A stretch of 64,000 bases of DNA, taken from positions 1,302,001 to 1,366,000 of the forward strand of contig JAUPFL010000002.1 in assembly GCA_030562215.1 (NCBI GenBank), in the 5' to 3' direction. This DNA is from Peribacillus frigoritolerans. Its GTDB lineage: Bacteria; Bacillota; Bacilli; Bacillales; DSM-1321. Each line of letters starts with the position of its first letter. The stretch's first letter is position 1. A program made the position numbers and the translations under genes. Of the stretch, positions 1 to 64,000 are shown piece by piece. Under the pieces are notes generated by a model, which was not told the DNA's origin, did no database searches, and worked only from the letters and a program-made list of their open reading frames with translations.

Positions 1-317
1 ATAACGACATTGGGCGTATGCAGGAAATTAAGGAGAAATCCTTATTATATGAAGGGCTGCTTTATTATTTCATCGTGAATTTTCCACAACGTGCTGGCGC
101 GTTAAGGGAATTCCTTGATGAGGTGTTAGGACCGAATGATGATATAAGCCGCTTTGAATATACGAAGAAAAATAATAAAGAAAGCGGGCCGGCCCTGGTT
201 GGTATTGAGCTAAAAGATAAAAATGATTATGAAGGGCTCATTCAAAGGATGAACAAGAAAGGATTCTCTTTCGTAGAGGTCAATAAAGACAGTAATTTAT
301 TTCACTTATTGATTTAA
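1..317 (+). CDS. ilvA: Threonine ammonia-lyase (dehydratase), C-terminal part
   Basis: This is the 3' end of biosynthetic threonine dehydratase, which deaminates threonine to 2-oxobutanoate as the first step of isoleucine synthesis. The gene enters from the left edge in the frame that starts at position 3, and about 104 codons are visible before the TAA at 315-317. They form the ACT-like regulatory domain, recognisable by NFPQRAGALREFLDEVLG followed by GPNDDISRFEYTKK. The PLP-binding catalytic half lies outside the window. In B. subtilis ilvA precedes ypmP and ypmQ, and the same genes follow here after a tatA-tatC insertion. Identification is confident; completeness cannot be judged. Confidence 0.92.
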   Translation, partial: NDIGRMQEIKEKSLLYEGLLYYFIVNFPQRAGALREFLDEVLGPNDDISRFEYTKKNNKESGPALVGIELKDKNDYEGLIQRMNKKGFSFVEVNKDSNLFHLLI

Positions 318-442
318 TCATGGACAAAATGTTAAATTAGGATAGAATAATACCTATGTTTTTACATTTTTTCTGCCGGCCAAGTCGTATATGGGCATAC
401 TGTCGATAATTGTTACCATTCTATGACGAATTGCCAGTTCCC

Positions 443-471
443 TTTCAATTGGTTGGAAATGGTATTATAAT
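443..471 (+). promoter_or_regulatory. Candidate sigma-A promoter of tatA-tatC
   Basis: A perfect TATAAT at 466-471 lies 40 bases before tatA. The -35 box 17 bases upstream is weak (TTTCAA). The assignment rests mainly on the -10 box and position. Confidence 0.35.
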
Positions 472-510
472 CGGAGTAGGTCTAATTACAACACCAAAGG
501 GGATGTATCC

Positions 511-702
511 ATGTCGAACATTGGAGTACCTGGTCTAATTCTCATCTTAATATTGGCTTTAATTATCTTTGGTCCGAAGAAACTTCCAGAAATTGGCCGT
601 GCTTTTGGACAAACGCTTCGTGAGTTTAAAAAATCCACGAGTGATTTAACAAAAGGTGATTATGAAGAAGATAAGAAGCTACAACAAAAAAATCATGAAT
701 GA
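511..702 (+). CDS. tatA: Sec-independent translocase subunit TatA
   Basis: A 63-residue TatA/TatE-type subunit of the twin-arginine pathway, which exports folded proteins. It has the family plan: a short N-terminus, one membrane helix (about residues 6-20, rich in L and I), the [14 protein letters not shown] hinge and amphipathic helix, then a charged cytoplasmic tail. The start ATG follows an AAAGGGG ribosome binding site. tatC follows 85 bases downstream, so the pair can form a minimal TatAC translocase as in other Gram-positive bacteria. Which B. subtilis paralogue (TatAd or TatAy) it matches cannot be settled from sequence alone. Confidence 0.93.
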
Positions 703-787
703 TTGAATGCTGGGCGTAAGATGCAATCGTCTTGCGCCTTTATGCTGTAACAAAGATACGGATTTTCAGATGAAGGCGTGATCAACT

Positions 788-1534
788 TTGGAAGATAAAG
801 AATTAAATATCATCGATCATCTCGATGAATTGAGAAAACGGCTCATCATTACAGCTGTTGCTTTTGTCATCTTTTTTATCGCCAGTTTTATTTATGTTGA
901 GGAGATTTATAATTGGTTCGTGAAAGATCTCGATTTTGACCTGATGGTATTGGGACCGAGTGATATTATTTGGATTTACTTCATGCTTGCAGGTGTCGTA
1001 GCCATTGCTGCAACGATACCGGTAATTGCCCTGCAAATCTGGTTATTCGTTAAACCCGCTTTGATGCCAAATGAAGTGAGGGCGACCCTTGCCTATATTC
1101 CAGCACTTTTCCTGCTTTTTATCGGAGGGCTTGCTTTCGGTTATTTTGTCATCTTCCCGACCATTCTTCAATTTTTGATTGAATTGGGTGATGGGATGTT
1201 CATAACCAGTTTTACAGCTGATAAGTACTTTTCATTCGTATTTAATATGACGATACCTTTTGCTGTTTTATTCGAGCTTCCTGTCGTTACCATGTTTTTG
1301 ACCTCCCTTGGCATCATAAATCCTTATGTGCTTCAAAAATTAAGGAAGTATGCATACTTTGTACTGGTTGTCATAGCGATATCGATTACGCCGCCTGACT
1401 TTATGTCAGACTTTATGGTGATGGTTCCATTGCTGTTATTATACGAAATCAGCATTTCTTTATCAAAAGTCGTCTATAAACGAAGGGTGAAACGTGAAAG
1501 CTTGCGGGAAGACACCTACGAGGAAGGTTTATAA
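788..1534 (+). CDS. tatC: Sec-independent translocase subunit TatC
   Basis: The 248-residue TatC is the twin-arginine signal receptor of the Tat translocase, a six-helix membrane protein. The N-terminal motif DHLDELRKRL (residues about 10-19) is the TatC hallmark for signal recognition, and hydrophobic segments follow through to about residue 225. The start is a TTG at 788 after an AAGGCGTGA binding site; the sequence begins MEDKELNIIDHLDEL, typical of Bacillus TatC. It is probably transcribed with tatA and ends at the terminator that follows. Confidence 0.94.
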   Translation: MEDKELNIIDHLDELRKRLIITAVAFVIFFIASFIYVEEIYNWFVKDLDFDLMVLGPSDIIWIYFMLAGVVAIAATIPVIALQIWLFVKPALMPNEVRATLAYIPALFLLFIGGLAFGYFVIFPTILQFLIELGDGMFITSFTADKYFSFVFNMTIPFAVLFELPVVTMFLTSLGIINPYVLQKLRKYAYFVLVVIAISITPPDFMSDFMVMVPLLLLYEISISLSKVVYKRRVKRESLREDTYEEGL

Positions 1535-1541
1535 GAAGAAG

Positions 1542-1577
1542 CCCATAATGGCATTTTGCCCTTATGGGTCTTTTTTT
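1542..1577 (+). terminator. Rho-independent terminator after tatC
   Basis: A stem of CCCATAA/TTATGGG with an inner GGC/GCC pairing is followed by seven T residues. Confidence 0.85.
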
Positions 1578-1643
1578 ATGAAGATCATTCAGATTTCTCT
1601 GTTTTTTTACACATTTGAATATTTATACTTTTGAATTTTTGTG

Positions 1644-1649
1644 TATAAT
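1644..1649 (+). promoter_or_regulatory. Candidate -10 box for ypmP
   Basis: TATAAT within TGTGTATAATG lies about 40 bases upstream of the ypmP start. No good -35 box is seen at normal spacing. Confidence 0.35.
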
Positions 1650-1685
1650 GTAAGCAATCGGTTAAAAATGAGGATTGATATTTTG

Positions 1686-2020
1686 ATGTTCAAATGCTTG
1701 GAATTCAAAGATTGTTTTGGACATAAGGTCACAATTTCAGAAATACCTGTCTTACTGCCTAGTGATCCGAATTTTTTATGTTGACCGTGCGTTTGGAAAT
1801 ATTTGTTAAGAAGGTTTTTGCCAATAAAGACCATAAAGAAAATTACTCATTTAAGCATTATTTAGCATCCGTACTCAAATGGCCCGTTTATAACAAGCTT
1901 TTTTTGGAAGTTTACTCAATAATGCTTAATGCGGACTGTTCCAAAGCTAACTTCTCCGTTAAAAGGGAGGACACGAATGCCATGCAGTATCGAATGAATC
2001 GGCAGGGGTGTTCAAGTTAG
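1686..2020 (+). CDS. ypmP: DUF2535 protein YpmP, frameshifted
   Basis: A small cytoplasmic protein of unknown function resembling B. subtilis YpmP (DUF2535). The first frame starts at ATG 1686 (MFKCLEFKDCFGHKV) and stops after 32 codons. Restoring one T in the T-run at about 1769-1774 joins it to the second frame (FMLTVRLEIFVKKVF, then YSFKHYLASVLKWPVYNKLF). The family is usually about 83 residues; the joined product is about 113, so the last 30 residues may be out of frame owing to another indel. In B. subtilis ypmP lies between ilvA and the SCO gene, matching this context. Recognition is from memory of the family pattern. Confidence 0.6.
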
Positions 2021-2094
2021 CTCATGGAACGGTCTTTTTTGTGTACTCATTTCAAAAAATAAGTATCACTTCAGTAGAAAAAGAATACCTTTGG

Positions 2095-2123
2095 TTTGAA
2101 TGCTTACCTTGAATAGGTATAAT
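2095..2123 (+). promoter_or_regulatory. Candidate sigma-A promoter of degV
   Basis: TATAAT at 2118-2123 has a TTTGAA -35-like box 17 bases upstream, and the degV start follows about 30 bases later. Confidence 0.45.
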
Positions 2124-2153
2124 ACAATAGATATGTTAATTTAGGGATGTGTA

Positions 2154-2997
2154 ATGATGAATAAAGTAAAGATAGTAACAGACTCGACCGTAGATATGAC
2201 ACCAGAGGAACTGGAATTTTATGATATTACAATGGTCCCTTTATCGATCTATATAGATGGGGAGACTTTTTGGATAAGGTTGAAATCGAACAAGAAGAAT
2301 TCTTGAAAAGGATGAACCAGTCAAAAGAACTGCCAAAAAGCTCACAACCAGCCGTAGGTACCTTTGTGGAGGTATATGATGAACTCGGAAAAGACGGCAG
2401 CGAGATTATTTCCATACATATGACAGGTGGAATGAGCGGCACAGTTCGCTCAGCGGAAAGCGCCGCTAGTATGTCTGAAACGAAGGTTACTGTTCATGAC
2501 TCGAAATTCATTTCAAAAGCGATGTCATTTCAGGTGATCGAGGCAGCGAAGATGGCGAGGGAAGGGAAATCCGTAGCTGAAATAATTGAAAGGTTGGAAC
2601 ATATTAAAAAGCAGTCAAGTTTAATCATTGTAATAGAAACACTTGATAACCTCGTTAAGGGTGGAAGGATTGGCAAAGTTTCTGCTTTTATCGGTTCATT
2701 GCTTCACATAAAGCCGATTGCACTTCTTGAAGAGGGTGTACTGAATCCTGTATCCAAAGCTAGAGCCAGTCACAGGTCGTGAAGTTCATCATCAAGAAAT
2801 TCAAAGAAGATACTCAAGGCAAAAAAATTAGAGGAATCGGATTTGTACATGCGAATGGCCTTGAAATAGCGGATAAGGTCCGCCAAGCCATTGCAGACTT
2901 AACAGGATATCAAGACATAAAGATAGAAGCAACGACTGCCGTTGTCAGCACCCATACAGGTGAAGGCGCCATGGCGATCATGTATTATTGGGACTGA
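2154..2997 (+). CDS. DegV family fatty-acid-binding protein, two frameshifts
   Basis: DegV proteins bind fatty acids and act as the FakB-type partner of fatty acid kinase, supplying exogenous acyl chains. The N-terminus from ATG 2154 or 2157 has the signature KIVTDSTVDMTPEEL and MVPLSIYIDGET. One T is missing at about 2268 and one A at about 2773; restoring both gives a continuous protein of about 280 residues. It contains ISIHMTGGMSGTVRSAE (ligand-binding loop), VIETLDNLVKGGRIGK, and the C-terminal THTGEGAMAIMYYWD. No FakA partner is in this window. The length is normal for DegV once repaired. Confidence 0.88.
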
Positions 2998-3149
2998 TAA
3001 GGATATACCAAATGAAACTGCGTTTGCGGCGGTTTTGTCACTTTTACATTTGTCTTTAATCCGTAGTAATAGTTGCTGTTCTCATTCCGATTGGTCTGTT
3101 AGAATAAATGAAGTAACAGAATATTTTATACATAAAGGACGGGGTAGGG

Positions 3150-3740
3150 ATGAGAAAGCTGCAATTGCTTATGGCAGCTATGGGAGCATCAATTTTATTG
3201 CTGTTGACAGCATGCGGTTCCAATGGTGTACCTGATGCTAAAAATTGGGACCTTGAAGATTTCAGTTATATCGATCAGGAGGGGAAACCTTTCTCAAAAA
3301 GCGATCTAAAAGGAAAGGTTTGGGTAGCGGATTTTATATTCACAAGCTGTGAGACGGTCTGTCTCCCCATGACTTCGAATATGACGAAGCTGCAGCAGCA
3401 ATTGAAGGATGAAGGTATTAAGGATGTAGAGTTCGTTTCATTTTCCGTGGACCCGGAAATTGACAAACCTGATGTTTTAAAAAAGTTTGGTGACCAATTT
3501 AATGTGGATTACGGCAACTGGCACTTTCTGACCGGTTATGGACAGGAAGAAATCGAGCAGTTTGCATTGGATAACTTTAAAACGATCGTCAAAAAACCAG
3601 AAGCAGAGGATCAGGTGATCCATGGGACCAGCTTTTTTCTGATTGATCAAGAAGGAAAGATCATCATGGATTATACAGGTCTGCAGGATATTCCCTTTGA
3701 TGAAATCATTAAGCATATTAAAATTTTACAGAATTATTGA
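3150..3740 (+). CDS. ypmQ: SCO family copper chaperone for cytochrome oxidase assembly
   Basis: A 196-residue membrane-anchored lipoprotein of the SCO1/SenC family, matching B. subtilis YpmQ (BsSco), which helps build the CuA centre of cytochrome c oxidase. The signal peptide ends in the lipobox LLTAC (Cys24), so it is anchored outside the membrane. The thioredoxin-like fold carries the copper ligands in CETVC (residues about 69-73) and the later histidine in VIHGTSFF (about 155). The length is typical and the gene is intact. Its position after ypmP agrees with the B. subtilis order ypmP-ypmQ-ypmR-ypmS. Confidence 0.93.
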   Translation: MRKLQLLMAAMGASILLLLTACGSNGVPDAKNWDLEDFSYIDQEGKPFSKSDLKGKVWVADFIFTSCETVCLPMTSNMTKLQQQLKDEGIKDVEFVSFSVDPEIDKPDVLKKFGDQFNVDYGNWHFLTGYGQEEIEQFALDNFKTIVKKPEAEDQVIHGTSFFLIDQEGKIIMDYTGLQDIPFDEIIKHIKILQNY

Positions 3741-3772
3741 ACAGGTTTAATGACCTGTTCTTTCTGTTTTTC
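3739..3772 (+). terminator. Terminator after sco
   Basis: GAACAGG/CCTGTTC stem with an eight-base loop, followed by a T-rich tail. Confidence 0.7.
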
Positions 3773-3961
3773 CATCCTTTATTATAAGGCTTTAACGATG
3801 TGAAAATGAGCAATAAGTTTTTGAAGAAACAGCGGTAGTGAAGAATGATTTTACATGCTCAGTACATGCTAATTTTTATAGGACTAGCTTTAATTCCCTG
3901 CATTTTTCATATTGTATAGTAAGGAATGCTCAATTCTGGAAGTACAATGAAGGTATATTGT

Positions 3962-3992
3962 TTGCAATCTTTCGTTTCCTGCATGATATAAT
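3962..3992 (+). promoter_or_regulatory. Promoter of ypmR-ypmS
   Basis: TTGCAA at 3962 and TATAAT at 3987-3992, the latter preceded by TGA (extended -10). The 19-base spacing is slightly long. This placement excludes the upstream in-frame ATG at 3995 as a start for ypmR. Confidence 0.55.
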
Positions 3993-4015
3993 ATATGGGT
4001 AGGAAGGTGAGGGTC

Positions 4016-4857
4016 ATGAGGTACAAAATCACCTGTCTTTTCATATGCCTAGTTTGGATTTCAGGCTGCAGCCAAAGTGAAACAGCCTCAAATCAGCCAT
4101 CTGTTCAGCAGAAAAGCATAGTTGAGCTGAGTAAAAAGGAAACCATTCCTGCCAGCTTTTTTCCGGACCCTGTGAAAATCGTGTCAATTGGCGACTCCTT
4201 GACTCAAGGTGTCGGTGATAGTAAAGATAATGGCGGGTATCTGCCTTATTTACAAAATAAGCTGGAAAAAGAACCATCGATTACTTCCGTTGAGATGATT
4301 AATCATGGCATACGTGGAAATAGGACCGACCAACTATTGAAAAGACTGGATAAGACTAGGATTAAAGAAGACATAAAGCAAGCTGACTCGATTGTCGTCA
4401 CAATCGGTGGAAATGATATCATGAAGGTCTTTAAACAGAATTTCTCCAACTTGGAGCTGAATCAGTTTGAATCTGCAAAAATAGGGTATGAAAAAGATTA
4501 AGGCAGATACTCGATAAGGTTCGTTCCGAAAATGATTCTGCACAAATTTACCTTGTAGGCGTCTATAATCCATTTTCCAAATGGTTCGGGGATTTTTATG
4601 AACTTGATATGATCATGAATGAATGGAATGAAAGTGGAAAAGAGATCATTGAAGAATATGATTCAGCCTATTTTATTGAAATAGCAGACATTTTCGAGAA
4701 TTCCGAAGAAGATTTGCTGTATGCCGAGGATTATTTTCACCCAAATGACCGCGGATATGAATTAATCGCGACAAGAATCTATAATGATATGGATATTACC
4801 ACTATCGGAAAGGACACATTGGAAGCGAGTGCCAAAGGAGATGATGACCAAGAATGA
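4016..4857 (+). CDS. ypmR: SGNH/GDSL-type lipoprotein hydrolase YpmR, frameshifted
   Basis: A secreted lipoprotein esterase-like protein. ATG 4016 follows an AGGAAGGTGAGG site; the signal peptide ends in the lipobox ISGC. SGNH blocks are clear: IVSIGDSLTQGVG (catalytic Ser), GNRTDQL (Gly-Asn), VTIGGNDIM (Asn) and YFHPNDRGY (Asp-x-x-His variant). One A is missing at about 4497 (GYEKD stop); restoring it continues as RLRQILDKVRSEN to the end at 4857. The repaired length is about 280 residues. It overlaps ypmS by four bases, as expected for an operon. The substrate is unknown. Confidence 0.9.
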
Positions 4858-5438
4858 CAAATGTCAAATGGAAGACTTTGTTTATTTCCCTATTAGCCTT
4901 AAACATCCTGGTCATCTTGTTTGTAACGATTTTAGTTAATCTGCCGACTAAAGATAAAGAGCTGATACCCAAAGTAAGCCACGAAGAAGATATCCAATTT
5001 CAAATTCACACGAATCGGGAAGATTTGACAAGATTAATCAACCAGTATCTGGATAAAGAAGGGTTGACTGGATCCATTCACTACGAAGTGTATTTAACGG
5101 ATGAGGTGGAGCTATACGGAACAATGCCATTTTTCAACCGTGAAGTGGAAATGAAATTGACTTTTGAACCAATTGCCCAAAAGAATGGGGATTTGATCCT
5201 TAAGCAAAAATCAATTGCTGTCGGTAAAATGAACCTTCCTGTTTCATATGTAATGAATTTAATTAATGAGCGTTATAATATGCCGGATTGGGTTAGTATA
5301 AGCCCCAATGACGAAAGTATTTATGTGTCATTACAGGATATGGAACTGAAAAGCGATATTAGGGTGAAGGCGAAAGAATTCGATCTAGAAAATGATGACA
5401 TTTCATTTTTATTGACCATCCCATCATCATTACAGTGA
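4854..5438 (+). CDS. ypmS: DUF2140 membrane protein YpmS
   Basis: A 194-residue protein of the YpmS family (DUF2140), function unknown. One N-terminal membrane helix (residues about 8-28) anchors an extracellular domain. The sequence FNREVEMKLTFEP and the LPVSYVMNLINERYNMPDWV segment match the family pattern. It overlaps the end of ypmR by four bases (ATGA), so translation of the two is probably coupled. The gene is intact. Confidence 0.85.
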   Translation: MTNVKWKTLFISLLALNILVILFVTILVNLPTKDKELIPKVSHEEDIQFQIHTNREDLTRLINQYLDKEGLTGSIHYEVYLTDEVELYGTMPFFNREVEMKLTFEPIAQKNGDLILKQKSIAVGKMNLPVSYVMNLINERYNMPDWVSISPNDESIYVSLQDMELKSDIRVKAKEFDLENDDISFLLTIPSSLQ

Positions 5439-5446
5439 TAGTGAAT

Positions 5447-5493
5447 AAATGGATAAAAACCAGGAACGGTGCATCCTGGTTTTTTATCCATTT
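5447..5493. terminator. Bidirectional terminator between ypmS and the DUF4397 gene
   Basis: A long inverted repeat: AAATGGATAAAAACCAGGA pairs with TCCTGGTTTTTTATCCATTT across an eight-base loop. A-rich and T-rich flanks suit both convergent genes. Confidence 0.85.
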
Positions 5494-6239
5494 ATGGGGA
5501 GAGCGTTAGGGTTTCTAGTGAGGATGATTCCCGATTCGATCCGATTATATAAATGGTTGAGGGAGTATTTTCTTGGAAGGCCTTGTTTGGCAAAGGAAGT
5601 GCAATCTCTTTTGTTCCAGCTATCCTCACTTCGAAGTCTACGATCATAGGATGAATATTAAGATATGCGCTTGCTTTCCTGAAATGGAGTTGATCAAAAA
5701 CGACATCTCCACCTTTGACGGCAATGTCCACCGAGAGTAAATCATGTGAAAGCTGGATGAATCGGACCTTTGCTTCATTTGGGGAACAGATGGATTATCC
5801 TCGAAAGGTAGCAGTTTCAACGATTCATTAGCCACGGTAGGTGCTAGAGCAATGGTATAGGAAGCCCCGATTTCGAGTGCCACTTTACAGCTTAATAGAG
5901 GCGAGATGTTTTGCCCGCTGCGGTATATATCCAATTGGTACTTGCCAGGGGAAGCGGTAAATAACCATTGCTCTCTTTATATGAGAAATTTTTGAGGAAA
6001 CGCATTTCATTTACATAAACATCAAATGAGTGAGCTGTTGGGGCAGCATGTAAAAAGCGAACTTGTGCAGGCAGTAGGACATTCATTTGTTCATATCTCA
6101 ATTGTTGTGTTGATTTTTCGGGACTTTTCAAATGTTTATGGTAATAATAAGCATGCAATTGCGGATCGCCGTTTTTATTATAAGACGATAGTAAATCATA
6201 TGTTCCCGATTTTTGTGGATATGATTGTTTATCGCTCAT
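5492..6239 (-). CDS. Tandem DUF4397 protein, two frameshifts
   Basis: A protein of about 245 residues with two DUF4397 beta-sandwich domains; no enzymatic role is known for this family. ATG 6239 follows a GAGAGGTG site. Domain 1 begins at VRFLHAAPTAHSFDVYVN. One C is missing at about 5951; restoring it gives LPLPPGKYQLDIYRSGQ. A second C is missing at about 5786; restoring it gives NEAKVRFIQLSHDLLSVDIA, the start of domain 2, which ends at SSLETLTLSP. No signal peptide is evident at the N-terminus (MSDKQSYPQKSG). In B. subtilis ypmT occupies this place instead. The function is unknown; a surface role would be a guess. Confidence 0.75.
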
Positions 6240-6424
6240 TTCCAGCACCTCTCATTTTTCCATTATGTTTTTAACATATGTAATTATGCTTGGGCGTGTG
6301 CCTCCTTTTAAAAAAGGAAGGGAACATTTTCGTAAAAAGGCTTGATCGGCATATTATTTTACAGGGATAAATAAAAACGTTAAAATGCATTCAATGGATT
6401 GTTTGTAAAAAGGAGGATTTTCAT

Positions 6425-7384
6425 TTGACAAAGCAATTAGAGAAAGCAACATTCGCAGGTGGATGTTTCTGGTGCATGGTGGAACCATTCGATGAACAGC
6501 CTGGCATCGAATCCGTTATCTCTGGCTATACAGGCGGGACTACGGAAAATCCCACGTACAAAGAAGTTTGTTCGGAAACCACGGGACATTATGAAGCTGT
6601 TCAGATCACCTTTGATCCAAACGTATTTCCATATGGGAAGATAATCGAGTTATTCTGGCAGCAAATTGACCCGACAGATGCTGGCGGGCAATTTTATGAC
6701 AGGGGAAGTTCTTATCAAACGGCCATTTTTTATCATGACGAAAACCAACGTGAAATTGCTGAAGCATCCAAAGCAAAGCTGCAGGCAAGCGGGAAATTTT
6801 CCGGACCGATCGTAACTCCGATTATACCGGCTAAAACGTTTTATCCAGCCGAGACATACCACCAGCATTATTATAAAAAGCAACCAGAGCATTATGAAAG
6901 ATATTCGATTGGCTCAGGACGTAAAGCATTTATACAACATCACTGGGGGAAAAAAATGAAAAGTAAAGAAGAATTAAAAAAGGAACTCACTCCGATTCAA
7001 TATGAAGTAACGCAAAACAATGGAACGGAACCAGCCTTTAACAATGAATATTGGAATTTGAAGGAAGAAGGATTATATGTGGATATCGTTTCAGGTAATC
7101 CTCTTTTCACTTCAAGGGAAAAGTTCGATTCAGGCTGCGGTTGGCCAAGCTTCACTAAACCGCTTAAAGAAGAGGAAGTGGTGGAAAACCTCGATACGAG
7201 TTATGGTATGAGAAGGATCGAGGTTCGCTCAAAAACTGCCGATTCACATCTGGGACATGTTTTCAATGATGGGCCGGGACCGACAGGATTACGCTATTGC
7301 ATCAATTCTGCATCATTAAGGTTCATCCCGCTCCAAGATCTTGAAAAAGAGGGATACGGAGAATACAAAAAGCTTTTTGATTGA
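6425..7384 (+). CDS. msrAB: Bifunctional methionine sulfoxide reductase MsrA-MsrB
   Basis: A 319-residue fusion that repairs both epimers of oxidised methionine. Residues about 5-165 are MsrA, with the catalytic GCFWC at about 13-17. Residues about 180-319 are MsrB, with [21 protein letters not shown] and the catalytic [11 protein letters not shown]. The zinc-binding CxxC pairs of many MsrB proteins are absent. The start is TTG 6425 behind a strong AAAGGAGG site. B. subtilis has separate msrA and msrB at this place in the ypmR-ypmS neighbourhood, so fusion here replaces two genes. Intact. Confidence 0.95.
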
Positions 7385-7390
7385 TGGAAA

Positions 7391-7420
7391 ACCCCTATCA
7401 AATAATGATAGGGGTAATTT
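7391..7420. terminator. Terminator between convergent msrAB and SGNH hydrolase genes
   Basis: ACCCCTATCA/TGATAGGGGT perfect stem with a short loop and an A/T-rich 3' flank. Confidence 0.75.
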
Positions 7421-7432
7421 ATTGGATAATAT

Positions 7433-8517
7433 TCAATCTGTGATGATTGACGCGATCCGGACATATGGATTGGCGGTAAGGTCCATTGCTTTAGTCCTGC
7501 CAGTCACCTCAAAACGGACAGTATGTGATCCGGGACGAAGGCCATTTGTGACAAATAAATATCTTTCACGGGCAAATGGCCACCATGTATTCAAAGTCGT
7601 GATTTCATTTCCATCGATCCAAACATTCACTTCCCCGCCATCGGGACTTCTAAGCAGTTTCACTCCAAGCATACTTCCTTTGAAGGTATATTCAATCACA
7701 CTGCCCTTTTCACTACTAGTGTAATAGCCACCCATTGGACGGAAACCGCTCATTTTTTCATAGCGGTCAATTTCCGATAATTCAAATCCAGAACGGGTAT
7801 GCAGCTTAGTTGGAAGGCCTGCAACAACCTTCTTTTGTTTGATGTTATCCAGGAACCGTTCATATATGGCATTTGCATATAATTTATACCCCAGCCCATT
7901 TGGATGTACCAAATCTCTGGTCAATTGTTTTTCCGTATATCCTGAATCTTTGAATATGGGTCGCATATCCACATTTGTTGCACCGTAATGTTTGGATAAA
8001 AGGCCGATGGCTGACGCAAATTCCTCATATTTCAAGGAACTCTCTGTTATTGTGAATAACTCAGCATTAGGGTGGAGCCGTTTTGCCTTTCTCATTAACG
8101 CTTCATATGTCGTAAAATCATCGACATTCATATATTTGCGGTCATTTTCACCAAAAACGAAGAAAATCAGATCTTTATGATCATGCTCCCTTCTTTGGGA
8201 AAGCTTGAATAAGCCTTCAAAAGCAGTTGAACCGCTTTGGACCACGTAGTCACCGTGTAAAGGAATATCATTAACATCATTCATTCTTTTTCTAACTGTT
8301 TGAACCATGTTTGATTAGGCTTTTCAGCTCCTGATCCTCTTCCGATGCTGTCACCAATGACGAGATACTGAATGGGCTGGCCTGACTGGAATTTTTGATA
8401 AACATTTATCGAATCATCTGATCCATATGTTTTAGGAACTTTTTGAAGGATATAGCTGATAAGAAGGATCGTGGCGATTGCAGCGAAAGGGATGAAGGAT
8501 TTTGCGTTCGTTTTCAA
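7433..8517 (-). CDS. SGNH/GDSL hydrolase with C-terminal beta domain, frameshifted
   Basis: A membrane-anchored or secreted esterase-like protein of about 360 residues. The N-terminus (MKTNAKSFIPF) carries one hydrophobic helix. Block I is YLVIGDSIGRGSG (nucleophile Ser); block III is FFVFGENDR (Asn, GEND for GxND); block V is DLVHPNGLGY (Asp and His). The last 110 residues look like a separate beta-sandwich module. One A is missing at about 8285; repair joins QLEK to RMNDVNDIPLHGDYVVQ. The family is common in Bacillus but has no defined substrate. It is transcribed away from the YjcZ gene. Confidence 0.8.
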
Positions 8518-8761
8518 TTATGTTCCCCCGTATTGCCTTTTATGTATCCATGTAGGTATGAGATAGCTTAAAGAGGCTAAGAATTGTTTTTTCCTTATTA
8601 TATCCCAATTTTAAAGTAACACAATAAACTTTTGACATTTTTCATGGCTACTCGAGGTATTTCAGCCATTGAAATGATTACCGCTGAAGATGGTGTTGAT
8701 TGAAGTTTTTTCTTAAATCCAGAAAAATAGGCAAATGCACAGACCAAGGCGGGCGTATCGA

Positions 8762-8770
8762 CATATGGTA
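8762..8770 (+). promoter_or_regulatory. Possible sigma-K -10 element for the YjcZ gene
   Basis: CATATGGTA matches the sigma-K -10 pattern CATAnnnTA, and an AC dinucleotide suited to the -35 region lies about 17 bases upstream. YjcZ-type peptides are sporulation-associated. The rest of the gap 8518-8812 holds nothing recognisable. Confidence 0.35.
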
Positions 8771-8812
8771 AGGTGTAAAGAGAAAACAGAATTCTAAAAG
8801 GAGTGAAACTTA

Positions 8813-8968
8813 ATGTACGGATATGGTGGAAATGTTGCAGGACCAGGGTACGGATATGGTGGCGGTGGATACGGCGGCGGCGGTTGCTGTGGCTTTGGAT
8901 CAGGCTTCGCTTTAATCGTTGTCTTGTTCATTCTATTGATTATCATCGGTGCTTCATTCTGCTGCTAA
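8813..8968 (+). CDS. YjcZ family small sporulation membrane peptide
   Basis: A 51-residue peptide: a Gly/Tyr-rich N-terminus ([19 protein letters not shown]), a Cys-Cys pair, then one membrane helix ([17 protein letters not shown]) ending in Cys-Cys. This is the layout of the YjcZ family of tiny sporulation proteins common in Bacillaceae. ATG 8813 lies eight bases after an AAAAGGAG site. It is a single-gene unit with its own terminator. Function is unknown. Confidence 0.85.
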
Positions 8969-8979
8969 TACAATAACCC

Positions 8980-9012
8980 AAAGACCAGTTGAAAAAGCTG
9001 GTCTTTTCTTTA
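8980..9012 (+). terminator. Terminator after the YjcZ gene
   Basis: AAAGACCAG/CTGGTCTTT stem with a short loop and a T-rich tail. Confidence 0.85.
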
Positions 9013-9284
9013 TGTATGGAAATTGGTGGTTTGACAGTGGACCTCTCTGGTTCCATGGTTGTTGACTGAATAGTCATGGATAAGTCCATGTAATCATGGG
9101 ATTAGGCGATACACAGCCATTCCTTTTTCCAATCCTGTTATCAGTTCATTGGGAATGACGGGGGAATTCCAATGATGAGGAAAACAAGCCGGGTGAATGA
9201 CATACGGCAAGGCATTTGGTTTTCTTTGTTAACCATTTCTGCTAAAATAACGACAGAATGTAATTAATTTAGGGGGATAAAGAT
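9013..9284. other. Gap before the LD-carboxypeptidase gene
   Basis: No coding sequence or clear promoter is seen. A GACATACGGCAAGG stretch at about 9200 resembles the GACATATGGTAAGG before the YjcZ gene and may be a sporulation promoter, but the match is weak. Confidence 0.3.
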
Positions 9285-10258
9285 ATGAAACCTTCCCGTT
9301 TGCAAGCAGGGGATGAAATTCGAGTAATTGCTCCTTCAAGAAGCTTGGCGATTGTCAAAGGGGAACAACGCAGATTGGCAGAAGAAAGATTGACTGAGCT
9401 TGGTTTTAAAGTGACATATGGTAAAACGGTCCTGTTCCATGATGACTTTTTCTCGAATTCGATCGAAGACCGGATCGAGGATTTGCATGATGCGTTCAGG
9501 GATCCGAATGTTAAGGGGATTTTTACAGCCATCGGGGGTATAACGCTAACCAATTGTTACGGTATATCGACTATGATTTGATTAAGGAAAATCCAAAAGT
9601 GTTGATGGGGTATAGTGATATAACCGCAATTTTATTGGCCATATATAATAAAACAGGCTTAACTACATATTCAGGTCCTCATTTCTCGACGTTTGGGATG
9701 AAGGCTGGTCTGGAATATACGATGGAATATTTTAAAAAGGCTGTAATTGAAAGTGAAGGCTTTTATCTCGATCCAAGTGAAACGTGGAGTGATGATTCTT
9801 GGCATTTGGAACAGGATGACCGAACTTTCCACCCGAATGCTGGATACAAGGTCATTCAGGAAGGTGAAGCTGCCGGGACAATCATTGGGGGAAATCTTTG
9901 TACACTCAATCTATTACAAGGTACAGAGTACATGCCATCTTTAAAGGACAGTATCCTTTTCATAGAAGATGACGAAGAAAGCCATCCATTCAGTTTTGAC
10001 CGGGATTTACAATCCTTGCTCCATCAGCCTGGTGCAAGTGGGATTAAAGGAATCGTCATTGGCCGTTTCCAAAAGGATTCAGGAATGACTGACTATGCTT
10101 TGGAGGAAATCATCGCCGCCAAAAAGGAGATAAATGGCATACCAGTGATCGCTAATGCCAACTTTGGTCATGTTCATCCATTTGTAACTGTGCCGGTTGG
10201 TTCAAAAGCAATAATGAAGGTGAAGAACGGAAAAGCGACGATCCAGATCCATCCATGA
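9285..10258 (+). CDS. LD-carboxypeptidase (S66/MccF-like family), frameshifted
   Basis: A cytoplasmic peptidase that removes the terminal D-Ala from muropeptide tetrapeptides during wall recycling. RAGDEIRVIAPSRS-type N-terminus (residues 5-18), the loop IFTAIGG-YNANQLLRYIDYDL, the nucleophile motif VLMGYSDITAILL (Ser), GGNLCTLNLLQGT, FIEDDEES (Glu) and FGHVHPFVTVPVG (His) give the complete Ser-Glu-His set. One T is missing at about 9538 (GG-TATAACG for GGTTATAACG); repaired length is about 324 residues, normal for the family. Related MccF proteins cleave microcin C, so immunity is an alternative role. Confidence 0.9.
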
Positions 10259-10265
10259 ACAGTTT

Positions 10266-10298
10266 GAAGACGCCGTTCAAAAAATGGACGGTGTTTTA
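10266..10298 (+). terminator. Terminator after the LD-carboxypeptidase gene
   Basis: GACGCCGT pairs with ACGGTGTT (including G-U pairs) around an A-rich loop, followed by T residues. Confidence 0.6.
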
Positions 10299-10420
10299 AT
10301 CTGTTAGGGATATGTATGATTATGGTTTGCATTATGGTGTATATTAAGGGGGCTTTCCTCTTGTCAGCCCTGAAAATTGTCCTGTTTTACAAGCATTATT
10401 AGGGAATATGAGTCTAATAG

Positions 10421-10448
10421 TTCAAATTCTTTATTTTTCTGATATAAT
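10421..10448 (+). promoter_or_regulatory. Promoter of the small Cys4 protein gene
   Basis: TATAAT at 10443-10448 with TTCAAA 16 bases upstream. The ribosome binding site AAAAGGTGAT and GTG start follow directly, supporting 10481 as the true start. Confidence 0.5.
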
Positions 10449-10480
10449 ACTAAGAGATTTAAAATAGAAAAGGTGATTAT

Positions 10481-10809
10481 GTGTTATTAACAATTCCAGC
10501 ATCCATTCGATTAGAAGGGGCTTTGGCCGAGTATAATAAAAAGGCCGTGTGAGCCATACATGTTCCGTTTGCAACGAAGACACTTCTAATGGGGATGCAA
10601 GTAACTTGAACTACTATAAGTTAGGAACTAAAAAAGTTTGTCATTCCTGCATGAAAAATGTTTTGCGTCATCCGTCTTTAAAAGAGTATGAATATGTACA
10701 TACTTCAATTATCGATAAAACTGCTTTTTATAAAAATGTGTTGGCTGTTTTAAAGGATGAAAGTTTTTTGGAATCCATTCGTGAAGAAAAACTAAATAGC
10801 GCATTGTAA
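10481..10809 (+). CDS. Small Cys4 zinc-ribbon-like protein, frameshifted
   Basis: Not assigned to a family. GTG 10481 follows a strong AAAAGGTGAT site and reads MLLTIPASIRLEGALAEYNKKAV before a stop at 10552. Adding one T near 10550 joins it to a second frame with CSVCNEDTSNGD, YKLGTKKVCHSCMK and a helical tail ending SIREEKLNSAL. Two CxxC pairs spaced 22 residues apart suggest a metal-binding ribbon. The repaired protein has about 110 residues. The alternative is a short leader peptide overlapping a separate 86-residue gene starting at GTG 10549, but that start lacks a good binding site. Confidence 0.55.
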
Positions 10810-10810
10810 G

Positions 10811-10843
10811 AAAAAAGTGTATCTCTCGCGGATACACTTTTTT
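10811..10843 (+). terminator. Terminator after the Cys4 gene
   Basis: Perfect AAAAAAGTGTATC/GATACACTTTTTT stem with a seven-base loop. Confidence 0.92.
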
Positions 10844-10937
10844 GTCGCCATTTTTGGAAGGTCACCCATGGAACCTGAGAAATTTATCCGTATACATGCT
10901 TAGGCCAATTTCCTTAGCAAGATTGCCTTCATCTGGA

Positions 10938-10945
10938 CATACACT
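10938..10945 (+). promoter_or_regulatory. Possible sigma-E -10 element for the yodT operon
   Basis: CATACACT matches the sigma-E -10 consensus CATACAnT about 45 bases before yodT. No convincing -35 box is seen. The B. subtilis yodT operon is transcribed in the mother cell. Confidence 0.35.
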
Positions 10946-10990
10946 TTACTATATTGCATTTGTTTTTAAAGAGAAGGAGTGTGTGGGCTT

Positions 10991-12355
10991 ATGGAGCAGT
11001 CTTCATTGATCAAACCGGTCCTGGGAGGAGCCTACCCGACTATCAGTCATGGTCAGGGAGTGTTTTTATACGATAAAAATGGAAAGGATTACCTTGATGC
11101 TTCTTCCGGTGCTGTTACAGCCAATATTGGCCATGGAGTCAAGGAAATCATTGAGGCGATGGTAAAACAGGCTAAACAGGTTTCATTTGTGTATCGTTCC
11201 CAATTTACCAGCGATGCTGCAGAGAAACTTGCCGGAAAAATTGCAGAATTGACCAAAGGGGAACTGACATACTGCTTTTTTGTAAACAGCGGCTCCGAGG
11301 CGACTGAAACGGCATTGAAAATTGCCATTCAGCATTGGCAGGAAAAAGGGAAGCCAAAGAAACAGAAAATCATTTCGAGATGGATGAGCTACCATGGCAT
11401 CACGATGGGAGCTCTTTCGATGTCTGGACATCCGATTCGCCGGGAACGATTTACTCCTTTGCTTGAATCATATCCTTCTGTTTCTCCTCCATATTGTTAC
11501 CGATGTCCACTTCAACTTGACCAACATACGTGCGGAATGGCCTGTGCTTCGGAATTGGAAGCATCAATCCGGCGCATTGGCAGTGAAAATATAGCGGCTT
11601 TCATTGCAGAACCTGTAATCGGTGCAGCCGGAGGGGCCATTGTTCCTCCTGACGGTTATTTTAAAAAACTCAAGAAAATCTGCGAAGAGAATGATATTTT
11701 GTTCATTGCTGATGAAGTAATGACCGGATTTGGACGTACCGGTAAGATGCTTGCTTCCGAATATTGGGATGTGGAACCTGATATCGTAACATTAGGTAAA
11801 GGTATGAGTGGGGGATATACCCCAATAGCGGCAGCAGTAATGACCAAAAACGTGATGGAACCCATAATGAAAGGCTCGAAGTCCATTATAGGAGGCCATA
11901 CCTTAAGTGCAAATCCGTTATCTTGTGCGGTATCTTTGGCCGTTTTAGAATATGTCGAAAGGTATGAACTTGTTGAAAAATCAGCCGACAGAGGGAATTA
12001 CTTGATCAGGGGCCTGAAAAAGTTGGCAGGGAAGTATTCCTTTATCGGTGATATACGCGGGAGAGGTCTATTGATTGGCATCGAATTTGTCCTGGATAAA
12101 GTAACGAAGGCCCCATTTCCGAAGGAGGCAGATGTGACCAATGAAATCATTGAATTGGGAATGAGGAATGGAATACTTCTTTATCCCGCAGCTGCTGGCC
12201 TTGACGGTGTAACCGGGGCAGCGATCATCATCTCCCCGCCGCTAACGATATCGGAAGAGGAGTGTGCTGAATTGTTAATGAGGGTCGATATAACCTTTGG
12301 TCAATTTAATGAATCGATAGGTAAACGATCATCACCACAAGGAAGTGAGTCATAG
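10991..12355 (+). CDS. yodT: Class III aminotransferase YodT
   Basis: A PLP-dependent aminotransferase of about 454 residues in the kam locus, presumably removing an amino group from a beta-lysine-derived intermediate. Family marks: ASSGAVTANIGHG near the N-terminus, FVNSGSEATETALKIA (phosphate binding), FIADEVMTGFGRTG (Asp that contacts the PLP nitrogen) and IVTLGKGMSGGYTP (Schiff-base Lys). ATG 10991 is 11 bases from an AAGGAG site; the in-frame GTG at 10979 overlaps that site and is unlikely. The stop overlaps the yodS start (TAGTG), so the genes are coupled. Intact. Confidence 0.9.
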   Translation: MEQSSLIKPVLGGAYPTISHGQGVFLYDKNGKDYLDASSGAVTANIGHGVKEIIEAMVKQAKQVSFVYRSQFTSDAAEKLAGKIAELTKGELTYCFFVNSGSEATETALKIAIQHWQEKGKPKKQKIISRWMSYHGITMGALSMSGHPIRRERFTPLLESYPSVSPPYCYRCPLQLDQHTCGMACASELEASIRRIGSENIAAFIAEPVIGAAGGAIVPPDGYFKKLKKICEENDILFIADEVMTGFGRTGKMLASEYWDVEPDIVTLGKGMSGGYTPIAAAVMTKNVMEPIMKGSKSIIGGHTLSANPLSCAVSLAVLEYVERYELVEKSADRGNYLIRGLKKLAGKYSFIGDIRGRGLLIGIEFVLDKVTKAPFPKEADVTNEIIELGMRNGILLYPAAAGLDGVTGAAIIISPPLTISEEECAELLMRVDITFGQFNESIGKRSSPQGSES

Positions 12356-13067
12356 TGGTGGAAAATACATTCAAGAAGATTTGTCGTTTGGAAGATGTCC
12401 GTCATCATTTTAAAGATAAACAATCCATCCTGTTTGGGGGCTTCGGTGGCATAGGGACACCTCCGGGATTGATCAATCTGATTTTGGAATCAGGTATTAA
12501 GGATTTAACCTTGATTGGAAACGATACAGGTTTCCCCGATATCGGAATCGGAAAACTGGTAACCCAGCGCCGGGCGAAAAAGTCATCGTTTCCCATATCG
12601 GTTCCAATCCAAATGCCGGACTATTAATGAACAATGGAGAACTTGAAGTGGAGTTCTCTCCGCAAGGGACACTTGTCGAACGCATCCGGGCCGGAGGGAT
12701 GGGACTCGGCGGGATATTGACCGATATTGGAATTGAGGCTGATATCGTCCGGGACGGCAAGCAAACCGTAAAGCTAGGTAAGAAAAATTATCTTGTGGAA
12801 TCGGCATTAACTGCAGATATCGCCATTGTTTACGCAGAAATGGCAGATCCTTATGGAAATCTTATATTCGATAAAAGTGCCAGGAATACGAATCCAATCG
12901 TTGCTGCGGCCGGACAAATCACTATAGTCGAAGTCATGCAAATCGTTCCGCTTGGCACTTTGGATCCTGAGAACATCATTGTACCGGGTGCCTTTGTGGA
13001 TTATATCATCCCATCAAAAGGAGTCGATTGGAAATGGGTTTGGGAACCGGAGATAGAAACAGAATAG
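12355..13067 (+). CDS. yodS: CoA transferase subunit A YodS, frameshifted
   Basis: Subunit alpha of a type I 3-oxoacid CoA-transferase, activating a keto acid made in the kam pathway. GTG 12355 overlaps the yodT stop. The N-terminal glycine-rich CoA-binding segment is FGGFGGIGTPPGLIN. One A is missing at about 12580 (GCGAAAAAG); repair gives RAKKVIVSHIGSNPNAGLL and then VEFSPQGTLVERIRAGGMGL, a typical subunit A motif. Repaired length is about 237 residues. Its end overlaps the start of yodR by about 34 bases. Confidence 0.88.
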
Positions 13068-13699
13068 CGAAACGGGCAGCCGCAGAAATAAGCGATGGGA
13101 TGCTGGTCAATTTGGGAATTGGCATTCCATCACTTGTACCGAATCATCTTTTGAATGATCATAAAGTTATGTTTCATGCAGAAAATGGCCTTGTGGGAAT
13201 TGGCAGTACTCCTGAAACGGGGAAGGAAGATGCGCATCTTTGCAATGCTGGGGGACTGCCGATCACCATTAGGGCCGGGGCTTCTTACTGCGACAGTACT
13301 GTTGCATTTGGAATGATACGGCGTGGCAGGGTGGATATCACGATTCTAGGAGCCCTTCAAGTAAGTCAAGAAGGGGATCTCGCTAATTGGATTGTTCCGG
13401 GAAAGCGGGTGCCAGGCATGGGCGGTGCAATGGAACTGGCTGCAAAGGCAAAAAAGGTCATTGTCTTGATGGAACATAACGATAAAGCGGGCATGTCTAA
13501 ATTAGTCAAAACATGTACATTGCCGTTAACTGCCAAAAAATGCGTACATATGATCATCACCGAATTAGGCGTGTTTTCCGTAACTTCGGAGGGCCTCCAA
13601 TTAACTGATGTATTTGATACGTCCAGCATTCAGGAAATCAGGGATCGGACAGAAGCCTCGTTTACCGTCTCTGAAAACATCCACAATTTAAAAGAATGA
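13034..13699 (+). CDS. yodR: CoA transferase subunit B YodR
   Basis: Subunit beta of the same CoA-transferase. It begins MGLGTGDRNRIAKRAAAEI at ATG 13034, ten bases after an AAAAGGAG site inside yodS; the in-frame TTG at 13028 is too close to that site. The catalytic glutamate lies in the motif VMFHAENGLVGIGSTP (residues about 45-60), and GGAMELAAKAKKVIVLMEH is typical of subunit B. About 221 residues, intact. It works with YodS and is followed 15 bases later by yodQ. Confidence 0.9.
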   Translation: MGLGTGDRNRIAKRAAAEISDGMLVNLGIGIPSLVPNHLLNDHKVMFHAENGLVGIGSTPETGKEDAHLCNAGGLPITIRAGASYCDSTVAFGMIRRGRVDITILGALQVSQEGDLANWIVPGKRVPGMGGAMELAAKAKKVIVLMEHNDKAGMSKLVKTCTLPLTAKKCVHMIITELGVFSVTSEGLQLTDVFDTSSIQEIRDRTEASFTVSENIHNLKE

Positions 13700-13714
13700 G
13701 AGAGGAGAATGGAT

Positions 13715-14979
13715 ATGTATGAGGAAAAAATAAGAACATGGTTGAATGAACATCGGATGAATGGGGTTCAGCTTTTACAAAAACTGGTTCAGGAACCGAG
13801 CAAAAGGGGCCAAGAAGGAAGTGCACAAGCAATAGTGGTCGAGAAGTGCAGACAACTTGGTCTGGAAATAGATCTTTGGGAAATCGGGGATGAACAATTA
13901 AGAAAACATCCCCATTTTTATTGCGACCGCAGGGATTTTAAAGGAAATCCGAACCTTGTCGCCATTAAAAGAGGAACAGGCAAGGGGAAATCCCTTATTT
14001 TAAACGGACATATTGATGTAGTTCCTGAAGGAGATCATTCAGCATGGCACGATGAACCCTATAGCGGCAAGTTGATTGACGGGAAAGTTTTCGGGCGGGG
14101 AACGACGGATATGAAAGGCGGCAGTGTATCTTTATTGCTGGCCATTGAAGCGATCGTCGAATCTGGAATCCAATTGAAGGGAGATTTGATATTTCAGAGT
14201 GTGATTGAAGAGGAAAGCGGTGGTGCCGGCACACTTGCGGCAGTCATACGCGGGTATAAAGCTGATGGTGCAATCATTCCGGAACCTACAAACATGAAAC
14301 TATTCCCATTACAGCAAGGTTCGATGTGGTTTCGACTGAGAATAAAAGGAAAGTCTGCACATGGAGGCACTAGGTATGAAGGAGTCAGTGCAATAGATAA
14401 AGCGGTTGGTGTAATGAAAGAAATCAAGATACTTGAACAAGAACGGAATGAGTCACTCTGTCATTCACTCTATAAAAATGTCCCTATCCCCATTCCGATC
14501 AACATTGGTAGCATTCAAAGCGGGAATTGGCCGTCCTCCGTGCCGGATACAGCCGTCCTGGAAGGTAGATTCGGCATCGCGCCGACAGAAACCATGGAAG
14601 AGGCACAAAAATCGCTGAAGGAGCGAATAGATGCTTTAAACGAGAGTGATGCATGGTTCAAAGAAAGACCTATTGAATTAGAATGGTTTGGAGCCAGATG
14701 GCTGCCTGGCAATCTCGAAATAAATCACCCGCTCATGAAGACAATTGGCACATACTATGAAAAAGTGGTCGGGGAAGAACCGCTTGTCGAAGCGTCCCCT
14801 TGGGCGACGGATGGAGGTTATCTTTCATCGGTTGGTTCTACCCCGTTGTTGTGTTTGGACCAGGGGAAACGAAGATGGCCCATGATTCGAACGAATATAT
14901 AGAGGTGGATAAAATGATGGAGGTTGCGGAAATCATCGCATTGACCATTATTGAATGGTGTGGGGTGGACCAGGAATAA
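13715..14979 (+). CDS. yodQ: M20 family deacylase/peptidase YodQ, frameshifted
   Basis: A zinc-dependent hydrolase of the ArgE/DapE/ACY1 (M20) family. In the kam locus it probably removes the acetyl group placed by YodP or acts on an acetylated intermediate; the exact substrate is not proven. Metal and catalytic motifs: ILNGHIDVVPEG (His, Asp), FGRGTTDMKGG (bridging Asp) and FQSVIEEESGGAG (catalytic Glu). The dimerisation domain starts at GSMWFRLRIKGKSAHGG. One base is missing at about 14853; repair changes the end from LCLDQGKRRW to VFGPGETKMAHDSNEYIEV and finishes at 14979. ATG 13715 has better spacing to GAGAGGAG than ATG 13709. Confidence 0.86.
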
Positions 14980-15058
14980 TCATTTTTCCCAAGGTCTGAT
15001 CCCAGGAAGGATCAGGCCTTTCGCAACAATTTTCGAAGATGTGAAAGGAGCGGGACAA

Positions 15059-15907
15059 ATGGAGGCTGGAATCATCGAAAAAAGAATTCAAAAGCCAAGG
15101 TGCACCATACATATTTCGATCGACCATTTTAATAAGCGAATCAGGGTTGATGATTATCTAGGGCATTTTCAAGAATGCGTGGAGGAATCTTTGGAAGTGG
15201 CTAAAAGCATATCAGCAGAAAAAATCATCTTCAAGTCCCGTAAGGAAAACGTTATGGCATTGCTTGCTCAGGGATTTCTATATGAAGGAAGCATCGATAA
15301 ATTCTTTTTGGGAAGCGATTGTTTCTTCCTTGTTAAATATAACCGTAATGAAAGGCGCAACAGTGCTGAATGGGAAAAGGAAGATCAAATCCTTACCGAT
15401 GTTCAGAGGCTGCCGATTAAATCTGGACTGGATGATCCGCCGTCAGCCTACCAAGGCCGTAAAGCTGAAGTTACAGATGCACTTCAGCTGGCACAATTGT
15501 ATGGGAAGGTTTTCGAAGTGTATCCCACACCGATGAATGATCCGATATATGTGAAAAAGTGTATGGAAATGGGAACGGTTTTTTATATTTATGTCCATGA
15601 AGAGAGGATCGTCAGTGCTGCTTCTGCAGAAATTAATTCCTTTTACCATAATGCAGAAATCACTGATTGTGCGACATTGCCGGAACATCGGCAGTTCGGC
15701 TTGATGAAACACTTGATATCCTCGCTTGAAGACTATCTTATTTCACATGGCATTTATTGCATCTATTCGATTGCCCGGTCGCTCTCATTCGGCATGAATG
15801 CTGCATTGCATCAGCATGGATACTCGTACCGCGGACGTTTGGCTAATAATTGTTATATCTTTGATAAACTCGAAGATATGAACCTTTGGGTGAAAAATTT
15901 TTGTTGA
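15059..15907 (+). CDS. yodP: Beta-lysine N-acetyltransferase YodP (AblB-like)
   Basis: A GNAT-fold enzyme of about 282 residues, homologous to AblB, which acetylates beta-lysine to N-epsilon-acetyl-beta-lysine. ATG 15059 lies nine bases after AAAGGAG. The C-terminal GNAT core includes AEITDCATLPEHRQFGLMKH (acetyl-CoA binding Q/RxxG-like turn) and ends with NNCYIFDKLEDMNLWVKNF. It follows yodQ and precedes the activator gene. In methanogens and green sulfur bacteria AblA/AblB make the compatible solute; in Bacillus the role is tied to sporulation-time lysine metabolism. Intact. Confidence 0.87.
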   Translation: MEAGIIEKRIQKPRCTIHISIDHFNKRIRVDDYLGHFQECVEESLEVAKSISAEKIIFKSRKENVMALLAQGFLYEGSIDKFFLGSDCFFLVKYNRNERRNSAEWEKEDQILTDVQRLPIKSGLDDPPSAYQGRKAEVTDALQLAQLYGKVFEVYPTPMNDPIYVKKCMEMGTVFYIYVHEERIVSAASAEINSFYHNAEITDCATLPEHRQFGLMKHLISSLEDYLISHGIYCIYSIARSLSFGMNAALHQHGYSYRGRLANNCYIFDKLEDMNLWVKNFC

Positions 15908-15990
15908 ATGCTCATTTTTAGGCGGGTTCATGACTAGTTTTTGGCATTTCCTCATATACATCTAGCAAGAAGGTCTTGAGGAGGGATATC

Positions 15991-17369
15991 TTGCCAAGTG
16001 AATTTTTTAATACAAGTGAAGTGTTGGAAGCGATATTAGAAACCATTGATGAAGGCATTCATGTAATAGATCCAAAAGGACAGACCATCTTTTATAACGG
16101 AGTGGCGGCCAATCATGATGGGATGAAAAGAAGTGAGGTGCTTGGGAAACCGTTGCTTGAAGCATTCCCTTCGTTGAATCACAAATCATCGACCTTACTC
16201 CGGGTCATTAAATCTGAAAAACCAATCTATAACTATAGTCAATCATATGTAAATGCTCATGGACGTATCATTGAGACGCTAAATACTACGCTCCCCATAT
16301 ATGTCGATGGGTTTATGATAGGTGCAATAGAAATTGCAAAGGATTATTCAAGCTTGAAGCAATTATCCGAAAGGTTAGCTGATCTGGAAAGCTCGCTCAA
16401 GACGATCAAAAGTCCTGAAAGGAAAACGCCTGGGAACGGCGGATTGTATTCTTTCGCTGAAATCCTGACAAGTGATCCTGGGTTTAAAGGTTTGATATCA
16501 CAAGGTAAAAAGGCTGCCCGTTCCTCCTCATCGGTATTGGTTTATGGGGAAAGCGGTGTAGGAAAAGAGCTTTTTGTTCAAAGCATCCACCAGGATTCGA
16601 ACCGCAGTAAAGAACCTTTCATCGCGCAAAATTGTGCGGCCCTTCCAGAAAGTTTACTGGAATCGCTTCTATTCGGTACGGCAAAAGGAAGCTACACTGG
16701 TGCTGTGGAACGACAGGGATTGTTTGAATTAGCCAACGGCGGAACCTTGTTTTTGGATGAATTGCAATCGATGCCGATTGACTTGCAGGCAAAGCTTCTG
16801 CGTGTGCTTGAAGATGGGTTCATCAGGAGGATAGGTGGCACAAAGAGTGTACAGGTGAATGTCAGGATCATGGCAGCGATGAATATTGATCCGAAAAAGG
16901 CCGTATCGGAAAACAGGCTAAGGCCGGATTTATTTTACCGATTGAACGTATTGAGCTACGAGCTGCCTCCGTTAAGGGAGAGGATTGATGATATAGAGCT
17001 TCTTTCTGAACATTTCATATCAATATTTAACAGTAAATTAGGACTGTCGATAAAAGGCATGGATGAGGAGACGAAGGTTTTTTTCGGAAATATCACTGGC
17101 CAGGAAATGTAAGGGAGCTTAAACATACGATAGAATTCATGATGAACCATACGGAGAATGATGTTTTGAATCTTGAGGATTTGCCCCAGTTTTTAAAGAA
17201 GCGCACCCCATCAGAAAAGATCCTTCCGCTACGTGAGGCCATGATTGAGATGGAAACAAAATTGATTACCGAGGCCCTTCTTCAAACGAATGGTAACGTT
17301 CTCCAGGCATCGAAGCTATTGCAAATTCCAAGACAGACCTTGCAATATAAAATAAAGAAACATATTTGA
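15991..17369 (+). CDS. kamR: Sigma-54-dependent activator KamR (PAS, AAA+, Fis HTH), frameshifted
   Basis: An enhancer-binding protein that drives RpoN promoters, placed directly before kamA. Residues about 10-125 form a PAS domain. The AAA+ core has Walker A VYGESGVGKE, the sigma-54 contact loop GSYTGA (usually GAFTGA), and Walker B GGTLFLDELQSM. The C-terminal Fis helix-turn-helix is GNVLQASKLLQIPRQTLQYKI. One base is missing at about 17089; repair gives KYHWPGNVRELKHTIEF, the conserved AAA+ end. TTG 15991 fits the GAGGAGG site; the upstream in-frame TTG 15976 would include that site in the coding region. In B. thuringiensis the kamA promoter depends on sigma-54 and KamR. Confidence 0.87.
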
Positions 17370-17375
17370 TGGAAA

Positions 17376-17408
17376 AATCCGGATGCAGCCTGCAGTCCGG
17401 TTTTTTTT
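17376..17408 (+). terminator. Terminator between kamR and kamA
   Basis: CCGGA-TGCAG / TGCAG-TCCGG hairpin followed by eight T residues. Confidence 0.85.
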
Positions 17409-17435
17409 ATGGGCATTCGGATTTTGGGGTCATTT

Positions 17436-17451
17436 TGGCACCCTTCTTGCA
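17436..17451 (+). promoter_or_regulatory. Sigma-54 (-24/-12) promoter of kamA
   Basis: TGGCAC, five bases, then TTGCA is a perfect match to the RpoN consensus TGGCAC-N5-TTGC. It lies 35 bases before the kamA ATG, just after the gene for a sigma-54 activator. Confidence 0.93.
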
Positions 17452-17486
17452 TTTAATACTACTATCATAACTCAGGAGGTATAACC

Positions 17487-18886
17487 ATGTTATTTGACTT
17501 ATATAAGCCAGATCGCAATTGGAAAGATATAGAGCTATGGAAAGATGTAACCGAAGAACAATGGAACAACTGGCTGTGGCAGCTTACGAATACGATCCGA
17601 ACAGTTGATGATTTGAAAAAAGTGATAAACCTGACTCCGGATGAAGAGGAAGGTGTGAGGATTTCCACCAAAACCATACCATTGAATATCACCCCATACT
17701 ATGCTTCGTTAATGAATAAAGATGACCCAAGGTGTCCTATCAGAATGCAATCGGTCCCAATCTCGGAAGAAATGCATAAAACCAAATATGACATGGAAGA
17801 CCCCTTACATGAGGATGAGGACTCCCCTGTACCGGGACTGACCCATAGATATCCGGATCGCGTTCTTTTTTGGTGACGAATCAATGTTCCATGTACTGCC
17901 GTTATTGTACGCGAAGACGTTTTTCAGGCCAAATTGGCATGGGCGTGCCAAAAAACAATTGGACGCTGCAATCGGATATATACGTGACACACCGGCAGTT
18001 CGTGATGTCCTTATTTCCGGCGGGGATGGATTACTGATCAATGACACAATCCTTGAATATATCCTCAAAAACTTAAGGGAAATTCCTCATGTTGAAATAA
18101 TCAGGATAGGTACCCGGGCACCGGTTGTTTTTCCTCAAAGAATCACTGAAAATTTATGTACCATTTTAAAAAATATCACCCGGTTTGGCTGAATACTCAT
18201 TTCAATACCTCGATAGAAATTACCGAGGAGTCAAAGAAAGCATGTGAGATGCTTGCCGATGCAGGTGTACCTGTGGGCAACCAGGCAGTTATTTTAGCGG
18301 GGATAAATGACAGTGTCGCCATCATGAAAAAGCTGATGCATGATCTTGTTAAAATCCGTGTCCGCCCTTACTATATCTATCAGTGCGATCTCTCGGAAGG
18401 GATCGGTCATTTCAGGGCTCCCATTTCAAAAGGGATTGAAATCATCGAGGGGCTCCGAGGCCATACATCCGGGTATGCAGTACCTACCTTCGTCGTCGAC
18501 GCGCCAGGAGGGGAGGGAAAATCACACTGCAGCCGAATTATATCCTTTCACAATCCCCAACAAAAACGGTGCTGCGCAATTTTGAAGGCGTGATAACCAC
18601 ATATCCTGAACCTGAGCAATATACACCAGGACTTGCAGATGATTATTTCAAAGGGGTATATCCCGATATGGAAGAAAAACAGTCAGATATAGGTGTATCT
18701 GGTTTAATGAACGACAAGCAATTCAATTTAGTGCCTGAAGGGCTGAAGCGAATGAACCGACGGGAAAAGTACGTGACCAACCCAGAGCATGCTTCATTGA
18801 AAAACAAACGTGAAAAGCGAGATCTGTTAAAAGAAAAGAAATTCCAGGCACAGCAAAAAAAGAGCACTCCTAAGGGGGATGAATAA
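17487..18886 (+). CDS. kamA: Lysine 2,3-aminomutase KamA, four frameshifts
   Basis: A radical SAM and PLP enzyme converting L-lysine to L-beta-lysine. The four missing bases are a T at about 17870, an A at about 17952, an A at about 18172 and an A at about 18521. Repair gives one protein of about 467 residues. It contains TPYYASLM, the radical SAM cluster motif [68 protein letters not shown] (PLP Lys region) and [12 protein letters not shown]. The C-terminus is long and charged ([12 protein letters not shown]). ATG 17487 follows CAGGAGG. The sigma-54 promoter is immediately upstream. Confidence 0.93.
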
Positions 18887-18887
18887 A

Positions 18888-19162
18888 ATGGAGACGTGTC
18901 CATGGTGTGAGAAAGGGAAGCTTGCATCAGTAATGGGGACTGTATATTGGGAACTGCCGGATGGTACGAGGGCGGTTGAAATTACGGAAACCCCTTCATC
19001 TCATTGTGAGAGTTGCGATGCTTTTTTCAAAGTGATGAAATAGTGAAGGAAATTGAAAATCAACTATTTTTAATTGATTCGAAAAAGCTTGAAAAACAAA
19101 CGAAGTACAGTGAGCTAATGAACATGAAAAGGCTGTTGAAACGTAATTACTTTGACTTTTAG
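18888..19162 (+). CDS. yokU: YokU family small Cys4 protein, frameshifted
   Basis: A protein of about 91 residues downstream of kamA, with CPWCEKGK near the start and SSHCESCDALFQSDE after a beta-rich stretch, so two CxxC pairs likely bind zinc. One T is missing at about 19024 (TTTTTTC); repair continues the protein as IVKEIENQLFLIDSKKLEKQ to YFDF at 19162. YokU-type proteins commonly accompany kamA in Bacillus. The biochemical role is unknown; the pairing suggests a part in regulating or folding KamA, but that is inference. Confidence 0.78.
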
Positions 19163-19187
19163 GTTACTTTCCCATAAATGAATAAAT

Positions 19188-19247
19188 CCCCTTCATTTTA
19201 GATAGTACAGTGTAAACCACTATTTCTATCTTAAATGAAGGGGTTTT
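19188..19247 (+). terminator. Long terminator hairpin after yokU
   Basis: CCCCTTCATTTTAGATA pairs with TATCTTAAATGAAGGGG over about 16 pairs with a 25-base loop, then TTTTT. Confidence 0.85.
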
Positions 19248-19642
19248 TCCATTTCAGAAAATGATGGCATGCGGGTAATGGGCTAACAAGTTTTTTGGAG
19301 AAATTCCACTTTCCTTCAACCTGCATGCTTGAACATGCTCCGCGTTTTTTATTATGGGAATTGGTTTTGAGTGAAGAGGTAGATTAAATAATAATAATAT
19401 TGAAGCACTTCGTTTCCTTTATCGAATCATGTAAAAAAATTCTTAAAAGGATGTAATCAATATGGAATGGTACGATATTTAAGTGTAGTTCGTAATTTAA
19501 CGAATGCATTTGTGTTGAAAAGTCGTGGATTTCATAAGATGAGGAAGAAAAAACCAAATTGTTTTTTAAAAAAGTGGACGGAAGCGAAAGTTTCCGATAT
19601 ATTAAAGCAGAAATCATAGTTATTTTAGGGGGGTTCGACATC
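19248..19642. other. Gap between yokU and yozE
   Basis: About 395 bases without a supported gene. It is A/T-rich and should hold the yozE promoter, but no clean -35/-10 pair can be singled out. An in-frame ATG at 19559 upstream of yozE lacks a ribosome binding site. Confidence 0.4.
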
Positions 19643-19885
19643 ATGAGACCATTTTATTTATATTTAATGAAATTTCGACAACCAAAGGAAATTGATGCAA
19701 TCACTAAATTTGCCAATCATGCCTATGAGGATCATGGCTTCCCAAAACAATCGACTGATTATAATGAATTGAGCAGTTATTTAGAATTGAATGCAGACTA
19801 TCTCGAAAGTATGTCAGTTTTCGATCAAGCGTGGGAACAGTATGTCCAAATAGAAGAAGGGCTCCTATTGGGAGATCAGGAATAG
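19643..19885 (+). CDS. yozE: YozE family SAM-like protein
   Basis: An 80-residue helical protein matching the YozE family (sterile-alpha-motif-like fold, function unknown). The sequence FYLYLMKFRQPKEIDAITKF, then AYEDHGFPKQSTDYNELSSY and LELNADYLESM follows the family closely. ATG 19643 sits 12 bases after a G-rich site (AGGGGGG). In B. subtilis yozE lies near yodN, yozD and kamA, as here. Intact. Confidence 0.9.
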   Translation: MRPFYLYLMKFRQPKEIDAITKFANHAYEDHGFPKQSTDYNELSSYLELNADYLESMSVFDQAWEQYVQIEEGLLLGDQE

Positions 19886-19900
19886 GGAGGAATCGGAAGG

Positions 19901-21663
19901 ATGTTTAAAAGCCTTCAAACCCGAATTTTGCTTTATTCTTTACTTATTGCAAGTGTTCCTCTTCTGGTACTGGGAATCATATCCTATGGATCACAACGGT
20001 CCCTGCTTGAGAAGGAAGCAAAAAATGCTCTGAATGCAGGTTCACTGAATATTGTAAATGAAACATACAGCTATTTGAACGAACGGATCAGTGATGTGAA
20101 GTTAATGAGTGTAAATTCGGCAATCATCAATCCTGGCTACTCAAAAGAAGAGAAGTCTGATGAACTTAAAAAGTTTATCGATGCAAAAGGAAATTATTAC
20201 GGTGTCTTGCATTTGGATATGGAAGGCAATGTCATTGCAGATACATCCAATAAAATGATCGGGGATAACCTTGCGAAGAGAATATGGTTCAAAGAGGCCA
20301 TAGAAGGTCATGAATTCCTTTCTGATGTTTATAAAACCCGGGCTTTCGCAGAACCTATAATAGCTTTGAGTGCGCCGGTATATGATCATTCGGGAAAATG
20401 ATCGAGTCGTATCCACAGCTTTCCGATTGGAAGGGCTTTGGGAGATGATGGAGAAAAAGGCTAATGAAATTAGCGATAAATACCCAGTGAACTTTTTATG
20501 ATCAATCAAGAAGGCATCATGATTTCGAAAAAAGACCCACATGGCATTATGCAGGATTCTGCCTTGAAAGAAATGGGATTAACGAAAGATAAGCTGATGG
20601 GAGCGTCGTTATCGGATGAATTGTACAGTGAAGAGAATGGGAAAAAATATATTCCATCCAGCCTGTCCATACGATAGCACAAACAGAGAATAAATGGTTT
20701 GTTGTTGTGGGTGCTGATAAGAAGCAGGTATTTCAACCTTTGAATGACCTATTAACACGGTACCTGACAATCTACAGCATCGTTTTTGTTTCTATCATTC
20801 TGGCTGTCTATTTACTAACAAAGACCCTCGTACGGCCAGTTCAAGAACTTGTCGGAGCGACAGAGGATTTCATAGGAGGAAAGGAATTCATCATTTCCGA
20901 CAATAGAAGCTTCGAGGAAATGGAAAAATTGAACCTTGCTTTTCTAAGAATGATGGAAACGATTGAAGATCGTGAGAGGGAAATCGTCCGTACGGAAAAA
21001 TTGAAATATGTTGGCCAGCTTGCTGCCGGTGTCGCCCATGAAATCAGGAACCCGTTGACGACAATAAAGGGCTTTTTCCAATTATTGAAGAGCCAGGATC
21101 ATGATAAATCATTGATAGAAAAATATAGCGATGTCATGCTTCATGAAGTGGATAGGGTCAATGTATTTGTGACACAACTTCTTGATTTGGCAAAACCGCA
21201 TCAACTGGAATGGGAGAAAATCGATTTAAAGGATTTCCTTGATGAAATTATAGATACTTATACTTCCTCAATTCCGAGTTCTCATGTAAGACTAATTAAT
21301 GGGGTGACACAATCCGTCATTGTTTATTCAGACAGGAACCGGTTAAGGCAGGTTCTCTTGAATGTCTTGAATAATGCTTGTGAAGCCATTGAAGAAAAGG
21401 GGCGGATTGAACTACATCACAATTCCGTGTCCCAATATATAAGATTAGTGATCAGCGATGATGGAAAAGGCATCAGTCCCGAGAATTTAAAAAATATCGG
21501 TATGCCCTTTTATACCACCAAACCGGATGGAAACGGATTAGGTGTAGCGACATGCATACAAATAATGGAGGAATTAAAAGGGAAATTCCAAATTGAGAGC
21601 GTCCGTGACGAAGGAACGAAAGTGACGCTCACAATCCCCACTACGAACCGTCTCATTAAATGA
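19901..21663 (+). CDS. Sporulation-type sensor histidine kinase with extracytoplasmic Cache domain, frameshifted
   Basis: A membrane kinase of about 588 residues. N-terminal helix (residues about 8-28), an external Cache-type sensor (YSYLNERISDVKLMSVN onwards), a second helix (IYSIVFVSIILAVYLLT), HAMP, then HisKA with the H-box AAGVAHEIRNPLTTIKGFF and an HATPase domain (N-box NVLNNACEAIEEKG, G1 DDGKGIS, G2 GNGLGVATC). Bases appear missing near 20397, 20410, 20502 and 20655. The H-box is of the KinA-KinE type that feeds the Spo0F phosphorelay, and no response regulator is adjacent, so a sporulation kinase role is likely. It follows yozE by 15 bases. Confidence 0.85.
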
Positions 21664-21677
21664 GGCGGTTTTTTTGT
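21646..21677 (+). terminator. Terminator at the end of the histidine kinase gene
   Basis: AACCGTCTCATT/AATGAGGCGGTT stem overlapping the last codons and stop, followed by seven T residues. Confidence 0.85.
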
Positions 21678-21815
21678 TTGTAGTGCCCTTTAATAAATGG
21701 GCCGGTTAATTAGCTAAATGAGCAAAATGCCCTCTTATTTCCATTAACCTCCATGTTTGTTTGTGCATATAATTTACTAATCAAACGATAAGGACCATAT
21801 TGGGGGATGTCTCTT

Positions 21816-22520
21816 ATGGGCAAAAAAACAGCCGAAATTTAAATTAGGCGATACAGTCGTAATAACAATGTATGGGACAGTCGGGAATATAACCGATGTG
21901 AAATTTCTCGATGGTGCTTATGTGTATGAAGTGAACTATAGTGAAGGTCTTTATATCGAAAAACATTGCAATCGATAAATGAATATGAAGGAGAAATCCT
22001 TTATCCGAAAGAACAAATCGATATTGAATATAAATATTTATTAGGTGACTTGGTCCAAGTGGATGGATATGAACAGGATTATTTCAAGATTATCGGCTAT
22101 CGAACGGAAATTTGGCGCTATAAGGAAAATGCCTGGGAGGATGTAATCTATGAGTTATCAAGAATCTCTGATGGTGAATGGCTTGAAGCTCATGAAGAAG
22201 AACTGACTTTGATTGCCGATGCCAAACGGGCAGATGGAATCATTAAAAAATTGGGTCTGCTCCTTCCTCAAAAGAAAAATGAGCTTGCTATCATTGCTAA
22301 ACAAAACAACCCTGGTAAAGGTGAGCGAGAAATGACAATGACAAAAGATGAAAAAAAGGAAATGATTGATGGACTGTTGGATTTATATAATGATTATTGT
22401 AAGCTCTACGAACATTTTGGCGATGATGAATATCGTCACATCATGAAAATCGCCCTTGCTAAAATTGAAAAAGCTGCAGAGGAAATTTATCCAGATCATA
22501 AAAAGAAGCAAACGAAGTGA
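21816..22520 (+). CDS. yodN: YodN-like protein, two frameshifts
   Basis: A cytoplasmic protein of about 234 residues of unknown function, in the position of B. subtilis yodN between yozE and yozD. ATG 21816 follows GGGGGA. The A-run at 21822-21828 seems to carry one extra A: removing it gives MGKKQPKFKLGDTVVITMYG, otherwise the frame stops after eight codons. One A is missing at about 21965. Two similar segments begin FKLGDTVVI and YLLGDLVQVDGYEQDYFKIIGY, suggesting duplicated SH3-like barrels. A charged helical C-terminus follows. The extra-base case is one of only two insertions found in the window. Confidence 0.68.
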
Positions 22521-22698
22521 AAGGTATCCCAAACTTTTAAAGGGCAATTTCCAAATTCCCTATAGAAGTATCCATACAAATAGAACACGAATGGAACTTG
22601 ATAACTATAGGCCCTTCATATGTTTTTCCATTATGGGATGCCTTAGTGGTATATTTGTCTCTACACATTCATAGACCTTTAAATAAGGGGGCGATGAT

Positions 22699-22869
22699 TT
22701 GCGAGAAATTGAGGTTTTTATTGATACAGAAGAGATAGCGGAATTCTTTTTTCAAGAATTGATAAGACGGGGCTATCTTCCAACAGAAGCTGAAGTTGAA
22801 GATCTTGCTGACATCACATTCGAATATCTTCTTGAAAAATGCATAATTGATGAAGAAGTCGAAGAGTAA
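22699..22869 (+). CDS. yozD: YozD family small protein
   Basis: A 56-residue acidic protein: REIEVFIDTEEIAEFFFQEL, then RRGYLPTEAEVEDLADITFE and EYLLEKCIIDEEVEE. It matches YozD of B. subtilis in length and pattern; function unknown. The start is TTG 22699, eight bases after AAGGGGG. It lies between yodN and deoD, as expected from the B. subtilis order. Confidence 0.82.
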   Translation: MREIEVFIDTEEIAEFFFQELIRRGYLPTEAEVEDLADITFEYLLEKCIIDEEVEE

Positions 22870-22926
22870 CCTGTCATAAGACGGTTAGCAGCTTCCTTTC
22901 CCTTAATTTCATTAACCATTTAAAAA

Positions 22927-22956
22927 AGACGGCGGACCACCGCCGTTTTGTTTGCG
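22927..22956 (+). terminator. Terminator after yozD
   Basis: ACGGCGG/CCGCCGT stem with a four-base loop, then TTTTGTTTG. Confidence 0.75.
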
Positions 22957-23028
22957 ATTTAGGAAGGGTGCCAAAAGTCTTTTTCCTGATTTCCATTTTT
23001 TCAAGTTCCAGATAAGGTTCGATTTTCC

Positions 23029-23084
23029 TAACTTGTGGTTGATATGGTATAGTAGTTTTTGAATATCATTTCAACCACAAGTTA
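23029..23084. promoter_or_regulatory. Inverted repeat spanning the deoD promoter and leader
   Basis: TAACTTGTGGTTGA at 23029-23042 and its exact reverse complement at 23071-23084 are separated by 28 bases. Between them lies TGGTATAGT (extended -10, 23045-23053). The right arm touches the AAGGAGG site. This suggests a pair of operator half-sites or an RBS-masking hairpin. Confidence 0.6.
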
Positions 23085-23100
23085 AGGAGGACATAGTCGT

Positions 23101-23805
23101 ATGAGCGTACATATTGGTGCAAAAGAGAATGAAATTGCGGAAACGGTCTTACTTCCTGGGGACCCGTTGCGTGCAAAATATATTGCTGAAACATTTTTAG
23201 AGGATGCTAAACTTTATAATGAAGTTCGTAACATGTTTGGATATACAGGGACATATAAAGGAAAACGAATTTCTGTACAAGGTACAGGCATGGGTGTCCC
23301 ATCCATTTCGATTTACGTAAATGAATTGATGAATAGCTATAATGTCCAGAAGCTGATTCGTGTTGGAACTGCAGGAGCGATTCAAAAAGATGTAAAAGTC
23401 AGGGATGTGATCCTTGCAATGAGTGCTTCCACCGATTCCCAAATGAACCGCATGACTTTCGGCGGGGTGGACTTTGCCCCGACCGCGGATTTCGAATTAC
23501 TTAGAAAAGCTTATGACGTCGGCACGGCTAAGGGCTTGCAATTGAAGGTCGGTAATGTATTTACGGCCGATCAGTTTTATAACGATAATAGTGAATTGGA
23601 AAAATGGGCAAAATACCAAATCCTTGCGATAGAAATGGAATCAGCTGCCCTTTACACGCTTGCTGCTAAATTTGGCCGCCAAGCTTTATCTGTATTGACC
23701 ATTTCCGATCACATTTTAACCGGTGAGGAGACGTCGTCGGAAGAGCGCCAGTCAACTTTCAACGAAATGGTTGAAGTGGCATTGGAAGCAGCTATCCAGG
23801 ACTGA
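23101..23805 (+). CDS. deoD: Purine nucleoside phosphorylase, DeoD type
   Basis: A 234-residue hexameric-type phosphorylase that splits purine (2'-deoxy)nucleosides into base and (deoxy)ribose 1-phosphate. Family marks: [16 protein letters not shown] (phosphate site), [40 protein letters not shown] (nucleoside contacts) and [12 protein letters not shown] (catalytic Asp). ATG follows TTAAGGAGG with 10-base spacing. It is intact and stands alone between yozD and ctpA. The upstream inverted repeat implies specific control. Confidence 0.96.
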
Positions 23806-24086
23806 TAATTGGATGTAAATGACAGGCGGGTGACCAGGAATAAGTGATGCTGTATAATGGCAGTTGGATACAGGCTCATTTGTTCCATGGTATCCGCATT
23901 TTTGTAATGTCAGGAGATGCCTGTTTTCCTTGGACCATTTTCCCTGATTTGACGTTTGCTAAAAAAATACATATGGTCATAAGTTGTTATTTTTGATAAC
24001 TATTATTTTTCGATTGGCTTGAAAGCTGATAAAATAGGAATGAAATCGTTTATATCGTCATGAAGAATGAAAGTGGTGAGGCTTCA

Positions 24087-25541
24087 GTGGAAGAAGAAAA
24101 TCAAAAACAGCCAAAAGAGGCAGGGAAATTCATTAAAATAAAGAAGTTTACGTTCATTATGGGGATTTTCTTAGTCATATTTCTAACTGCAGGGATTACT
24201 ACAATAGCCTTGACCTTTGGAGATGAAAAAGTAGAGTCATTAGCACCGGATAAGCATTCGGAATTTGAAAAGCTGTATTCTACATACGATACGATAAAAG
24301 ATAACTATTATGAAGAGATTGATGAAGAAAAACTGGTTGACGGGGCAATTAATGGAATGATCGAATCATTGGATGATCCGTACTCTGCTTATATGGATAA
24401 AAAGGAAGCGTCGAGTTTCCATGAGAGCATCTCTTCATCTTTTGAAGGAATCGGTGCTGAGATTCAGGAGCAGGATGGACAAATAATGGTGGTCTCACCA
24501 ATAAAAGGGTCCCCGGCAGAAAAAGCTGGGGTAAAACCGAATGACATTATATTAAGTGTGGATGGTAAAAGTGTTGAAGGACTGAGCTCTTCTGAAGCTG
24601 TCCTGAAAATCAGGGGCGAGAAGGGTACGAAAGTTGATCTATCCATTTCAAGAGCTGGTGAGTCGGAACCGATTGAGCTGACCATTAAACGGGACACAAT
24701 TCCGATTGAGACGGTTTATGCGGAAATGCTTGATGATGGAGTTGCAAAAATTCAAGTGACCAGTTTTTCCGAACATACAGTCCAAGAGCTGAAAACGGCG
24801 CTTGAGGAAATGTCCAAGAAGGACATGAAGGGTCTCGTATTGGATTTGAGGGGAAACCCGGGGGACTGCTTGAACAAGCAATAGAAATGGCAAGCCTGTT
24901 CATACCTAATGGGAAAGTGGTCCTTCAAGTTGAGGATCGCAGCGGGAAAAAGAAGTATATAAATCGGAGAATGATGGAGAACTGAAAATCCCGGTAGTCG
25001 TGTTGATTGATGATGGAAGTGCCAGTGCTTCTGAAATCGTTGCAGCGGCTGTCAGTGAATCTGCGGACATTCCATTGATCGGTGTCAAGTCATTTGGGAA
25101 AGGGACAGTGCAGACTGCCCAAGACTTCAAAGATGGATCTAACTTCAAATATACCGCAGCTAAATGGTTGACTCCTGAAGGCAATTGGATTCATAAAAAA
25201 GGGATCAAGCCGGATATTACTGTGAAGCTTCCTGATTATGCGAGCCTTCCGTACATTTCGCCCGATAAGGAATTGAAAGCATCCGATTCTTCGAGTGAAG
25301 TGAAAGCGGCTGAAGAGATGCTGAAGGAAGCAGGCCATGATCCAGGTAAGGTAGATGGATTCTTTGATGAAGCAACCACGAATGCTGTCATAGCATTCCA
25401 AAGGGAACAAAAATTAAAGAAACCGGCACCATTAAGGATGATACTACCGTTAAATTGATGCAGGTCATCCGCGAGAAAATCCTTAAGAACGACACACAAG
25501 TGAAAAAAGCGGTAGAAGTATTAAAGAAAGAAATAAAATAA
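24087..25541 (+). CDS. ctpA: Carboxyl-terminal processing protease CtpA (S41), three frameshifts
   Basis: A membrane-anchored serine protease of about 485 residues. After a charged N-terminus and one helix (FIMGIFLVIFLTAGITTIAL) come a PDZ domain (FEGIGAEIQEQDGQIMVVSP), the S41 core with nucleophile DDGSASASEIVAAAV and Lys in SFGKGTVQTAQ, and a C-terminal peptidoglycan-binding domain (AEEMLKEAGHDPGKVDGFFD). A G is missing at about 24863 (NPGGLLEQ), a base at about 24950 (KKEVYKSEND) and an A at about 25421. GTG 24087 after GGTGAGG is preferred over ATG 24060, which has no binding site. It probably trims wall-associated substrates. Confidence 0.9.
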
Positions 25542-25554
25542 ATGATATTGCCCG

Positions 25555-25592
25555 AAAAGCCTGCCAACGATTATCGTTGGCAGGCTTTTTTG
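25555..25592 (+). terminator. Terminator after ctpA
   Basis: AAAAGCCTGCCAACGA/TCGTTGGCAGGCTTTTT perfect stem. Confidence 0.95.
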
Positions 25593-25659
25593 TCGTTTTC
25601 ATGCATAGGATTCCAACATTAGGCAGAGAATAGGGGTAATTTTCCAATGAGGTGAGGTA

Positions 25660-26546
25660 ATGAAAGAAAAGGTATTGTTCATATATCTCTTGATCTTGAT
25701 TCTGGCAGGCTGTACCTATGCCCCTTTACCCAAACAAAATGGAAATGAAGGTACGGAAAAAAACTAATCAATGAAGAGAACCAGGAAAGCGAGAAAACAT
25801 TTCTGTTAATAGGTGTTGACACAAGGGGAGAGCAAAAATCTCGGTCAGATGCGATTATCCTAGCAAAATACTTTCCTGAGCAGGAGAAACTGAAGCTGGC
25901 TTCCATTATGCGTGATAGTTATGTGAAAATCCCCGGGAATAAATCAGGATATAACAAAATAAATGCTGCTTATTATTATGGTGGAGGGGAATTACTCAAG
26001 AAAACCATACGGGAAAACTTTGATGTCAAGGTCGATCATGTAGCGGTAATCGACTTCCAGGGATTTGTGAAGATGGTCGATTTACTTGCCCCTGGGGGGG
26101 TGGCGGTGAACGTGGATCAGGAAATCATTGATGATATGAGCATCCAAGCAAGCGTCGGTAAAAATGTTCTACACGGTGAGGAATTATTGAAATATGTCCG
26201 TTTTAGACATGACGATGAAAGTGATTTTGGAAGGGTAGAGCGTCAACAAGAAGTTATGGTTCAATTAAAAACAGCGTTTATAAATCAAATCTCATCCTTC
26301 GAAGGGATGGCAGCCCTTCCTGGTATCATAGAACAAGGGCTCTCGTACTTGGATACAGATATTGGTCTGAAAACAATAATGGAAATGGGTCCAAAAGCCG
26401 TCTTCCATACCCCGGACACCGTCGAAACCTTAAGGGTTCCAGTGGAAGGAAGCTTTAAAGATGAAATATATCCCCAGTCCGGAGCCGTTTTGGAAATGGA
26501 CTACACTAAAAATAAAAAAGCACTTCAGGAGTTCTTTGCAAAATAA
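25660..26546 (+). CDS. LytR-CpsA-Psr (LCP) family lipoprotein, frameshifted
   Basis: LCP enzymes move anionic glycopolymers (teichoic acids) from undecaprenyl lipid to peptidoglycan. ATG 25660 starts a signal peptide ending in the lipobox ILAGC, so this copy appears lipid-anchored rather than held by a plain N-terminal helix. One A is missing at about 25767; repair gives EKKLINEENQESEKTFLLIG. LCP motifs are VDTRGEQKSRSDAIIL (Asp/Arg pyrophosphate site), SIMRDSYVKIPG, KINAAYYYGG, and YVRFRHDDESDFGRVERQQE. Repaired length is about 295 residues. Confidence 0.85.
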
Positions 26547-26628
26547 TAAGAATTTTGGAAGTCCATTTTATTATCGAAAGTGTTCGGATTTAATTATTGT
26601 ATTATAGACCTCGCAAGAATAATTATTT

Positions 26629-26667
26629 AAAAAACGAGAGGGATACGAAATCCTTCTCGTTTTTTAT
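26629..26667. terminator. Bidirectional terminator between the LCP gene and mtnA
   Basis: AAAAAACGAGAGGGAT pairs with ATCCTTCTCGTTTTTT, with one mismatch; convergent genes on both sides. Confidence 0.85.
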
Positions 26668-26687
26668 CACCAATAAAGGAACCTGGA

Positions 26688-27734
26688 TCAATTAACAAAA
26701 TGCGGAATGTTTTTGAAGAAATCAGGTGTTATGATTCCGTTTTCGGTAATGATGCTTGTAATTAGGTGATTCGGTGTAACATCAAAGGCTGGATTGAAAG
26801 TCTTCACGTTTTCCGGAGCGATCCTTATACCTTGAATGAAGGTGATTTCCGCTTCATTCCGCTCTTCAATCGGGATGGATGTGCCGGATTCGATAGAAAG
26901 GTCGAATGTGCTTGATGGTGCGGCTACATAAAAGGGGATACCAAAGTGCTTGGCTAATATGGCCAATCCCAATGTCCCGATTTTATTTGCTGTATCTCCA
27001 TTGGCCGCAATCCTGTCGGCCCCGACGATAATTCCATTTATTCGTTTCTGGTGAATTGTATGGGCAGCCATATTATCAGAAATTAAGGTGACATCAACCC
27101 CCGCTTGCATCAATTCCCAAGCCGTCAAACGCGCCCCTTGCAGGACAGGCCTGGTTTCACATGCATACACTTTTAGCGGAAAGTCCCTTTCTTTAGCCAG
27201 GTGGAAGGGAGCCAAGGCTGTGCCATACCGAGCTGTAGCGATTCCCCCAGCATTGCAATGCGTAAGAATGGAATCTCCTTTAGTGAATAGGGATAAACCA
27301 TGTTCCCCGATTTTCCTGCACATTTCTTCATCTTCAGCAAAGATGGCTTTAGCCTCCGATACAAGTGCTTCCTTGGCAGTTGAAATGCTTTGCGCAGCCT
27401 GCAAGGTGTTCTCCATCCTCCTTAACGCCCAAAAAAGGTTGACTGCAGTTGGCCGGGAAGATGCGAGTTTTTCAATATGCCTCGTTACGTTTTTCTTGAA
27501 TTCCCCTAATTCAGCGGTTGTTTCCTGTTTGGCACCAAGTGCAACACCAAATGCTGCCGTCAGTCCAATTGCTGGGGCACCGCGAACTTTTAATGTCAAA
27601 ATGCTGTCATATACATCATCAACAGAATGAAGTTCAATAAATTCAGTTATGGAAGGAAGGGCTTGTTGATTTAATAATGTAATATGGGTATCATCCCATT
27701 GTACCGAATATGGTAAGGGTGCTAGTGTAGTCAT
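26688..27734 (-). CDS. mtnA: Methylthioribose-1-phosphate isomerase
   Basis: A 348-residue enzyme of methionine salvage converting MTR-1-P to MTRu-1-P. Family marks: [35 protein letters not shown] (catalytic Cys), [32 protein letters not shown] (catalytic Asp) and a C-terminal [13 protein letters not shown]. Length is normal and the gene intact. It follows mtnK by 14 bases in one operon controlled by the SAM-I riboswitch upstream of mtnK. Confidence 0.96.
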
Positions 27735-27748
27735 GTGCAGGTCTCCTT

Positions 27749-28951
27749 TTAAATGGTTGAGTAAGATGGCAGTGTACGTTGCTTCAACGCTTCAATTATA
27801 GTTGGAACATCCAATTCCTCCCGTTTTTTAATTAAAAAAGAACCAATTTCCAATGTTGCCGTTTTGGCAGCGATCCTTGTTTCTTTATCTTCAATGACGT
27901 TTAAATCGGCTACATGGGAAAGGCCAATGGTTCGCCGAATCAGTTCGCAGCCTGCAAAACCGAATGCATCTTTTTTGAATTTTGTCAGTAAATAAGGCAG
28001 ATAACCTTTCACATGGCGAAATGGGCTTTTATTTTGGCCTTCCCATAATTCGGTGTAAGTTTCTTCAAAGGCATTCCAAAATTCATGAAGGAGCGTGAAA
28101 ATCTCTTCCTTTCCGGCGCCATTGCGTGTTACTGCCTGAAAGAGAAGGTTGGCGGTGTATTGACCAAGGTCAAAACCAACTGGCCCATAAGAAGCGAATT
28201 CCGGATCAATAACCTTTGTTTCGGTTTCACTTGCAAATATACTTCCAGTATGTAAATCTCCATGAAGCAAGGCTTCCTGCTCGGTTTCAAAGCTTTGTTT
28301 CAGTTTGGCGACCTCAAGTATCACTTCTTGATCATTCCATATTTTTTGGGCGGCACCTGTCAATTCCACCTCGAAATCTCCCGGGAGTTCCTCAAAAAAT
28401 GGATCCGTGAAAATAAAGACCTCAGTGATTTTGCAGAGTTCGGGATTCGTGAAATGTCGGGCCACCTCCTTTTTCGCAGAGGGTTCTAAATGATAATCTG
28501 ATGTATAAAATGCCGTCTTCGCAACATACTCACCAATATGCTGTGAAAGCAATGGATATGAATCGCCATCAATCAAACCAGTTCTAACGATTTTCAAGTG
28601 CGATAAATCCTCCATTACTGTAATGGCAAGCTGTTCATCCGAATAATAGACTTGCGGTACGAATTCGGGGCAATAACTTCTGAAATGAATCAGCGCATTC
28701 GCTTCAATGGCTGCCCTTTTCAGTGTCAGCGGCCAGCTTTCACCAAGTACCTTGGCATAAGGGACCGCTTGTTTGATTATTAGTCCTTTGTTTGTGACCG
28801 TGTCTGTAATATGAAAAACATAATTTAAGTTTCCATCGCCGATTTCATTACATTTCAAACTTGCATCCGCATTGACCAACCCAAGTTTTTTTGCAAGGGT
28901 TATAGCTGTTTCGTTTGTCAATCTCTTAAAATTTGAATGGTTTTGAGTCAT
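27749..28951 (-). CDS. mtnK: Methylthioribose kinase
   Basis: A 400-residue kinase that phosphorylates 5-methylthioribose, the first committed salvage step. Marks: [14 protein letters not shown] (ATP loop), [35 protein letters not shown] (catalytic Asp) and [19 protein letters not shown] (metal Asp). ATG 28951 lies seven bases after GGAGGGG; the in-frame upstream TTG at 28972 would include that site and is rejected. It leads the mtnK-mtnA operon. Intact. Confidence 0.95.
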
Positions 28952-28981
28952 TCTTTTCCCCTCCAGATTCAAAATAAGAAT

Positions 28982-29011
28982 AAAAAAGCCTCTTTCATAT
29001 AGAAAGAGGCA
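28982..29011 (-). terminator. Terminator of the mtnK SAM-I riboswitch
   Basis: On the minus strand GCCTCTTTC/GAAAGAGGC is followed by six T residues, between the aptamer and mtnK: the expression platform of an OFF switch. Confidence 0.92.
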
Positions 29012-29028
29012 GAAGTTTTGGCTTCGGA

Positions 29029-29184
29029 CCTCTTATCTTCCAGAAAATGAATTCTGGTGGAATTAGCACCGTGCTCTGTGGATTTAATAATCCGGCGGAG
29101 GATCCGCCCCATTTCACAATGGTATTACAGTCGGTTGCTGGGCTTCATAGGGCCTTTATCCCTCAGCCTGCTCTTGATAAGAGT
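29029..29184 (-). promoter_or_regulatory. SAM-I (S-box) riboswitch of mtnK-mtnA
   Basis: On the minus strand: CTCTTATCAAGAG then CAGGCTGAGGGA, GAAGCCCAGCAACC, CACGGTGCTAATTCC and closing GATAAGAG, the conserved S-box core. High SAM should stabilise the aptamer and let the downstream terminator form. An added hairpin GGCGGAT/ATCCGCC-like sits between the second and third core motifs and is shared with the mtnW switch. Confidence 0.95.
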
Positions 29185-29254
29185 AAATGTTTTCTGAAAT
29201 TTTAATCTTCGGGAAAATAATATCAACTTTTTAAATAGTTTGTCAATGGGTAAA

Positions 29255-30037
29255 TTAATAAAAATCAGGTCGGCGATCTTCGAATACAGGTATTTTGTTG
29301 CGTGCATCCGTAACTTTTTTGAAGTCCAAGGTGCCTGTCAAGAGTTCGTCTCCTTCTCCGGCTTCACTTACGATATTCCCCCATGGATCAATAATCAAGG
29401 AATGACCCGCAAATATATTATTGATATCCGAACCTGTACGATTAACGGCTACAACATAGGCTTGGTTCTCGATGGCACGGCTTATTAATAAGGCTCTCCA
29501 GTGATCGAGTCTCGGCTTTGGCCATTCAGCCGTAACGAATAGAACTTCCGCGCCTTGAACGGTATGGGCTCGCTGCCATTCAGGGAAACGAATGTCATAA
29601 CAAACGAACCCGGCACATATTTTTTCATCAAGAGTAAATAAACCATCTTTTTCACCTGGCTGCAGGAAATGGTGTTCATCCATTAATTGAAATAAGTGAA
29701 GCTTATCATATTCTTTAATGAGCTTTCCGTGTTTATCGATGATGAGCATGGTGTTATAGATTCCCTTGCTTGTTTTTTTCGCAATGGAACCGCCGATGAT
29801 GTGAATCCGGTGTTTCTGTGCCTGTGTTTTAAGAAATTCAATCGTTTTTTCTGCCTCTTGGTCTGCAATCTCATTCAGCCTGGTCAAATCGTATCCGGTT
29901 GTCCAAAGCTCTGGTAATATGACGATATCGGGTTCGGACCGAGCTGCTTTTTCCATCCATTGTTCTGCAACCTGAAAATTGATATCTGGTTGACCGAAGG
30001 CTATATCCATTTGAATACAAGCTATTTTCCACTTCAT
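29255..30037 (-). CDS. mtnU: Nitrilase-family amidase MtnU (2-oxoglutaramate amidase)
   Basis: A 260-residue carbon-nitrogen hydrolase of the methionine salvage neighbourhood (YkrU), thought to hydrolyse the 2-oxo amide left by the glutamine-dependent transaminase MtnE. The catalytic triad is visible: Glu in ILPELWTTGYD, Lys in EYDKLHLFQLM and Cys in GFVCYDIRFPEWQ. It is divergent from mtnE and lies upstream of the mtnK riboswitch, in the same orientation as mtnK. Intact and of normal length. Confidence 0.92.
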   Translation of the reverse strand: MKWKIACIQMDIAFGQPDINFQVAEQWMEKAARSEPDIVILPELWTTGYDLTRLNEIADQEAEKTIEFLKTQAQKHRIHIIGGSIAKKTSKGIYNTMLIIDKHGKLIKEYDKLHLFQLMDEHHFLQPGEKDGLFTLDEKICAGFVCYDIRFPEWQRAHTVQGAEVLFVTAEWPKPRLDHWRALLISRAIENQAYVVAVNRTGSDINNIFAGHSLIIDPWGNIVSEAGEGDELLTGTLDFKKVTDARNKIPVFEDRRPDFY

Positions 30038-30136
30038 CGTTTAAAACCCCCATATGTAAAAAATGCTTTACAAGACTACGATAAACATATATCATTTGTG
30101 ACTAGAATTTCAAGAAATTTCAGAGAAGGTGTATAA

Positions 30137-31307
30137 ATGGTGCAATTCGAAAAATCCGGACTGCTTCAGGACCTGCCCAAGCAGTTTTTTGCTTCACTGG
30201 TCGCAAAAGTCAATGCGATCACGGAGCAAGGACATGATGTCATTAATTTAGGCCAGGGAAACCCTGATCAGCCGACGCCGGAACATATCGTCAAAAGTTT
30301 GCAGTCTGCAGCTGAAAAACGACTAATCATAAATATTCGCCATTCCGGGGACATCAATATTTAAAAGATGCTGCTGCCGTCTTTTATGAACGAGAATACG
30401 GTGTCAAGCTGGATCCGAATAGTGAAGTGGCGATTCTCTTCGGGGGAAAGGCGGGTCTTGTCGAACTGCCGCAGTGTTTATTGAATCCAGGTGATACGAT
30501 CCTTGTTCCAGATCCCGGCTATCCGGATTATCTTTCCGGTGTTGTTTTAGCCCAGGCAAAGACCGAACTGATGCCCTTGACAGAAGAAAATGATTTTCTT
30601 CCGAAATACGATGACATACATAAAGAAGTTCTTGATAAAGCCAAAATGATGTTCTTGAATTATCCGAATAATCCCACAGGCGCTTCTGCCACTGAAAGTT
30701 TCTTTGATGAAACCGTCTCCTTTGCAAAAGAACATTCAATTTGTGTGGTCCATGATTTCGCCTATGGGGCAATAGGATTCGACGGAAAAAAACCGAAAAG
30801 CTTTCTCCAGGCGGAGGGAGCGAAGGATGTAGGAGTTGAAATATACACTCTATCGAAAACATACAATATGGCAGGGTGGAGAGTCGGCTTCGCAGTGGGC
30901 AATAAGAGTGTAATAGAAGCTCTTGAACTATTACAAGACCATCTTTATGTGAGTCTCTTCCCGGCGATACAGGAAGCTGCGGCAAGCGCTTTACTTGATT
31001 CACAGAGCTGTGTAGAGCAGTTAGTGAAGATGTACGAGGGGCGAAGGAATGTTTTCATTGAGGGATTGAGGGCAATCGGCTGGGATGTCAAAGCGCCTGC
31101 GGCATCGTTTTTGCCTGGCTCAAAGTACCTGGAGGTTTTACGTCCGAGAGTTTTGCGGACTATTTATTAACGCATGCCCATGTAGCTGTTGCCGCAGGGA
31201 ATGGTTTCGGTGAATTTGGCGAAGGTTACGTCAGGGTAGGGCTACTGACTTCGGAAGAACGGCTGCAAGAGGCTGTGGAACGGATACGAACATTAAACTT
31301 ATTTTAA
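30137..31307 (+). CDS. mtnE: PLP aminotransferase MtnE, two frameshifts
   Basis: A class I/II aminotransferase that converts the keto acid of methionine salvage (KMTB) back to methionine, usually with glutamine as donor. Marks: VINLGQGNPDQPTPEHI, ILFGGKAGLVELPQCLL, FLNYPNNPTGASAT, VVHDFAYGAIGFDG and the Schiff-base Lys in YTLSKTYNMAGWRVGF. A C is missing at about 30322 (EKPTNHKYSPFRGHQYLKDA when repaired) and a T at about 31117 (SFFAWLKVPGGFTSESFADYL). Repaired length is about 390 residues. It is divergent from mtnU and upstream of the mtnW riboswitch. Confidence 0.9.
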
Positions 31308-31353
31308 TGCAATAAGATATCTGATTTATACACATTTAAATAGTTAAAACTTA

Positions 31354-31382
31354 TTGACAAAGTAGGGATTACCTGTCAGAAT
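31354..31382 (+). promoter_or_regulatory. Sigma-A promoter of mtnWXBD
   Basis: Consensus TTGACA at 31354, a 17-base spacer, and CAGAAT at 31377-31382 preceded by TGT (extended -10). The S-box starts about 50 bases later. Confidence 0.75.
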
Positions 31383-31435
31383 ACAAAATAAATTCTTAAT
31401 CTTTCGATACTTGAATGCAACTTATATATCAGCGT

Positions 31436-31592
31436 TTTCTTATTTTGAGCAGGTGGAGGGACTAGCCCTATGAAGCCCAGCAACCGACCGTAATTCCATT
31501 GTAAAATGGGGCGGAATCCTTCCGCCGGATTTTCTTGAAATCCACAAGGCACGGTGCTAATTCTTGCAGCCAATGGGCTGGGAGATAAGAAG
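31436..31592 (+). promoter_or_regulatory. SAM-I (S-box) riboswitch of mtnWXBD
   Basis: TTCTTATTTTGAGC, GGTGGAGGGACTAGCCC, TGAAGCCCAGCAACC, GCACGGTGCTAATTC and GAGATAAGAAG make the conserved four-way junction. The internal stretch is nearly identical to the mtnK S-box on the other strand. Confidence 0.95.
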
Positions 31593-31603
31593 ATGGCTTT
31601 TTA

Positions 31604-31631
31604 AAGCCTCTTCTTTATGAAGGGGCTTTTG
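31604..31631 (+). terminator. Terminator of the mtnW riboswitch
   Basis: AAGCCTCTTC/GAAGGGGCTT hairpin followed by TTTT; it is the expression platform of the preceding aptamer. Confidence 0.85.
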
Positions 31632-31696
31632 CCATTTTGAGACCATTTCAGGTTAATGACATCGAGGGTTTACTAACGTGTTATAGGAGTGATCAG

Positions 31697-32927
31697 ATGA
31701 GCGAGATAGTCGCTACTTATTTAATTCATGACTTTAATGGAAACCATGAGAAAAAGCAGAAAGCATTGCCTTGGGTTTGACTGTCGGGACATGGACGGGC
31801 CTGCCGCATTTGGTTCAGAAACAACTGGAAAAACATAAGGGACGCGTCGTATCGGTGACACCACTATCTGAAGAAGAGAGGGCAAACAGCTACTTTAATC
31901 GGAAAGTATACCGTTCGCTGATCAAAATTGCCTATCCGGCAGGGAATTTCTCTAATGATTTACCTGCAATCCTCACGACGGTCTTCGGCAAACTTTCATT
32001 GGATGGTGAAATAAAACTGATCGACTTGGATTTTGTCGGTGATATTCAAAAAGCTTTTCCAGGGCCGCAATTTGGCATTGAGGGCATAAGGGAAAAGGTT
32101 GGCGTTTTTAACCGGCCCTTGGTGATGAGCATCTTTAAAGGTGTATTAGGAAGAGACCTAACATTTCATAATGAGCAACTGAGGCAACAAGCATTGGGAG
32201 GTGTCGACCTAGTTAAAGATGATGAGATCCTCTTCGACCAGGAACTGACTCCATTTTTCGATAGAATAAAAACGGGAAAAAGAATATTGAATGAAGTCTA
32301 TGAAACCACTGGCCACCGAACATTATATGCTGTCAATCTATCAGGGAAAACATTTGAATTATTGGATAAGGCAGAGCAAGCGGCTGAAGCAGGGGCAGAT
32401 GCTTTATTGTTCAACGTTCATACATATGGTTTGGATGTAATGCAGGCCTTGAGTGAACATGATCGTATCAAGCTGCCGATCATGGCGCACCCCGCATATA
32501 GCGGGGCATTGGCATCCTCATCATTTTATGGTATCGGCTATCCATTATTGCTTGGTAAATTAGTAAGGTTATCAGGTGCGGATTTATCCTTGTTCCCTTC
32601 TCCTTATGGAAATGTCGCACTTGAAAAAACGGAGACCTTGGCGATTGCTGAAGCTCTGACAAAAAATGAACTTTCATGGAAAAAGCCTTTCCTGTTCCTT
32701 CTGCAGGCATTCATCCGGGCATGGTTCCGGACCTCATCAAGGATTTTGGGCTCGATAGTGTGATTAATGCCGGAGGCGGAATTCACGGGCACCCTGACGG
32801 AGCAGAGGGCGGTGCCAAGGCTTTCCGTTCTGCTGTGGAAGCCGTTCTAGCAGGAAAGGAACTTTCTGAAGCGGCGGCTGAGGAAGAAACACTAAAAAAA
32901 GCTCTTGTGTTATGGGGAGGCCTATAA
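31697..32927 (+). CDS. mtnW: RuBisCO-like DK-MTP-1-P enolase MtnW, two frameshifts
   Basis: A RuBisCO-like protein that enolises 2,3-diketo-5-methylthiopentyl-1-phosphate. ATG 31697 follows TAGGAG. An A is missing at about 31755 (repair: [18 protein letters not shown]) and another at about 32680 (repair: [20 protein letters not shown]). Marks: [54 protein letters not shown] (metal-site region; Lys, Asp and Glu) and [20 protein letters not shown] (phosphate binding). Repaired length is about 409 residues, normal. It opens the mtnW-X-B-D operon. Confidence 0.93.
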
Positions 32928-32933
32928 GAAATA

Positions 32934-33592
32934 ATGAGACCGATCATCTTTTGTGATTTTGACGGAACGATCACCAACACAGATAATATCATTTCCATCA
33001 TGAAGAAATTTGCGCCTCCTGAATGGGAAGCGTTGAAAGACGGTGTCCTTCAGCAAAAAATCAGTATATCTTCAGGAGTTGGGGATATGTTCTCCCTGCT
33101 TGATAGCGGCTTGAAGGATGATATCATCCAATATGTAAGAAAAACGGCCGGCATTCGCCCAGGGTTTTATGAATTCGTTGAGTATACGAAACAAGCCAAT
33201 ATCCCTTTATATATTGTAAGCGGGGGCATGGATTTTTTCATTGCCCCCTATTAAATGATATCTTGCCAACAGAGTCCGTTTATTGCAACCATGCATTTTT
33301 TGATAAGGATAAGATTTATATTGAGTGGCCGCATACTTGTGATGATCAATGTAATAATGATTGCGGTTGCTGCAAGCCATCCATTATGAGGGAAATTGCG
33401 GGTTCGGAAGATTTTAAACTCGTTATTGGAGATTCAGTAACGGATTTTGAGGCGGCAAAACAGGCTGATTTTGTCATAGCCCGTGACATTCTGCTTGAAA
33501 AATGCGATAGGGAAGGAATTCCACATCAAGGATTTGAAACATTTTTTGATGTAATTGACATTTTAAAGCAGCAGGAGGCGGTTAAAGCGTGA
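32934..33592 (+). CDS. mtnX: HK-MTPenyl-1-P phosphatase MtnX, frameshifted
   Basis: A HAD-family phosphatase for the enol product of MtnW. HAD motif I is [13 protein letters not shown], motif [13 protein letters not shown], and motif [12 protein letters not shown]. One C is missing at about 33249; repair gives [22 protein letters not shown] Cys-rich loop, [15 protein letters not shown], follows, as I recall for other MtnX proteins. Repaired length is about 219 residues. Its stop overlaps the GTG start of mtnB (GTGA). Confidence 0.93.
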
Positions 33593-34218
33593 ACACTCAT
33601 TCTAAAGAATGGCAGGAGTTGGCAGATATTAAAGCTGAACTGGCCGCAAGGGATTGGTTTATGGGAACTAGCGGGAATTTGTCAATCCGCGAGCCCAAAA
33701 GCTCTTTCTTTTATATTACCGCAAGCGGTAAGGATAAAAGGAAGCAATCGGATTCGGACTTTTTACTGGTGGATTTAAAAGGAAAACCAGTTGAAGAAAC
33801 GAATCTAAGACCATCGGCCGAAACTTTACTTCATACAGTCATTTACCGGAAAACAAATGCGAACTGTGTACTTCATGTCCATACAGTTGAAAATAATGTG
33901 ATATCGGAATTATACGGAGATGAAGGCCAAGTTTCCTTTCGTAATCATGAAATCATTAAAGCGACCGGGCGGTGGGATGAAGATTCGGAGCTTCGGATTC
34001 CAATCATATATAATCACGCTGACATTCCGCTGTTATCCGATAAGTTCAAGCCACATGTCGAAGAAGACTCTGGCGCTGTGCTGATACGCAATCATGGTAT
34101 TACGGTTTGGGGCAAAAGCGGACTCGAAGCAAAAAGAATACTTGAAGCTTGCGAATTTTTATTTCAATATCAACTGTTACTTAATCAACAAAAGGCGTTT
34201 GCAGGTTCTTTAAGATAA
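33589..34218 (+). CDS. mtnB: Methylthioribulose-1-phosphate dehydratase
   Basis: A 209-residue zinc enzyme of the class II aldolase fold that dehydrates MTRu-1-P. Marks: [13 protein letters not shown], the zinc ligands [11 protein letters not shown], and the later [19 protein letters not shown] histidine. GTG 33589 overlaps the mtnX stop, so translation is coupled. Intact. Order mtnX-mtnB-mtnD matches B. subtilis. Confidence 0.95.
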
Positions 34219-34242
34219 ACACTCATAGAGGAGGAATGAATG

Positions 34243-34776
34243 ATGGCGACGATCAGATTCCATGAAACAAACGAGGTTATTGAAAACGGTGAACAGGTAA
34301 AAGGGTTTTTAGAAACTCAAGGGGTTATTTATGAGCAATGGGACATTTCTAAATTACCTGACCACCTTGTGGAAAAATACGATCTAACAGATGCTGACAA
34401 GGAGGAAATCCTTGTAACATTCCAATCGGAGATAGCGGAAATCTCTGAAAGAAGAGGCTATAAAGCCCATGATATCATAACATTATCCGATGCAAATCCG
34501 AACTTGGACCAAATGCTTGAAAACTTTAAGCAGGAACACCACCACGAAGATGATGAAGTGCGTTTCATAGCAGGCGGAACGAGTATCTTTGCCATTGAAG
34601 GCAATGATAAACAGTGGTTTGATGTACGTCTTAATCCAGGAGATCTTATTAGTGTACCAGAATCAACAAGACATTATTTCACGCTCGCGGAAGATAGGAA
34701 AACTGTTGCTGTCCGGATTTTCGTAACAGCTGCAGGATGGGTGCCGATTTACGAAAAAGACGAAGTTCAAGCATGA
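34243..34776 (+). CDS. mtnD: Acireductone dioxygenase
   Basis: A 177-178-residue cupin metalloenzyme that oxidises acireductone; the Fe form gives the methionine keto acid and formate, the Ni form an off-pathway product. The metal site is visible as EHHHEDDEVRFI (two His and a Glu) and the later PESTRHYFTLAEDRKTVAVRI-type His. ATG 34243 is eight bases from GGAGG; ATG 34240 is the alternative. It is the last gene of mtnWXBD and is followed by a terminator. Intact. Confidence 0.95.
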   Translation: MATIRFHETNEVIENGEQVKGFLETQGVIYEQWDISKLPDHLVEKYDLTDADKEEILVTFQSEIAEISERRGYKAHDIITLSDANPNLDQMLENFKQEHHHEDDEVRFIAGGTSIFAIEGNDKQWFDVRLNPGDLISVPESTRHYFTLAEDRKTVAVRIFVTAAGWVPIYEKDEVQA

Positions 34777-34786
34777 ATCAATTTCG

Positions 34787-34814
34787 AAAAACCAGCTTAA
34801 GGGCTGGTTTTTTA
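34787..34814 (+). terminator. Terminator after mtnD
   Basis: AAACCAGC/GCTGGTTT stem with TTTTTT tail. Confidence 0.9.
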
Positions 34815-34899
34815 TGTGGATACGGCAAGTGATTTAGTAAGGTAAGTATGATAAAATTTAACGGAATCGAATTTAACCGGATTATAGGAGCAGATAAGA

Positions 34900-35826
34900 A
34901 TGAAAACGACCGAAGTGTACATATTGGGCGGCTTTCTCGGCAGCGGGAAAACGACGCTTCTTCGAAATATTTTAAAACAGGAAAGTGAAGCGGGCAGAAA
35001 AGTGGCAGTGCTTTTAAATGAGCTCGGCAGTGTATCGGTAGACAGCGGACTCATTGGTGATGGGGTGCCTCTGAAGGAGTTGTTTGACGGGTGCATCTGC
35101 TGCACAATTCAAGATAAACTGGAGGTTCAGCTTCATGAGTTGCTAACCGAAAATGAACTGGATGCGGTTTATATTGAAACGACGGGCGCAGCTCATCCAG
35201 TTGAAGTATTGGATGGCATCATGTCGCCGATTTTCGCCAAAAGGCTGGAGTATAAAGGGATCATCACGGTTGTCGATTTATTAAGGTGGCGCGATCGGGA
35301 GGAACTGTCTCCTCAGCTTCGACAGTTGCTTGCAGAGCAAATCCACCATGCTGATTTCATACTATTGAATAAAGCGGATTTAGTAAGTGAGATGGAGGCC
35401 GCACAGCTGATATATACGATACAGGCGCTGAATACTGATGCTGTATGCTTATTGACGGAGTATGCAGCCGTTTCCTTGGCAACATTGCAGCAAATGCAAA
35501 GAAAAAGGCATAATGGCCATCAAAAGCTTGATGTACATGACCATTTGCATTTAACTGCAATCGTTCATACATTTGAAGGTGCTGTGGCACAAACCGACTT
35601 TGAACAGTGGCTTAGGGCCCTACCGGAAACGGTCTATCGAATGAAAGGATATATTTCCTTTACACATTCACAATACCCCCATTTATTCCAATACTCCTAC
35701 GGAATGCCGATGTATATGAATGAAATGATGAAAATGCCATTGAATATCGTCATCATCGGGGAAAAGTTGGATAAGGAAATGTTGATCGCTCAGTTGAAAG
35801 CTTTGGAAGCGAAAGCGGCCCGATAA
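34900..35826 (+). CDS. CobW/COG0523 family GTPase metallochaperone
   Basis: A 308-residue G3E-type GTPase, a family that delivers metals (zinc, cobalt, nickel) to client proteins. Walker A is GGFLGSGKTTLLRNIL; the metal-binding CxCC is in FDGCICCTIQDKLE; the GTPase Glu and guanine motifs are ETTGAAHPVEV and LLNKADLVSE. A His-rich stretch precedes the C-terminal domain (HNGHQKLDVHDHLHLTAIVH), consistent with metal binding. It has its own unit 120 bases after mtnD. No Zur box could be confirmed upstream. The metal and client are unknown. Intact. Confidence 0.88.
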   Translation: MKTTEVYILGGFLGSGKTTLLRNILKQESEAGRKVAVLLNELGSVSVDSGLIGDGVPLKELFDGCICCTIQDKLEVQLHELLTENELDAVYIETTGAAHPVEVLDGIMSPIFAKRLEYKGIITVVDLLRWRDREELSPQLRQLLAEQIHHADFILLNKADLVSEMEAAQLIYTIQALNTDAVCLLTEYAAVSLATLQQMQRKRHNGHQKLDVHDHLHLTAIVHTFEGAVAQTDFEQWLRALPETVYRMKGYISFTHSQYPHLFQYSYGMPMYMNEMMKMPLNIVIIGEKLDKEMLIAQLKALEAKAAR

Positions 35827-35891
35827 ACGTTTACCGCCCATTAAAGAAGGGGAACATAAAAGAAGACTTTCTTATCAAGGAGGCGGTATTA

Positions 35892-36059
35892 GTGCCATGG
35901 AATAAGAACGATTACCCAAACTCGATGAAGAATCTAGATAAAGATGTAAGGGAAAAGGCTATAGAAATCGCGAATGCACTATTGGATGAAGGATATGAGG
36001 ATGGAAAAGCCATTCCAATTGCCATAGACCGGGCTAAGATGTCAGTAGGAAAAGATTGA
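35892..36059 (+). CDS. Small YdaT-like protein
   Basis: A 55-residue protein, MPWNKNDYPNSMKNLDKDV then REKAIEIANALLDEGYEDGK and a basic tail. GTG 35892 lies eight bases from AAGGAGG. It resembles short Bacillus proteins related to YdaT, helical and without a known role; the family name is from memory and the function cannot be stated. A strong terminator follows immediately. Confidence 0.7.
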   Translation: MPWNKNDYPNSMKNLDKDVREKAIEIANALLDEGYEDGKAIPIAIDRAKMSVGKD

Positions 36060-36060
36060 G

Positions 36061-36100
36061 AAAATGGTCAGACCCCTAAATGGGTCTGACCATTTTTATT
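36061..36100. terminator. Strong terminator shared by convergent small genes
   Basis: AAATGGTCAGACCC/GGGTCTGACCATTTTT perfect stem with a six-base loop. On the minus strand it contains the last codons of the small zinc-ribbon gene. Confidence 0.92.
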
Positions 36101-36336
36101 GTTGCATTCAAAGGCGGCAAATGTCTTTTCGTCTTCTATCAATCCGCAAGCGGCACATTGAACCCGAACTTCAGGACCATTATATGCTAGATGGAATGGC
36201 TGAAGGGAATCGTTCGAATATTGTTCAACAATCTCACCGGATTGGGGATCCTTTTAATGGGGGTTGCCACTTGCTGAATGAGATTGAAGCGAGATTTATT
36301 TGTCCGGCAATTCGGACAGCGGTATACTTGAGACAT
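36068..36336 (-). CDS. Small Cys4 zinc-ribbon protein, frameshifted
   Basis: Not assigned to a named family. ATG 36336 follows a strong AAAAGGAGTG site and reads MSQVYRCPNCRTNKSRFNLI. One G is missing at about 36249; restoring it gives DPQSGEIVEQYSNDSLQPFH, then NGPEVRVQCAACGLIEDEKT and AFECNNK. CPNC and CAAC form a classic zinc ribbon. The repaired protein has about 89 residues; its last six codons read through the terminator stem to TGA at 36068. The strong ribosome binding site and paired CxxC motifs support a real gene missed because of the indel. Confidence 0.65.
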
Positions 36337-36447
36337 TATACTCACTCCTTTTTTGGATTATAAAAAGCGTGATATCTTATTATTAAGATAGTCTTTACAA
36401 ACTTGAACATTAATATGTATAAATTAGTAACGGATGGAAGGGATACT

Positions 36448-36714
36448 ATGAAAGAAAATGTCAGGCAAGAAGAATTACTGGTGGCTTATTTAAGCATATG
36501 GAACAATCGTAAGGTGGCCGATGGAGGTGGAAGGGAAGTGTTGTCGGAACTCATCCGCAGAGAGCTTTTGGATGAAAATTCCCATCCACGTGCCCGAAAA
36601 CCAGTATTGGAGAAATTTTACCTGTCTATTAAACGCGTGATGGAATCTTCGCTTTCGGAAGAAATGAAAAATGCGATTGTCATTGCCTATATCACTGAAT
36701 TGGAAAGATTATGA
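36448..36714 (+). CDS. Conserved-looking hypothetical protein
   Basis: An 88-residue protein with no family I recognise: KENVRQEELLVAYLSIWNNR, a polar mid-section REVLSELIRRELLDENSHPR and a C-terminal helix ending IAYITELERL. It is predicted all-helical and soluble. ATG 36448 follows GGAAGGGA; the earlier in-frame ATG at 36403 lacks a site. It precedes the lipoprotein-two-component operon by 118 bases, and co-transcription is possible but unproven. Confidence 0.6.
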   Translation: MKENVRQEELLVAYLSIWNNRKVADGGGREVLSELIRRELLDENSHPRARKPVLEKFYLSIKRVMESSLSEEMKNAIVIAYITELERL

Positions 36715-36832
36715 TTTCCGAGTGTGATATGGATGCTTGTTAGCAAATATTCTTTTATGCTTCATACTTTTTCACAAATCATTGTTAAAATCTTTAAAAA
36801 ATAGATATTTAATGAATAAGGAGCTTAAAATT

Positions 36833-37794
36833 ATGAAGTGGGGCATTGGGCTTCTTCTTGCCATCGTACTGCTTACGGGGTGTAATAGCGGTAATGCATT
36901 TACTAAAATCAACAAAAGTCAATCTTTCCTGGCGACTGTCAATATCAGGGATACCTCACTGACTTTCATAGATGAAAACTATCATCCTTTTGCAAAGTGG
37001 GATATTTCAGAACCATTTACCGGGGCCCTGCTCCTGGCAGACAATGATACTATCCTGCTTTATGGAAAAGAGATGGAGAAAGTCCAAGTGTATTCTTTAT
37101 CCGCTGGAAAACTGATAAACAGTTGGGAAATTGGGAAAGGGATCGTCAATATGCAGTTGTTACGTGATGGAAAAAGCATCGTGGCGGTCAATCAATCGAA
37201 TCACTCCATTTATTTTTGAATGCTGATGGGGAGGAACAGGATATTGTCAAGGTTGGTAAAAGCCCCTTGACCGTTCTTCAAGGAGAGCAAGCGAATCGAT
37301 TGTATGTTATTAATTTTGGTGATACCAAATGTTCGGTGATAAATCTTGAAACGAAAAAGGTCGATTTCGAATTTCCCGTACATAGTTCCAGCACAGGCAC
37401 ATTATTAAGGGAAGAAAAGGATGAAATATGGATTGGAGGACACGGTGATGGGGATCAAGTGGAAGAAGATCTATATATTTATTCGGCAAAAACGGGAGAG
37501 TTGAAGAAAAAGCTTAAGGCCCCAACCATGCCGATAAAGTTCCTGGAAAATGATGAAGGAATATTTGTCCTTAGTCATGGGACTAGCTCCTTATATAAAT
37601 TGAATGATCAATATGAGGAAGTCAAAAGCAAAGTGGTCGGCGTCAACCCCTTTGAAATGGCGAACTTTAACGAAGATGTGGTCGTGGCGGGGTATGATAG
37701 TGATGAAGTGTATGTAATGGATGCTGAAACAGTCGAGGTTAAAAAAACGATCAAAGTCGGCGAAGGTCCATTCCAATTGATGTTGAGGGAGTAG
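36833..37794 (+). CDS. YVTN-like beta-propeller lipoprotein, frameshifted
   Basis: A surface lipoprotein of about 320 residues. ATG 36833 follows AAGGAGC; the signal peptide ends in VLLTGC. Repeated propeller blades are seen, for example VYSLSAGKLINSWEIGKG, VINLETKKVDFEFPVHS, YIYSAKTGELKKKLKAP and VYVMDAETVEVKKTIKVGEG, each about 40 residues. One T is missing at about 37215. It is the first gene of an operon with a response regulator (5 bases later), a kinase and a FixH-like lipoprotein, suggesting it senses or modulates an envelope signal. Confidence 0.78.
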
Positions 37795-37799
37795 ATGAC

Positions 37800-38486
37800 A
37801 TGCATGTTTACACCATTTTAGTCGTGGATGATGAAGAAGATATGCGAAATCTAGTTGAAATGTATTTGCTGAACTCAGGTTATCGATGCCTTCAAGCTGC
37901 GAATGGAAAAGAAGCTATAAGCATGGTTGAAACAGAGGAAGTGGATTTAATCCTATTGGATATCATGATGCCAGGTATGGACGGTTTCTCCGTTTGTGAA
38001 GAAATTCGTGAAATTGGGGAGATCCCTGTGATATTTGTCAGTGCGAAAGGTGAAGAATGGGATAAGGTGAAAGGGCTGAAGCTTGGCGGCGACGATTATA
38101 TCGTCAAACCGTTCAATCCAGGAGAATTGGTCGCAAGGGTCGAAGCGGTATTGCGAAGGACAGGGAAATTATCATTGAATGAAGAGAATCAAAACCATGT
38201 CCGATTCGGTAAAATTAGCTTGAACTTACAATCCAGAACGGTTTTAGTGGAAGGGAAGCCAATCAATTTAACCTTGAAAGAATTCGAATTGCTTTTATTC
38301 CTCATGCGTCATAAAAGCCAGGCACTCAGCCGTGAACAACTGCTTGAAAATGTATGGAGCGGTGAGTATGGAGGATCTTTACGTACTGTGGATACCCATA
38401 TTAAAACGTTACGAATGAAATTAAGAGCGGCCGATTACATTCAAACCGTCTGGGGAATCGGTTATAAGATAGAGGAAAAGAAATGA
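37800..38486 (+). CDS. OmpR/PhoB-type response regulator
   Basis: A 228-residue transcription factor. The receiver domain has the acidic pair VVDDEED, the phosphoacceptor Asp in LILLDIMMPGMDG (about residue 54), FVSAKG and the Lys in YIVKPFNPGEL. The C-terminal winged helix ends with LRTVDTHIKTLRMKL and WGIGYKIE. It overlaps the sensor kinase gene by four bases (ATGA). Its targets are unknown; the flanking lipoprotein genes are the obvious candidates. Intact. Confidence 0.94.
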   Translation: MHVYTILVVDDEEDMRNLVEMYLLNSGYRCLQAANGKEAISMVETEEVDLILLDIMMPGMDGFSVCEEIREIGEIPVIFVSAKGEEWDKVKGLKLGGDDYIVKPFNPGELVARVEAVLRRTGKLSLNEENQNHVRFGKISLNLQSRTVLVEGKPINLTLKEFELLLFLMRHKSQALSREQLLENVWSGEYGGSLRTVDTHIKTLRMKLRAADYIQTVWGIGYKIEEKK

Positions 38487-39896
38487 TCTATAAATGGCGA
38501 ACCCTTTCTTTTAAATTATGGCTCACCATTATCACCGCCATCATCCTTTCCGTGCTGTTCGCTTACTCCCTTTCCCAATATTATTATAAAAATCTATATG
38601 TGGAGAAGCTTAAAACGGATTTAGTCAATGAAGCATCATTGCTAGGGGCGGATTATTCCGGCGGTGAAATCAGCGAAGACTTTAAGCAAAAAGTTGAATG
38701 GTTTAACAGTAAGAACGACAGCGAAGTCTTTGTCGTCAATAATCCCAGGGAATTGAGTGCATGTCTGCCTTTTGAAATCAATTATGATACCCTTATTTCT
38801 GAAGAAGAACGGCAAATGCTTTTAGATGGGAAAGCCGTTGAAAAAGAGGGATATGAGAAAAGGTTTGAAAAGAACATCGTAGCGGCGATCATACCCCTGA
38901 TTGACGAAAATCGTCTCGAAGGCATCATCTATACATATATTCCTGTAGATTCCATTACGGTCTTATTTAAGGAATTTGCTGCAAGATGGTTGGCAGCGGT
39001 TCTATTATTTTTGATTGTCGCGATTTTGTTTACTACTAAATGGTTGAAAAAGCTAGTCAGTCCGATTAAGGAAATCGAGACTGCAGCCCATCGTGTCTCA
39101 GAGGGGATTATGACATACAGGTCGAGGTAAGGAGTCATGATGAGATAGGTAAACTGGCAATAGCCTTTAATGATATGGCCAATTCCATCCATTTGGAAGA
39201 AGAAAGAAAAAAGAATTTCTAGAAAATGTTGCACATGAGCTCAGAACCCCGCTTAGTTACGTAAAGGGCTATACGCAGGCCATATTGGATGGTGTCGTGA
39301 AAAATGATGAAGAGCAACGGAAATACCTTCAACTCATTTCAAGGGAGGCTCTTAGGCTGCAGCGGCTTGTGGGAGATCTTATGGACTTATCAAAAATGGA
39401 AAGTGCTCCATTCTTGTTAAATAAAACCCCGATTGCCTATGCGCAATTCATTGAAGACGTACTTGTGAAATATGAACCGATAATAAAGGAAAAACAATTG
39501 GGCTTAAAGCTAGACCTGGATCCAGACCCGATTATTTTTGGGGATGAAGGAAGGATGGAACAGATCCTACATAACATTTTTGATAATGCCATTCAGTATA
39601 CGGATCCTGGAGGGGCAATCCATATTACCCTAATTCAGCATAAAGATGATTGCGAACTGCTGGTAACTGACACGGGCAACGGGATTCCGGAAGCGGATCT
39701 GCCGTATATCATGAATCGTTTTTACCGTGTGAACAAGGCACGCAGCCGTTTTGATGGCGGTTCAGGGCTTGGACTGTCCATTGTCAAAAAATTGGTGGAA
39801 TTACAAAATGGTAAAATCGAAATAGAAAGCAAGGAAAAAAGGGGAACAACAGTCAGGGTCATCCTGCCGAATATAAAAGAAGAATGGAATTCATAA
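38483..39896 (+). CDS. Sensor histidine kinase of the lipoprotein operon, two frameshifts
   Basis: The partner kinase, about 472 residues when repaired. Two membrane helices (residues about 12-30 and 165-185) flank a 135-residue external sensor. HAMP follows, then the H-box NVAHELRTPLSYVKGY, N-box NIFDNAIQYTDPGG, and ATP-binding DTGNGIPEADLPYI and GGSGLGLSIVKKL. Bases are missing at about 39111 (repair: IQVEVRSHDEIGKLA) and 39213 (repair: ERKKEFLENVAHE). No known ligand domain is recognisable. Confidence 0.9.
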
Positions 39897-39913
39897 AAAG
39901 GGGAAACGTTCAA

Positions 39914-40351
39914 ATGAAAAAAATCATGTTATTTTGCATGGCGTTAATTTTTTTGGCTGGATGCGGCAAGAAAGAGGAAATTCCGAAAATGTTAAATGTC
40001 GATTTAGCTGTCGATCCAACTCAGGGTAAAGTGAATGAGCCTGTGAAATTTCAGGCAAAAGTAACATATGGGGACGAAGTCGTGACAGATGCGGATGATG
40101 TCAGTTTTGAAATTTGGCTTGCGAATAGCGATGACCATGACAAGATAGCAGTAAAACATAAAGGGAACGGTATATATGAACTGGAAAAGGCTTTTGATGA
40201 AGAAGGAACCTATTATGTATATGCCCACGTCACGGCAAGGGACATGCACAACATGCCAAAGAAAGAATTCGTCATAGGTAAACCAAGCACTCCCGAACAA
40301 AATGGCGGAAAAAAAGAAATGGACGAGATGAATGATGAAGAAATGAAATGA
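39914..40351 (+). CDS. FixH/YtkA-like lipoprotein
   Basis: A 145-residue lipoprotein: MKKIMLFCMALIFLAGCGKK with a lipobox LAGC, then an immunoglobulin-like domain (VDPTQGKVNEPVKFQAKVTY, VSFEIWLANSDDHDKIAVKH, YYVYAHVTARDMHNMPKKEF) resembling the FixH/YtkA fold. Scattered His and Met residues in DDHDK and ARDMHNMP could bind copper. ATG 39914 follows AAAAGGGG. It closes the operon and is followed by a terminator. FixH-like proteins are linked to cytochrome oxidase or copper handling in other bacteria; that role here is inference. Confidence 0.78.
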   Translation: MKKIMLFCMALIFLAGCGKKEEIPKMLNVDLAVDPTQGKVNEPVKFQAKVTYGDEVVTDADDVSFEIWLANSDDHDKIAVKHKGNGIYELEKAFDEEGTYYVYAHVTARDMHNMPKKEFVIGKPSTPEQNGGKKEMDEMNDEEMK

Positions 40352-40368
40352 TGAATGTACCATTAAAA

Positions 40369-40404
40369 TCAAAACAATTCGGGCTTAAATCCGGATTGTT
40401 TTTT
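40369..40404 (+). terminator. Terminator of the lipoprotein/two-component operon
   Basis: AACAATTCGG/CCGGATTGTT stem, TTTTTT tail. Confidence 0.85.
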
Positions 40405-40796
40405 ATTTGGGAAAATATTCAAGATGATAGGGGAAAATAAAGAAATGTCGAAGTGAAACCGAAAAATTTGTAACATAAAAGTAAAGAAAGTCATAATATT
40501 TCGGTTGGAAGCGATATGTCAACTAAAAGTTATTAGTATTCCATGGAAATGGTTCTATGTAACTACCATTGACAAATAATTACTGGAAAAATATGAGTAT
40601 TTATACTATTGGCAGAAACATAGATAGTTAAAGCATTTCTGCTTGTTTTCTCTGAAACTTGGATCATAAATATATTTTCATTCGCATCCTGTGAATTTGA
40701 TGGAAATTGATGGTGCCTTTATTACAAAAAATGCATGTTATGATAATTCCAGAAGCAAAGCACAACAAAAAATGAACATCACAGGAGGAAATACGA
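40405..40796. other. Upstream region of the CAP-domain gene
   Basis: About 390 A/T-rich bases with no coding sequence. TTGACA at 40569-40574 with TATGAG 17 bases later (40592-40597) is a plausible sigma-A promoter, which would give a leader of nearly 200 bases. A second -10-like TTATGATAAT lies at about 40737. No riboswitch motif is recognised. Confidence 0.45.
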
Positions 40797-41543
40797 ATGA
40801 AAAAGAAAATGATTATGTCAGCAGCAGCGGCTGCAGCTATTATATTCACAGGAGTAGGAGCTAACCAAGCTGAAGCAGCCAACTGTGATACAGTGAAACA
40901 AGTAACTTATAAAACTACGAATAAAGAGGATATGCAAAAAGTCCTTAACCAATACCTAGCTAAATACAATATCACTATACCTGCAGCGCAGGCACAACAA
41001 AAACCAGTTCAAAAACCAGTTCAAAAACCAGTTCAAAAACCAGTTCAAAAACCAGTTCAACAAGAAGCTGGAACAACGAACCAATCAAAACCAGCAGCAA
41101 AACCTGCAGCACCAGAAGTGACACCTAATAAATCAACTGATGAAAAACAAGAGACAAGCTCTGAATTAAGTGCGTTTGAACAAGAAGTTGTTAAATTAAC
41201 GAATGCAGAACGTGAAAAACAAGGTTTGGCAGCTCTTAAAATCGACACTGAATTGAGCAAAGTTGCACGTATCAAGTCTCAAGACATGAAAGATAAAAAC
41301 TACTTTGATCACAATAGCCCAACTTACGGTTCACCTTTCGATATGATGAAACAATTCGGAATCAGCTATAAAACAGCTGGCGAAAACATCGCACAAGGTC
41401 AACAAACACCTGAAGAAGTGGTACAAGCTTGGATGAATAGCCAAGGACACCGTGAAAACATCATGAATTCTAGCTTTACTCATATCGGAGTAGGTTACGT
41501 AGAATCTGGTAACTACTGGACTCAACAATTCATCGGAAAATAA
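40797..41543 (+). CDS. Secreted CAP/SCP-domain protein (YkwD-like)
   Basis: A 248-residue secreted protein. The signal peptide is Ala-rich (SAAAAAAIIFTGVGANQAEA, cut after about residue 27). Residues about 68-87 are five tandem QKPV repeats, then a Pro/Ala/Lys linker, then a CAP domain (about 125-248) with NAEREKQGLAALKID, SQDMKDKNYFDHNSP, GENIAQGQ, and GHRENIMNSSFTHIGVGYV. Family proteins in Bacillus are sporulation- or wall-associated; the enzymatic role is unsettled. ATG follows CAGGAGG. Intact, with its own terminator. Confidence 0.92.
   Translation: MKKKMIMSAAAAAAIIFTGVGANQAEAANCDTVKQVTYKTTNKEDMQKVLNQYLAKYNITIPAAQAQQKPVQKPVQKPVQKPVQKPVQQEAGTTNQSKPAAKPAAPEVTPNKSTDEKQETSSELSAFEQEVVKLTNAEREKQGLAALKIDTELSKVARIKSQDMKDKNYFDHNSPTYGSPFDMMKQFGISYKTAGENIAQGQQTPEEVVQAWMNSQGHRENIMNSSFTHIGVGYVESGNYWTQQFIGK
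40998..41057 (+). repeat. Five tandem 12-bp repeats coding QKPV
   Basis: CAAAAACCAGTT is repeated five times without variation inside the CAP-protein linker, a likely site of copy-number change. Confidence 0.95.
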
Positions 41544-41554
41544 TAGATTAATAG

Positions 41555-41592
41555 AAAAGTGCATCCCATTAACATGGGGTGCGCTTTTTTGC
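41555..41592 (+). terminator. Terminator after the CAP-domain gene
   Basis: AGTGCATCCCA/TGGGGTGCGCT stem with TTTTTT tail. Confidence 0.88.
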
Positions 41593-41734
41593 GAGAATGG
41601 ATCATTCCATTCCATGGAAAAAATATAATTGTGACATCGATTGGTTCTCTATAATATACCCAAATCTAAAAAGAATTGAACCAAGAAATAACTGGAACCG
41701 CACCATAACATCAGTGAGGTCCCGGTGAAGCCAC

Positions 41735-42201
41735 TTAAATTTCGGATACATCGATTTCTGAATATTGTGTATTGAAACTTTTTTGAAGACGAATTTCCAA
41801 TGTTGATTCTTTATATTGGGCTGATGCCCCTTTTTTCTTGACAGGTGCAGGGAGTGTTATGACATGCCGATCTGATTCTTCAGGAATTCCCTCGATGATG
41901 GATTGGTTAGATGTATGGTAAAGTTTCATTTTCTTTAGCCAGGATTCATCTTCTATTGGAATTCTTACGAAGACATATAAGTGGGTTTCAAATACTTCGG
42001 CATGTAAAGAATGTTCAGATCTGGCATTTACTTTTTGTGAGCCGCCATCATTTTGGTTCATCATACCTTGCATATTGTCAGGGATCACTTGTGAAAATAC
42101 CTTTTCAATGAAAGATTGAACATCACTTTGCTGCATATTTTTCATGAATTCCTTTTGGTTCGGGTTATTCTTAAAAGAAAAAAGTGAATTCAGGGAAACA
42201 T
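41735..42201 (-). CDS. Alpha-crystallin/Hsp20-like spore protein (GerT/CotM type)
   Basis: A protein of about 155 residues with an Hsp20-like core: VFETHLYVFVRIPIEDESWL, KMKLYHTSNQSIIEGIP, HVITLPAPVKKKGASAQYKE and TLEIRLQKSF. Such divergent small heat-shock proteins in Bacillus include the spore proteins GerT and CotM. The uninterrupted frame starts at ATG 42145, but upstream codons in that frame read NSLFSFKNNPNQKEF, and an ATG at 42201 after GAGAGG joins them if one C is restored at about 42194. The longer form is therefore likely. Assignment to spores is inference. Confidence 0.62.
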
Positions 42202-42359
42202 ATTGAATTCCTCTCTCCTGCTTATGGTCTGACAGGTTTATTTGTTATATTTTATGCAGCTAAAGCCCAGAGGTTCTTTTTTATAATTACTAAATTATAG
42301 AAAATGGAATAAACTTATGTATAATTAAGTAAAATCCATTAGATAAAGAGGGTAAGCCT

Positions 42360-43133
42360 GTGGATGAAAAAGTAGCTTTTATTACTGGTGGAGCAACGGG
42401 TATCGGCAAAAGGATGGCGTCTTCACTCGCGGATAATGGAATGTCCATTATCATTACTTATCGAAAAAGTAAAAAGGCAGCTTTAGCATTAGTGGATGAA
42501 TTACAGGAAATGTACCATGTTAAGGCAATTGCGATTCAAGGTGACTCGTCAAGTGAGGAAGATTGCCGGAATATTTTGCAAAAGATTTCGGAGGAATTTG
42601 GCCGTGTTGATGTCTTCATTCATAACGCAGGGCCATATATGCATGATCGTAAACCGATGACTGAATATGGCAGCGATGAATGGAAGTACATCATGGACGG
42701 AAATTTAAATGGATTTTTCTATTTTGCGAAGGAACTTATTCCACAAATGCGCAGCAGAAACTGGGGTAGGGTCATTACATTGGGATTTGAACGGTGTGAA
42801 ACTGCACCAGGTTGGATCTATCGTTCTGCTTTTGCTGCTGCAAAGAGTGGCTTGACTTCCTTGACAAGAACTTTAGCTGCCGAAGAAGCTACACATGGGA
42901 TCACCGTGAATATGGTTTGTCCTGGTGATATCATTGGTGATTGGAAAGAGGAGGAAATTAGGGTCGCGAGAGCAGCAAAGGATGAAACGGTTCCAGTCGG
43001 AAGACCGGGTACGGGGGAAGATATAGCGAGGGTCATCACGTTCCTATGTGATGAAAAATCAGATTTCATTACCGGGAGTATCATACCGGTAACAGGCGGT
43101 AAGGATGTTCTTGGGAAAATATATAAAGCCTAG
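42360..43133 (+). CDS. Short-chain dehydrogenase/reductase-like protein lacking the catalytic Tyr
   Basis: A 257-residue SDR-fold protein. The nucleotide-binding motif is ITGGATGIGKRMA, the NNAG-equivalent is IHNAGPYMH, and the C-terminus IIPVTGGKDV is typical. The active-site segment reads YRSAFAAAKSGLTSL: the YxxxK tyrosine is replaced by Phe (codon TTT), while the Lys is kept. The usual serine region reads VITLGFERCE. It may be a non-catalytic or altered SDR, or a base error may hide the Tyr. GTG 42360 follows GAGGGTAAG. It may correspond to B. subtilis YtkK. Confidence 0.82.
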   Translation: MDEKVAFITGGATGIGKRMASSLADNGMSIIITYRKSKKAALALVDELQEMYHVKAIAIQGDSSSEEDCRNILQKISEEFGRVDVFIHNAGPYMHDRKPMTEYGSDEWKYIMDGNLNGFFYFAKELIPQMRSRNWGRVITLGFERCETAPGWIYRSAFAAAKSGLTSLTRTLAAEEATHGITVNMVCPGDIIGDWKEEEIRVARAAKDETVPVGRPGTGEDIARVITFLCDEKSDFITGSIIPVTGGKDVLGKIYKA

Positions 43134-43158
43134 TGGTTTAGAATTTGAATTCAGAATG

Positions 43159-43196
43159 AAAAAAGCGAGGCCGGTGTAATCCAGCCCCACTTTTTT
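43159..43196. terminator. Bidirectional terminator between SDR and MATE genes
   Basis: GCGAGGCCGG and CCAGCCCCAC pair (with G-U pairs) between A-rich and T-rich flanks; the repaired MATE stop codon borders it. Confidence 0.65.
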
Positions 43197-44548
43197 ACGC
43201 CTTTTTTTATATTTTACTTGCTGAATGAACCGTAAGCGAGCAGCCAAGCCTATAGCTCCGAGAGCCAAGCCGGAAATTAAGCCGATCCAATACCCAAAGG
43301 CTCCCATATCCGTATATTGTGCAAAGAAATAGCCAATCGGAAGCCCGAGAATCCAGTAGGAGACCAGTGACATTGCAAATGTGACATTTACATCTTTATA
43401 TCCACGTAAAATACCCTGAATAGGTGCCTGCAGGGCGTCCGATATCTGAAAGAAGATGGCATATATTAAAAAATGTGATGTCAGCATCATTACTTCGTGA
43501 TCTTTAGTGTATAAAGAGGCCACAGGTTCACGGAAGAGGAAGAGGATGGTCGACAAAACGAGTGACATCGTCAAGGCCATCGAAATGCCAATCCAGCTAT
43601 ACTCTTTGGCATCTTTATAACGGGCTGCCCCAATTTCAAATCCAATGACGATCGTCAATGCCATGGAGATACTTAGCGGTATCATATAAAGCAGTGACGC
43701 AAAATTCATGGCAATCTGATGCGATGCAATCGTCACGGTATCATACTTACTCATCAAAAGTGTGACTGCCGAAAAAATGCTTGTTTCAAAGAAAATAGCC
43801 AGCCCGATGGGTACCCCAATCAATAATAAGGCCCTCCATTCTTTCCAGGAAACCCGGAAAAATTCAGTGAAAACCTGATATGTCGAAAATGGGTTTATTT
43901 TTATTACAACCAGGATGGCCACCAGGGCTATTAACCAATACGTAATGGCAGTGGCGTACCCGGAACCGACACCGCCAAGTTCAGGGAATCCAAACTTCCC
44001 GTATATTAACAGGTAATTAAAAAGGACGTTTACCGGGAGCGCACATAAGGTGATGATCATGGAAATCCTAGTTTGCCCCAGAGCATCGATGAAAGCCCTC
44101 AACGCATTATAAATGAATAAAGGAATGATACCGAGTGAAAGGGCGATCAAATAATCATGGGCAACCATGTGGACACTATCTTCAAGGTCCATGGCATTCA
44201 ATACGGGGTTCAAAGAAAACGCTCCAATGATTAAAATGAACAAGGCTAAGGCTACAGCTAAATAAATGGCCTGCATCACGGAATAGGAAACGGATTTAGA
44301 CTGCCTGGAACCCACCAGCTGTGAAACTACCGGTGTTAAGGCAATCAATATCCCGCTCAGCCCCGTGTACACGGGTGTCCATAGCGAACTGCCGATGGAG
44401 ACGCCAGCAACGTCCTGAGTGCTGTATTGCCCCGACATCATCACATCAAAAAAGTCATGGCATACATGCTGATTTGGGTGATCAGGATAGGTATCAATAT
44501 ATAAAATAACAGGCGGATCTTTTGTGATTTAGTATAAGTCTGATTCAT
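43195..44548 (-). CDS. MATE family multidrug/Na+ antiporter, two frameshifts
   Basis: A 12-helix efflux transporter of about 450 residues. ATG 44548 reads MNQTYTKSQKIRLLFYILIP; one T is missing at about 44454 (repair: AMTFFDVMMSGQYSTQDVAG). Family marks are LTPVVSQLVGSRQ, LCALPVNVLFNYLLIYG, GSGYATAITYWL, GFEIGAARYKDAKEYS and PIQGILRGYKDVNVTFAMSL. Near the end one A seems missing at about 43201-43207: repair changes KYKKRRKK to KYKKKA and stops at 43195, right at the terminator. Without that repair the frame runs on to 43059 into the SDR gene. Confidence 0.87.
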
Positions 44549-44642
44549 CAAAGTACCTCAATATCAATATTTGGAATTTTCAACACAATGAAAGAATTAT
44601 ATCACATAAGCATGTGATGTTTTAAGAGTTTTTATTTGAAGC

Positions 44643-44672
44643 TAAAAAAAGACTTGCCGTTTAGGGCAAGTC
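44643..44672 (-). terminator. Terminator downstream of the MscS-type channel gene
   Basis: On the minus strand GACTTGCC/GGCAAGTC is followed by seven T residues. It lies 180 bases after the stop, with a repeat in between. Confidence 0.85.
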
Positions 44673-44743
44673 TCAGACTATAGACAAACTCGATATGTAA
44701 TTAAGATTGCTTACATTTGTTTAGGCAGTGATAAAATATGAAC

Positions 44744-44866
44744 GTTGCTTTCCACTGCAGGCACTCGCTTTCCGCGGGCGGTCCCGGAGCCTCCTCGGCG
44801 CTTTTGCCGCCTGTGGGGTCTCCCTTGGACGCGCTCTTCCCGTAGGAGTCGTCAGTCGCGCATGGA
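44744..44866. repeat. GC-rich intergenic repeat of Bacillaceae type
   Basis: About 120 bases, far more GC-rich than their surroundings: CACTCGCTTTCCGCGGGCGG, then GAGCCTCCTCGGCGC and CTGTGGGGTCTCCC, ending CCGTAGGAGTCG. This text is familiar as a dispersed noncoding repeat in many Bacillaceae. It abuts the end of the MscS-type gene and supplies its last codons. Confidence 0.75.
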
Positions 44867-45964
44867 TTCAAAATCATTCATGGCTTCCATACCTGAGTCT
44901 TTTTGAAGAATGAATGCCTGTGAAGGAATGGCAATTTGTACACCTTCCTGTTCCAATATCTCCATTATTTTAAAGTTCACATCTTCTTTGATTGATAAAT
45001 ATCCTCCAAAGTCCGTTGCTTTCGTGAAGAAATATAGGTAAAGGTTGAAACCGGAATGACTGAACTCATCAAACTTAACCAAAATCGTTTCCGGATGTAC
45101 TTCAGGATGATCAATGAGCATTCTTTCAATTTCTTTAATGACATTTTCCAATTTTTCTTTTGGTGTCGTGACATTAACACCCAAATGGAAGGCAATCTGT
45201 CTTTTGCCCATCTTGGACCAGTTGATGATCGGTTCATTCGAAAGGGTCGCATTCGGGACTGTAACTAAAGCTTGGGCAAAAGTCCGGACTTTGGTACTTC
45301 GGAATGTGATGTCTTCAATGGTTCCCTCCACACTTGGAGTTTTGACCCAATCTCCTATGGTAAAAGGTTTTTCGGTAACGATGACGATACCCCCAAAGAA
45401 ATTGCTGACGGTATCTTTAGCGGCAAGTGCGAAAGCCAATCCACCCAAACCAAGCCCTGCAACAAATCCATCGACATTAAATCCCCATTCTTCCGCGATG
45501 ATGGAGGCACCAAAAGCAATGATGATCAATTTTATGATTTTCGTAAAGAACGGCATGACGATTTGATCGACTTCAAGTCCGAATTTACTTACTAATTTCG
45601 GAAATAATATAGTTAAGATCGAACTGATATTGAAAATCGTCCAAAAGAATAAGAAGACAAAAAACGATCTGTATATTTTCGATCTGAGTTCAACCGAAGG
45701 TGAGTCGATCGGAAAGTAGTGCAGTGAAATGATAACACCAATCAAAACGATAAGCCATCTTACCGGCTGTTCTAAAGCGAGCATTAAGTTGGCGGCAAAT
45801 TCAACTTTACGTTTTTCTGCAATCCGTAGAAAGAACTTGAATATATATGTAGTAAATACTTTCCGAAGCAAAAGGAAGATTAGAAAAATGCCTATGGAAA
45901 TTCCTAATTTGGTCCAGGCTTCGATTCCATCAAATTGATTAAGTGATTCAGAAACTTCTTGCAA
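44852..45964 (-). CDS. Small-conductance mechanosensitive channel (MscS family)
   Basis: A 370-residue MscS-type channel that releases solutes on osmotic downshock. Several membrane helices are followed by the pore helix GFVAGLGLGGLAFALAAKDTV and the beta domain (GGIVIVTEKPFTIGDWVKTP, VEGTIEDITFRSTKVRT, LVTVPNATLSNEPIINWS). The C-terminal alpha-beta domain ends about residue 355. The last four to five codons (ESMRD) are read from the adjacent GC-rich repeat, so the native end may have been altered by its insertion. Otherwise intact. Confidence 0.92.
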   Translation of the reverse strand: MQEVSESLNQFDGIEAWTKLGISIGIFLIFLLLRKVFTTYIFKFFLRIAEKRKVEFAANLMLALEQPVRWLIVLIGVIISLHYFPIDSPSVELRSKIYRSFFVFLFFWTIFNISSILTILFPKLVSKFGLEVDQIVMPFFTKIIKLIIIAFGASIIAEEWGFNVDGFVAGLGLGGLAFALAAKDTVSNFFGGIVIVTEKPFTIGDWVKTPSVEGTIEDITFRSTKVRTFAQALVTVPNATLSNEPIINWSKMGKRQIAFHLGVNVTTPKEKLENVIKEIERMLIDHPEVHPETILVKFDEFSHSGFNLYLYFFTKATDFGGYLSIKEDVNFKIMEILEQEGVQIAIPSQAFILQKDSGMEAMNDFESMRD

Positions 45965-46165
45965 TGTATTACTCCTCCATTGTATCTTGTAGTATTGTAG
46001 AATACTAAGATTATAATATATTCATGCTGAAAAAGGAAAAATAATCGATGATTACATACATCATGGGGGTTTTACGGGTCACTGAATACTTTTTCAAGTT
46101 ATTAATGGCAAGGATATATGGTAATATGGATGCAAAGTGATTTTTAAGTTTGGAAGGTGGAAATA

Positions 46166-47242
46166 TTGACTAAGAAAATAGTATTTACCGGAGGCGGTTC
46201 TGCCGGTCATGTATCTGTTAATGCAGCAATCATCCCGGAATTTTTAAAGCATGATTGGGATGTTACTTATATTGGTTCAAAAAAGGCATTGAAAAAGTAT
46301 CATCGAAACGGAATTTCCCGAGGTCCGTTATGAAACGATTTCCGTTGGGAAATTCCGACGTTATCTATCTGTTGAAAATATGAAAGACCCTTTCCGTGTC
46401 ATAAAAGGGATTTTTGATGCACGAAAAATATTAAAAAAGACCAAGCCCGATTTCATTTTTTCTAAAGGTGGTTTCGTTTCGGTTCCAGTCGTTTTGGCAG
46501 GCAGGATGCTGAGGATTCCGATTGCGATACATGAATCGGATTATACGCCTGGTCTGGCTAATAAGATCGCGATGCCACTTGCATCGAAAATTTTCACTAC
46601 CTTCCAGGAAACGGAAAAAATCTTCCGAAAGAGAAGGCCATGTATCTTGGCGCTGTATTGCGCGATGGGATTTTTACTGGAAACGCTTCTGCTGGAAAGG
46701 CATTTTGTGGATTCACGAATAAAAAACCGGTATTACTCGTTATGGGCGGAAGCCTTGGGGCCGTTAAAATCAATAATTTAATTACAGATAACCTTGATGC
46801 CTTATTAAAGGATTATCAGATTATTCACATTTGCGGGAAGGGAAATGTGAAAACCGAATTGAAACAAAGGGGATATGCTCCTTTTGAATTCGTGCACGAA
46901 GAATTATTCGATCTTTTGGCGGCTGCTGATGTCGTTGTGTCAAGGGCTGGTTCAAATTCTATCTTTGAATTCCTTGGTTTGCAAAAGCCGATGTTGCTTA
47001 TCCCTCTAAGTGCCAATGCATCCCGTGGAGATCAAATCCTGAATGCATCAAGCTTTGAAAAACAGGGTTTTTGTAAAGTCATCCAAGAAGAAGAGCTGAA
47101 TGATCGGATTTTTAATGCTACATTAGCGGATTTATTGAAACAATCGGATGAATATCAAGAGAAAATGCGTCAAAAACGCCCATTCAAAACGGCAGCTGAA
47201 ATGTATGAATTACTGCTTCAAGTAATGGCAGCAAAAAAATAA
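46166..47242 (+). CDS. MurG-like N-acetylglucosaminyltransferase, three frameshifts
   Basis: A glycosyltransferase of the MurG family (adds GlcNAc to lipid I), about 355 residues when repaired. TTG 46166 follows AAGGTGG and gives [20 protein letters not shown], the donor-lipid loop. Missing A residues at about 46282, 46296 and 46626 restore [20 protein letters not shown] and [20 protein letters not shown]. Later marks: [42 protein letters not shown] and [16 protein letters not shown]. It stands outside any cell-division cluster; several Bacillus species carry a second MurG of this kind, so it is probably a paralogue rather than the sole MurG. Confidence 0.85.
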
Positions 47243-47293
47243 GTATCATTCCCCTCTATGCAGCATATCTTTTCGAACAGAGGAGGGGGTAGT

Positions 47294-47437
47294 ATGGCTT
47301 ATGAATATTCCAAAGGATGGTTCATTCAGCAGCTAAAAGCCGCAGGGATTAGCTATCATCCAATTGAAAAAAGAAAGCTGGAGCTGTATAAAACTTATAT
47401 TCTAAGGCGTTTATACGAGGATCTGCAAAAAAGGTAA
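47294..47437 (+). CDS. yflJ: YflJ-like DUF2639 peptide
   Basis: A 47-residue basic peptide: MAYEYSKGWFIQQLKAAGIS then KRKLELYKTYILRRLYEDL. It matches the YflJ (DUF2639) family of short Bacillus proteins of unknown function. ATG 47294 lies after a very strong AGGAGGGGG site. It ends before a shared terminator. Confidence 0.8.
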   Translation: MAYEYSKGWFIQQLKAAGISYHPIEKRKLELYKTYILRRLYEDLQKR

Positions 47438-47443
47438 ATCATA

Positions 47444-47481
47444 AAAAGAACCGCAACGTCGTTAACGTTGCGGTTCTTTTA
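47444..47481. terminator. Bidirectional terminator between yflJ and lrgB
   Basis: AAAGAACCGCAACG/CGTTGCGGTTCTTTT perfect stem with flanking A and T runs; convergent genes. Confidence 0.92.
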
Positions 47482-48162
47482 AAGGAAATTACTTATAAAA
47501 GGAAAGAAACAGGAAATAAGGATACCTGCGATAGCCATTGCCGCACCTGCGACAGCCCCGGTAAACTCACTTTCCTGGGCAGCTTGAGCCGTTCCTAGAC
47601 CATGAGCGATCGTACCATAAGCGATACCGCGTGCGAAGGGCATCGTAATGTTTAGTTTATCCATCATTTTTGGAGCGATCATCGTACCCAGCACCCCTGT
47701 TAAAATGACGAAGGCAGCTGATATATTGGAATTTCCACCATAAAGTTCCGTGATTTCAACCGCGATGGGCACTGTAATGGATTTAACCGCCAATCCTTGG
47801 AATATGAATTGCGGAAGTGAAAATGCTTTAGCGATGGCGAAGGCAAGGATCAAAGTGACAAGAAGACCAAAAATCATGCCGCTAATTGCCGGCATTGCAT
47901 ATTTAACGATTATTTTTCTATTTTTATAAAGTGGTACGGCCAAAGCAACGGTAGCTGGTCCCAGGAAATAGGTGATGATGTCTTTTCCTGGTGAATAATC
48001 CTCGAAGTCCAACCCGCTGATCAGCAGTACGAGAATAATTGTAACCGTACTGAAAAATACGGGCGTCGTAAAAGGTGATGGATGTTTAGCATATATTTTC
48101 CTTCCAATGATATAGGCAAGGATGGTTATCAAGATGCTATATGTTGTGATGAGCGCTGTCAT
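47479..48162 (-). CDS. lrgB: LrgB/CidB family membrane protein
   Basis: A 227-residue membrane protein with about seven helices, the partner of the holin-like LrgA/CidA. Family marks: LGPATVALAVPLYKNR, LAVKSITVPIAVEI, GVLGTMIAPKMM and GTIAHGLGTAQAAQESEFTG. The pair influences autolysis and pyruvate-related transport in other Firmicutes. It overlaps lrgA by 26 bases. It could equally be named cidB or ywbG. Intact. Confidence 0.9.
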   Translation of the reverse strand: MTALITTYSILITILAYIIGRKIYAKHPSPFTTPVFFSTVTIILVLLISGLDFEDYSPGKDIITYFLGPATVALAVPLYKNRKIIVKYAMPAISGMIFGLLVTLILAFAIAKAFSLPQFIFQGLAVKSITVPIAVEITELYGGNSNISAAFVILTGVLGTMIAPKMMDKLNITMPFARGIAYGTIAHGLGTAQAAQESEFTGAVAGAAMAIAGILISCFFPFISNFL

Positions 48163-48529
48163 GCTGCTTAACCTCTCCTCTATGGGATAGCTTCTGAACG
48201 GTCCAAGCTGAAACGATGAATCCGAATATCAGGCTGATTCCCAATGTAAGTGCCAATGGCAAACCGAATTCAATGAAAAGCCATCCCATGGTCATTAAAC
48301 TGATTGAAATGGGAATGAAGAAAAAGGCTAGGTGCTTTACCAAAAATCCTGATGTAAGTTCAATCCATTCGACTTTTATGACCTTCGTCTGTAATAAACC
48401 GAATAACAGAATCATGCCGATGACGTTGCCTGGAATAGGTAAATGAAGTAAATTGGCTAAATAATAGCCAAGCTTGCAAATGATGAGCAGGAAGATAAGC
48501 TGCACGATAAAAGCAAATGTTTTTTTCAT
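48137..48529 (-). CDS. lrgA: LrgA/CidA family holin-like protein
   Basis: A 130-residue membrane protein with four helices: LANLLHLPIPGNVIGMILLF is the family motif, followed by SGFLVKHLAFFFIPISISLM. It is the first gene of the lrgAB/cidAB-like operon. No LytTR or LysR regulator gene is adjacent, so control is not evident. Intact. Confidence 0.9.
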   Translation of the reverse strand: MKKTFAFIVQLIFLLIICKLGYYLANLLHLPIPGNVIGMILLFGLLQTKVIKVEWIELTSGFLVKHLAFFFIPISISLMTMGWLFIEFGLPLALTLGISLIFGFIVSAWTVQKLSHRGEVKQHDSAHHNI

Positions 48530-48734
48530 GATTAAGTCCTTTCAATGACGCTTTGAATATATTATTGAATTGGTCAATTGTATTCATTATAAAAAAATAT
48601 CCCTAAAAAGAATAGGGATTTGCAGCAATCTATGTTAAACATCCTGTGAAACTGGAAAAAAGAGCTTTCCAGGTTTGGAAGCTCCGGCCATTATATGAAA
48701 AGATGAACAAAGCCCTGCTGAAATGTTCTTCGCT

Positions 48735-49286
48735 CTATGCTTCAAGTAACTGCTGTTCGTCATCATCATGCTGTCTAAGGATATGAAAGGTGTATAAATC
48801 TTTAGGGATTTCATACAAATCGTAGATATCTCCTTCATGATTGATCTGATCATAAAGGGATTTTCTTGTTTCGTTGGCATTGACGGCATAGGGAAGCTTT
48901 TCAGCAGCTTTTATGGAGCGGATATTTTTTGCGAATACGCATGAAGACCGTTTCCAAACCGAGCTCGAAAAAAGCTCTTTGAAGAAAGCGTCTTTTGCGA
49001 TGGCATTATATCCTTTTCCATGATAAGGCTTGCCAAGCCATGTGCCTAAGAAACCTGCACCATTTTCAATATCGTATAAAGAAATACAACCGATGGGATT
49101 TTCCCATTCATCCAAGATTGTTCGTGAAATGAGTTGCCCAGCATCTTCGGCTTCGATCGTTTGCTTAGTAATGAAAACATATTCTTCATATGAATCTACC
49201 TTATGGCGCACGAAAGGGAAGACATCTGGATGCGTCATTTGTTCATAAAGAGAAAAACAATCTGTGAAATCTCTCTTTTTTAACAT
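48735..49286 (-). CDS. GNAT family acetyltransferase with a compensated double frameshift
   Basis: A 183-residue acyltransferase. The GNAT core has GFLGTWLGKPYHGKGYNAIA (the acetyl-CoA-binding Q/RxxGxG/A-like segment) and KNIRSIKAAEKLPY. Residues about 108-122 read SSSVWKRSSCVFAK, unlike the family; shifting the frame over plus-strand 48932-48976 gives FELGLETVFMRIRKNIRS, so one missing T (about 48973) and one extra A (about 48930) compensate. The C-terminus IYDLYEIPKDLYTFHIL is normal. Start ATG follows GGAGGG, which a leader hairpin may mask. The substrate is unknown. Confidence 0.78.
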   Translation of the reverse strand: MLKKRDFTDCFSLYEQMTHPDVFPFVRHKVDSYEEYVFITKQTIEAEDAGQLISRTILDEWENPIGCISLYDIENGAGFLGTWLGKPYHGKGYNAIAKDAFFKELFSSSVWKRSSCVFAKNIRSIKAAEKLPYAVNANETRKSLYDQINHEGDIYDLYEIPKDLYTFHILRQHDDDEQQLLEA

Positions 49287-49289
49287 TTC

Positions 49290-49440
49290 CGTCCCTCCGT
49301 TTGAGGGCAGTTCTTATGCGTAGTCGCTGCCCACCCTCGAAATTTTTTAAGTCGTTCATCAAAAAATTTCGGGGTGGGAATCGAACCCACTAGAACCGGA
49401 AACCGGTGGCGCACCATTTGCCTTCCCTATTTTTATTGTC
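49290..49440 (-). promoter_or_regulatory. Structured leader with mutually exclusive hairpins and tRNA-like T-arm
   Basis: Minus-strand order: GGCGCACC-type hairpins with CCGG-TTT-CCGG, a T-arm-like GTGGG-TTCGATT-CCCAC (49374-49390), an 18-pair hairpin CCCACCCCGAAATTTTTT with AAAAAATTTCGAGGGTGGG (49331-49378), GAGGGTGGGCAG with CTGCCCTC (49303-49338), and CCCTC with GAGGG of the ribosome binding site. Neighbouring stems share strands, so they exclude each other in series. This could switch access to the GNAT start. Confidence 0.5.
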
Positions 49441-49613
49441 AGAAAATATGCAAATCTAAAGAACCTTACGAAGGTATAATACTAAAAAAAAACGGTTTGG
49501 GAATAGGTTTTTTGCCTTTTTTTCGTCAAATTTCAACTTTTTTTGAAGGGAGAAATCTTTAGGCAAACGCCTGCATCCTTCCATGAAAAACTGATTTTTC
49601 TCCCCCTTTTTCT

Positions 49614-50396
49614 TTAAAATTCACCTGTAAATTGCATGAATAAAATGATTGCGCCGAGGGCCCATACATAAATGGAGAATATTTTGAGTGAACGCTTTTT
49701 TAAGAAATCGATCATCCATACTACGGCTATATAACCAAAGATTGCTGCTGATAGGGTCCCGACGAATAGTGCAGTGAGTGGAAGCCGTTCTACTTCTCCT
49801 GTAAAGATCGGTTTCATCTGAAATACGATGCCACCCGTAATGGCAGGAATGGAAAGCAAAAAGGAAAAATAGGCTGCGGTGGCCCTATCCAGTTTGCAGA
49901 AGAGGCCTGCGGCTATCGTTAAGCCGGAGCGCGAAAGAGCAGGCATGATGGCAGCAGCTTGGAAGGTACCGATGATCAGCGCATCTTTAATCGAAATTTC
50001 ATTAAGGGATTTGCCGCCTTTTCTTACTCCGTCGGCTACCCATAAGATCAGTCCGGTCGCTAAAAATTCCCAGCCTATGGTCACACCTGTTTTTGAAAGG
50101 CCATCAAACCAATCACCGAGTAAAATGCCGGCAATAACTGCAGGTATCGTCCCAGCAATGAGAAGCAGGGTCATTTTGGAAAAAGGGTTTTTCAAAATGG
50201 CAATTATGTCATTCTTATAGACGACCAATAACGCCAGCAAGGTTCCGATGTGGAGCATGGTATCCAGAAAAATGCCGGCCTCGTCAAGGTGGAAAATATG
50301 CCGTCCTAAATATAAATGTCCAGTGCTTGAAATAGGTAAAAACTCAGTCAAGCCTTGAATGATCCCAAGGATGAAGGCTTGAAATTCATTCAGCAA
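49614..50396 (-). CDS. uppP: Undecaprenyl-diphosphatase UppP/BacA
   Basis: A 260-residue membrane phosphatase that recycles undecaprenyl pyrophosphate and confers bacitracin tolerance. Both active-site motifs are present: GLTEFLPISSTGHLYLG near the N-terminus and MPALSRSGLTIAAGLF later, with (E/Q)xxxE replaced by the usual IQGLTEF context. About eight helices. ATG 50396 at the end of a weak site. The gene sits alone between the GNAT leader and the DUF4870 gene. Intact. Confidence 0.95.
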   Translation of the reverse strand: MLNEFQAFILGIIQGLTEFLPISSTGHLYLGRHIFHLDEAGIFLDTMLHIGTLLALLVVYKNDIIAILKNPFSKMTLLLIAGTIPAVIAGILLGDWFDGLSKTGVTIGWEFLATGLILWVADGVRKGGKSLNEISIKDALIIGTFQAAAIMPALSRSGLTIAAGLFCKLDRATAAYFSFLLSIPAITGGIVFQMKPIFTGEVERLPLTALFVGTLSAAIFGYIAVVWMIDFLKKRSLKIFSIYVWALGAIILFMQFTGEF

Positions 50397-50600
50397 AAAA
50401 CATCACTCCATTCTAGAAGGTATAGGACAATCCATTATTTAAACTGTATGCACAAGACGGATGAACATGTCCGGATTTTATTGGTTAAATCAAGATAAGG
50501 CAGTCCAGATTTACCTTCTTTCGAATATAATGAGAGGAAAAATGAAACTATTTTTGATTTGATTCGTAATTATTCATATGAGAAAGGAGGAGAAGACACT

Positions 50601-50920
50601 ATGCCTACTAAAGATGAAAGAGTGTTTGCTGCCCTTATTTATGTGATCAGCTTTTTTACAGCATTTATCGGTCCTTTGGTGATTTGGTTATTGAAGAAGG
50701 ACTCGTCACAATTTGTGGATTATCACGGAAGGGAATACTTGAATTTTTCATTTCCTACACTGTATATTCAATAATCGCAGGGATACTCACTATAGTATTG
50801 GTTGGTTTCTTGCTATTGCCGGTTATCGGGATAGCTTTAGTCGTATTCACCATCATTGCTGCTGTTAGGGCTTATGAAGGAACGGATTATAGGTTCCCAT
50901 TGATCTTCAGGGTATTATAG
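50601..50920 (+). CDS. DUF4870 membrane protein, frameshifted
   Basis: A small membrane protein of about 106 residues, the DUF4870 (YyaS/Tic20-like) family, function unknown. Helix 1 is VFAALIYVISFFTAFIGPLVIWLL; the conserved FVDYHGREYLNFFISYTVYS is restored by adding one T at about 50751; two helices follow (IAGILTIVLVGFLLLPVIGI). ATG 50601 has AAAGGAGGAGA upstream. The end is followed by a hairpin and a MITE-like repeat. Confidence 0.82.
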
Positions 50921-50929
50921 AATGAGGTA

Positions 50930-50959
50930 AAAGGATTCCGTTCCATTCGGAATCCTTTC
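50930..50959 (+). terminator. Terminator after the DUF4870 gene, copy 1
   Basis: AAAGGATTCCG/CGGAATCCTTT stem, followed directly by the repeat element. Confidence 0.7.
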
Positions 50960-50961
50960 AG

Positions 50962-51197
50962 ACTGTAGACAAACTCGAGGAAAAGCGAGTTTGTCTGCAG
51001 TTTTTTTATTTAGAAAACGTTCCAGTGGATTTCAGGAATCCGCTCCCTATCCGCCGACAGCCTGCAATCCTCCTCGCCTAGCCAGTATTCGGCAGGAGTG
51101 TCGCAAATTTTTCTTAATCCAATAAGGAATGCAGTAAAAAACATTAAGGATAATCTGGTCTTGTTCTAAAATTAGGTAGAACCCCATTTTGTCTACA
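50962..51197. repeat. MITE-like element with terminal inverted repeats
   Basis: The 236-bp segment starts CTGTAGACAAA and ends TTTTGTCTACA, which are inverted repeats. Its left end folds as TGTAGACAAACTCG/CGAGTTTGTCTGCA. It carries GTGGATTTCAGGAATCCGCT and CCGCCGAC, found again near 55.56 kb. No transposase gene is present. It lies between two copies of the same terminator. Confidence 0.6.
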
Positions 51198-51199
51198 AT

Positions 51200-51232
51200 A
51201 GGATTCCGATCAATTCGGAGTCCTTTTTATAT
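51200..51232 (+). terminator. Terminator-like hairpin, copy 2
   Basis: AGGATTCCG/CGGAGTCCT with TTTTT; it repeats the hairpin at 50930-50959 with a few changes. Confidence 0.6.
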
Positions 51233-51417
51233 GAACCGTGTTGGGAATTACCTTTCATTAAAAAGGGAATAGATCACATTAAAGCGAATAAAGTATTATG
51301 ATAACTGCTTCCATGCACTTTCAGGAAGCAGATGCCGGGCGGGTTTTGGTACTGCTAATCAATGGCAGCCCTAAAGGCGGTAATCTTTTTTGTAAGGAGT
51401 GAGCAGCAGAGCGGGAT

Positions 51418-52211
51418 ATGAATATACGTGAATATTATCAGAAAACGAGCAATTCAAATTTTCATGCTTCTTGGATATCTCTTCTTTTGGCTGTTGTATT
51501 TTTCATTTGCCATATTTTTGCGATGATACCGGGCAATATATTATTGATAACGTTTCCTTTTATTTTCTTTAGCATTGCCCAATTTGTCAGCCATCGTATA
51601 TATGAAAATAGAATGAAGGAATTGCCTGATCAACACATCGGGACGAATACCGGGTTATTAAAAAATGAACATGTTTTATTGACTTTTATGCCGGCACCGA
51701 CATTGCGACTGCTTCTCTTTGCGCCTGATGGGTCACTAATGGGCGAGGTACGGGATTTGAATATGAAGTGGTTCATGTGGATGCTTCCCAATTTCTTGTC
51801 GATGCTATTGGCGAAGAGGTATGAACTGGTGGACCATGAGGGGCGGTTGCTGGCTAAGTACCATATCAAAAGGGGCTTTTCAATAAAATGACGATCATGG
51901 ATGATCGGGGCGGCATTATTGGATCGTATCAAGAAAATCCGTCATTCGTGAAGATCAATGGAATGATCTATAAGGAAGACGGTACGGAATGGATGCCGAT
52001 TGAAACGCCGGGAAGTGTGAATTCTTTCGAGATTGTCACAAAAGACGGGGAAAAGATCGTTTCATACCAAGAAGGCTGGATGCCTTTGGAGTGGGGGACA
52101 CGATTCAAGACAAATACACCCATACTATCTTTTTCATCAAATGTTGCTGAAATTCCTAAAATCATCGTATTTGGGTTCTGTGCAGCCACACTGAATCATC
52201 GTTCAAATTGA
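51418..52211 (+). CDS. Hypothetical membrane protein with tubby/DUF-like C-terminal domain, frameshifted
   Basis: No family is recognised with confidence. Two N-terminal helices (SWISLLLAVVFFICHIFAMIP and LLITFPFIFFSIAQFVSH) are followed by a beta-rich part: TFMPAPTLRLLLFAPDGSLM, YELVDHEGRLLAKYHIKRGF. One A is missing at about 51887; repair continues as MTIMDDRGGIIGSYQEN and ends IIVFGFCAATLNHRSN, about 265 residues. The repeated pattern of beta hairpins with D-G turns recalls tubby-like scramblase folds, but this is only an impression. The ribosome binding site is weak. Confidence 0.6.
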
Positions 52212-52302
52212 CTATGATTACCCTTTAGCAAATCTTTTAAATATTTGATATAATATTAGAGAGATACATAGATTGATAATACATATTAAAAAGGTGGTAA
52301 TT

Positions 52303-52875
52303 ATGAGTTTACTTAATGAGATTCTTGATTATAATGAACAGTTTGTTGAAAAAGGTGAATATGTAAAGTATAGAACGGATAAGTTTCCTGAGAAACGTAT
52401 GGTCATCATAAGCTGTATGGACACTCGGCTCGTTGAACTATTGCCAAAATCCTTGAATGTCAAAAATGGCGATGTCAAAATCCTGAAGACTGCCGGGGCA
52501 ATCGTCTCCCACCCATTCGGAAGTGTCATGCGGAGTATCCTTGTTGCTATTTATGAGCTAAAGGCAGATGAAGTATTGGTCATACCTCACCATGACTGCG
52601 GGATGGCATCAGTCGATGCCGATTCTGTAATGGACAAGATGATAGAACGTGATATACCAAAGAGCACCATCGATACACTGGGGGCTGCAGGAATCGATAT
52701 CCGCAGTTGGCTTCGCGGATTCGATGATGTTTATGAAAGTTGTAAGAACAGCGTGGAAGTGATTAAAGGACATCCTTTGATCCCTAAAAACATTCCTGTA
52801 CATGGTCTAATCATTTCGCCTGATACAGGGAAGCTGGAATTGGTAGTCGATGGGTATTCGGAAGTACAAAAATAA
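52303..52875 (+). CDS. Beta-class carbonic anhydrase
   Basis: A 190-residue zinc enzyme interconverting CO2 and bicarbonate. Zinc ligands and the Asp-Arg dyad are in IISCMDTRLVELL (Cys, Asp, Arg) and VIPHHDCGMASVD (His, Cys). KTAGAIVSHPFGSVMRSILV is conserved between them. ATG 52303 follows AAAAGGTGG; it corresponds to the YvdA/YtiB type of B. subtilis. Intact, single gene with terminator. Confidence 0.92.
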   Translation: MSLLNEILDYNEQFVEKGEYVKYRTDKFPEKRMVIISCMDTRLVELLPKSLNVKNGDVKILKTAGAIVSHPFGSVMRSILVAIYELKADEVLVIPHHDCGMASVDADSVMDKMIERDIPKSTIDTLGAAGIDIRSWLRGFDDVYESCKNSVEVIKGHPLIPKNIPVHGLIISPDTGKLELVVDGYSEVQK

Positions 52876-52886
52876 TATATTCTTCG

Positions 52887-52921
52887 AGGCTGTCGGGATC
52901 ATTTCCGGCAGTTTTTTCAAA
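52887..52921 (+). terminator. Terminator after the carbonic anhydrase gene
   Basis: CTGTCGGGA/TTCCGGCAG stem, TTTTTT tail. Confidence 0.8.
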
Positions 52922-53029
52922 TTTTTATCATTACTATTTATTTTTATCCTTTTTTTGTTAAAATCGCCAAGTGTAGTTTGTCACTAATACAAACGGGTGG
53001 GCGAGGGATAAATTTAATAAGGATACAAC

Positions 53030-54330
53030 ATGAAGAAATTAAACTTGGAAACGTTTTTTCATTTTTCCGACTATGGAACGAATGGAAAACGTGAAATCCT
53101 TGCTGGAGTGGTCGGCTATTTTACGATAGTCTATATCCTCATCGTGAATTCCCTGATTTTATCGGAAGCGGGCATACCGATTAATGGTGCAGTGATTGCC
53201 ACGATTCTTTTATCAGCTTTAAGCTGTATCATGATAGGGCTTTGGGCGAATGTCCCAATCCTTCTCGTTCCAGGAATGGGCGTTAATGCCTTATTTGCTT
53301 ATACCATGGTTCAAGGAATGGGTCTATCTTGGCAATCGGCTCTTGGTGCTGTTTTTATCTCGGGGTAATTTTTGTAATCATCGCTTTTACAAAATACTCT
53401 AAGTTAATCAGTGATTCGATTCCAGGTTCGATAAAAGAAGCCATATCTGTCGGTCTTGGCTTATTCTTGATGCTGATCGGACTTGAAAAGGGCGGGATAA
53501 TCACAAGAGGTTCCTCATCAATCGTCGCACTGGGAGATTTAAGCGATCCAGCGGTGTGTGCAACGGTGTTGACCTTTTTACTGGCAATCACGCTGTTCAT
53601 CAAGAATGTCCCAGGTAATTTCATGATTACCATCCTGGCTGGCAGCCTCATTGCCTATTGGTTCGGAACGGTTCAACTATCGGAAATCCATTTTTCAGGC
53701 GTAAACACAGCTTCCTACGGCGATCTCTTCTTTTCATTATCGTTCTTGGAAGCGAACCGGATTGAATTCTGGATAAGTGTATTTGCGATGACGATGGTTC
53801 TTGTTTTTGAAAACATTGGTCTTGTGCACGGGCATGTAGACAGCATAAACCGCCAGGATGCCTATAAAAAGTCGCTGCAGGCGACAAGTGTGTCCGTTCT
53901 GTTTTCAGGTATATTCGGTTCGAGTCCTACCGTTGCTACAGTTGAAACGGCAGCAGGAATCGCATCAGGAGGCAGGACAGGTTTTACTTCGGTGGTGACG
54001 GGCGTGCTATTCATTCTATCACTGCTATTTATACCGGTGATTAAAGTAATCCCTGATAGCGCCATTGCCCCCATCTTAATTATCATTGGCATTTTAATGC
54101 TCGGAAATATAAAAAAGCTGGATTTCAGCGATTTAACCGAGAGCATACCTGCAATCATGATCATTACGATCATTCCTTTCACTTACAGTATTGCCGATGG
54201 AATGGCATTCGGTTTCATCCTGTACCCGTTCTTGAAGCTTGTAACCGGAAAAGCGAGAGAAGTGTCAGCACCGATGTATGTAAGTGCCGGAATGTTTATC
54301 GTCTATTTCATCATCGGTATGATCGGTTAA
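53030..54330 (+). CDS. NCS2-family purine permease (PbuG/PbuO type), frameshifted
   Basis: A proton-coupled nucleobase transporter of the AzgA-like branch (adenine, guanine or hypoxanthine), about 433 residues. The N-terminus TFFHFSDYGTNGKREILAGV and MGVNALFAYTMVQGMGLSWQ are typical; one G is missing at about 53368 (repair: AVFISGVIFVIIAFTKYSK). Later marks are FENIGLVHGHVD, the substrate loop GSSPTVATVETAAGIASGGR and GFILYPFLKLVTGKA. No purine riboswitch is recognised in the 150-base upstream gap; a CGCC/GGGCG-bounded hairpin at about 52966-53005 is the only structure noted. Confidence 0.88.
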
Positions 54331-54336
54331 TAATTC

Positions 54337-54383
54337 AAAAGAGCGGTTGGTATGAGTTAATTCTTATTCCAACCGCTTTTCTT
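54337..54383 (+). terminator. Terminator after the permease gene
   Basis: AGCGGTTGGTAT/ATTCCAACCGCT stem with a T-rich tail. Confidence 0.85.
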
Positions 54384-54512
54384 ATTGGGTTTTTCGTCGA
54401 AAAAATGGATTAATTGTGATTTACGCGATGACACATCCATCTTGAAAATGCTATGATATAGAATATTAAAAAAATGATAAATGACAAGCAGCATATTAGA
54501 GGATGTGACAGG

Positions 54513-55499
54513 ATGATTATTGAAGGTTTAAAAAGCCATGGTTCAGGAAATGATTTCTTGATCATTGATGAATTGACTACGACCCTGACGTTTACTGAAG
54601 AAGAGCGGAAAAATTTCGCGAAGGCCCTATGCAATAGGGAAAGGCTTGGAGCGGATGGTATTTTGTTCGTAATGAAAAGTGAAAATGCTGATTGCCGGAT
54701 GCGTGTCTTTAATGCGGATGGATCGGAAGCCTCGATGTGCGGCAATGGACTTCGCTGTGTTGCACGTTACGCGAATGACGTTCTTGGGCTCGATAAAATG
54801 ATCGTGGAAACCATGAAGGCAAATCTGCTCGTCGAAAAAACGGAAGATATTTATGAGGGGATTCCGACTTTCAAGGTGGAAATTTCCCCGGTAAGTTTTA
54901 ATGTGAGGGATCTACCTCTTGTATTGGCTAAAGAACAGCTGCAAAACGAATCATTACCGGAACTGCATGATACCCTATTATTTTCGGCATTGGCGGTTCC
55001 TAATCCACATTTGATCTCACTTGTCGATAGTGATGTTTTACAAAGTGATTTGCAGGAAAAACTTTCAACAAAGGTCAATCAACCGAATGAGCTTTTCCCT
55101 GATGGTGTCAATGTCAGCTTTGTGAAAGAGTTGGAACCAGGGAGCATTTATGTGCGGACATTCGAACGTGGAGTAGGCTTCACGAATGCATGTGGAACGG
55201 CGATGTCGGCTTCTAGCCTAGTAACATGCTCTGTTGGGATAAATGAGTTGGAAAGTGAAATATCTGTCTACAATAACGGCGGAAAAGTTAAATGCGTGGT
55301 CCACCATGATGAAGAAAGCCAAACGTATTCAATTGATTTAATCGGGAATGCAACCTATGAATTCAAGGTATCGATTGAAATTGACTTAGATCAGCCTGAA
55401 AAATTTGAAATGCTTGAAAAAGAGGATTTTGAATTGGAAACAAGCTTATATGCCAAGCTGCAGGATGAAGTGCAAGGTTATTTGAAAACAAAATTATAA
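54513..55499 (+). CDS. dapF: Diaminopimelate epimerase
   Basis: A 328-residue epimerase converting LL- to meso-diaminopimelate for lysine and peptidoglycan. N-terminal SHGSGNDFLIID, first catalytic Cys in NADGSEASMCGNGLRCVARY, and second in ERGVGFTNACGTAMSASSLV. The protein is about 45 residues longer than the common form, with an acidic C-terminal tail (KFEMLEKEDFELETSLY). ATG 54513 follows AGAGGATG. It stands alone. Intact. Confidence 0.93.
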   Translation: MIIEGLKSHGSGNDFLIIDELTTTLTFTEEERKNFAKALCNRERLGADGILFVMKSENADCRMRVFNADGSEASMCGNGLRCVARYANDVLGLDKMIVETMKANLLVEKTEDIYEGIPTFKVEISPVSFNVRDLPLVLAKEQLQNESLPELHDTLLFSALAVPNPHLISLVDSDVLQSDLQEKLSTKVNQPNELFPDGVNVSFVKELEPGSIYVRTFERGVGFTNACGTAMSASSLVTCSVGINELESEISVYNNGGKVKCVVHHDEESQTYSIDLIGNATYEFKVSIEIDLDQPEKFEMLEKEDFELETSLYAKLQDEVQGYLKTKL

Positions 55500-55502
55500 A
55501 GA

Positions 55503-55650
55503 AATTTTTAAACTGCAGGCGAATTCGAAAAAAGCGAGTTTGCCTGCAGTTTTTTTATAAATTCGTGGATTTCAGAAAACCGCTCCATTTCCGCCGACTA
55601 TCTGCCAAGCCGCATCAAATCAAAGCCTGCCAGCGGAAAGAGAGTCCTCG
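55503..55650. repeat. Dispersed intergenic repeat, relative of the 51.0-kb element
   Basis: AAACTGCAGGCGAATTCG/CGAGTTTGCCTGCAGTTT hairpin with T-run (also usable as terminator of dapF), followed by GTGGATTTCAGAAAACCGCT and TTTCCGCCGACT, matching the element at 50962-51197. Confidence 0.65.
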
Positions 55651-55673
55651 GAGGCACCTTTCCATTTTACCAA

Positions 55674-57519
55674 TTAGTTATGGGTCTTTTTTTGTTTAAG
55701 GAACGACAATACTTCCAAAAAGGCTGGTCCATTATCCACCAGTCGGTAATCCATAAATGCACACCCGCTCCTTTTTATTCTGTTTGGTATGGTTTCAATC
55801 GTAAAATCCTTTAACTGGAGACTTTCGTTCACTTCCTCCCAAAACAAAGGTGTAGCTACACCAGCGAAAGAATTTCCCCGTGGGGAATAAGGCAAAATGA
55901 TGGTTTTTCCTTCACTATGCTGCACAAAGTCCAAGTAAAGTCGATTATGCCGATTTATTTTCATTCTTTCCGTTGTAAAATCATTCGGATTGGAACTTGT
56001 TAAGTAGTCACCCAGAAAGTCAGTGAATATGCGTGTATCCTGATAAGTAAATCTGTCTTCAGGCAGAGGGATGTGAATTTGCAGTCCTTTGTTACCTGAA
56101 GTTTTTACAAAAGCTTTAATCCTTAATGATTCCATCACCTTTTTTATTTCCTGTGCAGCCTTTACCGCAAAGGAGAAATATTCGATGGAAGGAGGATCCA
56201 AGTCCAGGACGATTTCGTCGGGTCTTGTTTTACCGGCTTTCTGAAATGGGGCATGAAATTCCAATGCAAGTTGATTACCAAACCAAAGAAGGGTTTCAAT
56301 ATCGTTACACAGCATATACTCGATATCCTCATCCATGAACGTTTTAATAAAGTCCGGCGCATAATCAGGTTTGTTTTTTTGGAAAAACCTTTCTTTATCC
56401 AAAGTGCCATGAGGATAGCGGATCGTTGTAAGAAGCTTATCCTTCAAGAAGGGTAAGAAGAAAGCTGAAACCTCCCGTAAATAATGAAGGTATTCAACTT
56501 TTACCACCTGTTTATCTCCTGTTATCCAAAGCGGTTTATCCCTTGAAGTTATTTGTACAGTATCTGGAAATGTATATTGCCCTAGCACGAATTTCTCCCA
56601 GGTACATTCGTCGGGAGACGTTTGTAAAAGCCATTGCGAAAACTGGGGTTCACGTAATTCATTTTCCTCATATACGTGTAAGAATTGAACTTCAATGCAA
56701 ATGGATGGATGGATATAAAAAAATTGTGAGTCTTCATCTGATGCATTTTGCTTGATCAATTGATGCAATATACTTTTATCTCGAGCACTCAGTCCATTTT
56801 TGACACTTCCGATTTTCGTTACGGCACCTTCTTTGAAAACTGCGAGGGAAACATAACCATTTTCTTTATGCAATGCTGTAATGAAACAAGAAACGGTCTT
56901 CCAATTTTTCACCTTAATCCAAGTTGTTGTACGTCTTCCTTCTTGCCAAACACCCCGAATTTCCTTGGCGACAACACCTTCGCCATCTAACAGGGTGACC
57001 TTCTTCAAAGCATTATCCAAAACGTCAAAACTCTCAATTAATTGTATCAATGCCTTATCGTTGGGATCAGGAGGCATAGGAAGACCGAGTTTTCCCCCAT
57101 ATTCAACATCAATTCCCTTCGTTCCACCATTGGTTTAGCTGCTACGTCTTTTCCGCTGATGCGAAGCAGGTCAAACGCTATAAACCGACATGGGGAAAAA
57201 CGGGCATTTTCTGAAATTAAGGATTGTTTCCCTAGGCGCCCTCTCCACTGTATTTGAAAAAGTCCGCTTTCGCCTGATTGGTAAGCCAGACCAATTCTCC
57301 ATCTAACTGAAGCGGGAGATAATCTTCCAGGTCCAGATCTTTGATGTAAGCAATGATTTCTGGGAATTGAGTTGATAACTCCTTTTCATTCCGACTCGAA
57401 ATGCTTATGGTATCGGTGTCTATCGTTAAAATAGCCCTAAAGCCGTCATATTTGACTTCATAACGCCAATCGTTGGATTTGGGGGCTTCAGGGTAATAGG
57501 TAGGCAGCATCGGTTTCAT
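55674..57519 (-). CDS. ligD: NHEJ DNA ligase/polymerase LigD, two frameshifts
   Basis: The ATP-dependent ligase of bacterial end joining, about 612 residues. The ligase domain comes first, with adenylation Lys in YEVKYDGFRAIL and LDGELVWLTN, GEGVVAKEIRGVW and TTWIKVKNWKTVSCF. The primase-polymerase domain follows (DEIVLDLDPPSIEYFSF catalytic Asp pair, VKTSGNKGLQIHIPL, DFVQHSEGKTIILPYSPRG). There is no 3'-phosphoesterase domain, as in B. subtilis LigD. A G is missing at about 57240 and a base at about 57088. It is divergent from ku, sharing a 150-base promoter region. Confidence 0.92.
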
Positions 57520-57669
57520 TTTTGTATTTACCTCCGCAAATAATTGATAACATTATTTTGCCAAAAAAACGTAGTGTTAGAGTTGGCAATTGTTTTTTCG
57601 GTTTTTTTTGAGCAAAGGGGAATAATAAAATTGTTCTTCTCATTAAAAATAAGTTATGAGGTGACGAAT

Positions 57670-58510
57670 ATGCATACGATGTGGAAGGGGAGCATATCAT
57701 TCGGTTTGGTGAACATTCCGATCAAACTTCATGCTGCAACGGAGGATAAGGATATATCTTTGAGGACGTTGCATAAGGAATGCCATTCACCGATTAAATA
57801 CGAAAAGGTTTGTCCGGTATGCGAGAAAGAAGTGGGGAAGGATGATATAGTCCGCGCTTTTGAGTATACAAAGGGAAAGTTTGTTGTATTGGAAGACAAT
57901 GAACTAGAACAACTGAAAAAACAAAACGAAGAAAAAGCCGTGGAAATCGTGGATTTCGTTAAAATTGAAGAAATAGATCCCATTTATTTTAACCGGAGTT
58001 ATTACATGTCCCCAAATGACGGGGAATAAAAGCTTATTCCCTTTTGAGGCAGGCCCTCAAGGAATCGAATAAGGTAGGTTTGGCGAAAATCATCATTCGC
58101 TCTAAAGAGCAAATGGCGGTAATCCGAGTCGTTGATGATACCTTGGTTATGGAAACGATTCATTATCCGGATGAAGTCCGCTCCACAGCGGATGTTCCGA
58201 ATATCCCTGCCAATGATACCATTGTAAAAAAGAAATCGATACTGCCGTATTATTGATAGATCAATTAACGACTACTTTCGATCCGACCAAATACACCGAT
58301 GACTATCGAACCGCGTTACTAGAATTGATTGAATCAAAGAAAACGGGACAGACGACGATTACAGCCAAAACTAAAGAACCAGTTTCCAACAATGTAACCG
58401 ATTTAATGGAGGCATTACAGGCATCCATAGACCGTACGAAACATGATGAACCGGAAAAGAAAAAGACGACGCGAAAGAAAGCGGCACCGAAAAAAAAGAA
58501 ACAAGCTTAA
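57670..58510 (+). CDS. ku: NHEJ end-binding protein Ku, two frameshifts
   Basis: Ku homodimers ring broken DNA ends and recruit LigD. ATG 57670 reads MHTMWKGSISFGLVNIPIKL, then TLHKECHSPIKYEKVCPVCE, and IDPIYFNRSYYMSPN. Bases are missing at about 58025 (repair: KAYSLLRQALKESNKVGLAK) and 58238. The C-terminal tail is Lys-rich (KKKTTRKKAAPKKKKQA), a DNA-binding extension. Repaired length is about 280 residues. The ku-ligD divergent pair in B. subtilis is expressed in the forespore. Confidence 0.93.
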
Positions 58511-58515
58511 ACAGG

Positions 58516-58555
58516 AAGCTGAGCGGAAGACGCATGATGTCGCTCGGCTTTCTGC
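58516..58555 (+). terminator. Terminator after ku
   Basis: AAGCTGAGCG/CGCTCGGCTT stem with a T-containing tail. Confidence 0.7.
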
Positions 58556-59001
58556 ATGTTTTAGCAAGGAATCAGGCTTCTAATAAGGAAATGATAGGGA
58601 CCTGACAGTGAGGAAGGAAGGTACGAATAGTTAAGTCAATCACGACGCAAGAAATTGAATGGGATTAAAAGAAAAAAGTGGAAGTAAACGAAAGCAAAAA
58701 AAATTCGCTCCCTAAAGAGCGACAATGAGGAATTCAATCGTGAAAATCAACATATAGGCGAACGGTTGTAGTTTTCGACTATATATTGTGTTCATATTCT
58801 ACCATATTTAATTCTGAAATAGCAACAAAATTACTGAAACTAACCTATGAATTTTTCTGAAATCAATGATATTTCGCCCATTTAACGGCCCATGTGGCTT
58901 TTTCATTTCATATACATAAAAAAGCTACTGAATAAAATGGATTTTTAGTATAATTTATACATATAAGATGATATAAATTAATTATGAATGGAAGATGCAA
59001 A
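58556..59001. other. Gap between ku and the MOSC gene
   Basis: About 445 A/T-rich bases without a supported gene. A small TCGCTC/GAGCGA hairpin lies at about 58709-58727, and TATAAT near 58952 may be the MOSC-gene -10 box. Nothing else is recognised. Confidence 0.4.
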
Positions 59002-59652
59002 ATGGAAAATGGAAAAATCAAATCACTTCATGCGGGGAAGCCGAAACATGAAACTTTTTCAAATATCGATATCTTTTCAGCCATGGATAAACAAGCACAG
59101 GATAATCTGACAGTGACTAAAGCAGGCATAATGGGTGATGGTGTGGGTAATGTAAAGTTCCATGGAGGTCCTGATCGGGCTTTGTGCTTTTACCCATTTG
59201 AGCATTATTCATTATGGAATGGAAAATTCTCTAAAAAGCTGGATATCCCTGCATTCGGTGAAAATTTAACCATAGCGGGGATGAGGGAAGAAACAACGTA
59301 TATCGGCGATATTTACCAAATAGGAGATGTGATTGTTCAAATTAACCAGGGAGGATACCTTGTTCGACCATTTCCCACTTCAATCAAGAACCTAAGTTTT
59401 TGGAACTCGTGCTGAAAACGAGTTTCACTGGTTATTTTGCAAGAGTACTTAAAGAAGGAACGATAAATAAACAAAACGAGATCGTGCTAATAGACCGTTT
59501 GCAAGAAAAAAATTTCAGTTCATTATGCATCAGAGGTCATCCTTCATAAACGAGATGGGCTGGAAGGCGCTAAGGCTTTACTTACACTAGACTCGTTAGC
59601 GGAAGACTGGAAACAAAGGATCTTGAAGAGGGTTCAAGCTGCAAAAGATTGA
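59002..59652 (+). CDS. MOSC domain protein (YiiM-like), two frameshifts
   Basis: A protein of about 215 residues with a MOSC beta-barrel, related to YiiM proteins that handle molybdenum-cofactor-type sulfur chemistry and N-hydroxylated compounds. Marks are MGDGVGNVKFHGGPDRALCF (GGxxRA-like), YPFEHYSLWNGKF and FGENLTIAGM. Bases are missing at about 59353 and 59516; repair yields QEPKFLELVLKTSFTGYFAR and SVHYASEVILHKRDGLEGAK. The usual conserved active-site Cys of the C-terminal part is in IPCSTISH after repair. ATG 59002 is seven bases from GGAAG; the in-frame ATG at 58984 has no site. Confidence 0.8.
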
Positions 59653-59696
59653 ATGATTTTTGCAAAAGTGAAAAAAATGTCGATCAGGTATTGAAA

Positions 59697-59728
59697 TTGA
59701 CAGATTATTAATGTAAATTAAGTATAAT
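59697..59728 (+). promoter_or_regulatory. Promoter of yitJ-metH
   Basis: Consensus TTGACA at 59697 and TATAAT at 59723 with a 20-base spacer, upstream of the S-box. The long spacing may reflect an indel in the sequence. Confidence 0.5.
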
Positions 59729-59763
59729 CAAATTTTGAAATCTTGTGAAAATTATATAAATGG

Positions 59764-59862
59764 ATCTTATCGAGAGAGGTGGAGGGACTGGCCCGAAGAA
59801 ACCTCAGCAACCAGCTTAGGCAAAGGTGCTAAATCCAGCAAGCAGAGCTTGATAGATGAGGA
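59764..59862 (+). promoter_or_regulatory. SAM-I (S-box) riboswitch of yitJ-metH
   Basis: ATCTTATCGAGAG, GGTGGAGGGACTGGCCC, GAAGAAACCTCAGCAACC, AAGGTGCTAAATCC and GATAGATGAG form the canonical compact S-box. It lacks the extra hairpin of the two mtn switches. Confidence 0.96.
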
Positions 59863-59871
59863 GAATGTTTC

Positions 59872-59903
59872 AAAAAACCTTCTTCTTTGAGAAGGTTTTT
59901 TTT
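59872..59903 (+). terminator. Terminator of the yitJ riboswitch
   Basis: AACCTTCTTC/GAGAAGGTT stem followed by eight T residues. Confidence 0.92.
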
Positions 59904-59963
59904 CTTTTTCTCTCATACTCATAGACTACGACAAAAACAGGAATGTTTTTGAGAGAGGGTGTA

Positions 59964-61812
59964 ATGATGAATTTTCGTAAAGAATTGAAAGAAAGAATGC
60001 TGGTTGGGGAAGGGGCAATGGGGACCTTGCTTTACTCTAATGGCATCGATCAATGTTATGAGGAATTAAACTGCACGAACCCAGATCAAATAGAGTCCAT
60101 CCACCGTGCCTATCTGGAAGCTGGTGCAGATATCCTTCAATCGAATACATACGGAGCCAATTTCAATAAATTGAAACGGTATGGACTTGAAGATGAAGTG
60201 AGCAGAATCAATCGCCAGGGAGTCATTCTCGCTAAAAAAGCGGCAAAAGGAAAGGCATACGTCTTCGGTACCATAGGGGCACAGCGGAGTATCAGGAAAT
60301 CGGATTTAAGCATGGAAGAGATAAAACGCGGTTTTCGTGAACAGCTATACAGTCTGTTGATGGAAAACCCTGATGGGATTCTCTTGGAAACATTTTATGA
60401 CCTGGAAGAACTGGAAACCGTCCTGCAAATCGTTAAAAATGAAACTGGACTGCCGATCATCGCAAATGTCTCGATGCATGAACTAGGTAATCTTCAAAAT
60501 GGAATCCATTTAAATGAAGCCTTTCAAAAACTCGAGCAATTGGGTGCCGATGTGGTTGGTGTGAATTGCCGTCTCGGTCCACATCATATGATTCGGGCCT
60601 TGGAAGAAGTGAGTTTGCCAAAGCAAGCAGCGATTGCCATTTACCCTAACGCAAGCCTGCCGGATTATGTCGATGGAAGGCTCGTTTATAAAGCTGTGCC
60701 GGAATATTTCGGTTCTAGTTCCCTGGAACTTCGTGAGCAAGGTGCCGTGATCATAGGAGGGTGCTGCGGAACGACTCCACTGCATATTCAAGCTGTAAAG
60801 AATGCAATTGGAAGTTTGGCTCCCGTGAAAGAGAAATTTACGAAATCCCGCGAAATAGAAATAATTGAAGTGAACGATAGGGAATTGGAACTTCCCTTTA
60901 CGAAAAAGCCAAAACAGAAAGGACGATTCTTGTTGAGCTTGATCCACCGAAAAAGCTGGGAATAGAGAGCTTCATGACTGGTGCTGAGGTTTTGAAAAAA
61001 GCAGGGGTCGATTCCATTACATTAGCGGATAATTCACTAGCCTCCCGAGGATATCGAATGATGCACTGGCTAATTTACTGAAGAACCAATTGAATATAAA
61101 GCCGATGGTGCATATAACATGCCGTGATCGAAATTTGATTGGCCTGCAGTCACATTTAATGGGTCTGCAGACAGTGGGGCTGAACGAAATATTGATCATC
61201 ACCGGAGACCCTTCAAAAATTGGGGACTTCCCGGGTGCCACTTCGGTTTATGATTTATCTTCCTTTGACCTGATAAGTATGGTCAAACAATTTAATGAAG
61301 GCCTTTCCTATTCCGGTCAAAGTTTGGGCCAGCGGGCAAATTTTAAAATTGCGGCAGCTTTTAATCCCAATGTGAAATATCTGGATAAAGCCGTACTGAG
61401 AATGGAAAAGAAGATTGCCTGCGGTGCTCAATCCTTTTTGACACAGCCAATTTATTCCGTGGAGCAGATCGAAGAAGTATATGAAGCTACAAAGCATTTA
61501 GAAACCCCGATTTTCATCGGTATCATGCCCTTGACAAGCACTCGGAACGCCGAATTCATCCATAATGAGATCCCAGGCATCAAATTGCCTGATAATGTTA
61601 GAAGGGCCATGGCTTTAGCGGGGGATGATCCTGTAAAGTCAAGGATTGAAGGGGTGAATATTGCGCGGGAACTTGTGGACGCGGCAAGGGAAAAATTCAA
61701 GGGGATTTATTTAATCACTCCGTTCCTTCGCTATGAAATGACGGCGGAACTAACGAAATATATTAGAAAAGTCGATAGTAAACAGACATCAGAGGTGGCA
61801 GTACATGAATAA
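59964..61812 (+). CDS. yitJ: Bifunctional homocysteine S-methyltransferase / methylene-THF reductase YitJ, two frameshifts
   Basis: A fusion of about 615 residues. Residues about 1-290 form the homocysteine methyltransferase domain ([29 protein letters not shown], zinc ligands in [12 protein letters not shown] and [13 protein letters not shown]). Residues about 320-610 form a MetF-type reductase ([49 protein letters not shown]). A T is missing at about 60932 (repair: [14 protein letters not shown]) and a C at about 61048 (repair: [17 protein letters not shown]). ATG 59964 or 59967 follows GAGGGTG. It overlaps metH by eight bases. Confidence 0.93.
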
Positions 61813-64000
61813 AAAAGCGATTCAAGATCAGTTAAATTCTAAGATTCTCCTTCTTGACGGAGCGATGGGAACGATGCTTCAAGCGGAGAATTTAACGGCT
61901 GGGGATTTTGGCGGGGAACAATTCGAGGGCTGCAATGAGTATTTATCACTGACGCAACCGGAAATCATCCAATCCATTCATGAAAAATATTTAGCAGCGG
62001 GTGCAGACATCATTGAAACAAACACCTTCGGAGCGACCAGCATCGTTCTTGAGGAATACCAAATAAGCACGATCGCCTACAAGCTAAATAAAATTTCAGC
62101 TGAGCTTGCCGTTAAAGCTTGTGAGAAGTATTCAAATGATGAATGGCCAAGGTATGTGGCTGGCTCGATGGGCCCCACTACAAAAACGCTTTCCGTAACG
62201 GGGGAACGACTTTTGATATATTAACCGATTCTTATGAAGAACAGGCACTGGGTCTCTTGGATGGCGGTGTAGACTTGCTATTGGTGGAAACCTGTCAGGA
62301 TATGCTTAATGTCAAGGCTGCCTTTTCTGGAATCAAGGCAGCATTCGCTAAAACGGGAAGAGATGTGCCTGTCATCATATCAGGAACGATCGAACCGATG
62401 GGAACGACACTTGCTGGCCAGTCCATAGAAGCTTTTTATTTATCGGTTGAACATATGAATCCCGTTGCTGTCGGCCTAAATTGTGCAACAGGGCCAGAAT
62501 TCATGATAGACCATATCAGGACACTTGCAGATATATCAAATAGCGCCATCAGCTGTTATCCGAATGCCGGGCTCCCTGATGAAGAAGGTCACTATCACGA
62601 ATCACCTACTTCCCTGGCAGAGAAAATGAAGCAATTTGCCGATAAGGGATGGGTCAATATCATTGGCGGATGTTGTGGTACGACACCAGAACATATTAAA
62701 GAACTTTCCAGGGTACTCGAAGGCATGAAGCCCCGTACAATTACGGAAACTGCCCATGGCCATGCCGTATCAGGCATAGAGCCGCTAATTTATGATGATT
62801 CAATGCGTCCGTTATTCGTAGGGGAGAGAACGAATGTTATCGGTTCCCGAAAATTCAAGGAGCTGATACGTGGAAAGCATTACGAGCCAGCTGCCGAAAT
62901 TGCACGTAACCAAGTAAAAAAAGGCGCCCATGTCATTGATATCTGTCTTGCTGATCCTGATGGGGATGAACTTGGCGACATGAAGGAATTTGTAGAAGAG
63001 GTCGTCAAAAAGTGAAAGTCCCATTGGTCATCGATACTACGGATGAAGCGGTACTTGAACAAGCATTAAAACGTTCACAAGGAAAATCGATCATTAATTC
63101 CATAAACCTTGAAGATGGTGAAGAGCGCTTTGAAAAAATAGTCCCCTTAGTCCATCAATATGGTGCTGCCGTTGTCGTCGGAACCATTGATGAAATTGGG
63201 ATGGCCGTCGATGCTGAACGGAAATTGGAAGTGGCTACACGGTCTGTGGATTTGCTCGTTAATAAGTACGGTCTAAACAAAAGTGACATCATTTTTGATC
63301 CGCTGGTATTTCCTGTAGGCACAGGGGATGAACAATATATTGGATCTGCATTGGAGACGGTGAATGGAATAAAGGCGATTAAAGAAAAGTTTCCGGAATG
63401 CCTAACGATACTTGGGATTTCTAACGTTTCTTTCGGTCTGCCGGCGAGGGGAAGGAAATATTAAATGCCGTTTTCCTTTACCATTGCACAAAAGCGGGTC
63501 TTGATTATGCTATCGTTAATACAGAAAAACTTGAACGTTTCGCTTTGATACCGGAAGAGGAAGTGAAATTGGCTGAGGCACTCCTGTTTGAGACTTCAAC
63601 TGAAACTTTAGCGATTTTTACCGAATTTTATCGTGGAAAAAAGCGGAGAAGAAGGATAATGGTGTGATCCTGCCATTGGACGAACGTCTAGGTAACTATA
63701 TTATCGAAGGAACGAAAGAAGGATTGGTTGATGATTTAAATGAAGCGATTGAGCGAGGTGATACACCACTGGAAATCATCAATGGACCATTGATGGATGG
63801 GATGAGTGAAGTGGGTCGGCTGTTCAATGACAACCAACTTATTGTCGCGGAGGTGCTTCAGAGTGCTGAAGCGATGAAGGCGGCTGTAGCTCACCTTGAG
63901 CCACTTATGGAAAACTCTGAAGATAGTGCTAAGAAAGGGAAAATCCTGTTGGCGACTGTCAAGGGAGATGTGCATGATATCGGGAAAAACCTAGTGGATA
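61805..64000 (+). CDS. metH: Cobalamin-dependent methionine synthase MetH, partial, frameshifted
   Basis: The B12-dependent enzyme that methylates homocysteine with methyl-THF. Visible domains in order: homocysteine-binding barrel ([40 protein letters not shown]), pterin-binding barrel ([33 protein letters not shown]), and the start of the cobalamin domain, ending at the DVHDIGKN motif with its cobalt-binding His. Bases are missing at about 62204 (G), 63012 (A), 63459 (G) and 63643 (A). The gene runs off the right edge, so the activation domain is not seen. It is translated with yitJ under one S-box. Confidence 0.94.

Follow-up and report, generated by a model that had tools for sequence, protein, structure and literature searches.

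A tRNA-like leader conserved ahead of a GNAT acetyltransferase gene in Bacillaceae is a candidate translational ON switch

The gene of a 183-aa GNAT protein of Peribacillus frigoritolerans is preceded, on the minus strand of the window (the whole 64-kb stretch of DNA that was analysed), by a 148-nt leader at 49434-49287. Comparative folding shows the 5' part of this leader as a predicted truncated tRNA cloverleaf, and the segments downstream of it as able to form competing stems, which by comparison are kept before the same gene in many Bacillaceae and relatives. A cis-regulatory function of the leader is, judging by these comparisons, near certain. The leader is probably a translational ON switch of the GNAT gene, OFF by default, with the tRNA-like domain as its putative sensor. 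The original prediction, made from this DNA, had described serially competing hairpins here and had read them as a translational switch; the observation is confirmed, and the in silico results support the switch interpretation and take it further. The leader and its gene are placed as follows.

49287..49434, minus strand: whole leader (tRNA-like domain and expression platform, extending to the GNAT start codon), from folding and comparison
48735..49286, minus strand: regulated gene, GNAT acetyltransferase (Pfam PF13302), from Pfam; fold like RimL, SpeG and other GNATs, with model and pI taken from relatives

Of the tRNA-like domain only the T-arm had been seen before; the sequences compared here make it part of a whole predicted cloverleaf which starts at 49427 and includes an acceptor, a D-arm and an anticodon-like arm.

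49371..49427, minus strand: tRNA-like cloverleaf (GGG ... CCC), from RNAalifold unprompted and from pair counts on 21 and 93 cores
49425..49427, minus strand: acceptor-like strand GGG, with its partner CCC at 49373-49371, from pair counts and RNAalifold; no covariation
49408..49422, minus strand: D-arm-like hairpin GGC-AAATGGTGC-GCC, with GG in the loop as in tRNA, from RNAalifold and 93 cores
49395..49407, minus strand: anticodon-arm-like hairpin ACCGG-TTT-CCGGT, from pair counts; covaries
49374..49390, minus strand: T-arm, composed of GTGGG (49390-49386), TTCGATT (49385-49379) and CCCAC (49378-49374), from RNAalifold and 93 cores

RNAalifold, run without constraint on 21 diverse cores, returned a 3-bp GGG/CCC acceptor, AA, a D-arm GGC/GCC, an anticodon-like arm with a variable loop, four bases and the T-arm GTGGG-TTCGATT-CCCAC. 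Among 93 distinct cores the T-loop TTCGATT and the D-loop GG are each present in 93 and the D-loop AAWTGGTGM in 92, while the junction reads AA in 91 and AAA in two (L192 and L210, whose A-C acceptor pairs in the same count are register errors), and the anticodon-like loop is 2-18 nt long. The anticodon-like arm covaries, one of its pairs being A-T in 78 cores and G-C in 15. At one T-arm pair both bases have changed, from G-C to A-T, in 4 of the 93 cores, and the same two-sided change occurs in the D-arm of a single core, L206; for the acceptor no covariation was found in the 93 cores. In the 21-row alignment 99.7% of cells pair, compared with 98.4% in column shuffles, and two-sided pair changes are not in excess (1 vs 0.9 in shuffles), although this test has weak power because most pairs never vary. 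As the core is nearly invariant and its acceptor does not covary, covariation says little there. No ligand pocket is evident.

Likeness to tRNA was assessed with a covariance model, R1, which was given the cloverleaf as consensus structure and was trained solely on 21 leaders, with no tRNA among them. A loose search of 8 genomes with R1 gave four leaders at 88.9-100.4 bits and 57 other matches at 16-28 bits, and all 26 of these 57 that were fetched overlap a tRNA called by ARAGORN: Gly(UCC) in 13 cases, His in 7, Arg in 2, SeC in 2, Cys in 1 and Gly(CCC) in 1. The leader has in common with tRNA the cloverleaf, the D-loop AATGGT and the T-arm, of which 16 of 17 bases are shared with tRNA-Gly(UCC), and it has the anticodon stem ACCGG/CCGGT in common with one tRNA-Asn. 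It differs from tRNA in its 3-bp acceptor (7 bp in tRNA), in having no CCA, in the 2-18 nt range of its anticodon-like loop and in its location inside an mRNA. ARAGORN found no tRNA in the window, and no Rfam tRNA model matched at gathering score, tRNA-Sec reaching 14.8 bits where the gathering score is 47. Our first reading of tRNA-Gly as the parent was rejected, since the tRNA-Asn of a distant genome (of another class, from the phylum sample) scores higher with R1, 38.8 vs 28.2 bits, and no parent is claimed. On the opposite strand of the window, the frame at 49374-49562 (+) that starts MGIEPTRTG translates the complementary strand of the T-arm, an annotation artefact of a known kind.

After the cloverleaf come, in this order, the GAAATTTTTT/AAAAAATTTC helix, the relay segments S2 (GAGGGTGG) and S3 (CTGCCCTC), and the Shine-Dalgarno (SD) sequence.

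49378-49361 with 49348-49330, minus strand: long stem, CCCACCCCGAAATTTTTT with AAAAAATTTCGAGGGTGGG
49361..49370, minus strand: 5' arm of the A/T-rich helix, GAAATTTTTT, which fits both states; covaries with 49348-49339
49339..49348, minus strand: 3' arm of the A/T-rich helix, AAAAAATTTC, from covariation
49330..49338, minus strand: relay segment S2, GAGGGTGGG, pairing with 49378-49371 (OFF) or 49310-49303 (ON)
49303..49310, minus strand: relay segment S3, CTGCCCTC, pairing with S2 (ON) or the Shine-Dalgarno sequence (OFF)
49338-49331 with 49310-49303, minus strand: S2-S3 stem, GAGGGTGG with CTGCCCTC
49307-49303, minus strand: CCCTC, pairing with GAGGG of the Shine-Dalgarno sequence
49293..49298, minus strand: Shine-Dalgarno sequence GGAGGG, from the sequence

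All four pairings that had been claimed (T-arm, long stem, S2-S3 stem and CCCTC with GAGGG) were found at their minus-strand places. The long stem is present as described, though the MFE structure gives it 20 pairs and one bulge where 18 pairs were first counted, and the GAGGGTGG/CTGCCCTC duplex has 8 pairs, two of them G-U. A 171-nt stretch folds with a z-score of -4.95, and 0 of 200 dinucleotide shuffles folded equally well. The GAAATTTTTT/AAAAAATTTC helix covaries at many pairs, one of which is A-T in 80 and T-A in 25 of 109 platforms (L197 and L213, with a long stem of fewer than 6 pairs, are out of the total of 111, and the 3'-arm anchor is mis-set in several platforms). The original prediction had been staked on conservation and covariation of the leader; the leader is conserved and its long helix covaries. 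The S2-S3 duplex is stronger than the shuffled-linker mean in 95 of 100 leaders and the S3-SD pairing is stronger than the shuffled mean in 89 of them, in a comparison which skipped 9 more leaders (short linker or mis-set anchor) and whose shuffles keep base composition only. In some leaders perfect pairs replace the common wobbles, for example AGGGTAG with CTACCCT in L128 and AGGGCAGG with CCTGCCCT in L130. Family f15 (L213, L214) keeps the cloverleaf with another platform that is without the long stem, and family f49 has a different relay.

The predicted openness of the SD was computed for 124 leaders twice, once with the cloverleaf forced and once with the T-arm strand kept out of it. Openness is higher with the cloverleaf by more than 0.3 in 48 leaders, in none is it lower by as much, and the predicted change is 0.3 or less in the other 76 (a broken pair for L127 in this test is a register error). 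For 60 leaders of diverse GNATs, forcing the cloverleaf lifts mean SD openness from 0.23 to 0.43, compared with 0.31 to 0.30 when the platforms of the same leaders are shuffled (12 shuffles per leader, keeping dinucleotides), and the opening exceeds the leader's own shuffled mean in 52/60 and does not in 8/60. The logic of a translational switch, as first proposed, thus holds in silico for many leaders and not for all, and the direction in which the tRNA-like state is ON is likely on these models. Forming the cloverleaf in the full leader is predicted to cost 7.8 kcal/mol on average for native sequences and 3.0 kcal/mol with shuffled platforms, which indicates that the platform competes with the cloverleaf more than chance sequence does. 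In the window's leader this cost is 13.6 kcal/mol (-45.4 vs -59.0). Many ligands could not pay such a cost at equilibrium, and a kinetic switch would therefore be required. The T-arm is part of the MFE structure of the early transcript in 60/60 leaders, in 55 of them together with the acceptor and D-arm, and of the full leader in 7/60; in the window's leader, lengthened 6 nt at a time, the cloverleaf is the MFE structure of transcripts of 68-98 nt and has gone at 104 nt. An early cloverleaf that is later displaced would be expected of a co-transcriptional choice.

Judging by the predicted energies, the cloverleaf would form first during transcription. Where it persists, GAGGGTGG would pair with CTGCCCTC and leave the Shine-Dalgarno sequence free, which would be the ON state. 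In the OFF state GAGGGTGGG would displace the 5' strands of the acceptor and the T-arm, and CTGCCCTC, released in this way, would mask the Shine-Dalgarno sequence; OFF is predicted to be the more stable state. The ON signal would then be whatever recognises the tRNA-like fold and keeps it in place. By analogy with the yjdF riboswitch, the most likely trigger would be a small molecule linked to the substrate of the GNAT, probably an amine, and a tRNA-binding protein or the ribosome would be the next choice. In silico, on average and with exceptions, the leader has the conserved aptamer-like core and the mutually exclusive platform gating the SD that would make it a candidate translational riboswitch in the wide sense.

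The leader is more conserved than the GNAT gene in blastn comparisons of 13 loci. In two relatives the leader is 100% identical, the GNAT DNA 96-98% and the flanks 87-95%, and in seven relatives the leader is 88-94% and the GNAT DNA 72-78% identical. In the genus sample leader and GNAT were each matched in 34/36 genomes. In a protein scan of named genomes the nearest relative of the window's GNAT was from Peribacillus. The scan gave 33 loci, and the core, read from the sequence, lies upstream in 29 of them; its carriers include Peribacillus, Neobacillus, Anoxybacillus, Thermolongibacillus, Priestia, Siminovitchia and Alkalihalobacillus, as well as Bacillus haynesii, Bacillus glycinifermentans and Bacillus swezeyi. 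The core is missing at L126, a Neobacillus niacini locus with just a remnant of the platform, at L131 (Sporosarcina) and at L137 and L138, both of them partial matches. The carriers that were looked up at NCBI are Bacillaceae of the order Caryophanales. Caryophanales were formerly Bacillales, and our order, class and phylum samples follow GTDB ranks.

In the order sample 349/397 genomes match R1 at E 0.01, a count that takes in tRNA-type matches near E 1e-3. The GNAT is found at E 1e-40 in 81 of 101 genomes of the order, and in 79 of these 81 the leader is matched with an E of 6e-15 or lower, the exceptions being G037 and G039, in which the GNAT is present with no such core upstream. In the 20 of the 101 without the GNAT, no leader match (0/20) is better than E 3e-4; this co-occurrence was read from two match tables compared by eye. 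The class sample gave matches in 34/398 genomes at E 1e-5, 27 in the window's order and 7 in one other family, f49, and the phylum sample in 5/299 at E 1e-6, three of them of the window's order, one of f49 and one a tRNA-Asn. Exactly one match at E 1e-6 was found in each of 50 genomes (50 genera, 43 families), which were picked as positives and therefore speak of copy number and not of frequency. The original prediction had proposed to check if the same GNAT family always follows, and the downstream frame reads as the same GNAT in 125/125 distinct leaders with a start found. That count leaves out L187 and L254, which have no start by the rule used and have the GNAT just downstream; the same rule puts 13 starts one or two codons late and sets that of L192 wrongly. 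The compared sequences are kin, so all these counts are not independent. GNAT copies without the leader core, namely L105 (the second copy in G016), L126, L131, and L273 and L274 from two genomes of the window's family, are natural comparisons for the role of the leader. Phages gave no leader match at E 1e-5. Seven matches of an 18-base pattern in viral contigs were rejected, none having the rest of the core, and plasmid records gave one match, NZ_CP089998.1:647302-647403, on a 690-kb Cytobacillus spongiae replicon filed as plasmid.

Rfam 15 has no family that matches the leader at gathering score. A loose Rfam search (E up to 10, 471 bases around the leader) gave 14 sub-threshold matches, RF01764 not among them, and in the loci of nine relatives, searched at E 0.5, the leader's sole resemblance was to the tmRNA T-arm, seen in three of the nine at 15.5 bits. 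The only gathering-score Rfam matches in the 64-kb window are three SAM riboswitches, at 59764-59862 (+), 29030-29183 (-) and 31437-31591 (+). A c-di-GMP-I riboswitch is found downstream of the GNAT in Thermolongibacillus altinsuensis (L124:2687-2778).

The leader resembles the yjdF (azaaromatic) riboswitch, RF01764, which has a tRNA-like four-way fold with a D-loop/T-loop elbow and activating ligands; there the tRNA-like fold is the ON state and itself raises translation, and the OFF state recruits the T-arm region (PMC9142559, in excerpt). A four-way fold with a conserved D-loop GG and T-loop is also found in the leader, at the level of secondary structure. However, the leader has an AA/AAA junction without the extended purine-rich J1/2 ligand pocket of yjdF, and would reach its OFF state through a relay (S2, S3), whereas in yjdF the T-arm pairs with the Shine-Dalgarno sequence directly. 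R1 found nothing at E up to 10 on 8 loci matched by RF01764, and a relative of this GNAT was absent from the same 8 loci (best E 0.53). The leader would thus work like the yjdF riboswitch but is, by comparison of their sequences, no member of it, because the models mismatch both ways, the purine-rich junction is absent and the OFF mechanism differs. The yjdF riboswitch typically controls yjdF (DUF2992) genes, and some acetyltransferases, left unnamed in the excerpted text, are under its control (PMC9142559), which is a point in favour of membership; a word search of the main text of the yjdF ligand paper PMC4793209 gave no acetyltransferase.

T-box RNAs share with our element that they are leaders in Gram-positive bacteria which involve tRNA, but our leader mimics a tRNA instead of binding one and has no terminator-like site on the minus strand; no Rfam T-box match was found in the window or around the leader. 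GAGGGTGG, as we take it, recalls a T-box sequence. The Gd4v motif, guanidine-IV, is likewise a candidate riboswitch before GNAT genes, but it was tested via transcription termination (PMC9788692, in excerpt for both statements), and no Rfam guanidine riboswitch was found at the leader. A search of titles and abstract openings returned no description of this leader. The main texts of the candidate-RNA surveys that were word-searched, including one from 2010, hold none of the terms acetyltransferase, GNAT and tRNA-like, and in the main text of one further survey acetyltransferase appears only as aceF. A prior mention of the leader may exist, for example in survey supplements.

The protein itself was modelled from a relative's sequence with 75 others by AlphaFold2, which gave a confident model (pLDDT 92.2). 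Its fold matches at Z 16-18 include RimL, SpeG, FdhC, MccE and the aminoglycoside acetyltransferase AAC(6')-Ib, too many for a substrate of the GNAT to be named. No solved structure is related to it by sequence at E 0.001, and no NCBIfam model matches it at E 0.01. Compared with a close relative, the copy in the window is shortened in two homopolymers; the two losses jointly bring the reading back into frame, with a patch of about 16 residues read out of frame. This patch is likely a sequencing error, because the assembly (5.4 Mb in three contigs) is estimated to be 87% complete. At 46380-47242 (+) of the window a MurG-like frame, named from its translation, appears split into two overlapping frames, which again suggests an indel error.

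A transcription start downstream of 49340 would count against the original prediction; the sole promoter-like match lies upstream of the leader, though 0.6 such matches are expected on average in shuffles.

49476..49503, minus strand: promoter-like site TTCCCA-N16-TATTAT, with the -10 at 49481-49476, from consensus match only

Upstream of the core many relatives share an element TATTTYC, about 16 bases, TWGTATKATAC, its -35-like half being unusual as judged by eye. A -10-like match is present upstream of the core in 54/82 leaders, compared with 27/82 when shuffled, with shuffles that keep base composition only.

Several other explanations have to be weighed against the switch as described above, and the odds overlap, because a role of the general tRNA machinery and autoregulation share its architecture and differ in the trigger. 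If the general tRNA machinery (T-loop modification enzymes, ribosomal sites) read the domain, GNAT expression would report the state of translation or of tRNA modification. TTCGATT and the D-loop GG, invariant in 93/93 cores, fit this, and so does the finding that tRNAs placed in cis ahead of a gene raised its translation in vitro 2- to 6.3-fold (PMC9142559, in excerpt). This explanation is nevertheless rather unlikely, and the acceptor/T-arm stack of 8 bp, which is not the 7+5 of tRNA, would make RNase P or RNase Z unlikely readers.

Autoregulation, in which the GNAT would act on tRNA or aminoacyl-tRNA and bind the tRNA-like leader of its own mRNA, is also unlikely. Threonyl-tRNA synthetase binds a tRNA-like leader of its own mRNA (the thrS-type operator). 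Among the leaders examined the element accompanies this GNAT alone, some GNAT toxins acetylate aminoacyl-tRNA (TacT of M. tuberculosis, for example, acts on glycyl-tRNA, according to the literature seen in excerpt), and tRNA-Gly(UCC) gave the best tRNA matches of R1 in 8 genomes of the order (13/26 fetched). That last likeness is weak evidence, however, as the tRNA-Asn of the phylum sample scored higher (38.8 bits). The GNAT proteins are acidic, with a pI of 4.7-6.8 in 82 selected, which argues against this explanation without excluding leader binding; moreover, binding would stabilise the ON state and give positive feedback, and the leader has neither an acceptor end nor a fixed anticodon loop.

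A ligand-free leader, OFF by default and answering temperature, ions or transcription speed, would be in accordance with the predicted dependence of the choice on co-transcriptional order, but the core, its unpaired bases included, is far more conserved than a thermosensor needs, and we regard this explanation as improbable. A functionless relic of a tRNA gene or att site, the alternative which the original prediction had offered as an att-site remnant or relic repeat, has the tRNA-like sequence in its favour and is already contradicted, hence next to impossible, by the lack of a second copy in the window's own genome, one copy in each of the 50 chosen genomes, conservation beyond that of coding sequence, the GNAT following in 125/125 leaders and the covarying platform. 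Transcription attenuation was rejected, as no terminator-like site was found on the minus strand of 49250-49640.

The preferred reading remains the translational switch with a tRNA-like sensor. More tentatively, and with rather less confidence than in the switch itself, it could be seen as a widespread riboswitch class, independent of yjdF, in which the mRNA-embedded cloverleaf would itself be the sensor and the presence of a fold-holder (an amine-type inducer, a tRNA-handling protein or the ribosome) would be read out as translation of the acetyltransferase. If true, this would be a second tRNA-like translational switch beside yjdF, its junction shorter and its platform of a relay type. The leader, carried by 79 of the 81 gene-bearing genomes in the sample, would add a class without a match in Rfam 15. 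The control of translation by a tRNA fold in cis would become testable in tractable bacilli, and the leader would offer a ready assay for an orphan acetyltransferase, namely to find what turns the leader on.
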